This document shows positions 1 through 34,230 of a stretch of 34,230 nucleotides of DNA, piece by piece. The stretch's first letter is position 1. Each line of letters starts with the position of its first letter. Position numbers and translations under genes: made by a program. This DNA is from Oscillospiraceae bacterium. Its GTDB lineage: Bacteria > Bacillota > Clostridia > Oscillospirales > Ruminococcaceae. The stretch covers positions 1 through 34,230 of the forward strand of contig JAFQTW010000042.1 of assembly GCA_017408855.1 (NCBI GenBank). The letters are read 5' to 3'. The notes below the pieces were generated by a model that was not told the origin of the DNA, did no database searches, and was given only the letters and a program-made list of their open reading frames with translations.

Positions 1-400
1 AGCCGGCGGAGGCTTTGCGGAGCATCTCCTCTTCGAACAGCTAGTACGTTGCTCGTACCGCTCCTGCCACGGTCATCTTGACACTGGCCGGCGGGGCGGC
101 GGTCCGGAGCCCGGACGGGCAAACGCCCGACCTCCGCTTCACGTTTTTGGTGCAATGCCCGATAACCCATCTGCCATGAAAATCTTGACACTGCCCGCCG
201 AGCCGGCGGAGGCTTTGCGGAGCATCTCCTCTTCGAACAGCTAGTACGTTGCTCGTACCGCTCCTGCCACGGTCATCTTGACACTGGCCGGCGGGGCGGC
301 GGTCCGGAGCCCGGACAGGCAAACGCACGAACTCCGCTTCACGTTTTGGTGCAATGCCCGATACCCTTCCTGCCATGGAAATTTTGATGCTGACCAGCGG
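1..400. repeat. Two tandem 200-bp copies of a composite palindromic repeat
   Basis: Bases 1-200 recur almost exactly at 201-400, giving a 200-bp period. Each unit has two parts. The first part, about 1-84 and 201-284, contains CGTACCGCTCCTGCC and is the reverse complement of the units at 10996-11290. The second part, about 85-190 and 285-390, contains the small palindrome GTCCGGAGCCCGGAC and the string TTATCGGGCATTGCACC, and recurs inverted at 4322-4406. No gene with a ribosome binding site is seen here, so open frames in it look like chance. The array probably continues left of the window. It looks like a non-coding, REP/MITE-like interspersed element. Confidence 0.9.
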
Positions 401-699
401 GCAGCGCCCGCTGACATTGGGTCGCATCTTCGCTTTAACCATCTGCTGCAACACGGATTGCCCTCTTCCGAAAGAGAAGCTTTTTTAGAAGCACCAAAGC
501 CTCCCTTGCCAAAGGGAGGTGGTTGAGCAAAGCGAAACCGGAGGGATTCCCTTGAACTCGCCTACACCGCAAAGGTTCATACAAAAACAAAAGCCCTCAT
601 CCAAAGGGATGAGGGCTTATTTGTTGCAGTATGGTATCGGGCATATCGCTTTGGGTCCGGATGCGGTATCCTTGCGAAATGCCTGCGGGGGCTTCCCCG
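401..699. other. Gene-free stretch with a short REP-like hairpin
   Basis: No gene is seen. At 496-550 a hairpin-forming element (CCTCCCTT-gcc-AAAGGGAGG, followed by a GGAGGGATT tail) resembles the short palindromic intergenic elements common in gut Oscillospirales; that resemblance is from memory and unchecked. Bases 625-690 look like a degenerate version of the second part of the repeat at 1-400, for example GGTATCGGGCAT. Confidence 0.55.
591..618 (-). terminator. Rho-independent terminator of the Nudix-GNAT operon
   Basis: A perfect 11-bp stem AAGCCCTCATC/GATGAGGGCTT with a 6-nt loop. Read on the minus strand it is followed by TTTGTTTTTG. It lies about 80 bp behind the stop of the GNAT gene at 700. 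Confidence 0.85.
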
Positions 700-1194
700 C
701 TACCCGACCTTCGGGCGCTGATAGGCGATCCGGGGGTCACCGTTTTCCAGATGGATGATGCCGCAGCGGATAAAACCGTTTTTCAGCACACATTTCTGCA
801 TGGGGATGTTGTCCGCGTGGGTGTCGATGCGGATGTTCCCGTGCTGGCGGTAGCACCAGTCCAGACAAAAGCTCGCCACACCACGGCTGCCAAGGGCCGA
901 GGTGATGCGGTGGACCACACCGTATTGCTCATCGTCCAGCCAGGCGCCATCCTCGATGACCGCGTAGGTGGGATCATCGCCGATCACAAAATAGAAGGTG
1001 CCGACCACCTTGCCGTCCTCCTCGCAGACGTAGCTGTTTCCGGAGGCAATGTCCGCCTCCAGCATTTCACGGGCAGGATAGCCGTTCACCCATTGATTGG
1101 GATTGCCGTTTTCCGCCATAAAGCGGCGGGCATCGGCGTATAAAGCCAGCATCGCAGGCAGATCATTTGCGGTGGATTTTCGGATGCTCAGCAT
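700..1194 (-). CDS. GNAT family N-acetyltransferase
   Basis: A 164-residue protein of GNAT length and pattern. The N-terminus is typical (MLSIRKSTANDLPAML), a central strand pair covers about residues 60-72, and the acetyl-CoA loop is probably around SRGVASF (103-109), followed by a helix and the ANDNIPMQ/NGF-type C-terminal strand. The family moves an acetyl group from acetyl-CoA to an amine; the substrate cannot be told. Its ATG overlaps the end of the upstream Nudix gene by 7 nt, so the two are probably translationally coupled. The last codons and the stop lie in two back-to-back hairpins (GCGGGG-gctt-CCCCGC and CCCGA-cct-TCGGG) that resemble the nearby repeat family, so the C-terminus may have been reshaped by a repeat. 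Confidence 0.85.
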   Translation of the reverse strand: MLSIRKSTANDLPAMLALYADARRFMAENGNPNQWVNGYPAREMLEADIASGNSYVCEEDGKVVGTFYFVIGDDPTYAVIEDGAWLDDEQYGVVHRITSALGSRGVASFCLDWCYRQHGNIRIDTHADNIPMQKCVLKNGFIRCGIIHLENGDPRIAYQRPKVG

Positions 1195-1625
1195 ATTTTT
1201 CCTTCCTTTTTCTCCGACATCAAAATTTTTCGTGCCTTGTTGATCAGATTCTTGTCATTGCGAAAGGTGACCATGTTGTGTGCTTCCTCCAGCGGAGCCC
1301 ATCGGGTCTCGCCGATCTCCTCCTCCTGTTTGACCACCTTGTCGCCCCAGTTGGCGTGGCCCAGAAAATAGACCACCTGCTTTTTCACGTTGGGCTTGGG
1401 ATAATACTCCACGCTGTGGCGGAAATCCCCCTCCAGCGCGATATCCAGACCCGTTTCTTCCTTTACTTCCCGCAGAGCGGTCTGCACTTCGTTCTCGCCC
1501 TCTTCCATGTGTCCCTTGGGAAAGGACCAATGGGTGCCGTGCCGGTGCTTGATAAACAGCAGCTCTTTCTGGCCGGTCTCGGTCACACGATACACCAGTG
1601 CACCGCAGGATTTTTCCCGTTTCAC
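1188..1625 (-). CDS. Nudix hydrolase
   Basis: The full Nudix signature G-x5-E-x7-R-E-V-x-E-E-x-G-L is present at residues 38-60, with G38, E44, R52, E53, E56 and E57 in place. The family hydrolyses nucleoside diphosphates linked to another group, such as Ap4A, oxidised NTPs or nucleotide sugars. The HRHGTHWSFPKGH context recalls Ap4A-type bacterial enzymes, which is an inference. A GTG start at 1625 is chosen because AAGGAGGT lies 8 nt upstream. The ATG 60 nt further up (1685) has no ribosome binding site and falls near promoter-like sequence. The 145-residue product has the usual single-domain length. It is first in an operon with the GNAT gene. Confidence 0.88.
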   Translation of the reverse strand: MKREKSCGALVYRVTETGQKELLFIKHRHGTHWSFPKGHMEEGENEVQTALREVKEETGLDIALEGDFRHSVEYYPKPNVKKQVVYFLGHANWGDKVVKQEEEIGETRWAPLEEAHNMVTFRNDKNLINKARKILMSEKKEGKIC

Positions 1626-1707
1626 GAGAAAAGACCTCCTTTTTCGCCTTTTCGCCTGCTGTAAGCGAAAATCATTCGGCGACATATAATATCAGCATAC
1701 AGAAATT

Positions 1708-1736
1708 AGTATAGCACATCGCCTCGAAAAAGAAAA
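1708..1736 (-). promoter_or_regulatory. Probable promoter of the Nudix-GNAT operon
   Basis: On the minus strand an extended -10 TGCTATACT sits about 80 nt before the Nudix start. The -35 region (TTTTCT, 17-bp spacing) is weak. Confidence 0.5.
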
Positions 1737-1750
1737 GGTCTTAACTTGTA

Positions 1751-2197
1751 TTATTTTGTTTTTTTCAAAAGCAGCAGCTTTTCGGTGGTGCCCTCTTCGT
1801 ACTCCCATTCGCCGGACGGGAAAAATCCGTGCCGCCCGTAAAAAGCGATGCCCCGCAGGTTCTTTTCCAGCGCGTACAGATGATCTGCTCCATGTTCGCG
1901 GACCGCAAACTCCAAAAGCTCGGCGCCGATGCCCCGATTCTGGAAGAATACGTCCACAAACAGCTTGACCACCTCGGTCCCTCTGATCTGTACCAGACCC
2001 CGCAGGATGCCGTCATCGTATACCCACACCTGCGACAGCTTTTCGGGCGCGGCGTACTCCTTCATCAGATTTTCCACCGACATCCGGCAAAAGGAATATT
2101 CCTCGTCGCCAAAGATGGGCAAAAAGTTCACCCGGTTGTTGTAGACCAAGATCTCCGCAATGCGGCACAGGTCCTTTTCGGTCGCTTTCCGGATCAT
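1751..2197 (-). CDS. GNAT family N-acetyltransferase
   Basis: A 148-residue GNAT protein. It starts MIRKATEKDL, has an arginine/glycine-rich acetyl-CoA pyrophosphate loop QNRGIGAELL at about 86-95, and ends with the usual NLRGIAFYGRHGF motif. This arrangement is typical of small-molecule or protein N-acetyltransferases of the YjaB/RimI-like type; the substrate is unknown. The ATG at 2197 is preferred over the one 36 nt upstream because GGGAGGTGAT precedes it directly. It has its own promoter, so it is probably a single-gene unit. Confidence 0.85.
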   Translation of the reverse strand: MIRKATEKDLCRIAEILVYNNRVNFLPIFGDEEYSFCRMSVENLMKEYAAPEKLSQVWVYDDGILRGLVQIRGTEVVKLFVDVFFQNRGIGAELLEFAVREHGADHLYALEKNLRGIAFYGRHGFFPSGEWEYEEGTTEKLLLLKKTK

Positions 2198-2214
2198 ATC
2201 ATCACCTCCCGACC

Positions 2215-2244
2215 AGTATAGCACATCCGCCAAAGGGAATTCAA
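2215..2244 (-). promoter_or_regulatory. Promoter of the GNAT gene at 1751-2197
   Basis: Minus-strand TTGAAT, an 18-bp spacer, then TATACT preceded by TG (extended -10). The predicted start leaves a leader of only about 11 nt that holds the ribosome binding site. Confidence 0.7.
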
Positions 2245-2340
2245 CGGTTCCCCCTGTTAATGCCGAAGGCTTTGTGATACAATAAAAGCAGACATCGGGT
2301 TTTCCATAGACCGTTTTATTTTGACAGAAGGAGACTGTTT

Positions 2341-3363
2341 ATGCAGAAATTTGATCCCATCGGCGGAACCCGTCCGCCCTATGTTCCCCAGCCGGACCCT
2401 ACGCAGGGGGAGAAAAAGCGTCTGCACCGCTTTGCCAACCTGTTTGGCGCAGCGGGACTTGTGTACTTTGCGGTGAATCTCGCCGGCAGCTTTGTCTTTT
2501 CTTTTCTGCTCGACCTCGTTTATAACATTACCGGGACCTACCTGTTCGGCTCTTCCCAGAACAATTACTATGTGCTGAACATCCTGGTCTATCTTACTTC
2601 TTTTCTGGCCAGCTTCGGCACCTATGCGCTGCTGCTCAAAATGCCCCTGCGGGTGGCGCTGCCCCTTCGCCCGGTGGACGGGGTCAACACCCTGCTGAGC
2701 ATCCCCGCTACCTTCTGCTTTGCGGTGGTGGGGTCGATGATCACCTCGATTTTAGCATCGCTCATTTCCATCACCGGATTTGAGCCGGTGAACCCCGAAA
2801 TGCCCATTCCCCAAACGGTGACGGGTTATCTGCTGTACTTCTTTTTGCTGGTGATCCTGCCGCCGGTGATCGAAGAGATCGCCTTCCGCGGCGTGCTGAT
2901 GCAGAGCCTGCGGCGCTATGGCGACGGCTTTGCGCTGCTTGTTTCCGCCATCATGTTCGGACTGTTCCACCTCAATCTTATTCAGGGACCCTATGCGTTC
3001 CTGCTGGGTCTGTGGATGGGCTATCTGGTCCTTCGGACCGGCTCGCTGCGCATCACCATGGTGCTGCACGGCTGCATCAACCTGTCGGCGGGCATCCTCA
3101 CCATCGTAATGGACGGCGCCGATGAGCAGACGCTGATGCTGATCAACGCCATCTACATCATGTTCTGGCTGTCGGTGGGTGCCATCTGTCTGGTGACCCT
3201 GCTGGTCCGCAACCGCGCGGCGGGGCTGGCGCTGCATCCTGCCCGCACCTGGCTTTCCGGCGGACAGAAGCTGGGCACCTATTTTGGCTCGCCGGTCATC
3301 CTGCTGCTGCTGGCGGTGATCGCCTTCTTTATGCTGCAGAATTTCCGAAGGATCGGGTGGTAG
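2341..3363 (+). CDS. CPBP family intramembrane metalloprotease (CAAX/ABI domain)
   Basis: A 340-residue, strongly hydrophobic protein with about eight membrane segments after a proline-rich cytosolic N-terminus. The three ABI/CPBP motifs are visible: EEIAFRG near residue 179 (the EExxxR motif), FGLFHLN near 206 (FxxxH), and HGCIN near 241. They form the zinc-dependent active site of Rce1-like proteases in the membrane. Bacterial members act in peptide maturation, bacteriocin immunity or regulated proteolysis; the substrate here is unknown. The stop is 1 nt before the tadA start, so the two genes share a transcript. A -10 TACAAT lies near 2277. Confidence 0.88.
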   Translation: MQKFDPIGGTRPPYVPQPDPTQGEKKRLHRFANLFGAAGLVYFAVNLAGSFVFSFLLDLVYNITGTYLFGSSQNNYYVLNILVYLTSFLASFGTYALLLKMPLRVALPLRPVDGVNTLLSIPATFCFAVVGSMITSILASLISITGFEPVNPEMPIPQTVTGYLLYFFLLVILPPVIEEIAFRGVLMQSLRRYGDGFALLVSAIMFGLFHLNLIQGPYAFLLGLWMGYLVLRTGSLRITMVLHGCINLSAGILTIVMDGADEQTLMLINAIYIMFWLSVGAICLVTLLVRNRAAGLALHPARTWLSGGQKLGTYFGSPVILLLLAVIAFFMLQNFRRIGW

Positions 3364-3364
3364 T

Positions 3365-3835
3365 ATGAATCTGCACGAAAAATGGATGAGCGAAGCCCTT
3401 GCCGAAGCCGGTCTCGCCGCCGAAAAAGGCGAAGTGCCGGTGGGCTGCGTGATCGTAAAGGATGGCGCCGTCATCGGGCGGGGACACAACCTGCGGGAAA
3501 CGGACCGCCGTGCCATTGCCCATGGAGAGGTGCTGGCTATTGAAAACGCCTGCCGCACACTGGGCAGCTGGCGTCTGGACGGGTGCGACCTGTATGTGAC
3601 CCTGGAGCCCTGTACCATGTGCGCCGGCGCGATTTTGCAAAGCCGCATCAGCCGTGTGTTCTACGGCGCCGCCGACCCGGGGGAGGGTGCCGTCTGCGGC
3701 ATCGCCCGCCTGTTTGACCTGCCGTACAAAAACCGTCCCGACTACGAGGGCGGCGTTCTGGCGGCAGAATGTCAGGCCCTTTTGGACGGCTTTTTTTCCG
3801 AAAAACGAGGCAAAAATCCCGCAAAATCCCGATAA
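3365..3835 (+). CDS. tadA: tRNA-specific adenosine deaminase TadA
   Basis: A 156-residue cytidine-deaminase-fold protein that converts A34 to inosine in tRNA-Arg(ACG), so that one tRNA reads CGU, CGC and CGA. The zinc ligands are H53 in AHGEV and C83/C86 in EPCTMCAGA; E55 is the proton shuttle. The usual HAE triplet is HGE here (alanine to glycine at 54), which keeps both functional residues. It starts 1 nt behind the CPBP gene stop, which implies coupling. In Bacillus tadA is followed by the SRP RNA gene and dnaX. Here a different small transcript follows and dnaX is absent. Confidence 0.95.
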   Translation: MNLHEKWMSEALAEAGLAAEKGEVPVGCVIVKDGAVIGRGHNLRETDRRAIAHGEVLAIENACRTLGSWRLDGCDLYVTLEPCTMCAGAILQSRISRVFYGAADPGEGAVCGIARLFDLPYKNRPDYEGGVLAAECQALLDGFFSEKRGKNPAKSR

Positions 3836-3923
3836 AACAGGGAAAAGCTTGGGAAAAGAATGAATAAAATTTGAATAAAATCCTTCCTTGTTCATAATTT
3901 GTTCACCAACTTGGAAGGGATTA

Positions 3924-3932
3924 TGGTATAAT
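3924..3932 (+). promoter_or_regulatory. Extended -10 promoter of the small RNA
   Basis: TGGTATAAT is a perfect extended -10 element. No good -35 is seen at 17 bp (CACCAA). Transcription should start near 3939-3940. Confidence 0.75.
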
Positions 3933-3938
3933 ATGAGC

Positions 3939-4037
3939 AGGAAACTGTATTGTACTGTTTCCGGTCAATCCCCCCTCCTTTATCATCAACTCTTTTTATT
4001 TTTCCTTGACGCAGGCCCGTTGCCTGCGATTTTTTTT
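3939..4037 (+). ncRNA. Candidate ~100-nt small RNA with an anti-Shine-Dalgarno tract
   Basis: The transcript is bounded by the extended -10 promoter and a strong terminator, and holds no convincing reading frame. It begins with a hairpin at 3940-3962 (GGAAAC/GTTTCC, plus GTA/TAC inside). A single-stranded C-rich tract CCCCCCTCCTTT (3970-3981) follows, then a U-rich linker, then the terminator. CCTCCTTT equals the anti-Shine-Dalgarno end of bacterial 16S rRNA, so the RNA could pair with ribosome binding sites. C-rich loops of this sort are known in Gram-positive regulatory RNAs. It lacks the conserved SRP RNA core, so it is not the SRP RNA expected after tadA in Bacillus. Function is inferred from shape only. 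Confidence 0.6.
4010..4037 (+). terminator. Terminator of the small RNA
   Basis: A perfect 7-bp GC stem CGCAGGC/GCCTGCG with loop CCGTT, followed by A and eight T residues. Confidence 0.92.
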
Positions 4038-4044
4038 GCCCGGA

Positions 4045-4188
4045 TTTCCACTTTTCCACCCGCTTTTCCACCGGAAAAAGGGCGTTCTGATGGGGAAAAG
4101 ACCGGGTTTTCCCCCAAAGTCCACCGGAACGGGTGGGAAAAACCGCCTTTTCACCGCTCTGTGGAAAACAATGTGGAAAAGGTGGAAA
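4045..4188. repeat. Clustered TTTTCCAC motifs forming a large inverted repeat
   Basis: TTTTCCAC or its complement occurs at 4052-4059, 4064-4071, 4161-4168 and 4173-4180, with near matches at 4045-4050, 4134-4142 and 4182-4188. Those at 4160-4168 and 4172-4180 read TTTTCCACA on the minus strand, one base from the DnaA box TTATCCACA. The left group (4045-4072) can pair with the right group (4160-4188). No gene lies here. The cluster could bind DnaA or another repeat-reading protein, or simply form RNA structure. Confidence 0.6.
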
Positions 4189-4229
4189 GGAAGAATATTC
4201 CCCCAAAGAAATACTGTTTGTAAAAGAAA

Positions 4230-4273
4230 AGGACGCTGTTTTTCGTAAAAAACAGCGTCCTCGATCTTTTTTT
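4230..4273. terminator. Strong terminator hairpin
   Basis: A 14-bp perfect stem AGGACGCTGTTTTT/AAAAACAGCGTCCT with loop CGTA, followed on the plus strand by CGATCTTTTTTT. On the minus strand the downstream bases are also pyrimidine-rich, so it may stop rsmE transcripts as well. Confidence 0.8.
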
Positions 4274-4321
4274 CAACGATTTTCCGCCAAAAGTTGTTTT
4301 CCCCATCTCCAGACTTAAGAT

Positions 4322-4406
4322 GCCCATGGCAGATGGGTTATCGGGCATTGCACCAAAAACGTGAAGCGGAGATCGTGCGTTTGCCCGTCCGGGCTCCGGA
4401 CCGCCG
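4322..4406 (-). repeat. Inverted partial copy of the 200-bp repeat
   Basis: This is the reverse complement of the second part of the repeat at about 110-190: the strings GGCAGATGGGTTATCGGGCA and TTGCCCGTCCGGGCTCCGGA are shared. It ends immediately behind the stop codon of rsmE. Confidence 0.9.
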
Positions 4407-4407
4407 G

Positions 4408-5130
4408 CTAAAAGTTGCCGGTCTCGTACAAAATGGCCGAGAGGGCGGCCAGCGGTGCCGTTTCACAGCGCAGGATGCGGGGTCCCAGACTGGTGGGCTG
4501 CGCACCGGCTTCTTCTGCAGCCGCCGCTTCGTCGGGGGAGAAGCCCCCCTCGGCACCCACAAAGATGCCGATCTCTTTTGCCGGCTCGGACAGCGCCGCT
4601 TTCAGCGGCTGTCCGCCTTTTTCATATAAAAACAATCCCTTTTCCATCTGTCCCAGCTCGGATGCAGCCTCGGAAAAGCTCATCAGCGGGCGAACGGCAG
4701 GGATGCGGCCTCTGCCGCACTGTTTTGCCGCTTCCAGCGCGATCTTCTGCCAGCGGGACAGCTTTTTCTCCATCGACTTGGGGTCCGGACGGGAAATGCA
4801 CCGCTCGGTCAGAACAGGGATCACCTCGCCAACACCCAGTTCCACCGCTTTTTGCAGGATCAGCTCCATCTTGTCCGACTTGGGCAGCGCCTGATACAGA
4901 CGGACGAAAACCGTCGGCTCTGCCTGACAAGGCTCGCAGGAAAGGATCTGCGCGGTAACGGTCTGCCCGTCCATGGCGGAAAGGCGGCACAGATAATCGG
5001 TGCCGGCTCCGTCGCAAAGGGTCACCTCTTCGCCCACTGCCATCCGCAAAGAACGGCTGATGTGGCGGGCGTTCTCGCTCTCGAGGACCACCGTGTCACC
5101 GGTGGGGGGATCAATGTAAAATCTCGGCAT
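4408..5130 (-). CDS. rsmE: 16S rRNA (uracil1498-N3)-methyltransferase RsmE
   Basis: A 240-residue SPOUT-class methyltransferase that methylates U1498 of 16S rRNA with S-adenosylmethionine. The N-terminal PUA-like part (residues about 1-70) carries H23 in ENARHISRSLRM. The C-terminal knotted domain has the family motifs LPKSDKMELILQKAVELGV (about 95-113), GAEGGFSPDE and LGPRILRCETAPLAAL near the end. The usual RTETA is RCETA here. It starts 3 nt behind prmA, and the prmA-rsmE order is common in Firmicutes. A palindromic repeat copy abuts the stop. Confidence 0.95.
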   Translation of the reverse strand: MPRFYIDPPTGDTVVLESENARHISRSLRMAVGEEVTLCDGAGTDYLCRLSAMDGQTVTAQILSCEPCQAEPTVFVRLYQALPKSDKMELILQKAVELGVGEVIPVLTERCISRPDPKSMEKKLSRWQKIALEAAKQCGRGRIPAVRPLMSFSEAASELGQMEKGLFLYEKGGQPLKAALSEPAKEIGIFVGAEGGFSPDEAAAAEEAGAQPTSLGPRILRCETAPLAALSAILYETGNF

Positions 5131-5133
5131 AGA

Positions 5134-6087
5134 CTATTCCTCCGCCAGACAGCAGCGCAGCGCCACCCAGCCGCCTTCTTCCAGTCGCTCTTTGATGACC
5201 AGTCCGTTTTTCCGGATGGCGTTTTCCACCTCCACCGAGCGCTCGTCGATGATGCCCGACGCCATGAACCAGCCGTCTTTTTTCAGGAAGCGGGGGATGT
5301 CGGGGCACAGGCGGATGATCACGTCCGCCACGATGTTGGCACAGATCAGATCGTACTGACCGCTGATCTTGTCGGTGAGATCACCCTGAACAAAGTGGGT
5401 CTTGTCCGCAACGCCGTTGAGCTGAGCGTTCTCGCCGGCGATCTTGGCAGCCAGCTCGTCGATGTCCACACCGTCGGCTTTTTCGGCACCCAAAAGCACG
5501 CCGCAAACGGCCAGGATGCCGCTTCCGCAGCCCACATCCAGCAGGGTGTCACCGGGGCGGACCACCTTTTCCAGCAGCTCCATGCACAGACGGGTGGTGG
5601 CGTGGGTGCCGGTGCCAAAGGCCATGCCGGGGTCCAGCTTTAAGATGATGTCGGCGGGAAGCTTTTCGTATTCTTCCCAGGAGGGGACGACCACCAGATT
5701 ATTGCCCACCCGCAGCGGTTTATAGTACTGTTTCCAGTTGTTTTCCCAGTCTTCCTCCAACAGGGTGTCGCCGGCAGTTTCCAGCCGACCCATTTTGCCC
5801 TCGGGGTCCGATTCCTTCAGCTGCCGCAGCATGGCGGTGATGGCAGAAAGCATCTCGGCGCCCTGCGCGTTTTTGGGCAGGTAAACGATCACACGGGTCT
5901 CAGCCTCCCGCAAAGACAGCAGGCTCTCCTCCACATAGTCCCAGTGGGGGGTGGTCTCCTGCAGAAATTCTTCAAAATCCCGGGCGTCCTCTACGGCAAA
6001 TCCGTTGATGCCCAGTTCCAGCAGCTTGCCGCACAAAAGCTCCACGCCCTCGGAAGAGGTGTAGATCGAAAGCTCGGTCCATTCCAT
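5134..6087 (-). CDS. prmA: Ribosomal protein L11 methyltransferase PrmA
   Basis: A 317-residue class I methyltransferase that trimethylates lysines of ribosomal protein L11. An N-terminal substrate-recognition domain (about 1-120) is followed by the Rossmann domain. That domain has DPGMAFGTGTHATT (about 172-185), the SAM motif LLDVGCGSGILAV (about 203-215), and NIVADVI as the NxxA/V motif. It is first in the prmA-rsmE operon and has its own promoter, divergent from the aldolase gene. Confidence 0.95.
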   Translation of the reverse strand: MEWTELSIYTSSEGVELLCGKLLELGINGFAVEDARDFEEFLQETTPHWDYVEESLLSLREAETRVIVYLPKNAQGAEMLSAITAMLRQLKESDPEGKMGRLETAGDTLLEEDWENNWKQYYKPLRVGNNLVVVPSWEEYEKLPADIILKLDPGMAFGTGTHATTRLCMELLEKVVRPGDTLLDVGCGSGILAVCGVLLGAEKADGVDIDELAAKIAGENAQLNGVADKTHFVQGDLTDKISGQYDLICANIVADVIIRLCPDIPRFLKKDGWFMASGIIDERSVEVENAIRKNGLVIKERLEEGGWVALRCCLAEE

Positions 6088-6124
6088 AAATCATACCGCC
6101 TTTTACAAAGATGTTGTACTTTTT

Positions 6125-6153
6125 ATTATACATCGGATGGCGCATTTGGTAAA
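6125..6153 (-). promoter_or_regulatory. prmA promoter
   Basis: Minus-strand TTTACC, 17-bp spacer, TATAAT preceded by TG. It lies 12 bp from the divergent aldolase promoter. Confidence 0.7.
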
Positions 6154-6165
6154 GCGGGAAGGGGC

Positions 6166-6194
6166 TTGTTCCTGCCGGTCCCATGTGATAAAAT
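6166..6194 (+). promoter_or_regulatory. Promoter of the aldolase gene
   Basis: TTGTTC, exactly 17 bp, then TAAAAT with an upstream TG (extended -10). It is about 33 bp before the start codon and its strong AAGGAGGA site. Confidence 0.75.
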
Positions 6195-6226
6195 GGGAAA
6201 AGAGCGAAATCGAAGGAGGAATCATC

Positions 6227-7252
6227 ATGCTTTCTTTTGTGAACGACTATTCCTGCGGCGCCCATGAAAAGGTGCTGGAGGCTTTGTGCAAGATCAATCT
6301 GGAGCCTAACGTCGGCTACGGAATGGATCCTTATTCCGAGCGGGCGAAGGAGAAGATCCGTGCCGCCTGCAACTGCCCCGATGCGGAGATCTTTTTCCTG
6401 GTAGGCGGGACTCAGACCAATCAGGTGGTCATCGACACCATGCTGCAGCCCTACGAAGGTGTGGTCGCCGCCACCACCGGTCATGTTGCCCTGCACGAGG
6501 CAGGCGCCATCGAGTACAGCGGTCATAAGGTGCTGACGCTGCCCCATCACGACGGCAAGGTGGATGCGGACGATCTGCGCCAGATGCTGAAGCTGTTTTA
6601 CGCTGACGATAACCACGAGCATATGGTATTCCCGGGTATGGTATATGTTTCCCATCCCACCGAGAACGGCACCCTTTACACCAAAAAAGAGCTGTCTGAC
6701 ATCGCTGAGATCTGCCGCGCGTATGAGATGCCGCTGTTTCTGGACGGCGCCCGTCTGGGCTACGGTCTGGCCAGCGAAGAGACCGATCTGACCCTGGAGG
6801 ACATTGCCCGTCTGTGCGATGTATTCTACATCGGCGGAACCAAGGTAGGCGCCCTCTTTGGCGAAGCGGTGGTCTTTACCAAAAAGAATATGCCCCGTCA
6901 CTTTGTGGCGCAGGTGAAACAGCACGGCGCCCTTTTGGCAAAGGGCTTTTTGCTGGGCGTTCAGTTCGATGCGCTGTTCACCGATGGACTGTATCAGGAG
7001 ATCGGACGGCACGCCATGGAGATGGCCAAGCTTCTCAAAGAGGTCCTGACCGAAAAGGGATGCGTGTTCCATCAGCAGTCGCCCACCAACCAGCAGTACA
7101 TCGTGGTGGAGAACGGCTACATGAAGGAGCTGGAAAAGAAGGTCCGCTTCAGCTTTTGGGAGACGGTGGACGATGCGCACACCGCCATCCGTTTCGTGAC
7201 CAGCTGGGCGACCAAAAAAGAGGACGTTCTGGCCCTGCGCGACATTCTATAG
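6227..7252 (+). CDS. Threonine aldolase family protein (beta-eliminating lyase fold)
   Basis: A 341-residue fold-type I PLP enzyme. Low-specificity threonine aldolases split L-threonine or L-allo-threonine into glycine and acetaldehyde. The start is set by AAGGAGGA seven nt before the ATG. Visible motifs are the FLVGGTQTN cofactor loop (about 63-71), HVALHEAGAIE (stacking histidine), HPTENGTLY, FLDGARLGYG (the aspartate that holds the pyridine nitrogen), and YIGGTKVGALFGE with the PLP lysine. It is monocistronic, and a palindromic repeat begins 10-15 nt behind its stop. Related lyases of this fold exist, so the exact amino acid is inferred. Confidence 0.88.
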   Translation: MLSFVNDYSCGAHEKVLEALCKINLEPNVGYGMDPYSERAKEKIRAACNCPDAEIFFLVGGTQTNQVVIDTMLQPYEGVVAATTGHVALHEAGAIEYSGHKVLTLPHHDGKVDADDLRQMLKLFYADDNHEHMVFPGMVYVSHPTENGTLYTKKELSDIAEICRAYEMPLFLDGARLGYGLASEETDLTLEDIARLCDVFYIGGTKVGALFGEAVVFTKKNMPRHFVAQVKQHGALLAKGFLLGVQFDALFTDGLYQEIGRHAMEMAKLLKEVLTEKGCVFHQQSPTNQQYIVVENGYMKELEKKVRFSFWETVDDAHTAIRFVTSWATKKEDVLALRDIL

Positions 7253-7264
7253 TGGGGATGCCCC

Positions 7265-7353
7265 CACGGGCAATGCGGAGCATCTCCGCTCCAACGAGCG
7301 AGTATAATGCGCGTACCGCTCCTGCTGCAATCCCTTAAGACTGGGCGAGGGGC
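7265..7353 (-). repeat. Single repeat unit (minus orientation)
   Basis: The reverse complement shares GCCCAGTCTTAAG, GCAGGAGCGGTACGCGCATT and TTGGAGCGGAGATGCTCCGC with the array at 10996-11290. It sits directly behind the aldolase gene. Confidence 0.9.
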
Positions 7354-7402
7354 GCCAAAAGAATTTCATAGGGGATTTCCTTACACGGAGCGGAATTATA
7401 AT

Positions 7403-7435
7403 CATTTTTCCGGCGGCAAAGCCGCCGGGAAAATG
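7403..7435. other. Perfect 15-bp hairpin upstream of queT
   Basis: CATTTTTCCGGCGGC/GCCGCCGGGAAAATG with loop AAA; one pair is G-T. No T-run follows on either strand, so it is not a clean terminator. A TATAAT (7397-7402) lies just before it and could be the -10 of the queT transcript, which would place the hairpin at the 5' end of that RNA. Confidence 0.6.
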
Positions 7436-7469
7436 AATTTAAATGTGTCTTACCCTTGTCAAAGGGTTT

Positions 7470-7590
7470 GCGGGCACCGCCGGCGCGGGTTATCGGTACG
7501 GATTTTAAAAGGTCTATGCCCGCGACCTGCCCGCGGGTGCTACCCGCAGTCAGTCGCAAGATCCTGAATTAAAAAAAAACAACGAGGAGA
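7470..7590 (+). promoter_or_regulatory. Candidate preQ1 riboswitch (class III-like) of queT
   Basis: The leader of queT is densely structured. Possible stems are GGGCA (7472-7476) with TGCCC (7517-7521), AGGTC (7510-7514) with GACCT (7524-7528), GCGAC (7522-7526) with GTCGC (7553-7557), and GCGGGT (7533-7538) with ACCCGC (7542-7547). Several overlap, as expected for a pseudoknot. An A-run and the GAGGAG ribosome binding site (7584-7589) follow. preQ1-III riboswitches are known upstream of queT in Ruminococcaceae such as Faecalibacterium. The class is inferred from gene context and structure, not from an alignment. Confidence 0.6.
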
Positions 7591-7599
7591 CAATTGAAG

Positions 7600-8127
7600 A
7601 TGAGAAAAATGAGTCCGAGAGCGCTGGCGACCAGCGCCTTGATCGCTGCGGTCTACACCGCTTTGAGCCTGTCGCTGCCGATGCTTTCCTTTCAAGCTGT
7701 GCAGATGCGCCTTTCCGAATGTCTGACCCTCTTGCCGGTGCTGTCGCCGCTGGCTGTCTGGGGGGTCACCGTCGGGTGCTTCCTCACCAACCTCATCGGC
7801 GCTGCCATGGGCCTGACCATGCCGATGGACATCCTCTTTGGAACGCTGGCGACCTTGATCGCCGCGGTGCTGTCCTACCTGTCCCGACGGGTGCGGTTCT
7901 TCCGCCTGCCCATCCTCTCCGCCATCTGGCCGGTGCTGATCAACGGACTGGTCATCGGCTTTGAGCTTTGCTGGATCAGCGGCACATGGGACTGGAACAG
8001 CTTTCTGTTTCTTTCCGGCTCGGTGGCCGCAGGACAGATCCTGCCCTGTCTGGCGCTGGGATTGGGGCTTATCTGGCTGCTGGAACAAAAAGGTCTGGCG
8101 CAGCGGCTTTTCTCGGACCGCCGATAA
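7600..8127 (+). CDS. queT: Queuosine precursor transporter QueT
   Basis: A 175-residue membrane protein of the QueT (COG4708) family, with about five to six hydrophobic segments. The conserved stretch VQMRLSECLTLLP followed by GCFLTNLIGAA and PMDILFGTLATLIAA is typical. These are S components of ECF transporters, taking up a queuosine precursor for tRNA modification together with the shared energising module, which is not in this window. The ATG at 7600 is preferred over a TTG at 7594, because GAGGAG (7584-7589) is 10 nt away from the ATG but only 4 nt from the TTG. Confidence 0.9.
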   Translation: MRKMSPRALATSALIAAVYTALSLSLPMLSFQAVQMRLSECLTLLPVLSPLAVWGVTVGCFLTNLIGAAMGLTMPMDILFGTLATLIAAVLSYLSRRVRFFRLPILSAIWPVLINGLVIGFELCWISGTWDWNSFLFLSGSVAAGQILPCLALGLGLIWLLEQKGLAQRLFSDRR

Positions 8128-8136
8128 ACACAAAAA

Positions 8137-8170
8137 GAAAAGGCTTTGGGAATTTCCCAAAGCCTTTTTT
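8137..8170. terminator. Bidirectional terminator between queT and yjbQ
   Basis: A perfect 12-bp stem AGGCTTTGGGAA/TTCCCAAAGCCT flanked by A- and T-runs on the two sides. It ends queT on the plus strand and the pfkB-amidohydrolase-yjbQ operon on the minus strand. Confidence 0.93.
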
Positions 8171-8180
8171 GATGGACCGA

Positions 8181-8612
8181 TTATTCTTCGCCCATTACGG
8201 TGATGTAGATCTTGCGGCGCTGGATGCCGTCGAACTCGCCAAAGTAAACGTCCTGGGCGTTGCCGCACAGAGGCATACCGTCAACGATGGGGAATACGGC
8301 GTGGTTGCCGCAGATCATGGATTTCAGGTGACCGGGCGTGTTGCATCCGATGGCACCGTAAGAGGGCAAAAAGTGGTTGTGGTTGTAGGAAGCGAAGGTG
8401 GGGACCAGCTCTTCCAGTTTGTTCTCGATGTCAACCTCGAGGCAAGCAAGGCTCTCATTGACCAGAATACCGGTGGTGGTGTGGGCGGTGATGATGTACA
8501 CGATGCCGTTTTTCACGCCGGAATTTTTGACCGCTTCCAGAACCTGCGGGGTGATACGGATCAGTTCAAATTCTTTTTTGCTGATCACTTCGATGGTGGT
8601 CGTCTTTACCAT
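8181..8612 (-). CDS. YjbQ family protein (UPF0047), distal copy
   Basis: A 143-residue YjbQ/UPF0047 protein. The family motifs are present: TAHTTTGILVNE (42-53, with H44), GHLKS (94-98, with H95), and QDVYFGEFDGIQRRKIYITV-type C-terminus. The conserved histidines and the glutamate are thought to form a metal or catalytic site. Some members show thiamine-phosphate synthase side activity; the true role is unsettled. It is 97% identical to the copy at 9563-9994, differing only at residues 9, 37, 111 and 135. It is the last gene of the operon, 2 nt behind an amidohydrolase. Confidence 0.9.
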   Translation of the reverse strand: MVKTTTIEVISKKEFELIRITPQVLEAVKNSGVKNGIVYIITAHTTTGILVNESLACLEVDIENKLEELVPTFASYNHNHFLPSYGAIGCNTPGHLKSMICGNHAVFPIVDGMPLCGNAQDVYFGEFDGIQRRKIYITVMGEE

Positions 8613-8614
8613 AA

Positions 8615-9526
8615 CTATTTAACCTCCATTCCCAGCCATTTGATGGCGTTGCCGCCCATCAGTTTTTTGCGGGTGTCGTCGCGCATCTCCAGTTTGTCCA
8701 GACCCTGCATCACGCGCTGGGTACGGTGACGGGGGCTGTTGGAACCGAACATGACTTTGTCAGCAAAGTTCTGCTCGAACCAGGTGGGACCCCAGGTGTG
8801 GTTGAAGATCTTGTCCATAAAGATGTAGGGAGAATCCATGGGCACGCAGGAAGTATCGGTGTAGATGTTGGGATACTTCAGGCAGAGCATGGCAGTCTCG
8901 GTGGCCCAGGGCCATCCGAAGTGTGCCAGACACATACGCAGCTCGGGATATTTTACCGCTACCTCTTCAAAGTTGATGGGCTCCGCGTATTTGATCAGAC
9001 AGTCGGGATCCCAGCTCATGCCGGCGTGGAACATGATGGGCTTGTTGTATTTGATACACAGCTCATAGATGGGGTCCATCATCGGGTCGGCAGGGTAGAA
9101 TGCCTGTTTGGAGGGGTTCAGCTTCAGACCGGACAGCTTCTGGTTTTTGAATGCGTGCTCCAGAACCTCCAGCGCGTCGGGACGGCGGGGGTCGATGGAA
9201 GCAAAGCCGATAAAGCGGTCGGGATGTGCGTTGACGATCTGCTCGATCTCGTCGTTGGAAACGATCCAGCCGCCGTGGGTGGTGGTCAGATCCAGCGGCA
9301 TCAGAACCAGACGGTCAAAGCCAAAGGAGTCCATCTGGGTGAAAGTGACCTCGAAGTTGCGTTTGCCGCCGCCGTTACCGCCGGAAGGTTTGCCGGTCAT
9401 GGCGATGGGCGCAGCCAGAGCAGCCTCGCGGCGGCGCTGGAACACGCGGTCGCGGAAATCATCTGCTTCGGGGCTGTGGTCTACATAAGGATACCCTGTG
9501 GGGTGAACATGAACATCGATTACCAT
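8615..9526 (-). CDS. Amidohydrolase family 2 protein, distal copy
   Basis: A 303-residue TIM-barrel protein of the metal-dependent amidohydrolase 2 (Amidohydro_2) family, which includes decarboxylases and lactonases. The metal motif DVHVH (H6, H8), FHAG (H167) and CLAHFG (H202) are present. Two usual residues are altered. The loop GLKLHP reads GLKLNP (N137), and the final catalytic aspartate (FGSD-P) is asparagine (FGSNSP, N263). The proximal paralog keeps the first histidine but has the same asparagine. A glycine-rich loop (SGGNGGGKR, 48-56) is shared. It lies 2 nt from yjbQ, and its own yjbQ partner follows. The substrate is unknown. Confidence 0.85.
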   Translation of the reverse strand: MVIDVHVHPTGYPYVDHSPEADDFRDRVFQRRREAALAAPIAMTGKPSGGNGGGKRNFEVTFTQMDSFGFDRLVLMPLDLTTTHGGWIVSNDEIEQIVNAHPDRFIGFASIDPRRPDALEVLEHAFKNQKLSGLKLNPSKQAFYPADPMMDPIYELCIKYNKPIMFHAGMSWDPDCLIKYAEPINFEEVAVKYPELRMCLAHFGWPWATETAMLCLKYPNIYTDTSCVPMDSPYIFMDKIFNHTWGPTWFEQNFADKVMFGSNSPRHRTQRVMQGLDKLEMRDDTRKKLMGGNAIKWLGMEVK

Positions 9527-9562
9527 AAGTATAAACTCCTTTTGCTATTGCGATAAGTTAAA

Positions 9563-9994
9563 TTATTCCTCGCCCATTACGGTGATGTACACCTTGCGGC
9601 GCTGGATGCCGTCGAACTCGCCAAAGTAAACGTCCTGGGCGTTGCCGCACAGAGGCATACCGTTAACGATGGGGAATACGGCGTGGTTGCCGCAGATCAT
9701 GGACTTGAGATGTCCGGGGGTGTTGCATCCGATGGCGCCGTAAGAGGGCAAAAAGTGGTTGTGGTTGTAGGAAGCGAAGGTGGGGACCAGTTCTTCCAGC
9801 TTGTTCTCGATATCAACTTCGAGACAGGCAAGGCTCTCGTTGACCAGAATACCGGTGGTGGTGTGGGCGGTGATGATGTAAACCATACCGTTTTTCACGC
9901 CGGAATTTTTGACCGCTTCCAGAACCTGCGGGGTGATACGGATCAGTTCAAATTCTTTTTTGCTGATCAGTTCAATGGTGGTCGTTTTTACCAT
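9563..9994 (-). CDS. YjbQ family protein (UPF0047), proximal copy
   Basis: A 143-residue UPF0047 protein, nearly identical to the copy at 8181-8612. All motif residues (H44, E53, H95, E126) are intact in both. It begins 3 nt behind an amidohydrolase, and a second amidohydrolase-YjbQ pair follows 36 nt downstream. The near identity means a recent duplication, or gene conversion that keeps the copies alike. The nucleotide differences are few and mostly at third positions. Confidence 0.9.
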   Translation of the reverse strand: MVKTTTIELISKKEFELIRITPQVLEAVKNSGVKNGMVYIITAHTTTGILVNESLACLEVDIENKLEELVPTFASYNHNHFLPSYGAIGCNTPGHLKSMICGNHAVFPIVNGMPLCGNAQDVYFGEFDGIQRRKVYITVMGEE

Positions 9995-9997
9995 AGC

Positions 9998-10915
9998 TTA
10001 TTTCTCCTCCATTCCCAGCCATTTCAGTGCGTTGCCGCCCATCAGTTTTTTGCGGGTCTCCGGACGCATTTCCAGTCTTTCGATGCCCTTGGTGTGGTTA
10101 CGGGGGCTGTTGGAACCGTACATGACTTTGTCGGCAAAGTTCTGCTCAAACCAGGTGGGTCCCCAAACGTCGGTAAAGATGTGACGGTAGAAGATCTCGG
10201 GCGAGTCCATGGGAACGATGGAAGTATCGGTGTAGATGTTGGGATACTTCAGGCAGAGCATGGCAGTTTCGGTAGCCCAGGGCCATCCGAAGTGTGCCAG
10301 ACACATACGCAGCTGCGGGTATTTTACCGCAACCGGCTCAAAGTTGATGGGACGGGAATACTTGATCAGGCAGTCAGGCTCCCAGCTCATGCCGGCGTGG
10401 AACATGATGGGTTTGTTGTATTTGATACACATCTCATAGATGGGGTCCATCATGGGATCGTCGGGATAGAAAGCCTGTTTGGAAGGATGCAGCTTGAGGC
10501 CGGCCAGTTTCAGATCTTTAAAGGCATGCTCCAGCACTTCCAGCGCGTCGGGACGGTAGGGGTCTACCGAAGCGAAGCCGATAAAGCGGTCGGGTGCGTA
10601 GTCTACGATCTGTTTGACCTCTTCGTTGTTTGCGATCCAGCCGCCGTAACGGGTGGTCAGATCGAGGGGAAGAAGAACCATTTTGTCGGGACCGCCGTTA
10701 TCCATGCGGGTAAAGGTAACCGCAAAGCGCTCTTCGATCGAAGCACCGCCGCGGCTGCCGCCGTTGCCGCCGGAAGGTTTACCGGTCATGGCGATAGGGG
10801 CGGAAAGGGCATCTTCTCTGCGGCGCTGATAAACACGGTCGCGGAAATCTCTTGCCTCGGGGCTGTTGTCAACAAAGGGGAACCCACCGGCGTGAACATG
10901 AACATCAATTACCAT
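9998..10915 (-). CDS. Amidohydrolase family 2 protein, proximal copy
   Basis: A 305-residue amidohydrolase 2 TIM barrel. It has DVHVH (H6, H8), GLKLHPSKQ (K141, H143), FHAG (H173), CLAHFG (H208) and YGSNSP near the C-terminus. The last motif normally carries the catalytic aspartate but has N269 here. It is closely related to the copy at 8615-9526, with the main differences in residues 9-75 and 270-280. AAAGGAGA precedes the ATG. The gene follows pfkB on the same strand, separated by three repeat units. With its YjbQ partner it forms the duplicated unit of this operon. Hydrolysis or decarboxylation of an unknown carboxylated or amidated compound is only a family-level guess. Confidence 0.85.
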   Translation of the reverse strand: MVIDVHVHAGGFPFVDNSPEARDFRDRVYQRRREDALSAPIAMTGKPSGGNGGSRGGASIEERFAVTFTRMDNGGPDKMVLLPLDLTTRYGGWIANNEEVKQIVDYAPDRFIGFASVDPYRPDALEVLEHAFKDLKLAGLKLHPSKQAFYPDDPMMDPIYEMCIKYNKPIMFHAGMSWEPDCLIKYSRPINFEPVAVKYPQLRMCLAHFGWPWATETAMLCLKYPNIYTDTSIVPMDSPEIFYRHIFTDVWGPTWFEQNFADKVMYGSNSPRNHTKGIERLEMRPETRKKLMGGNALKWLGMEEK

Positions 10916-10995
10916 AAAAATTAGTCTCCTTTTTCATGTGTTGTTCTGTTGGATGATTGCGGGGGGATCAAAAATGTATGGAGTGCTGGCGAACC

Positions 10996-11290
10996 GCGCC
11001 CAGTCTTAAGAGACTGCGGCAGGAGCGGTACGCGCATTGCAGCGGATCGTTGGAGCGGAGATGCTCCGCATTGGCTGCCCGACCTTCGGGCCGGCGCCCC
11101 GCGCCCAGTCTTAAGAGACTGTGGCAGGAGCGGTACGAGCATTGTGCCGGATGGTTGGAGCGGAGATGCTCCGCAAAGCCTCCGGCGGCTCGCCGGCGCC
11201 CAGTCTTAAGGGACTGTGGCAGGTGCGGTACGAGCATTGTGCCGGATGGTTGGAGCGGAGATGCTCCGCAAAGCCTCCGGCGGCTCGCCG
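10996..11290 (+). repeat. Three tandem ~95-105-bp palindromic repeat units
   Basis: Units lie at 10996-11100, 11101-11195 and 11196-11290. Each contains GCGCCCAGTCTTAAG, a GGCAGG-GCGGTACG core and GCGGAGATGCTCCGC. The small palindromes CAGTC-TTAAGA-GACTG, GCGGAG-ATG-CTCCGC and CCGGCG-GCT-CGCCGG sit inside. Unit 1 ends differently, with CCCGACCTTCGGG. The array begins 80 bp upstream of the amidohydrolase start and ends directly at the pfkB stop codon. It is found inside a transcribed region, so it would be read as a chain of hairpins in the mRNA. Confidence 0.93.
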
Positions 11291-11291
11291 G

Positions 11292-12086
11292 TTAGTACGG
11301 ATCGAACATGGCAACGACTTCTGCGGACAGGTCGGCGCCTTCTTTCAGACATTCGGGGATGGAGTAGCCGTTCATGATGCCGTACATAAAGCCTGCGCAG
11401 AAGCTGTCGCCGGCGCCTACGGTGTTCACGACTTCTTTGGCGGGAGTGATCTCACCGCTGTAAAACTCTTTGCCGTCGTAGCACAGAGAACCTTCTTCAC
11501 CAAAGGTGGCGATGACCATCTTCGGACCCAGTGCCTGGTATTCTTTCATCAGCTCTTTGACCCGCTCGTCGCGCTGGGGATAGCTCATGAAAGCATAGTC
11601 GATATTTTTCAGCAGCTCTTTGGTCTCGGGACGGCGCTCGTAAGAGGTGGACAGATCGAAAATGATCTGACAGCCTGCTTCCTGCAGCTCGGCCAGATAA
11701 GGATAGAGCACGCGGGAGAACTCGGTGTGAACAAAGTCAAAGCCTTTGAGGAACTCAATATCGTCACGGGTCAGCTCCCAGTCAGCCATAACGCCCTGAA
11801 TGTTCTTTACGTGAACACGGTCGTTGTTCTCGGTCATCTCCATGACCATAAAGGAAGTTTCGCCGGGCAGAACATGCAGATGGGAGGAGTCCATGTTGTA
11901 TTTTTTCAGTACCTCAAACATCTCTTCGCCGTATTTGTCAGGACCTACTGCACTGACAACGGCGCACTCAACGCCCCGTTTGGCCAGATTGACCAGTGCG
12001 TCAAATCCGTTGCCGGCGGGATAGTGGCGGTTGTCCAGGTTGGCATAGTTGTCAACACAGGTAAAACCAGCGGTTGCGATTTTCAT
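11292..12086 (-). CDS. PfkB family sugar kinase, fructoselysine-6-kinase (FrlD)-like
   Basis: A 264-residue ribokinase-fold kinase. The C-terminal signature NTVGAGDSFCAGF (221-233) holds the catalytic base D227 and the anion hole. The N-terminal substrate loop has GN (25-26), and VGPDKYG (47-53) follows. Several strings match what I recall of E. coli FrlD: DSSHLHV, NDRV (88-91), GVMADW (98-103) and the S-Y-PQ-DE region (168-174). FrlD phosphorylates fructoselysine for the FrlB deglycase. No frlB is present in the window, so the true substrate may be another glycated amine. It heads a minus-strand operon with its own promoter. A CCCTCCT complement gives a strong ribosome binding site. Confidence 0.8.
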   Translation of the reverse strand: MKIATAGFTCVDNYANLDNRHYPAGNGFDALVNLAKRGVECAVVSAVGPDKYGEEMFEVLKKYNMDSSHLHVLPGETSFMVMEMTENNDRVHVKNIQGVMADWELTRDDIEFLKGFDFVHTEFSRVLYPYLAELQEAGCQIIFDLSTSYERRPETKELLKNIDYAFMSYPQRDERVKELMKEYQALGPKMVIATFGEEGSLCYDGKEFYSGEITPAKEVVNTVGAGDSFCAGFMYGIMNGYSIPECLKEGADLSAEVVAMFDPY

Positions 12087-12142
12087 CGTGTGTCCCTCCT
12101 AAGAATAATTTCCTGCTTTCTGGAAAAAACAGGTCTAAACTC

Positions 12143-12171
12143 ATCTTATCATAGTACCAAAAATATGACAA
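12143..12171 (-). promoter_or_regulatory. Promoter of the pfkB-amidohydrolase-yjbQ operon
   Basis: Minus-strand TTGTCA, a 17-bp spacer, then TAAGAT preceded by TG. It is about 57 bp upstream of the pfkB start codon. Confidence 0.75.
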
Positions 12172-12203
12172 TTGGAGATAAAAGCTAAAGAATCGGATAA
12201 ATA

Positions 12204-12285
12204 TTCGGCATATTAACCGAACTATTGTATGAATATAGCAGGATCCTGCTATGGGTTTGATACCTATTTTTCGAGTTGTATCAAA
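12204..12285. promoter_or_regulatory. Three inverted repeats upstream of the pfkB promoter (candidate operators)
   Basis: TTCGG/CCGAA occurs at 12204-12221. ATAGCAGGATCCTGCTAT at 12235-12252 is a perfect 18-bp palindrome. TTTGATAC (12256-12263) and GTATCAAA (12278-12285) form an 8-bp inverted repeat. They lie 30-120 bp upstream of the -35 element, as expected for activator or looping-repressor sites. No regulator gene is next to the operon. The rest of 12087-12385 holds the pfkB promoter and a terminator, and no gene. Confidence 0.6.
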
Positions 12286-12335
12286 TTCAGTAAATTTTTT
12301 TTGGTACCATACTCTGTATTTTGGAGAAAAACAAA

Positions 12336-12366
12336 AGCCCGCCATCGACGGAATCGGTGGCGGGCT
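12336..12366 (-). terminator. Terminator of the cyclophilin-ABC operon
   Basis: An 8-bp stem AGCCCGCC/GGCGGGCT, followed on the minus strand by TTTGTTTTTC. It lies 20 bp past the cyclophilin stop. Confidence 0.85.
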
Positions 12367-12385
12367 GCGTTTATTCGGGTCGGGA

Positions 12386-13075
12386 CTATCCCTCGTAGGT
12401 GGTGACGGTGACCGAGATCAGCTTTACTTCTTCGTAAGGTGTGCCGGTGTCGGGGTCGGACGGGGTCGCTGCAATGGCGTCCACTACATCCATGCCCTCG
12501 ATGACCTGACCGAAAACGGTGTGCTTGCCGTCCAGCCAGGGGGTGCCGCCTTCGGCCTCGTATTTTTTGATGGCCGCTTTGTTCACCTTTTTCTGCTGCA
12601 TGGCGGCTTTCTGTCCGTCGACCAGATTGGGGGTCTGCACGATAAAGAACTGGCTGCCGTTGGAGTCGGTGCCGGAGTTTGCCATGGACAGCGCGCCGCG
12701 GAAGTTAAAAAGCTCGTCGGAAAACTCGTCCTCAAAGTAGCCGCGGTTGCCCACTACGTCGGTGTAGATGCTCTTGCCGCCGCTGCCGGTGCCGGTGGGG
12801 TCGCCGGACTGGATCATAAAATCGCCAAGGATCCGGTGGAAGGTGATGCCGTCGTAGTAGCCTTCTTCCGCGAGGGTCAGAAAGTTCTCGACCGCCAAAG
12901 GCGCCTGCTCGGGGAAAAAGCGCAGCTTGATGGTTCCCTTGGAGGTCTCCATCACCGCGATGGTCTCGCCCTTTTCCACAGGGCTTTCCTGCAGCAAAGG
13001 CTCGGACTGACCGCAGCCGCAGCAAATCGTCATCAGGCACAGGGCCGAAAGGATCAGGCAAAGAAGTTTTTTCAC
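12386..13075 (-). CDS. Peptidyl-prolyl cis-trans isomerase lipoprotein (cyclophilin type)
   Basis: A 229-residue lipoprotein. A signal peptide (KKLLCLILSALCLMTICC) ends in a cysteine-rich lipobox near residues 18-21. The cyclophilin domain covers about 38-225 and has FHRILGDFMIQSGDPTG (catalytic arginine of FHR), GSQFFIV and the WLDGKHTVFG string. It should catalyse proline isomerisation of exported proteins at the outer face of the membrane. The GTG start is set by AAGGAGG 8 nt before it; that site overlaps the stop of the upstream ABC gene, so the two are coupled. Confidence 0.92.
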   Translation of the reverse strand: MKKLLCLILSALCLMTICCGCGQSEPLLQESPVEKGETIAVMETSKGTIKLRFFPEQAPLAVENFLTLAEEGYYDGITFHRILGDFMIQSGDPTGTGSGGKSIYTDVVGNRGYFEDEFSDELFNFRGALSMANSGTDSNGSQFFIVQTPNLVDGQKAAMQQKKVNKAAIKKYEAEGGTPWLDGKHTVFGQVIEGMDVVDAIAATPSDPDTGTPYEEVKLISVTVTTYEG

Positions 13076-13088
13076 AAAGGTGTCCTCC

Positions 13089-13820
13089 TTACAATGGGTG
13101 TTGGGTATCAGATACGATCTGACCGTCCTGCAGGGTCAGCCTGCGGGGTGCCTGTTGGGCAACGGTCGGGTCGTGGGTGATCAGGATCAGGGTGTGTCCC
13201 TTTTTCCAGAGCCCGGTGAGCAGATCGGTGACCAAAGCGGTGTTTTCCCGATCCAGATTGCCGGTGGGCTCGTCCGCCAGGATCAAAGGCGGGTCGGCGG
13301 CGATGGCACGGGCGATGGCTGTCCGCTGCTGCTGTCCGCCGGAAAGCTGCCCCGGTCGGTGGGATGCCCGATGGGAAAGTCCCACCAGCTCCAGCGCCGA
13401 AAGGGCCCGCTGCCGCCGCTCTTTCCGGGAAAAGCGCCGGTACAAAAGGGGAAGCTCCACATTTTCCAGCGCGGTCAGAGAGGGGATCAGATGGAAATGC
13501 TGAAACACAAAGCCGATGTGCTCCCGCCGGATGGCGGTGAGGGCATCGGGCTGCAGCCGGGTAATGGGGCTGCCGTCCAGAAGATACTGCCCTTCGTCGG
13601 GAAAATCCAGACAGCCCAGCAGGTTCATCAGGGTGGACTTGCCGGAACCGGACCGTCCCAGAATGGCGGCGTACTCTCCCTTTTCTACGGTGAGGGAAAG
13701 GTCCCGCAGGGCGCAGACCGAGTGTTCCCCCTGTCCGTAGGTCTTTTTCACATGTTCCAACCGGATCAGCGGCTCCGTGGCGATCCACTCCTTTCGGCGT
13801 ACTGCTTTCAGTATGTCCAA
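13089..13820 (-). CDS. ABC transporter ATP-binding protein, MacB/LolD-like, without a permease
   Basis: A 243-residue ATPase with Walker A GRSGSGKST (about 55-63), Q-loop VFQHFHLIPS, signature LSGGQQQRTAIARA, Walker B LILADEPTGNLD and the switch histidine ITHDP. This set fits the MacB/LolD/FtsE-like exporter group. Those enzymes need a membrane partner, but none is next to it. The start is uncertain. The TTG at 13820 has no ribosome binding site; the only good one, AAAGGAG, falls inside the frame at about 13792-13798 with no standard start codon after it. It could be truncated or use a rare start codon. It is upstream of and coupled to the cyclophilin gene. Confidence 0.8.
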   Translation of the reverse strand: MDILKAVRRKEWIATEPLIRLEHVKKTYGQGEHSVCALRDLSLTVEKGEYAAILGRSGSGKSTLMNLLGCLDFPDEGQYLLDGSPITRLQPDALTAIRREHIGFVFQHFHLIPSLTALENVELPLLYRRFSRKERRQRALSALELVGLSHRASHRPGQLSGGQQQRTAIARAIAADPPLILADEPTGNLDRENTALVTDLLTGLWKKGHTLILITHDPTVAQQAPRRLTLQDGQIVSDTQHPL

Positions 13821-13852
13821 AAGAGGGAGGATCTTTCAGCCGGATAACAAAA

Positions 13853-13878
13853 AAGACGAAATCAACTGATTTCGTCTT
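13853..13878 (-). terminator. Terminator of the tRNA pair
   Basis: A 12-bp stem AAGACGAAATCA/TGATTTCGTCTT with a short loop; on the minus strand it is followed by TTTTG. It begins directly behind the CCA end of tRNA-Glu. Confidence 0.9.
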
Positions 13879-13879
13879 C

Positions 13880-13954
13880 TGGTGACCCGTACGAGAATCG
13901 AACTCGTGTTACAGCCGTGAAAGGGCCGTGTCTTAACCGCTTGACCAACGGGCC
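13880..13954 (-). tRNA. tRNA-Glu (anticodon TTC)
   Basis: The reverse complement folds as a 75-nt tRNA. The acceptor arm is GGCCCGT/ACGGGTC, the anticodon loop CTTTCAC carries TTC, and the T-arm holds GTTCGATTC. CCA is encoded. It is the second gene of a two-tRNA transcript. Confidence 0.97.
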
Positions 13955-13992
13955 GATCTATACTTCAAATCCCGCACGGGACAGAATTCACA

Positions 13993-14069
13993 TGGTAGCG
14001 GTAGGTGGATTCGAACCGCCGACACTGCGGGTATGAACCGCATGCTCTAGCCAACTGAGCTATACCGCC
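13993..14069 (-). tRNA. tRNA-Met (anticodon CAT, elongator)
   Basis: A 77-nt tRNA on the minus strand with acceptor GGCGGTA/TACCGCT, anticodon loop TTCATAC and encoded CCA. The first pair is G-T rather than the C-A mismatch of initiator tRNA, so it is an elongator. It closely resembles the Bacillus elongator tRNA-Met. Confidence 0.95.
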
Positions 14070-14101
14070 ACATTTTTAGCGCCTTTTATCAGGCGAAATT
14101 T

Positions 14102-14130
14102 ATTATATCCGAAGTATTCCCTTTTGTCAA
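14102..14130 (-). promoter_or_regulatory. Consensus promoter of the tRNA pair
   Basis: Minus-strand TTGACA, 17 bp, TATAAT: a perfect sigma-A consensus about 25 bp before tRNA-Met. Confidence 0.93.
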
Positions 14131-14150
14131 CCTTTTTTCGAAAAAAATAG

Positions 14151-14176
14151 GAAAAGGACGGAATTTCCATTCCGCC
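14151..14176 (-). terminator. Terminator of the parAB-thioesterase transcript
   Basis: CGGAAT/ATTCCG with flanking GG/CC forms a stem with a 4-nt loop, followed on the minus strand by CCTTTTCCTATTTTTTT. Confidence 0.65.
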
Positions 14177-14183
14177 CCTTGTT

Positions 14184-14909
14184 TTAAAACCAAACCTGCG
14201 CCGAAAAGCTGCGGTTTTCATCCTTTTCGCCCAGGACGACATAGCTGCCATCCTCGCCTTCGCCGCCGGACAACGAGAGGGTCTCGCCCAGCTTTGCCTC
14301 ATGCTCGTAGTGGATGATCACCCGGCGCACCGGCTGCGACAGCATCTTTTCGGCGGGAAGAAAATCGCAGAGGATGTCGCCGTAGACCGCGTTGTTCACA
14401 TGGCCGTTGCCGTCCAGATCGGTAAAGCGGATGGGGCGCTGCCCCAGTTTTTGCATTTGCCCGGGGGCTTTGATCCGCCGTCTTGCCACCGATGGGTCGA
14501 AGTCCGCCCCGTCAAAGCGGTAGGGGCCCCAGTCAAAGACGTTGGGGCGCAGGACCGAATGATTCCGCGGATCCGCCAGGATCCACGCCGATGCGGCGCT
14601 GATCAGCTCTTCGCCCTGCTCGCCGCAAAAGACCGTCTCACGGATGAAGTAGACCCCTTTGGCAGGGTGGGGGCGGGTCCTGACGGTGACCGTTTCGTTG
14701 AGTCGGGGGGAACGGTGGACCGTCAGCTCCACTTTGGAAAGAAGAAAGACCTGTCCGCGGTCCGCCAGCACGTCGCGGGTCATGCCCAGCGAGTCGATGT
14801 GATGTCCCGCGATATCCTGCATCCGCCGCAGAATGGAAGAGACCTTCATCCGCCAGTGCAGATCGGTCTCGGCAGCGGTGAGGAGAAAGGATTCCTGAAA
14901 ATATGCCAT
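14184..14909 (-). CDS. Acyl-ACP thioesterase
   Basis: A 241-residue double-hotdog thioesterase that releases fatty acids from acyl carrier protein. The N-terminal hotdog has the usual QDIAGHH segment (about 31-37). The C-terminal one has the DLDGNGHVNNAVYGD motif (about 167-181), whose asparagine and histidine are the catalytic pair in this family. Its ATG is directly adjacent to the parB stop codon, with AGGAGG inside the end of parB. It is therefore translated as the last gene of a parA-parB-thioesterase transcript, an unusual partner for segregation genes. Confidence 0.9.
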   Translation of the reverse strand: MAYFQESFLLTAAETDLHWRMKVSSILRRMQDIAGHHIDSLGMTRDVLADRGQVFLLSKVELTVHRSPRLNETVTVRTRPHPAKGVYFIRETVFCGEQGEELISAASAWILADPRNHSVLRPNVFDWGPYRFDGADFDPSVARRRIKAPGQMQKLGQRPIRFTDLDGNGHVNNAVYGDILCDFLPAEKMLSQPVRRVIIHYEHEAKLGETLSLSGGEGEDGSYVVLGEKDENRSFSAQVWF

Positions 14910-15767
14910 TTATGCCTCCTCGTGACCGACGCAGAGCTTTTCGGCCAGCGCTGCCAGATCGTCCTTGTCAAAGAACTCTACCGACAGGCGGCGGGTCTTG
15001 CCCTTGGCGGTGACCGAGACCTGCCGTCCCAGCACCTGGGTCAAAGCAAGCTCCAGCTCTTTATAATAGGTGTCCTCCGGTTTGAGGACCGGTTTTTTCG
15101 GCTCTTTTTTCGCCTGCTGCGCCAGCTTTTCGGTCTCACGGACGCTCATGCCCTTTTTGACCGCCAGCTCCGCCGCCTCCAGGATCGCCTCTTCCGAATC
15201 CAGTGCCAGCAGGGCTCTGCCGTGTCCGGCGGAAAGTTTGCCTTCCCGCACCAGCTCCACCACCGGGGTGGGCAGCGACAGCAGCCGCAGGCTGTTGGCA
15301 ATGGCGGGGCGGGACTTTCCGATGACCTTGGAGACCTGCTCCTGGGTCATGGCGTATTCGTTCATCAGAGACTGGTAGCCCAGCGCTTCCTCCATGGGGT
15401 TTAAGTCCTGCCGCTGCAGGTTTTCGATCAGCGCCAGCTCCATGGTCTCGTGGTCCGACAGCTCCCGGATGACCACCGGCACTTCGGTAAGACCGGCCAT
15501 GCGCGAAGCACGCCATCTTCTCTCGCCGGCAACCAGCTGATAGCCGCCGGTGGGCATGGGGCGCACCAGCAGCGGCTGGATGACGCCGTGTTCCCGGATG
15601 GAGTCGGCAAGGTCTGCCAGCGCGGACTCGTCAAATTCTTTTCTCGGCTGCTCCCGGTTGGGCTCGATCTCTGCGATGCGCAGCGTCACGGGACCCGATT
15701 CGGTGGTGTTGTCCATAAACAGCGCGTCGAGGCCTTTGCCCAGACCGCCTTTTTTCTTGGTCGCCAT
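14910..15767 (-). CDS. parB: Chromosome partitioning protein ParB (Spo0J)
   Basis: A 285-residue ParB that binds parS, spreads by CTP-dependent sliding and loads SMC near the origin. The N-terminus KKKGGLGKGLDALF is the conserved ParA-stimulating peptide. The CTPase domain has QPRKEFDE and GERRWRA (about 81-87); the HTH domain has ENLQRQDLNPMEEA, TQEQVSKVIGKSR and GHGRALLAL. A C-terminal dimerisation domain follows. It starts 20 nt behind parA. Paired with noc further upstream, it is the general segregation protein rather than Noc. Confidence 0.95.
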   Translation of the reverse strand: MATKKKGGLGKGLDALFMDNTTESGPVTLRIAEIEPNREQPRKEFDESALADLADSIREHGVIQPLLVRPMPTGGYQLVAGERRWRASRMAGLTEVPVVIRELSDHETMELALIENLQRQDLNPMEEALGYQSLMNEYAMTQEQVSKVIGKSRPAIANSLRLLSLPTPVVELVREGKLSAGHGRALLALDSEEAILEAAELAVKKGMSVRETEKLAQQAKKEPKKPVLKPEDTYYKELELALTQVLGRQVSVTAKGKTRRLSVEFFDKDDLAALAEKLCVGHEEA

Positions 15768-15787
15768 GGTCGATTCCTTTCTGCGGG

Positions 15788-16555
15788 CTATCCGCGGTTC
15801 TTGCTCAAAAACTCCTCTGCCAGCGCCTGATACGAGAGGCTGCCCTTGGAATTGCGGTCAAAGTAGATGACCGGCTGTCCGTAGCTGGGCGCCTCGGAAA
15901 GACGGACGTTGCGGGGGATGGTGGTTTTGTATACCTTTTGGGGGAAGAATTTTTTCACCTCTGCCACCACCTGAACGGTCAGATTCAGTCTGCCGTCGAA
16001 CATGGTCAGCAAAACGCCTTCCAGATCGAGGGTGGGATTGTAAAGGCGTTTTACTTGTCGGATGGTCGCCACCAGCTGGCTCAAGCCCTCCAATGCGTAG
16101 TACTCACACTGGATCGGGACCATCAGCGTATCGCTGGCGGCCAGCGCGTTGAGGGTGATGAGTCCCAGCGAAGGGGGACAGTCGATGAAAATAAAGTCGT
16201 AGTCGGCTTTGATGGGGACCAGCGCTTTTTTCAGCCGCAGGGTGCGGTCCTCCAGCTCCACGATCTCGATCTCTGCTCCTGCCAGCGCAATGTTGGAGGG
16301 GAGAACATCCACGCCCTCAAACTCGGTGGAGAGGATCACGTCTTTCGCCTCGCAGGCGCCGATGAGGAGGTCGTAGGAAGAATGGACCAGACTGCGCTTG
16401 TTGATGCCGAATCCGCTGGTGGCGTTGCCCTGGGGGTCGATGTCCACCAACAGGACCTTTTTGCCTTTTGCGCCGACAGCGGCTGCCAGATTGACCGTCG
16501 TGGTGGTCTTGCCCACGCCGCCCTTCTGATTGGTAATGGAAATGATCTTGCCCAT
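15788..16555 (-). CDS. parA: Chromosome partitioning ATPase ParA (Soj)
   Basis: A 255-residue deviant Walker A ATPase. KGGVGKTTTTVNLA (11-24) contains the signature lysine, DIDPQGNAT and IFIDCPPSLG follow, and the C-terminal YKTTIPRNVRLSEAPSYG is typical of Soj. Dimers bind DNA with ATP and are cleared by ParB. The start is fixed by AGGAGGGC, 5 nt upstream, and by the family's MGKIISITNQKGG N-terminus; the frame is open far upstream but has no start signal there. A strong promoter and a parS site lie just upstream. Confidence 0.97.
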   Translation of the reverse strand: MGKIISITNQKGGVGKTTTTVNLAAAVGAKGKKVLLVDIDPQGNATSGFGINKRSLVHSSYDLLIGACEAKDVILSTEFEGVDVLPSNIALAGAEIEIVELEDRTLRLKKALVPIKADYDFIFIDCPPSLGLITLNALAASDTLMVPIQCEYYALEGLSQLVATIRQVKRLYNPTLDLEGVLLTMFDGRLNLTVQVVAEVKKFFPQKVYKTTIPRNVRLSEAPSYGQPVIYFDRNSKGSLSYQALAEEFLSKNRG

Positions 16556-16624
16556 AAAGCCCTCCTGCGGATGGATTTTGCCGGAAAATCCGCTCTTTTT
16601 CTCGAAAATCGGATGTCTTTTCCT

Positions 16625-16653
16625 ATTATAACACCCCCAAGGGCTCCTTTCAA
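16625..16653 (-). promoter_or_regulatory. parA promoter
   Basis: Minus-strand TTGAAA, 17-bp spacer, TATAAT; about 70 nt before the parA start. Confidence 0.88.
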
Positions 16654-16672
16654 CCGAAAAACAGCAAAGTGA

Positions 16673-16688
16673 TGTTCCACGTGAAACA
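16673..16688. promoter_or_regulatory. parS site upstream of parA
   Basis: TGTTCCACGTGAAACA matches the parS consensus TGTTNCACGTGAAACA at every position. It is centred 27 bp from the parA -35, where bound and spreading ParB could repress the operon. Confidence 0.97.
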
Positions 16689-16700
16689 TTTTCCGCGGAC

Positions 16701-16755
16701 AGAAAAACGCCCCGCATCCCGGCTGGCTGACCGTTGGAAGCAGGGCATTTTTCTT
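16701..16755 (-). terminator. Probable noc terminator
   Basis: GCCCTGC pairs with GCGGGGC on the minus strand across a 24-nt loop, followed by GTTTTTC. Bases 16756-16827 hold a small GGGGC/GCCCC hairpin and no gene. Confidence 0.6.
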
Positions 16756-16827
16756 CGGTTAAGGGAAAGCGGAGTAAAATGGCGGGGCGAAGGCCCCATC
16801 TATCAAAAGCGCAAAGCGCCGTTGACC

Positions 16828-17640
16828 TTATGCGGGTCGGCTGTTCTGGGCGGACTTGGGGATCCGCAGGGTCAGGCAGATAAAGTCGCCCTCGTCTGCC
16901 TGCCGGGTCTGGATGGCAAGTCCGGCGGACTTCATGGTCTGGACCGCCTTGTCCACCGTGTTGAGAAACAGCCGCAGGTCCTTGCAGATGAAAAGGCGGG
17001 TGGGCTTTGGTCGGGCAGAGGTCTTTAGCAGGTCCTCGACGTATTTTTCCGCCTGCGCCACGGTCATCTCCTTCTGCGCCATGACCTTTGCCGCCTGCAG
17101 CTGCTGCGGCTCCTGCGGCAGACGAAGCAGCGCCCGTCCATGCCGCTCGGTGAGCGAGCCTTCGCGCATCACCTGCTGGATGGCGGGGGAGAGCTTTAAC
17201 AGCCGCAGCCGGTTGGCCAGGGTGGACTGGGCGATGCCCAGCCGGTTGGCGGCTTCCTCCTGGGTCACGCCCCAGTAGCGGATCAGCGAGGCGATGCCCT
17301 GTGCCTGATCGAACAGGTCCAGATCCTGCCGATGGATGTTCTCGATCAGCGCCAGCACCGCCGACTCCTGCAGGGTGCAGCTTTTTACGATGGCGGGGAT
17401 GTGGCTCATCCCCAGTTTCATGCAGGCACGCCACCGCCGTTCCCCTGCCACCAGCTGATAGCGGCCCGGTTCGGTCTCCCGCACCGTGATGGGCTGCAAA
17501 AGTCCGTTGGCGGCGATGGAATCGGCCAGCTGCTGCAGCGACTCTTCCTCAAAGCGGCTGCGGGGCTGGGCGGGATTCACCATGATCTGGGTCAGGGGAA
17601 GACTGCGGACCCGATCCCGATTGAGATTGCCGAAGGCCAT
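16828..17640 (-). CDS. noc: Nucleoid occlusion protein Noc
   Basis: A 270-residue ParB paralog that in Bacillus binds NBS sites and blocks division over the nucleoid. It has GERRWRACMKLG (CTPase motif), ENIHRQDLDLFDQAQG, the HTH WGVTQEEAANRLGIAQST and ERHGRALLRL. The C-terminus (LRLFLNTVDKAVQTMKSAG to LTLRIPK) matches Noc rather than ParB. The N-terminus is short, with about 11 residues before the ParB fold, and seems to lack the longer membrane-binding helix of Bacillus Noc. It is its own unit, between terminators and upstream of parA. Confidence 0.88.
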   Translation of the reverse strand: MAFGNLNRDRVRSLPLTQIMVNPAQPRSRFEEESLQQLADSIAANGLLQPITVRETEPGRYQLVAGERRWRACMKLGMSHIPAIVKSCTLQESAVLALIENIHRQDLDLFDQAQGIASLIRYWGVTQEEAANRLGIAQSTLANRLRLLKLSPAIQQVMREGSLTERHGRALLRLPQEPQQLQAAKVMAQKEMTVAQAEKYVEDLLKTSARPKPTRLFICKDLRLFLNTVDKAVQTMKSAGLAIQTRQADEGDFICLTLRIPKSAQNSRPA

Positions 17641-17714
17641 CTTCTCATCTCCTCCTCAAGTTTCTGTATCCACCATAACACGGTTATTCCCTTTATGCCA
17701 GCAAAAGAAATCGC

Positions 17715-17744
17715 AAAAAAAGACGGTATCCGAGGGATACCGTC
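17715..17744 (-). terminator. Terminator of the mnmE-mnmG-rsmG operon
   Basis: A 10-bp stem GACGGTATCC/GGATACCGTC with loop CTC, followed on the minus strand by seven T residues. It splits rsmG from noc. Confidence 0.93.
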
Positions 17745-17755
17745 CGGGTTCGACA

Positions 17756-18472
17756 TCAGACCAGAGGGGATTTTGCCATCTTTGCGGCGTTTCTGGGGTA
17801 TTTTGTCGAGGTTTGCGATATTTTTTTGATGCAGACGAGGGCTCTTTGTCCGCTGCCGTCGGGCAGCTCGTAGGGCTTTGCCTCCTGCAGCCGTCCGCCC
17901 AGCAGGTGGATGGCTTTTTCGGCATCGGCGATCTCTTCCTGATAGGCCATGCCTTTGAGGGCGTAGAACATACCGCCGGACCGCACATAGGGCAGACAGT
18001 ATTCCGAAAGCTCCCGCAGATTGGCGACCGCCCGCGCGGTGGCAAGATCGAACTTCTCCCGCAGCGCCGGATTTCTGCCGCCGTCCTCGGCGCGGCTGTG
18101 GATGACCGTGGCGGTCAGCTCACATTCCTTCAGCACCTCTTCCAAAAAGGTCAGCCGCTTTTTGAGGGAATCCAGCAGGGTCACCTTCAGGTCGGGGCGC
18201 CAGATGAGCAGGGGGATGGCGGGAAATCCCGCGCCGGTGCCCACATCGATGAGGGATGCCCCTTGGGGCAGCTGCACGAAAGAGAAGGGGAGGATGCTGT
18301 CGAGAAAATGCTTCACAAGGACTCCTTCGGGGTCAGTGATGGCGGTGAGGTTCATTTTTTCGTTCCACTCCACCAACAGCGCGGCGTAGCGGCACAGCTT
18401 TGCCATCTGCTCTTCGGTGAGAGCGATATCATAAGCCGAAAAGACTTCGGTCATGCGGTTGTGATCGATCAT
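17756..18472 (-). CDS. rsmG: 16S rRNA (guanine527-N7)-methyltransferase RsmG
   Basis: A 238-residue class I methyltransferase that methylates G527 of 16S rRNA. The SAM-binding motif is LIDVGTGAGFPAIPL; TARAVANLREL and the preceding EKMNLTAITDP are family hallmarks. Its ATG overlaps the mnmG stop (ATGA), the usual mnmG-rsmG coupling. It has about 25 extra C-terminal residues compared with most members. Confidence 0.96.
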   Translation of the reverse strand: MIDHNRMTEVFSAYDIALTEEQMAKLCRYAALLVEWNEKMNLTAITDPEGVLVKHFLDSILPFSFVQLPQGASLIDVGTGAGFPAIPLLIWRPDLKVTLLDSLKKRLTFLEEVLKECELTATVIHSRAEDGGRNPALREKFDLATARAVANLRELSEYCLPYVRSGGMFYALKGMAYQEEIADAEKAIHLLGGRLQEAKPYELPDGSGQRALVCIKKISQTSTKYPRNAAKMAKSPLV

Positions 18473-20346
18473 TGGTTGCCTCCTTGCCGTTCTTTCTCCA
18501 GCCAGATGAGCAGCACCGAGATGTCCGCCGGCGATACGCCGGAGATGCGGCTTGCCTGTCCCACCGAGCGGGGGCGGATCTTGCCCAGCTTTTCCGCTGC
18601 CTCCAGCCGCAGACCGGTGATGGCGGAATAGTCGGTTCCTTCGGGGATCAGCTGATTTTCCAAACGGCGCATGCCGTCCACTTCCATCTGCTGCTTTTTG
18701 ATGTAACCTTCGTATTTGATCAGGATCTCCGCTTCCTCCGCCACCGCCGCCGAAAGAACGGGACGTTCCGGATCGAAGGGCGCCAGATCCGCGTAGGAGA
18801 TCTGGGGGCGGCGGATCAGCTCCGCCAGCTTAAATCCGGTGGATGGTGCGGATGTTCCACGTGAAACACAAAGCTCGCACAGCGCCTCGGAGGGCGGGAC
18901 CACCGTCTTTTCCAGACGGGCGACCTCCTCCTGCACCTGCCGCTGTTTTTCCAGAAATCGCTCATACCGCTGGTCGGAGATCAGTCCGATCTCGTGACCG
19001 AGGGGGGTCAGACGGGTGTCGGCGTTGTCCTGCCGCAGCAGCAGGCGGTATTCCGAGCGGGAGGTCATCATGCGGTAGGGATCGGAAACGCCCTTGGTGA
19101 CCAGATCGTCGATGAGGGTGCCGATGTAGGAGTTGGAGCGGTCGAAGATCACCGGCTCCAGACCCTTTACCGCCCGGGCGGCGTTGATGCCCGCCACCAG
19201 ACCCTGCGCCGCCGCTTCCTCGTAGCCGGAGGTGCCGTTGAACTGTCCGGCGCCGTACAGCCCGGGAACGGCCTTAAACTCCAGCGAAGGCTTCAGCGCC
19301 AGGGGATCCACCGAGTCGTACTCGATGGCGTAGGCGTTTCGCATGACCTTTACGTTCTCAAAGCCCTTGAGGGTCTTGTAAAAAGCGATCTGTACATCTT
19401 CCGGCAGGGAAGAGCTCATGCCTGCCAGATAGATCTCGTTGGTGTCCATGCCCACCGGTTCCACGAAGATCTGATGGCGGGGCTTGTCCGCAAACCGGAC
19501 CACCTTATCCTCGATGCTGGGGCAGTAGCGGGGACCGATCCCCTCGATCTTGCCGCCGTACAAGGGCGAGCGGTGGATGTTCTGCCGGATCACCTCGTGG
19601 GTGTTTTCGTTGGTGTAAGCAATGTGGCAGGTCACCTGATTGCAAAGCTCTCCCTCGGTCTCAAAAGAAAAGGGGGTGATGGGCTCGTCGCCGGCCTGCT
19701 CTTCCAGCTGAGAAAAGTCGATGCTGTTTTTGTGGACCCGGGCAGGGGTGCCGGTCTTAAAGCGCCGCAGGGGGATCCCCAGCGCTTCGAGCGAGTCGGA
19801 CAGCCGCTTCGCCGCATGCAGTCCGTCGGGACCGGACTCATAGGACACGTCGCCCACATAGATTTTGCCCCGCAAAAAGGTCCCGGTGCATAAAATGGCG
19901 GTCTTGACCGGATGCACCGCACCCAGATGGGTCACCACCGAAGCGATGCGCCCTTTTTCGTCGGTGCGCAGTTCGATGATCTCCGCCTGTTTGAGATCGA
20001 GGTTTTCCTGTTCCTCGATGACTTTTTTCATATAGATATGGTATTTTGAGCGGTCGGTCTGCACCCGCAGCGAGTGGACCGCCGGTCCCTTGCCCCGATT
20101 GAGCATCCGGCTCTGGATGAAGGTGGCATCCGCCGCCTTGCCCATCTGACCGCCCAGGGCATCGATCTCCCGGACCAGATGTCCCTTTGCGGTGCCGCCG
20201 ATGGACGGGTTGCAGGGCAGGTTGGCAAGACCGTCCAGACTGATGGTGAACAGCACGGTGGAAATGCCCAGCCGCGCCGCCGCCAAAGCAGCCTCTACGC
20301 CTGCGTGTCCCGCGCCGATGACCGCCAGATCATAGCTTTGGGCCAT
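18469..20346 (-). CDS. mnmG: tRNA uridine-5-carboxymethylaminomethyl modification enzyme MnmG (GidA)
   Basis: A 625-residue FAD enzyme that works with MnmE to modify U34 of tRNAs reading split codon boxes. The FAD motif DLAVIGAGHAGVEAALAAARLG is at residues 5-26. The conserved CNPSIGGTAKGHLVREIDALGG and the FKTGTPARV, RPGYAIEYD-like (RNAYAIEYDSVDP) and GTSGYEEAAAQG blocks are visible. The C-terminal helical domain ends with GVSPADISVLLIWLE. The ATG at 20346 follows GGAG; a TTG 12 nt further upstream is possible. A parS site is embedded in the C-terminal third. Confidence 0.97.
   Translation of the reverse strand: MAQSYDLAVIGAGHAGVEAALAAARLGISTVLFTISLDGLANLPCNPSIGGTAKGHLVREIDALGGQMGKAADATFIQSRMLNRGKGPAVHSLRVQTDRSKYHIYMKKVIEEQENLDLKQAEIIELRTDEKGRIASVVTHLGAVHPVKTAILCTGTFLRGKIYVGDVSYESGPDGLHAAKRLSDSLEALGIPLRRFKTGTPARVHKNSIDFSQLEEQAGDEPITPFSFETEGELCNQVTCHIAYTNENTHEVIRQNIHRSPLYGGKIEGIGPRYCPSIEDKVVRFADKPRHQIFVEPVGMDTNEIYLAGMSSSLPEDVQIAFYKTLKGFENVKVMRNAYAIEYDSVDPLALKPSLEFKAVPGLYGAGQFNGTSGYEEAAAQGLVAGINAARAVKGLEPVIFDRSNSYIGTLIDDLVTKGVSDPYRMMTSRSEYRLLLRQDNADTRLTPLGHEIGLISDQRYERFLEKQRQVQEEVARLEKTVVPPSEALCELCVSRGTSAPSTGFKLAELIRRPQISYADLAPFDPERPVLSAAVAEEAEILIKYEGYIKKQQMEVDGMRRLENQLIPEGTDYSAITGLRLEAAEKLGKIRPRSVGQASRISGVSPADISVLLIWLEKERQGGNQ
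18853..18868. promoter_or_regulatory. parS site inside mnmG
   Basis: A second perfect TGTTCCACGTGAAACA. In the mnmG frame it is read as CVSRGT, within a part of the protein that is not strongly conserved, so coding has been bent to hold a binding site. Confidence 0.97.
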
Positions 20347-20395
20347 GTAAGTCTCCAAAAAAACGCCTCCCAAACGATTATATATAATAGGTGTC

Positions 20396-21769
20396 TTATT
20401 TTCCGACACAGAAGTTGGCGAACACAGCGTCCACCACCGCATCCGAGGCTTTGCGCCCCGTCAGCTCCAAAAGCGGCGAGATGGCTTCGTCCAGACAGAC
20501 GGTCACCGCATCGAGGGTGACCCCCATGGCAGCGGCGTCCGCCGCCTCCTGCAAAGCTGCCGCGGATTTTTGCAGACAGACCCGCTGCCGCTCGTTGGCC
20601 ACAAGGGGCGCCGTGGGGTCGATGTCCGAAAGATGCAGCATCTGGCTGATGGCTTCCACCAGCGCATCCGCCCCTTCGCCGGAACGGGCGGAGATCTCTA
20701 CGGTTTTTTGGACCAGCCCCGCCAGCTTTTCCTCATCCAGCTGTTGGGGGAGGTCGGATTTATTGAGCACCGCAATGGCGGGACGGTCCCGCAGCTCTTC
20801 TAAAAGCGCCAGATCCTCGTCGGACAACGGCTCCGAGCGGTCCAGCACCGCCAAGATCAGCTGCGCCGAAGAAAGGCGCTTTCTCGCCAGCGACACGCCC
20901 ACCTGCTCCACCGGATCGTCGGTGCTGCGGATGCCGGCGGTGTCTGCCAGCCGAAGCTTGACTTCGCCGGCTAAAACGGTCTCTTCCACCACGTCACGGG
21001 TGGTTCCGGGGATGGCGGTGACGATGGATTTTTCCGTTCCCGCCAGAAGATTCATCAAAGTAGACTTGCCAACGTTGGGCCGCCCGATGATGGCGGTCTC
21101 CACGCCCTCCCGCAGGACCTTGCCCGCATCGTAGCCTGCCAGAAGCCGGCGGCAGTCCTCCAAAGCGGCAAAGAGCGAAGCGGAGAGATTTTCCGGCTCT
21201 ACCGATTCCATGTCCTCGTCGGGGTAGTCGTTCCAGGCTGCCAGATGGGCGCCGATGTCCACCAGCCGGTCGGCAATGGCATCGATCTTGCGGGAGAGAA
21301 CGCCGTCCCGTCCCGCCAGAGCCGCCCGTGCCGCCTGCTTGCCCGAAGAGCCGATGAGATCCATCACCGATTCCGCCTGCGCCAGTCCCAGCTTGCCGTT
21401 GAGGTAGGCCCGCTTGGTAAATTCGCCCGGCTCTGCCAGACGGGCGCCGGCATCCAGCACCGCCCGCAGACAGCGCTGCAGCAGATACAGTCCGCCGTGG
21501 CAGGAGATCTCGGTCACATCCTCGCCGGTGTAGCTGTGGGGCGCCCGAAAAAGGGTGACCACCGCCTCGTCGAATTCGCCGTCGCTGTCATGCAGCCGTC
21601 CGTAATGAGCGGTGTAGCCCTTTTGATCGGTCAGCTTTTTGCCGCTGACCGGCGCGAAGATCGCTTCGGTCACCGAAAACGCATCGGGACCGGATACCCG
21701 GATCACGCCGATGCCGCCCACGCCCAAGGGGGTGGAGATGGCCGCCACGGTATTGTTTTGAAGGGACAT
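20396..21769 (-). CDS. mnmE: tRNA modification GTPase MnmE
   Basis: A 457-residue GTPase partner of MnmG. The N-terminal folate-binding domain has ISTPLGVGGIGVIRVSG and FTKRAYLNGKLGL. The G domain has G1 GRPNVGKS (229-236), a GTTRD switch, G3 DTAG and G4 NKSD. The C-terminus ends CVGK, with the invariant cysteine. AAGGAG lies 7 nt before the ATG at 21769, which is preferred to the ATG 30 nt upstream. In most Firmicutes rpmH, rnpA, yidC and jag come before it; here mgsA stands divergently instead. Confidence 0.97.
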   Translation of the reverse strand: MSLQNNTVAAISTPLGVGGIGVIRVSGPDAFSVTEAIFAPVSGKKLTDQKGYTAHYGRLHDSDGEFDEAVVTLFRAPHSYTGEDVTEISCHGGLYLLQRCLRAVLDAGARLAEPGEFTKRAYLNGKLGLAQAESVMDLIGSSGKQAARAALAGRDGVLSRKIDAIADRLVDIGAHLAAWNDYPDEDMESVEPENLSASLFAALEDCRRLLAGYDAGKVLREGVETAIIGRPNVGKSTLMNLLAGTEKSIVTAIPGTTRDVVEETVLAGEVKLRLADTAGIRSTDDPVEQVGVSLARKRLSSAQLILAVLDRSEPLSDEDLALLEELRDRPAIAVLNKSDLPQQLDEEKLAGLVQKTVEISARSGEGADALVEAISQMLHLSDIDPTAPLVANERQRVCLQKSAAALQEAADAAAMGVTLDAVTVCLDEAISPLLELTGRKASDAVVDAVFANFCVGK

Positions 21770-21804
21770 AAAACCGCTCCTTTTCCGAAAAACTTTCACC
21801 TTTT

Positions 21805-21834
21805 ATTATAGCATAAGAAGGAAAGCCGCCGCAA
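21805..21834 (-). promoter_or_regulatory. mnmE promoter
   Basis: Minus-strand TTGCGG, 18-bp spacer, TATAAT preceded by TG, about 30 nt before the start. Confidence 0.75.
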
Positions 21835-21921
21835 TCCTTCTTTTGCGGAGCGGGGAGCGGGGAAGAACCACAGTATTTTGAAAGTCTGAGCGAAAAATCC
21901 TGCATATTTTACCGAAAAGAC

Positions 21922-21950
21922 TTGCTTTTTTCTGTGCAATATGATAAAAT
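21922..21950 (+). promoter_or_regulatory. mgsA promoter
   Basis: TTGCTT, 17 bp, TAAAAT with an upstream TG, about 35 bp before the start codon. Confidence 0.72.
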
Positions 21951-21984
21951 GCAGCCGATGAAATGCAAAAAGGAGGAAAACGAT

Positions 21985-22455
21985 ATGGCAAATCCCAGCG
22001 TCACCTGGACCATCGGGAAACAGAAGAACATTGCCCTCATCGCCCACGACAGCATGAAGCCTGTCATCATCGAGTGGTGCGAAAAGAACAAAGAGATCTT
22101 AAAAGAACATTTCCTCTACGGAACCGGCACCACCGCCAGAATGATCACCGACCGCACCGGGCTGCCCGTGCGGGGACATAACAGCGGTCCTTTGGGAGGC
22201 GACCTGCAGATCGGCGCCAAGATCGTGGAAGGAAAGATCGATTTCGTGATCTTTTTCTCCGATCCGCTGACCGCCCAGCCCCACGATCCGGACGTGAAGG
22301 CCCTGCTGCGTATCGCACAGGTCTACGATATCCCCATCGCCAACAATCGGGCAACGGCGGATTTTCTCATTCAGTCGGCTCTGATGAAAGAGGAGTACGA
22401 CCACGAGGTGGTCGATTTCAAAAGCGCCATTGCCCAGAGAGCCCAAACCTTATAG
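21985..22455 (+). CDS. mgsA: Methylglyoxal synthase
   Basis: A 156-residue enzyme that turns dihydroxyacetone phosphate into methylglyoxal and phosphate, an overflow bypass of lower glycolysis. Family motifs are LIAHDSMK, YGTGTTARMI (phosphate binding), SGPLGGDLQIGA with the catalytic aspartate, and FFSDPLTAQPHDPDVKALLRIA. AAGGAGG precedes the ATG. It is a single-gene unit with its own promoter and terminator, divergent from mnmE. Confidence 0.96.
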   Translation: MANPSVTWTIGKQKNIALIAHDSMKPVIIEWCEKNKEILKEHFLYGTGTTARMITDRTGLPVRGHNSGPLGGDLQIGAKIVEGKIDFVIFFSDPLTAQPHDPDVKALLRIAQVYDIPIANNRATADFLIQSALMKEEYDHEVVDFKSAIAQRAQTL

Positions 22456-22460
22456 CAAAG

Positions 22461-22495
22461 AAAAAGACCGGGATCTTAAAGATCCCGGTCTTTTT
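22461..22495 (+). terminator. mgsA terminator
   Basis: A long stem AAAAAGACCGGGATCTT/AAGATCCCGGTCTTTTT. The symmetric A- and T-tracts mean it could also work on the minus strand for transcripts leaving degV. Confidence 0.92.
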
Positions 22496-22563
22496 GCTGT
22501 TTTCTCAGTGAGGTAAAAGAAAACGGCGAGGAAGGATACACTTATGAAAGGTCCAAAAAAGAC

Positions 22564-23403
22564 TTATTTTTGAAAGAAGGCCACCGCCACCGCGCCGGGT
22601 CCCGCATGGGTACCGATCACGCTGCCGATGAGGGTGTAGCGAACGTTGGAAAGCCCCTCCTGCCAGATGTGGCGGCTGTCCTCGATGTACTTGCGCAAAA
22701 GCGCGTCGGACAGACCGGTGTAACCCAGCAGCACCGGACGGGAAAAGTCCACGCCGCCGGCTTTTTCGATCTCCTGCACCAGCAGATTGTTGCCCTGCCT
22801 GGAGCCGCGGGCCTTGCCCAGCATGTTGATCTCGCCGTCCACGATGGAAAGGACCGGTTTGATGTTCAGCATGGTCCCCGCAAAGGCAACGGTCTTGGAG
22901 ATGCGTCCGCCCTTTTTCAGATATTCGAGGGTGTCCACCAGCGCAACGATGCGGATTTTTTTCTTCTCCTCTTCCAAAATCGCCGCAATGTCCCGGGCAG
23001 AGCGACCCTCCTGCGCCAGCTGCAGCGCCCGTTCGGTGAGGATGCCGCCGCCGATGGCGCCGGTACCGCTGTCCACCACAAAGACGTTGGGGTAATCCTG
23101 AGCGGCGATGACCGCGCTCTGATAGGTCCCGGACAGCTTGGAGGAGATGGTGATGACCACCGCTTCGGCGCCGGCATCCTGCGCTTTTTTCATCTCGGTG
23201 CCAAAGGCTGCGGGGGTCGCCTGACTGGTGGAAGGCAGAACGTCCGACTCCACCAGCTTTTCGTAAAAGGTTTTATGGTCGATGGTCACGCCGTCGATGT
23301 ATTGCTCTTCTCCGAACAAAACCGTAAGGGGGACCACCTGCACCTGTTCTTTCAGATGGGGCAGCAGGTCGGTGGTAGAATCGACGATGATGCGAGTTTT
23401 CAT
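22564..23403 (-). CDS. DegV family fatty-acid-binding protein (FakB-like)
   Basis: A 279-residue DegV protein. The N-terminus IIVDSTTDLLP and the STSQATPAAF string (about 58-67) hold the serine and threonine that grip the fatty-acid carboxylate. ISSKLSGTYQSA and VDSGTGAIGGGIL follow, and VRYTLIGSVIGTHAGPGAVAVAF forms the typical end. FakB proteins hand exogenous fatty acids to the kinase FakA, which is not in this window. It is 11 bp behind marR on the same strand, with AAGGAG before the ATG, so it is probably controlled by that regulator. Confidence 0.93.
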   Translation of the reverse strand: MKTRIIVDSTTDLLPHLKEQVQVVPLTVLFGEEQYIDGVTIDHKTFYEKLVESDVLPSTSQATPAAFGTEMKKAQDAGAEAVVITISSKLSGTYQSAVIAAQDYPNVFVVDSGTGAIGGGILTERALQLAQEGRSARDIAAILEEEKKKIRIVALVDTLEYLKKGGRISKTVAFAGTMLNIKPVLSIVDGEINMLGKARGSRQGNNLLVQEIEKAGGVDFSRPVLLGYTGLSDALLRKYIEDSRHIWQEGLSNVRYTLIGSVIGTHAGPGAVAVAFFQK

Positions 23404-23414
23404 ACTTTTCTCCT

Positions 23415-23864
23415 TTATTCGATCTCGCCCTGCCGCGCTACCCGGTCCAGATGCTCGCTGATCAAAGACAGGGCACGGTAAAACTGCACCCGTTCCTCTT
23501 CAGACAGGGCCACGCTGACCGATTCCAGCACCCGATCGATCTTTTCCGCGATCTTTCTGCCGGCTTTTTTGCCCCGCTCGGTCAAAAGGATGGGACTTTT
23601 GTACCGCTTTGCGCTTTTCTGTTCGCAAAGGATGAAGCCCTTTTGCTCCAGATAGTCCAGACAGCGGGAAATAGTGGCTTTGTCCTCGTCGCACTTTTCG
23701 CACAGCTCGGCGGCGCAAAGCCCTTCCTGCAGATGCAGATAGTACAGGCAGGAAATATGCACCGACCGCAGATCGTAGTCGGCCATCTCCTGATTTTTGA
23801 TCTTGCGGATGTTTCGGCTGATGCGGGCGATCAGCGAGGTAAAAGTCTCGTAGCGTTCGGTCAC
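23415..23864 (-). CDS. MarR family transcriptional regulator
   Basis: A 149-residue winged-helix regulator. The recognition part is ELCEKCDEDKATISRCLDYLEQKGFI (about 53-78) and the wing is RYKSPILLTERGKK. The long terminal helices build the dimer. It begins with GTG, preceded by AAAGGAAG. Two copies of TGTTGA-N4-TCAACA overlap its own promoter, which argues for autoregulation. The degV gene follows at once. MarR-type FabT of streptococci controls fatty-acid synthesis, so a lipid link with DegV is possible but is an inference. Confidence 0.92.
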   Translation of the reverse strand: MTERYETFTSLIARISRNIRKIKNQEMADYDLRSVHISCLYYLHLQEGLCAAELCEKCDEDKATISRCLDYLEQKGFILCEQKSAKRYKSPILLTERGKKAGRKIAEKIDRVLESVSVALSEEERVQFYRALSLISEHLDRVARQGEIE

Positions 23865-23884
23865 AGGGGATCTTCCTTTCTTAC

Positions 23885-23937
23885 TTGTTGAAGGTTCAAC
23901 AACTGCATCTTAGCAGAAACCTGTTGAAATGTCAACA
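23885..23937 (-). promoter_or_regulatory. marR promoter with two palindromic operators
   Basis: Minus-strand promoter: TTGACA (23930-23935), 17 bp, TAAGAT (23907-23912). Operator 1, TTGTTGAAGGTTCAACAA at 23885-23902, covers the predicted start of transcription. Operator 2, TGTTGAAATGTCAACA at 23922-23937, covers the -35 and the stop of the MATE gene. Both fit TGTTGA-N4-TCAACA and their centres are 36 bp apart. Confidence 0.88.
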
Positions 23938-25266
23938 AGTTTCTGCGGATTCCTTCTGCCTGATGCGGTGGTAGAAGAAGGTGTGCAGCGAGGAGACCAC
24001 GATCCAGCCGATGCCGGTGGCCAGCGCCACCGCCGAAAGCCCCAGTTTGCCCACCAGCAGATAGGAAAGGAGCACCCGCACCGAAATATGCACCGTCGTG
24101 CCGATGACCGGCAGCTGCACCCGTCCGGTGCCGCGGAAAAAGCCCACAAAGGCGGCGCCGATAAAGTTGCAGACGTAAAAGACCGCCACCAGCCGTAGGT
24201 AAGAAGTGCCTTCTTCCAAAGCTTCGCCGCTTTCGGTCAGGAAAACACCGATCAGCTGCGGCGCGAAAACCGCCATCCCCAAAGCCGCCGCCAGACACAA
24301 AAGGATCATCAGCTTCATGCCGCAGGAAAGCCCCTGCCGTGCCCTCGCTTTCTGTCCCGCGCCGGTGTTCTGCGCCACAAACACGCTGATCGCCTCGGCA
24401 CCGCTGTCCGAAAAGGAATTGATAAAGCCCTCGATGCGGGTCGCCGCCGTGTATGCTCCGATGCCGGCGGTGCCCATGGTGTTCACCGCCCCCTGGACCA
24501 GCAGCTTTCCGATATACAGGCTGGACTGATGCATGGCGGAAACAAGTCCCAGACGGGCGGTGTCCCGCAAAAGGGCCTTGTCCAGCACCATGTCGCTGCG
24601 GTGAAAGCGGGCGGCAGGAACGGTCCGCAGCAGGTAGATGCCGCTTGCCAGCGCCGAAAACGCCTGAGAAAGGACCGTTGCCCAGGCAGCGCCGGCAACC
24701 CCCTTCTGCCAGACCGCCACGAACAGCAGATCCAGCAGGGCGTTTCCTCCCATGGACAAAGCCAGAAACAGCAGTGCGGCGCCGGTACGTCCCACCGAGC
24801 GCAGGGCCGCCGCGCAAAGATTATACAGATAGGTGGCCAGAAAGCCGCCGATGATCACCGAAAGATAGTCCGATACCAGCGGGAGAAGCTCCGCCGGCGT
24901 TTGGATCAGCCGCAGCACCGGATGCTTTGCCAGCAGGCAAAGGATCATCAGCCCCAGCGTAAAGCCGCCGCCAAAGGTCAGGGACAAAAACATCTCCCGC
25001 CGGTAGCCCTTTTGGTCCCCGGCGCCGTGCAGCTGCGCGAACAGCACCGAGATGCCGGCGCAGATGCCGCCCAGCACAAAGATAAACAGATTCATCACCG
25101 AGCCGGCGATACCCACCGCAGCAAAGGCTTCGTCCCCGGCCCACCGCCCCAGAATAAAGGCGTCTACGCCGTTATACAGCTGCTGCAGAACGTTCCCCAG
25201 CAAAAGGGGCAGCGAAAGCGCCGCCAGCTGCGGTGCGATGCTGCCTTTTAACAGATCCCGATCCAT
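23932..25266 (-). CDS. MATE family efflux transporter
   Basis: A 444-residue protein with twelve predicted membrane segments in two halves, as in MATE (multidrug and toxin extrusion, DinF/NorM-like) antiporters. They exchange cationic compounds for Na+ or H+. The start LLKGSIAPQLAALSLPLLLGNVLQQLYNGVDAFILGR and the internal AVGIAGSV stretch are diagnostic. Its stop overlaps the operator of marR. LysR is divergent 106 bp upstream, so the LysR protein may control it, with marR below as a possible second layer. Confidence 0.93.
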   Translation of the reverse strand: MDRDLLKGSIAPQLAALSLPLLLGNVLQQLYNGVDAFILGRWAGDEAFAAVGIAGSVMNLFIFVLGGICAGISVLFAQLHGAGDQKGYRREMFLSLTFGGGFTLGLMILCLLAKHPVLRLIQTPAELLPLVSDYLSVIIGGFLATYLYNLCAAALRSVGRTGAALLFLALSMGGNALLDLLFVAVWQKGVAGAAWATVLSQAFSALASGIYLLRTVPAARFHRSDMVLDKALLRDTARLGLVSAMHQSSLYIGKLLVQGAVNTMGTAGIGAYTAATRIEGFINSFSDSGAEAISVFVAQNTGAGQKARARQGLSCGMKLMILLCLAAALGMAVFAPQLIGVFLTESGEALEEGTSYLRLVAVFYVCNFIGAAFVGFFRGTGRVQLPVIGTTVHISVRVLLSYLLVGKLGLSAVALATGIGWIVVSSLHTFFYHRIRQKESAETC

Positions 25267-25289
25267 TTGAACCGCTCCCTTCGCAGACC

Positions 25290-25340
25290 AGTATAGCGGA
25301 AATAGATTCTCTTGAAAAATGCATTTTTTCTATCTATAAT
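25290..25340. promoter_or_regulatory. Divergent lysR/MATE promoters with a palindromic site
   Basis: The lysR promoter is TTGAAA (25312-25317), 17 bp, TATAAT (25335-25340). The MATE side has a minus-strand TATACT at 25290-25295 with a weak -35. The perfect 14-bp palindrome AAAAATGCATTTTT (25315-25328) overlaps the lysR -35 and spacer, so it is a candidate LysR site. Confidence 0.75.
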
Positions 25341-25372
25341 ATAAAGTATCATTTCTATTAAGAGGGAAGCAT

Positions 25373-26257
25373 ATGACACATCCGGAGATCGAAGCCTTTT
25401 TGACCGTCATCCGCCTCGGAAGCATCACCGCCGCGGCAAAGCAGCTGTATATCACCCAGCCGGCTCTGTCCCGCCGCCTTTACCATCTGGAAGAGGAGCT
25501 GGGCTATCTTTTGCTGCGCCGGCAAAAGGGGCAGCGGACGGTGGAGCTGACCGAAGAAGGGAAGGCCTTTGTCCCCGTGGCAGAAAACTGGCAGCGCCTT
25601 TGGCAGGAAAGCCGCCGCATCGCCCATCTGGGACAGGCGAAACGGCTGAATCTGGCGGTGCTGGGCTCGGTCAACAGCTATCTGATGAGCCCGGTGTACC
25701 GGGATTTTCTGCGGGAAAATCCCGCCTTTCGCCTGTCGGTCACCGACCAGCACTCCAGCGCCACCTACGAGCTGGTCGCCAACGGCGAGGCGGACCTGGG
25801 CATCATCTCGGATGAGCGGTATCTCAAAGGGGTGCGGACCGTTCCGCTGTTTCGGGAAAAGATGGTTCTGGTGGCAAAGACCGCCCTCGACCTGCCGGAT
25901 ACGGTCCATCCGCAGCAGCTGGACCCCTCGCTGGAGGTGCGCCTGCCCTGGTTCCCCGAATGTGACCGCTGGCACGAATACTGGTTCGGCGCCGCCATCC
26001 CCCATGTGTATATCGATCAGATGCCGCTGCTGGAGGATTTTCTGCAGGCAGGAGCGTATTGGTGCGTCCTGCCCGAGTCTGTCGCCTGCCGGCTGCTCAA
26101 AAAAGAGGGGCTGCGCCGGCACCGTTTGCAGTCGCCACCGCCCGAGCGGATCATTTACTATCTGCTGGGGCATCGGGAAGACGACGGGGCGGCAGAGTTG
26201 TTCCTAAAGACCCTGCGCCGCCATCTGGAAAAGGAAGAAGCGCTGCAGCTGTTATAA
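25373..26257 (+). CDS. LysR family transcriptional regulator
   Basis: A 294-residue LTTR. The N-terminal winged helix has GSITAAAKQLYITQPALSRRLYHLEEELGYLLLRR (about 16-50). The effector domain begins with LAVLGSVNSYLM (about 90-101) and ADLGIISDERY. It sits divergently to the MATE gene, the classic arrangement for a regulator of its neighbour; the effector is unknown. GAGGG before the ATG is a good ribosome binding site. Confidence 0.93.
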   Translation: MTHPEIEAFLTVIRLGSITAAAKQLYITQPALSRRLYHLEEELGYLLLRRQKGQRTVELTEEGKAFVPVAENWQRLWQESRRIAHLGQAKRLNLAVLGSVNSYLMSPVYRDFLRENPAFRLSVTDQHSSATYELVANGEADLGIISDERYLKGVRTVPLFREKMVLVAKTALDLPDTVHPQQLDPSLEVRLPWFPECDRWHEYWFGAAIPHVYIDQMPLLEDFLQAGAYWCVLPESVACRLLKKEGLRRHRLQSPPPERIIYYLLGHREDDGAAELFLKTLRRHLEKEEALQLL

Positions 26258-26263
26258 AAAAAG

Positions 26264-26296
26264 AAGAGCCGGGCGGCGAGGTCCCGGCTCTTTTTT
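26264..26296 (+). terminator. lysR terminator
   Basis: AAGAGCCGGG/CCCGGCTCTT with a 9-nt loop and six T residues, starting 6 bp behind the lysR stop. Confidence 0.93.
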
Positions 26297-26387
26297 ACAG
26301 AAAAACAAACAAAAGAGGAAATGACAGAACAAACACAAACAGAGGACGAGTGAAAATGAAAGGAGTAGGAAGATTTCATTAAAAGGA

Positions 26388-26556
26388 CCTTTCTCCCGTG
26401 CCGCCGGGTAGATCGGCGGCGGAGAAAAGGTTAAGAAAGAGAGGTGTTGAGCCGGATCCCTTTGCCGACTGCGGAAAGACCGCTTTGCGGTCGATGCCAT
26501 TTCGCAGCACGGCTGACTGTCCCTCGCCCGGACAGCGGCTCTCCCACCCGGGATCC
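26388..26556. other. Unassigned structured element between lysR and the importer genes
   Basis: No credible protein gene lies in 26297-26602. A 43-nt hairpin is found at 26388-26430 (CCTTTCTCC and GCCGCC with GGCGGC and GGAGAAAAGG). Behind it is a multibranch fold: GGATCCC (26454-26460) closes with GGGATCC (26550-26556). Inside, GCCG-a-CTGCG (26464-26473) pairs with CGCAG-ca-CGGC (26503-26513) around GACCGC-ttt-GCGGTC (26478-26492), and CTGTCC pairs with GGACAG (26517-26535). On the minus strand the first hairpin would come last and is followed by TCCTTTT. This could be a non-coding RNA on the minus strand or a MITE-like element. It matches no riboswitch I can name. Confidence 0.5.
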
Positions 26557-26602
26557 TGACCGCATTTGTAGAATACCATAGGGTGAGTCCCATAAAACGG
26601 AC

Positions 26603-26631
26603 TTGCAAAAAACCTTCGCATCCGTTACAAT
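26603..26631 (+). promoter_or_regulatory. Promoter of the FecBCD-type importer operon
   Basis: TTGCAA, exactly 17 bp, TACAAT. Transcription from about 26638 gives a leader of about 150 nt before the start at 26787. I see no known riboswitch motif or Fur box in the leader. Confidence 0.75.
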
Positions 26632-26786
26632 AGGAACACAGGTGAATACCAACGAGATCTGCCGGATCGCAAAGACGATGCAAGGCCTTAAAATGTATTT
26701 CCGAGGAAATGGGAAGAGTTTGGGGCAAAGTGCGTCTTGGCGAGCCGTTTTTTATTGCCGAAAACCCGAAGAAACGAGGAAAAAAT

Positions 26787-27743
26787 ATGAAAAATCTCAA
26801 AAAAATCACCGCTTTTCTGCTGCTTTTGGGGCTGCTTTTCACTTCTTTTTGCGGCTGCGGACCAAAAGAAGAGACCCCTTCGGCGGGGGGAATGACCGTC
26901 GAGGATGATCTGGGCAGGACCGTTGCGGTGGAACCCCCCCGGCGGGTGGCAGCCCTTCTGGGCAGCTTTGCGGACATCTGGTATCTGGCCGGCGGCGAAG
27001 TGATCGCCTGCGCCGACGACGCGTGGGAGGATTTTGACCTTCCGCTGCGGGAAGATGCGGTGAATCTGGGCATGACCAAAAATCTCAGTCTGGAAAAGCT
27101 TTTGGCGGCGCAGCCCGATCTGGTCTTAGCCTCCTGCAACACCCAGCTGAATCTGGACTGGATGGAAACGCTGGAGGCGGCGGGCATCCCCACCTTGTAT
27201 TTTGATATTTCCGATTTTAACGACTATCTGCGGATGCTGAAAACCTGCACCGACATCACCGGTCGGGCAGACCTGTATGAGCAAAACGGTCTGGCGGTGC
27301 AGGCACAGATCGATGACGTTCTCGAAAAAAGCCGTGCCCGTCTCGAAGGGAAAGAGCCGCCGACGGTGCTGAATCTGCGGGCATCCGCCACCTATCTGCG
27401 GGCGAAAAACAGCCGGGACAACGTTCTGGGCGAGATGCTGGCGGCGCTGGGCTGCCGCAATCTTGCCGATTCCGAAGCGTCTCTTCTGGAAAACATCAGC
27501 ATCGAGGTGATCTTACAGGACCCGCCGGATTACATCTTTTTCGTACAGCAGGGGGATGACAAAGAGGGCATCCAAAAGGCCATCGACGCCTTTTTGCAGG
27601 AAAATCCCGCCTTTTCTTCCCTTGATGCGGTAAAAGAGGGGAGAGTGTATGTGATGGACAAATCCCTGTACACCTTAAAGCCCAACGACCGCTGGGGCGA
27701 AGCCTATGAGAAACTGGAGGCGATCTTGTCCGATGAAAAGTAG
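26787..27743 (+). CDS. ABC importer substrate-binding lipoprotein (FecB/FhuD/BtuF-like)
   Basis: A 318-residue lipoprotein. The signal peptide ends TSFCGCG, giving a lipid-anchored cysteine near residue 22. The mature part is a class III (helical backbone) binding protein, with DDLGRTVAVEPPRRVAALLGSFADIWYLAGG at its start, the typical opening of iron-siderophore, haem or cobalamin binders. LEKLLAAQPDLVLAS follows, and IDAFLQENPAFSSLDAVKEGRVYVMD near the end. It is first in a three-gene operon with permease and ATPase. Iron-complex or cobalamin uptake cannot be told apart from the sequence. Confidence 0.9.
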   Translation: MKNLKKITAFLLLLGLLFTSFCGCGPKEETPSAGGMTVEDDLGRTVAVEPPRRVAALLGSFADIWYLAGGEVIACADDAWEDFDLPLREDAVNLGMTKNLSLEKLLAAQPDLVLASCNTQLNLDWMETLEAAGIPTLYFDISDFNDYLRMLKTCTDITGRADLYEQNGLAVQAQIDDVLEKSRARLEGKEPPTVLNLRASATYLRAKNSRDNVLGEMLAALGCRNLADSEASLLENISIEVILQDPPDYIFFVQQGDDKEGIQKAIDAFLQENPAFSSLDAVKEGRVYVMDKSLYTLKPNDRWGEAYEKLEAILSDEK

Positions 27744-28713
27744 AAGGATCTTTGTGCTGGCAGCGGTTTTTCTGCTGCTGTCGGCGATGGCGAGCCTTTT
27801 GCTGGGCGCGGCGGAGCTGACCCTTCCGCAGCTGTGGCAGGCGGTGGTCAGCGGACCGGACTCGCCCTTGGGCGCCATCTTTTGGTATGCCCGTCTGCCG
27901 AGGACGGCGGCCTGCCTGCTGGCGGGGGCGGCCTTGGCGGTCAGCGGCGCCATGATCCAGGGGGTGCTGGGCAATCCTCTGGCTTCGCCGGGCATCATCG
28001 GCGTAAACGCCGGAGCGGGTCTCGGGGTCAGTCTCTGCTGCGCGGCGGGGGCGGTATCCGGATGGCTGATGGCAGGCTCTGCCTTTTCCGGCGCGCTGTT
28101 GGCGGTGCTGGCGGTGGCGGCGGTGTCGCAGAAAACAGCCGCCTCCCGCGGGACGGTGATCCTGGGCGGCGTGGCGATGAACAGTCTTTTGGGCGCCTTT
28201 ACCGAGGCGGTCTACATTCTCGACCCCGATGCGGGGATGCAGGCGGTGGACTTTCGGGTGGGCGGCTTTTCGGCGGTGGCCTTTCCCCGGCTGATCCCCG
28301 CCGGGGTACTGATCCTGCTGGGGCTTGTTTTGGCGTTTACCCTGACCAACGAGCTGGACGTGATTTCTCTGGGTGACGGAACAGCGCAGGGTCTGGGGCT
28401 TTCGGTAAAAACGGTGCGGACCGTTTTCCTTCTTTTGGCGGCGCTTTTGGCAGGGGCGGCGGTCAGCTTTTCGGGACTGTTGGGCTTTGTGGGGCTCATC
28501 GTCCCCCATATGGCGAGAAAACTGGTGGGCGGAGAAAGCGCAAGGCTGATCCCCCTGTGTGCGGTGGGCGGCGGCGCCTTTGTCACCGCCTGTGATCTGG
28601 CGGCGCGGCTTTTGTTTTCGCCCTACGAGCTGCCGGTGGGACTTTTGCTGGCGGTGGTCGGCGGACCGTTCTTCTTCTGGCTGCTGCTGCGGCGAAAGGA
28701 GGGGGCAGAATGA
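27733..28713 (+). CDS. ABC importer permease, FecCD family
   Basis: A 326-residue permease of about nine to ten membrane helices. The family marks are RLPRTAACLLAGAALAVSGAMIQGVLGNPLASPGIIGVNAGAG (about 56-98) and GFVGLIVPHMARKLVGG (about 256-272), the loop that meets the ATPase. Its ATG overlaps the end of the binding-protein gene by 11 nt (GATGAAAAGTAG), which means coupled translation. A single permease gene means the channel is a homodimer. Confidence 0.93.
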   Translation: MKSRRIFVLAAVFLLLSAMASLLLGAAELTLPQLWQAVVSGPDSPLGAIFWYARLPRTAACLLAGAALAVSGAMIQGVLGNPLASPGIIGVNAGAGLGVSLCCAAGAVSGWLMAGSAFSGALLAVLAVAAVSQKTAASRGTVILGGVAMNSLLGAFTEAVYILDPDAGMQAVDFRVGGFSAVAFPRLIPAGVLILLGLVLAFTLTNELDVISLGDGTAQGLGLSVKTVRTVFLLLAALLAGAAVSFSGLLGFVGLIVPHMARKLVGGESARLIPLCAVGGGAFVTACDLAARLLFSPYELPVGLLLAVVGGPFFFWLLLRRKEGAE

Positions 28714-29480
28714 TCGAAGGAAAAGACATCCGGGCCGGTTACGGCGAAAAAGAGGTGCTGCACGGGGTGGATTTTGTCTTTCCCGCCGGGCAGGTGACCG
28801 CCATCATCGGACCCAACGGATGCGGAAAATCCACCCTGCTCAAAACGGTGGCGGGGCTGCTTTCCTGCAAGGGGGGCAGCCTGACGGCGAAGGGGATCGA
28901 CCTGACCGCCTGTTCTGCCGGTCAGCGGGCGCAGACCGTTTCTTACCTGCCCCAGAACCGGCAGACCCCCGAGTTGACGGCCGGGACTTTGGTGCTGCAC
29001 GGGCGGTTTTCCCGGCTGCGCTATCCCCGCCGGTACGGGGAAGAGGACCGCAAGGCGGCGCAGAAGGCCATGGAATGGGCGGGGATCGCCCATCTCAAAG
29101 AGGAGCGCCTGCCCCGTCTTTCCGGCGGGATGCAGCAAAAGGCGTATCTGGCCATGGCGCTGTGTCAGGACGCGAAAGTCCTGTTGCTGGATGAGCCCAC
29201 CACCTTTCTGGATATTTCCCAGCAGCTGCGTCTGATGCAGACCGCAAAAGAGCTGGCCTTGGGCGGCAAGGCGGTGGTGCTGGTGCTGCACGATCTGTCG
29301 CTGGCGCTGCAGACGGCGGACCGTCTGATCCTGATGCAGGAGGGCAAGGTCCTGCGGCAGGGAACGGCAGAAGAACTTTTGGCGGACGGTCTTTTGCAGC
29401 GTGTCTTTGGCGTTGGTGTGGAAAAGACCGGCGGAGAAAGGGGATACCGGTTCTTCCTTTCCGGGGAGGAGCACAAATAA
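28710..29480 (+). CDS. ABC importer ATP-binding protein, FecE family
   Basis: A 256-residue ATPase. It has Walker A GPNGCGKST (about 34-42), signature LSGGMQQK, Walker B VLLLDEPTTFLDIS and the switch histidine LVLHDLS. The Y-LPQ Q-loop and DISQQL string are typical of FecE/BtuD-type importers. Its ATG overlaps the permease stop (ATGA). The downstream 29481-29659 stretch has a weak TGGCC/GGCCA hairpin and then the promoter of the next gene. Confidence 0.94.
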   Translation: MIEGKDIRAGYGEKEVLHGVDFVFPAGQVTAIIGPNGCGKSTLLKTVAGLLSCKGGSLTAKGIDLTACSAGQRAQTVSYLPQNRQTPELTAGTLVLHGRFSRLRYPRRYGEEDRKAAQKAMEWAGIAHLKEERLPRLSGGMQQKAYLAMALCQDAKVLLLDEPTTFLDISQQLRLMQTAKELALGGKAVVLVLHDLSLALQTADRLILMQEGKVLRQGTAEELLADGLLQRVFGVGVEKTGGERGYRFFLSGEEHK

Positions 29481-29585
29481 ATACAAAACTGGCCGACTCT
29501 GGAAAAACCGCATCAAAAGCGGGTCCGGGCCGGCCAAAACTTTCGGAAAAAGAAGCAGAAAGCTATTTTCCCCAAAGACGATCGG

Positions 29586-29594
29586 TGGTACAAT
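29586..29594 (+). promoter_or_regulatory. Extended -10 promoter of the CoA-disulfide reductase gene
   Basis: TGGTACAAT; the 17-bp -35 (TTTTCC) is poor. AGGAGG lies directly before the ATG at 29660. Confidence 0.6.
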
Positions 29595-29659
29595 AAAAGG
29601 AGAAATAAATCGATGCGAAGACAGTTCCCGCAAAAGGGACACAGACAGGAGGAAACGGC

Positions 29660-31285
29660 ATGAAAGTTCTGGTACTGGGCGGCGTTGCGGCAGGCACCAA
29701 GATCGCGGCAAAGCTGATGCGTGAGGACCGCGGCAACGAGGTGACCATCCTCAACAAGGGCGAAAACATCTCCTATGCGGGATGCGGTCTTCCGTATTAT
29801 GTCGGTCATGTGATCGAGCGGCAGGACGAGCTGATCGTCAACACCCCCGAAAAATATGAAAAACTCACCGGCGTCAAGGTCCTTACCGGCACCGAAGCGG
29901 TCAAAGTGGACCCGGCGGGCAAAACCGTCACCGCCAAAAACCTTGCGAGCGGCGAAGAGACCGTTTACCCTTACGACAAGCTGGTCATTGCGGTGGGCGC
30001 TTCGGCGGCGAAGCCTCCCATCGAGGGCGTGGACAAGGAAAACGTCTTTGTCATGCGTACCCCTGCCGATGCCATCCGGCTGCGCGCGCTGGTAGACGGC
30101 GGCGAGATCAAACGGGCGGTGGTGGTCGGCGGCGGCTACATCGGTCTGGAGATCGCCGAAAATCTGAAAGCGATGGGGGTAAAACCCTTTGTTCTGGATA
30201 TGGCGCCCCACATCCTGCAGCCGGGCTTTGATCCGGAGATGGCAGAGTATGTGGAGAGTAAGCTTCTCGAAGCGGGCATCCCCACCGTGACCGGCGTGAC
30301 GGTCACCGCCATCGAGGGCGGCGAAAAAGCCGAAAAGGTGCTGACCTCCAAAAAGCCCTATAAAGCGGATCTGGTGGTGCTGGCGGCGGGCATCCGTCCC
30401 AACACCGATTTTCTGGCGGACACCGGAATCGAGATGATCCGCGGCGCCATCGTCACCGATGAGATGGGCCGCACCAGTCTGCCGGACGTTTACGCCGCCG
30501 GCGACTGTGCCATGGTGAAAAACGCCATCACCGGCGAGGCGGCCTATTCCCCCATGGGAAGCACCGCCAACATTGCGGGACGTGCCATCGCCCAGAACAT
30601 GATGGGAAAAGACCTTCCGTATCGGGGCGTTTTGGGAACGGCAGTCTGCAAACTGCCCGGCATCAACGTGGGGCGGACCGGTCTGACCGTGGAAATGGCA
30701 AAACAGGCGGGCTTTGATCCCGAGAGCGTGATCACCGTGGTGGACGACAAGGCCCATTACTACGAGGGCGCTTCGACCTTTGTGATCAAGATGATCGCCG
30801 ACCGAAAAACCGAACGTCTTTTGGGCGTTCAGGTCATCGGCTCCGGCGCGGTGGACAAGATCGTGGATATCGCGGTCACCGGCATCACCCTGAAAGGGAC
30901 TCTGCGCGATCTGGCAGACATGGATCTTGCTTACGCACCGCCTTTCTCCACCGCCATCCATCCCTTCGAGCATACCCTCAACGTGCTGCGCAACAAGCTG
31001 GCGGGTGTTTTTGAGACCATCACCCCCGCAGAGTTTTTAGAAGGCAAAGCCGAAGGCTACCGCATCATCGACACCTGCCTGATCCCCTCCATCGAGGGCG
31101 TGCCCTATGTGGAGATGACCGAGGTCAACGGTCCTGTGGCTGGGCTGGACCCGGAAGAAAAGCTGCTTTTGGTCTGCAACAAGGGCAAACGGGCCTATCT
31201 TTTGCATAACCGGCTGAAATATTACGGATATAAAAACACCCGCGTTCTCGAAGGCGGCATCACCTTCAACGACGTAGAAGCCTGA
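29660..31285 (+). CDS. CoA-disulfide reductase / NADH-dependent persulfide reductase with C-terminal rhodanese domain
   Basis: A 541-residue fusion. The N-terminal FAD/NAD(P)H oxidoreductase (1 to about 440) has GGVAAGTKIAAK, the active-site cysteine C42 in ISYAGCGLPYY, VVGGGYIGLEIAEN, and the FAD motif VYAAGDCA. The C-terminal rhodanese domain (about 455-541) has the persulfide-accepting cysteine C506 in LVCNKGKRAYL. Such fusions reduce CoA disulfide, CoA-persulfide or polysulfide, releasing sulfide. It is 23 nt before a siroheme sulfite reductase gene, so the pair probably handles reduced-sulfur species in the cytoplasm. Confidence 0.93.
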   Translation: MKVLVLGGVAAGTKIAAKLMREDRGNEVTILNKGENISYAGCGLPYYVGHVIERQDELIVNTPEKYEKLTGVKVLTGTEAVKVDPAGKTVTAKNLASGEETVYPYDKLVIAVGASAAKPPIEGVDKENVFVMRTPADAIRLRALVDGGEIKRAVVVGGGYIGLEIAENLKAMGVKPFVLDMAPHILQPGFDPEMAEYVESKLLEAGIPTVTGVTVTAIEGGEKAEKVLTSKKPYKADLVVLAAGIRPNTDFLADTGIEMIRGAIVTDEMGRTSLPDVYAAGDCAMVKNAITGEAAYSPMGSTANIAGRAIAQNMMGKDLPYRGVLGTAVCKLPGINVGRTGLTVEMAKQAGFDPESVITVVDDKAHYYEGASTFVIKMIADRKTERLLGVQVIGSGAVDKIVDIAVTGITLKGTLRDLADMDLAYAPPFSTAIHPFEHTLNVLRNKLAGVFETITPAEFLEGKAEGYRIIDTCLIPSIEGVPYVEMTEVNGPVAGLDPEEKLLLVCNKGKRAYLLHNRLKYYGYKNTRVLEGGITFNDVEA

Positions 31286-31308
31286 TCGAAAGGAAAGAGG
31301 TAACGACT

Positions 31309-32259
31309 ATGGCATGCACCATCAAACCCGAAGAGATCAAACGTGTCAAAGGTCTCGGATTTTTGAACAACCGCGGCACCGATCTGTTTAACGGACGCAT
31401 CATCACCGTGAACGGCAAGATCACCGCCGAGCAGACCAAGGTCATCGCCGAGGCTGCCGAGAAATTCGGCTGCGGCGAGGTGGAGTTCACCGCCCGTATG
31501 ACGGTGGAGATCCGCGGCATCCATTTTGACAACATCGAGCCTTTCAGAGAGTATATCGCCAAGGCGGGACTCATCACCGGCGGTACCGGCAGTCTGGTCC
31601 GTCCCGTGGTTTCCTGCAAAGGCACCACCTGCCAGTACGGACTGTATGACACCTTCGCCCTGTCCGAGAAGATCCACGAGCGGTTCTATCTGGGCTATCA
31701 CACCGTCCGGCTGCCTCACAAGTTTAAGATCGCCACCGGCGGCTGCCCCAACAACTGCGTGAAGCCCGACCTCAACGATCTGGGCATCGTGGGTCAGCTG
31801 ATCCCCAATTTTGACGAGGATATGTGCAACGGCTGCAAAAAGTGTCAGGTGGAAACGGCCTGCCCCATGAAGGCGGCTGTGATGGAAGATGGCGAGCTGA
31901 CCATCGACGAGAGCATCTGCAACAACTGCGGACGCTGCGTGGGCAAATGTCCCTTCGATGCCATCGAGGACGGCACCCCCGGCTTTAAAGTGTACATCGG
32001 CGGCAGATGGGGTAAGAAGGTCTCCCACGGACAGCCTCTGTCCAAGATCTTTACTTCCGAAGAGGAAGTGCTCAACGTAGTGGAAAAAGCTATCCTGCTC
32101 TTTAGAGAACAGGGTCAGACCGGCGAGCGCTTTGCCGACACCATCGCCCGCATCGGCTTTGCCGAGGTGGAAAAACAGCTGCTGGCCGACGACATCCTGG
32201 CCAGAAAAGAAGAGATCCTGGCAGCGCCTTTGCATCTGGCCGGCGGCGCTACCTGCTAA
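31309..32259 (+). CDS. Siroheme/4Fe-4S sulfite (or nitrite) reductase with two ferredoxin clusters
   Basis: A 316-residue protein. The siroheme-4Fe4S site is built from C103, C108 (SCKGTTCQYG) and C146, C150 (GGCPNNC). An inserted ferredoxin domain holds C173/C176/C179/C185 and C204/C207/C210/C214, two 4Fe-4S clusters. The layout fits the small assimilatory-type or AsrC-like sulfite reductases of anaerobes. No AsrA/AsrB partner is present. It shares a transcript with the CoA-disulfide reductase, and GAAAGGAAAGAGG precedes its ATG. Sulfite is the likely substrate, nitrite cannot be excluded. Confidence 0.9.
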   Translation: MACTIKPEEIKRVKGLGFLNNRGTDLFNGRIITVNGKITAEQTKVIAEAAEKFGCGEVEFTARMTVEIRGIHFDNIEPFREYIAKAGLITGGTGSLVRPVVSCKGTTCQYGLYDTFALSEKIHERFYLGYHTVRLPHKFKIATGGCPNNCVKPDLNDLGIVGQLIPNFDEDMCNGCKKCQVETACPMKAAVMEDGELTIDESICNNCGRCVGKCPFDAIEDGTPGFKVYIGGRWGKKVSHGQPLSKIFTSEEEVLNVVEKAILLFREQGQTGERFADTIARIGFAEVEKQLLADDILARKEEILAAPLHLAGGATC

Positions 32260-32282
32260 AAGAAAACAGGAAAAACAAAAGC

Positions 32283-32311
32283 AAAAGCGGGACATTTTGT
32301 CCCGCTTTTTT
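32283..32311 (+). terminator. Terminator of the sulfur operon
   Basis: AAAAGCGGGACA-ttt-TGTCCCGCTTTTT, a 12-bp stem and a T-run, 24 bp behind the sulfite reductase stop. Confidence 0.93.
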
Positions 32312-32385
32312 GAATAAAAACCGATTTCCTCCGCATAGGATGTGGCAGGACCGGCAAAGTCCGGGAAAAAGGGGAGGGATCGGTT

Positions 32386-32646
32386 TTGAAAGGGATGCCG
32401 GAAGAACGGGCGGTAGCGCTGGGCCTTTATATGATAGAAAACGGGGCAACAGTCCGCTCGGCAGCCAAAGCCTTTCGCATCAGCAAGTCCACCGTGCACA
32501 AGGATGTGACCCAGCGGCTGCGAAAGATGGATCCGACGCTGTACCGGCAGGTCAAGGCGCTGCTGGATCAGAATAAGCAGGAACGGCACATCCGCGGCGG
32601 GGCGGCGACAAAGGAAAAATACGCCCAAAAGAAGAAAAAAGCATGA
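32386..32646 (+). CDS. spoIIID: Sporulation transcriptional regulator SpoIIID
   Basis: An 86-residue DNA-binding protein that switches mother-cell gene expression late in sporulation. The helix-turn-helix covers TVRSAAKAFRISKSTVHKDVTQRL (about 22-45), and the conserved HIRGGAATKEKY near the end is the second DNA-binding region. The TTG start at 32386 has GGGGAGGG 7 nt upstream; the ATG 9 nt later is too far from it. The -10/-35 region was not clear; mother-cell sigma-E control is usual in the family. A SpoIIQ-like M23 gene lies 1.1 kb away. Confidence 0.94.
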   Translation: MKGMPEERAVALGLYMIENGATVRSAAKAFRISKSTVHKDVTQRLRKMDPTLYRQVKALLDQNKQERHIRGGAATKEKYAQKKKKA

Positions 32647-32675
32647 AAAAACGCACCGGTTTCGGTGCGTTTTTC
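32646..32675. terminator. Bidirectional terminator between spoIIID and yitT
   Basis: CGCACC/GGTGCG stem with A-run before and T-run after; works for both convergent genes. Confidence 0.85.
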
Positions 32676-32681
32676 TTTGTT

Positions 32682-33548
32682 TTACCGGTATTCCTTGCTC
32701 AGGGAAAAGCCCCGTCCCCGAACCTCGCTGACCGAGCTGACCGTTAAAAAGGCGGTGGGGTCGATCTCCGACACCATCCGGGTCAGACGGGGCAGCTCTC
32801 TGCCCGAGATCACGGTCAGCACCATCAGCCCCTGTTTGCGCTGGTAGCCGCCCTCGGACTGCACGAGGGTGGTGCTGCGGTCTAATTTTTGGATGATCAT
32901 CCGGTTGATCTCTTCGTATTTTTCGCTGACGATCTTTACCTGCGTGCGGGACTGTCCCATCATCAGCACCTTGTCCAGAACGAGGGTGTAGATGAGAACC
33001 AGCAAAATGCCGTAAAGCACCTGCTCCCGGTCGGCAAAGAGCATCTGCAGCAGAAGGATGGTAAAGTCGAAAGCGTACATGGTCACCGAAACGGAAAGCC
33101 CCAGCTTTTTCTTCAGCACCAAAGGCGGAATGTCCATGCCGCCGGTGGAAGCCCCTGCCCGGATGACGATGCCGATGGAAATGCCGATCAAAAGGCCGGC
33201 GTACAAAGCGCACAGCAGCTTGTCGTCGGTCATCTGTGACAGCTGCGGGACCGACTCGAACAGCCGCAGAACGGCAGGATAGCAAAAGGTGCTGATCAGG
33301 GTGGTCATGGCAAATTTTTTGCCCAGCACCCACCATCCCAGCAGGAACATGAGGATGTTGAACACCGACACGAAGGTGGCTACCGGCAGGGAAAAGCGGT
33401 GGAAGAACAAAAGCGCCAGTCCCGTGGTGCCGCCGGTGATGAGACCGCCGGGCAGGATGAACATGGTCACCGCCAAAGCGTACAGGGCGTTGCCGAAGAG
33501 GATCAGCAGAATGTTGGAAAGCTGTTTCAAAAGAGTGTGTCGGTTCAA
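32682..33548 (-). CDS. YitT family membrane protein (DUF161/DUF2179)
   Basis: A 288-residue protein. About five hydrophobic segments (residues about 5-195, with PGGLITGGTTGLALL and GASTGGMDI, both family marks) are followed by a cytosolic DUF2179 domain (about 205-285). The function of YitT proteins is not known. The TTG at 33548 is chosen because AAAGGATGA is 8 nt upstream; an ATG 9 nt further up (33557) lies directly against AAAGG and is less likely. Confidence 0.87.
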   Translation of the reverse strand: MNRHTLLKQLSNILLILFGNALYALAVTMFILPGGLITGGTTGLALLFFHRFSLPVATFVSVFNILMFLLGWWVLGKKFAMTTLISTFCYPAVLRLFESVPQLSQMTDDKLLCALYAGLLIGISIGIVIRAGASTGGMDIPPLVLKKKLGLSVSVTMYAFDFTILLLQMLFADREQVLYGILLVLIYTLVLDKVLMMGQSRTQVKIVSEKYEEINRMIIQKLDRSTTLVQSEGGYQRKQGLMVLTVISGRELPRLTRMVSEIDPTAFLTVSSVSEVRGRGFSLSKEYR

Positions 33549-33597
33549 AAGAATCATCCTTTCAAGCTGCCGTGATAATGGACTAAAGGGCAAAAAG

Positions 33598-33628
33598 AAA
33601 AAGCAGACCGAAGATCAGTCTGCTTTTT
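33598..33628 (-). terminator. Terminator of the short transcript behind the M23 gene
   Basis: AAAAAGCAGAC/GTCTGCTTTTT, followed on the minus strand by CTTTTTG. The stop codon of a 30-codon frame lies in its stem. Confidence 0.85.
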
Positions 33629-33705
33629 TGTTTTGATTCGGTTGGATTTTCATCTCCATCCGCCCTTTGTTTCGCGATTCAAAGCGGTACAGTGCCCGCA
33701 AATCC

Positions 33706-33734
33706 ATGCTATCACTTTCGCGGACGAAAGTCAA
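33706..33734 (-). promoter_or_regulatory. Promoter with an operator in its spacer
   Basis: Minus-strand TTGACT, 17 bp, TAGCAT. The spacer is filled by the inverted repeat ACTTTCG-cgga-CGAAAGT (33714-33731 read on the plus strand). Transcription would start near 33699 and stop at 33598, an RNA of about 100 nt. A frame of up to 30 codons ends at 33615, but its ATG lies before the predicted start, so the product may be a small RNA or a peptide of about 12-14 residues. Confidence 0.55.
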
Positions 33735-33738
33735 TCCC

Positions 33739-34230
33739 TTAATCTGCCGATTCCAAAAATCCCAGCCGCAAAAGGGGATCGACCCGCACCCCGTCCTCGA
33801 ACAGCTCAAAGTGCAGATGGCTTTCCAGAGCGGTCTCGGCAAGGACCGAACCGGCCAGGGTGCCCAGGGGGTCGCCCACCAGAACATTTTGTCCTTCGGC
33901 GACCGAAAGATCAGGCTCCAGACCGCAGTAGCGGCTGAGCAGTCCGTTGGGATGGGTCAGCTCCACCACCGTGCCCCACATGGGATCCTGCTTGACCGCC
34001 GAAACGGTGCCGTTTGCCGCCGCCAGAACAGGCGTTCCCGCTTCGGCACGGATGTCGATGCCGTTGTGGGTGTGCCATTTCTGCAAAGTCTCGTCCAGCA
34101 CCAACGTATCACCGGAAAAATGACCGAACACCACCCCGTTCACCGGCAAAAGATAGGAAGAGACGTCGGATACGGGCGATGCGGCATCCACCGCGGGCTC
34201 GGCAGAAGGCGCCTGCGAGGGCGCATCCGC
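33739..34230 (-). CDS. M23 family metallopeptidase, SpoIIQ-like (5' end outside the window)
   Basis: The last 164 residues are seen; the frame runs off the right edge through an alanine/proline-rich linker. The LytM domain has HNGID (the HxxxD zinc motif), a GTPVLAAANGTVSAVK strand, and HLHFEL (HxH), so all zinc ligands are kept. In Bacillus SpoIIQ the first motif is degraded, but in clostridia SpoIIQ keeps it. The position beside spoIIID fits the spoIID-spoIIQ-spoIIID order of clostridia. A peptidoglycan hydrolase of other function is the alternative. Confidence 0.75.
   Translation of the reverse strand, partial: ADAPSQAPSAEPAVDAASPVSDVSSYLLPVNGVVFGHFSGDTLVLDETLQKWHTHNGIDIRAEAGTPVLAAANGTVSAVKQDPMWGTVVELTHPNGLLSRYCGLEPDLSVAEGQNVLVGDPLGTLAGSVLAETALESHLHFELFEDGVRVDPLLRLGFLESAD

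Follow-up and report, generated by a model that had tools for sequence, protein, structure and literature searches.

A recurring three-gene unit of an FrlD-family kinase offshoot, an amidohydrolase and YjbQ

Comparison of gene neighbourhoods across genomes shows that a PfkB-family kinase, an amidohydrolase family 2 protein (AH) and a YjbQ (UPF0047) protein form a recurring three-gene unit in gut and soil bacteria. The kinase phylogeny further shows that the enzyme is not a plain FrlD but a specialised branch within the FrlD family, one that accompanies AH–YjbQ. We analysed this unit in a 34,230-nt stretch of DNA from an Oscillospiraceae bacterium (the window), where it occurs as an operon with two AH–YjbQ pairs. 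Judged from the neighbouring genes, the operon may encode a module that is fed by the kinase, with AH and YjbQ acting on the compound that it phosphorylates; the phosphate would probably be that of a ketosamine or a ketose.

The operon consists of five open reading frames, all on the minus strand, in the order and at the positions given in Table 1. A preliminary description of this DNA had assigned them to the kinase, amidohydrolase-2 and YjbQ families, in agreement with the profile scores: the AH copies reached 108.4 and 112.5 bits against Amidohydro_2 (cut-off 26.4), and the YjbQ copies 103 bits each against PF01894 (cut-off 27) and 102.7 and 103.3 bits against TIGR00149 (cut-off 67.75). The duplication of the pair was likewise described correctly, including the four differences between the YjbQ copies, which are identical at 139 of 143 protein residues and at 409 of 432 DNA positions. 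One promoter and one terminator had also been proposed; a promoter is indeed predicted before the kinase, and the hairpin at 8168–8138 is the only terminator-like one at the 3′ end of the operon. In an alignment with four relatives, the promoter before the kinase was conserved and read TTGACA-17-TAAGAT in these relatives; relatives also carried GGAACC...GGTTCC at the position equivalent to the putative operator dyad. The kinase and AH copy 1 are 376 bp apart, compared to 52–73 bp in relatives, owing to three copies of a dispersed ~95-bp repeat in this gap. This repeat has 25 matches in the bacterium's own genome, was not found in the shorter gap of the relatives and lies outside the conserved module. 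The only Rfam matches in the window were two tRNAs.

Table 1. Features of the kinase–AH–YjbQ operon and its flanks (window coordinates)
Feature	Position	Strand	Remarks
Intrinsic-terminator-like hairpin after last YjbQ	8138..8168	-	14-bp stem, T-rich tail; consensus match only
YjbQ (UPF0047), copy 2	8181..8612	-	97% protein and 95% DNA identity to copy 1
Amidohydrolase family 2 protein, copy 2	8615..9526	-	79% identical to copy 1 in protein
YjbQ (UPF0047), copy 1, AH-associated type with LxxYG loop	9563..9994	-	PF01894, TIGR00149
Amidohydrolase family 2 protein, copy 1	9998..10915	-	PF04909; HxH, H173 and H208 kept; strand-8 GSNSPR
Dispersed ~95-bp G+C-rich repeat, three copies, between kinase and AH copy 1	10996..11290	.	
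PfkB-family kinase, AH–YjbQ-linked clade	11292..12086	-	AGNGFD, NTVGAGD, C-terminal FDPY; PF00294, 104 bits
Predicted sigma-70-type promoter	12143..12171	-	TTGTCA-17-TAAGAT, 5′ of kinase
Putative operator-like dyad	12256..12285	.	TTTGATAC-N14-GTATCAAA, upstream of promoter

YjbQ directly followed AH in 45/45 genes of the AH subfamily for which downstream sequence was present, across Oscillospirales, Lachnospiraceae and Paenibacillaceae; two further cases came from a Bacillaceae and an Enterococcus plasmid. Three distant AH proteins without an adjoining YjbQ (L028, L091 and L092; 144–164 bits) were placed outside the subfamily. Mere local duplication was rejected as an explanation of the pairing, which recurs across several bacterial families. 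Given this strict adjacency, AH and YjbQ almost certainly act together, a suggestion that the preliminary description had made dependent on the pair recurring in other genomes, as it does. In three genomes, the YjbQ copies have been homogenised within each genome, whereas the AH copies have diverged, which suggests that the two AH copies may serve two related substrates that share one YjbQ step.

The kinases adjoining AH–YjbQ form one clade of 34 members, including the window kinase, nested in the FrlD family with a support of 100/98 (motif columns omitted, TagK-like kinases as the outgroup). In the tree, GGN-type kinases surround this linked clade, and its sister, weakly supported (93/72), is E. 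coli FrlD. Members of the linked clade carry [TA]GNxxD, NTVGAGD and PY/PW in place of the FrlD-type GGNxxN, DTMGAGD and GAW/GAF. E. coli FrlD shares GGNxxN and DTMGAGD with the majority of SIS deglycase-linked kinases, but both are absent from the window kinase (AGNGFD, NTVGAGD). In [TA]GNxxD, the D is not absolute, as the Niallia kinase reads TGNSVN. The FrlD-like kinase nearest to AH–YjbQ belonged to the linked clade in 36 of 37 cases, among them all loci showing both kinds of kinase, and the sole exception was a contig fragment; it is on this basis that we count the kinase as part of the unit. Conversely, two relatives without AH–YjbQ (G081 and G114) also lack the linked kinase, while retaining the FrlD kinase of the other kind together with the SIS deglycase that belongs to it. 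The curated FrlD equivalog NF007321 fails to separate the two clades, since the window kinase scores 243.5 bits, just under the cut-off of 247, and some other kinases of its clade score above that value (e.g. L078 at 351 bits). The earlier label of an FrlD-like kinase was thus right in that the enzyme falls inside the FrlD family in the tree, and not with a clear non-Amadori kinase, the outcome that would have spoken against the earlier interpretation; the label was too broad in that the enzyme has a clade, motifs and a sub-threshold score of its own.

The unit often lies within fructosamine clusters that contain FrlC (452 bits, cut-off 305), a SIS deglycase and an amino-acid permease or ABC transporter. 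Further neighbours, read from the starts of their sequences, resembled asparaginase, aspartase and malic enzyme. Such neighbours fit the phosphorylated, sugar-type substrate considered in the preliminary description. Its further argument, that the missing FrlB deglycase points to a different route, did not hold up: FrlB is indeed absent from the window, but SIS genes share a cluster with AH–YjbQ in loci L008, L011, L016, L018, L021, L023, L024 and L026, and two FrlB-like SIS genes stand in tandem on another contig of the bacterium's own genome (C31; 66 and 64 bits, cut-off 430). Many Paenibacillus clusters, including L011 and L018, combine AH–YjbQ, SIS and a single linked kinase. Strict replacement of FrlB by AH–YjbQ was therefore rejected, and AH is not a simple stand-in for the deglycase.

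Compared with the E. coli frl (fructoselysine) operon (frlABCD-frlR), the window operon has a kinase of the same PfkB family, and its relatives have FrlC, an amino-acid permease, GntR regulators and SIS beside AH–YjbQ. However, the window operon has no FrlA, FrlB, FrlC, transporter gene or adjoining regulator, its kinase is of a distinct clade with altered motifs, and AH and YjbQ are absent from E. coli frl. The Salmonella fra (fructose-asparagine) operon shares the logic of a sugar-amine kinase, a deglycase and an asparaginase, and asparaginase-like or aspartase-like genes are found in some module-bearing clusters of Paenibacillaceae. To our knowledge, fra has neither AH nor YjbQ. Neither is mentioned in the abstracts of two papers on fra (PMC4072780, PMC4941530), and the description of an Intestinimonas fructoselysine operon names a kinase, a deglycase and an ABC transporter, but no amidohydrolase (PMC4697335).

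Within the AH subfamily, the metal ligands H6, H8 and H208 are invariant and H173 is present in most members. In characterised hydrolases and decarboxylases, an Asp that ends strand 8 acts as the catalytic base. This canonical Asp is mostly missing from the subfamily (N in 33, D in 4, G in 3), and both window copies have Asn in its place (GSNSPR). The AlphaFold model of copy 1 (pLDDT 85) matched 3irs as its closest solved fold (Z 26.1, 255 residues, rmsd 2.7). This protein, the uncharacterised amidohydrolase-2 BB4693 (PDB 3irs/3k4w), is the closest to AH in both fold and sequence and also lacks the strand-8 Asp (GTAYP), but is only ~20% identical. The nearest characterised folds, ACMSD, LigW and LigJ, are decarboxylases and a hydratase, with no isomerases.

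In YjbQ, His44, His78, His95, Glu126 and Asp128 (copy 1 numbering) are conserved, and the copy 1 model resembled 1vph (Z 22.3), with no convincing fold match beyond known YjbQ structures. Other YjbQ paralogues of the same bacterial family lie with SIS-domain proteins and a PfkB kinase (14 loci with SIS). These SIS-YjbQ-SIS-YjbQ-PfkB loci are similar in that an enzyme–YjbQ pair is often tandemly duplicated beside a PfkB kinase, but differ in the partner and in their YjbQ, which is of another clade without the LxxYG loop. Further paralogues accompany TPI-like isomerases and an FGGY kinase, and plasmid YjbQ genes lie within PTS-HxlB-RPE clusters. Since its paralogues pair with SIS or TPI-like proteins, YjbQ often accompanies phosphosugar isomerases, and AH holds that slot here. 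The partner type required five changes on the YjbQ tree, compared to 62 in shuffles, on a tree of few columns whose deep branching is unsure. Of the other YjbQ genes that were read, roughly half are solitary, with no kinase or isomerase adjoining. YjbQ/UPF0047 was present in 10 of 14 control genomes. Literature searches found no paper naming both YjbQ and an amidohydrolase; among papers naming YjbQ or UPF0047, no title or abstract opening concerned the role of YjbQ, and a search on secondary thiamine-phosphate synthase returned nothing useful. TIGR00149 is named 'secondary thiamine-phosphate synthase enzyme', so YjbQ might act here as a thiamine-phosphate synthase that ties the operon to vitamin supply. 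We consider this highly improbable: the annotated YjbQ loci linked to AH, SIS or TPI had no recognised thiamine gene beside them, their recognised neighbours being sugar kinases, isomerases and transporters, and up to 10 YjbQ paralogues per genome fit a single vitamin step poorly.

We propose that the operon could be a dedicated three-enzyme catabolic module with a duplicated AH–YjbQ pair. The kinase would phosphorylate a ketosamine of the Amadori type or a closely related ketose. AH, which stands where other YjbQ paralogues have a SIS or TPI-like phosphosugar isomerase next to them, would isomerise, deglycate or cleave the phosphorylated product. YjbQ might perform one small step on an open-chain or cyclic sugar phosphate, alike in all modules, such as ring opening, anomer exchange or Schiff-base hydrolysis, with release of an ordinary sugar phosphate. 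Taken as a whole, a catabolic module of kinase, AH and YjbQ for a phosphorylated ketosamine or ketose has, in our estimate, an even chance of being correct. Counting against it are the Paenibacillus clusters in which SIS accompanies AH–YjbQ and a single linked kinase, the setting of AH–YjbQ in G115 and G674 (see below), the fold neighbours of AH, the TGNSVN of Niallia and the stand-alone YjbQ genes. A more specific version appears unlikely to us, namely that AH and YjbQ are a SIS-independent pair dismantling the phosphorylated ketosamine of their own kinase, with YjbQ a general sugar-phosphate enzyme (e.g. ring-opening or anomer-exchanging) that serves several unrelated isomerases.

The presence of SIS in the same cluster in many relatives, and of the FrlB-like pair on C31, would also suit a repair function, in which the kinase makes 6-phospho-fructosamines, an FrlB-like SIS encoded elsewhere deglycates them, and AH–YjbQ only removes a by-product that is toxic or a dead end, for instance a lactone or a rearranged phosphate. 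The toxicity of accumulated 6-phosphofructose-aspartate in Salmonella fraB mutants (PMC4941530) points the same way. We nevertheless doubt this reading, as AH–YjbQ has its own kinase clade and is lost jointly with it, more like a pathway branch, and as G115 and G674 have AH–YjbQ without any FrlB-like SIS apart from GlmS. The neighbours of the pair in these two genomes are a tagatose/KDG-kinase-like PfkB and a glycyl-radical enzyme, and the sequence seen around it shows no fructosamine genes. Together with the altered substrate-site motifs of the linked kinases and the closest AH folds (BB4693, ACMSD, LigW and LigJ), this setting could indicate a non-Amadori substrate (e.g. a ketose, sugar acid or lactone) that is phosphorylated by the kinase, with AH as a lactonase, hydratase or decarboxylase. 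That too seems rather unlikely, because the recurring FrlC, SIS and amino-acid transporters and the FrlD-derived kinase point to amine-linked sugars.

The 'fructoselysine 6-kinase' model spans two clades of kinases that differ in their partners. Gut-metagenome surveys of fructosamine use based on frlD only may therefore count another pathway. YjbQ/UPF0047 is very widespread, yet public databases name it only for a secondary thiamine activity. The neighbouring genes suggest that kinase, AH and YjbQ degrade a sugar or sugar-amine in phosphorylated form; this would give YjbQ a testable role. Genome context ties several clades of YjbQ paralogues to phosphosugar isomerases as well as sugar kinases, allowing a concrete enzyme test. 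If true, a general role in sugar-phosphate metabolism would settle the function of YjbQ, a family that spans archaea to E. coli.

All five genes of the operon lie where the preliminary description had placed them, and Pfam and NCBIfam bore out their families: a PfkB-family kinase and two pairs of an amidohydrolase family 2 protein (AH) and a small UPF0047 protein, YjbQ. The two YjbQ copies, described as near-identical, indeed share 139 of 143 residues. The single promoter and terminator were likewise supported: in an alignment, TTGtCA-17-TAAGAT was conserved in four relatives, and downstream of the last gene lies a hairpin resembling a terminator. Above the promoter, 12235-12285 holds a perfect palindrome, ATAGCAGGATCCTGCTAT, and a dyad, TTTGATAC...GTATCAAA; the dyad aligns with GGAACC...GGTTCC in relatives and, judged by its sequence, looks like a compensated operator.

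Features of the window and YjbQ loci read in other genomes or contigs
Feature	Position or loci	Strand	Remarks
PfkB-family kinase	12086-11292	minus	first gene from promoter side; Pfam and NCBIfam
AH copy 1	10915-9998	minus	second gene; Pfam and NCBIfam
YjbQ copy 1	9994-9563	minus	third gene; Pfam and NCBIfam
AH copy 2	9526-8615	minus	fourth gene; Pfam and NCBIfam
YjbQ copy 2	8612-8181	minus	fifth, last gene; Pfam and NCBIfam
Dispersed repeat, ~95 bp, G+C-rich, with hairpins	10996-11290, 1-290, 7274-7347		sequence matches
SIS-YjbQ loci	L196-L200, L207, L209, L211, L213, L218, L222, L223, L239, L243		mostly tandem, most with PfkB
YjbQ beside archaeal-type triose-phosphate isomerase homologue	L201, L202, L204-L206, L217, L237, L242		FGGY kinase often present

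The gap between kinase and AH copy 1 measures 376 bp, against 52–73 bp in relatives, because three copies of a dispersed repeat swell it. This repeat has 25 matches in the same genome, and interruption of the operon by three tandem copies was seen in the window genome only. The 380-nt gap folded far more strongly than shuffled sequences (z −5.5).

The kinase, AH and YjbQ form a recurring three-gene unit, and AH-YjbQ has its own dedicated kinase clade. AH relatives turned up at 30 loci among 84,980 species genomes scanned. YjbQ lay directly downstream, on the same strand, in 45 of 45 AH subfamily genes with a readable downstream side, a count that is not fully independent (some loci are the same genome via two collections) and that excludes three further genes cut by contig ends; the pairing highlighted in the preliminary description thus recurs in other genomes. 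The two genes are separated by −32 to +35 bp, and carriers belong to the Oscillospirales, Lachnospiraceae and Paenibacillaceae, including Ammoniphilus and Cohnella. In addition to the 45, the pair occurs on a Bacillaceae megaplasmid (Niallia) and on a plasmid of Enterococcus faecium with an AH that is annotated in shortened form. Within the Ruminococcaceae, 17 of the 298 genomes sampled carry AH, and these include all five from the window's genus.

We aligned the linked kinases with fructoselysine 6-kinase (FrlD) of E. coli and other FrlD-like kinases. Those beside AH-YjbQ share the motifs [TA]GNxxD, NTVGAGD and a C-terminal PY or PW, and the remaining ones GGNxxN (or close forms), DTMGAGD and GAW or GAF. 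In a tree computed without these motif columns, 34 linked kinases formed a single clade nested in the FrlD family (support 100/98; 200/200 bootstrap trees). As far as sequence can tell, the kinase beside AH-YjbQ is a separate clade inside the FrlD family; calling it FrlD-like was right as to family, but it belongs to a clade of its own with differing motifs. Members of both clades score above the cut-off of the NCBIfam 'fructoselysine 6-kinase' model. Where an FrlD-like kinase could be seen near AH (37 AH genes), the closest one belonged to the linked clade in 36 cases, the single exception being a contig fragment. The Niallia kinase, one further case, reads TGNSVN, so the Asp of [TA]GNxxD is not absolute.

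Clusters of two genera (g9 and g26) run GntR - linked kinase - FrlC - AH - YjbQ - amino-acid permease, continuing GntR - second FrlD - GntR - esterase - SIS - BtpA - HAD - FGGY; their FrlC scored 452 bits (cut-off 305). Two relatives, G081 and G114, have the permease, second FrlD, SIS-domain protein and FrlC but are missing AH, YjbQ and the linked kinase; linked kinase, AH and YjbQ therefore come and go together. On E. faecium DO plasmid 2 (L269, 11370-12411), an AH-YjbQ-permease-GntR-frlD-GntR-SIS cluster adjoins IS1216; neither linked kinase nor FrlC was found in it.

Paenibacillaceae modules neighbour amino-acid or sugar ABC transporters, up to five FrlC-like epimerases and SIS proteins, and in some loci a putative asparaginase, aspartase, malic enzyme or HyuA/HyuB (named from sequence starts alone). 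We considered AH-YjbQ as a plain substitute for the SIS deglycase and rejected this, since several Paenibacillaceae loci carry both with one linked kinase. In two other genomes (G115, G674), the neighbours of AH-YjbQ are a glycyl-radical enzyme and a PfkB of tagatose-kinase-like type; genome-wide, the sole FrlB-like SIS protein found has GlmS length. At loci L083 and L087, AH-YjbQ is accompanied by a PFL-like glycyl-radical enzyme and a tagatose-kinase-like PfkB, joined in L087 by an activase-like radical SAM protein and a LacI regulator; we read this setting as another substrate class for the pair. In the window's own genome, M20 peptidases neighbour a tandem of FrlB-like SIS genes (L094, 6843-8992), and contigs C133 and C138 hold three more FrlD-like kinases.

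The predicted AH model (pLDDT 85) best matched 3irs (Z 26.1), followed by ACMSD, LigJ and LigW. Its metal ligands are conserved; at the strand-8 Asp position, however, 33 of 40 sequences have Asn, 4 have Asp and 3 have Gly, which makes standard hydrolysis via that Asp unlikely in most members. Good matches to the YjbQ model were confined to known YjbQ structures (Z 17–22). Within each of three genomes, YjbQ copies share 95–99.6% DNA identity, whereas comparing the window genome with the other two gives just 80–83%. AH copies inside one genome share 79–85% protein identity, no closer than positional counterparts across genomes. YjbQ is kept uniform by gene conversion or selection, while AH copies diverge.

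YjbQ itself occurs in 83 of the 298 Ruminococcaceae genomes, with up to 10 copies each. Reading 73 further stretches, with partner families verified by Pfam and NCBIfam, revealed three other settings: YjbQ by itself, as for roughly half of the genes; with SIS, mostly as SIS-YjbQ-SIS-YjbQ and with PfkB nearby in about 9 of 14 loci, a layout like that of the window operon but with a partner unrelated to AH; and with a triose-phosphate-isomerase-like (TPI-like) protein, often plus an FGGY kinase. On Enterococcus and Lacticaseibacillus plasmids, YjbQ lies downstream of PTS genes and upstream of RPE and HxlB, and once also of a SIS protein; the order in L270 (E. faecium) and L272 (Lacticaseibacillus paracasei) is PTS - YjbQ - (SIS) - RPE - HxlB. 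Partner type tracks the YjbQ tree (5 changes versus 62 in shuffles). All types keep the candidate catalytic residues His44, His78, His95, Glu126 and Asp128, with Asp at the position of Glu126 in the TPI type. An LxxYG loop is restricted to AH-type YjbQ, whose Ala119 is Trp in stand-alone YjbQ.

Several YjbQ clades thus associate with phosphosugar enzymes. In the AH-type pathway, the kinase would phosphorylate a ketosamine or related ketose, and AH and YjbQ would then process the phosphorylated product. The data point to AH taking the slot of the isomerase beside YjbQ, and to YjbQ catalyzing one chemical step common to several phosphosugar pathways.
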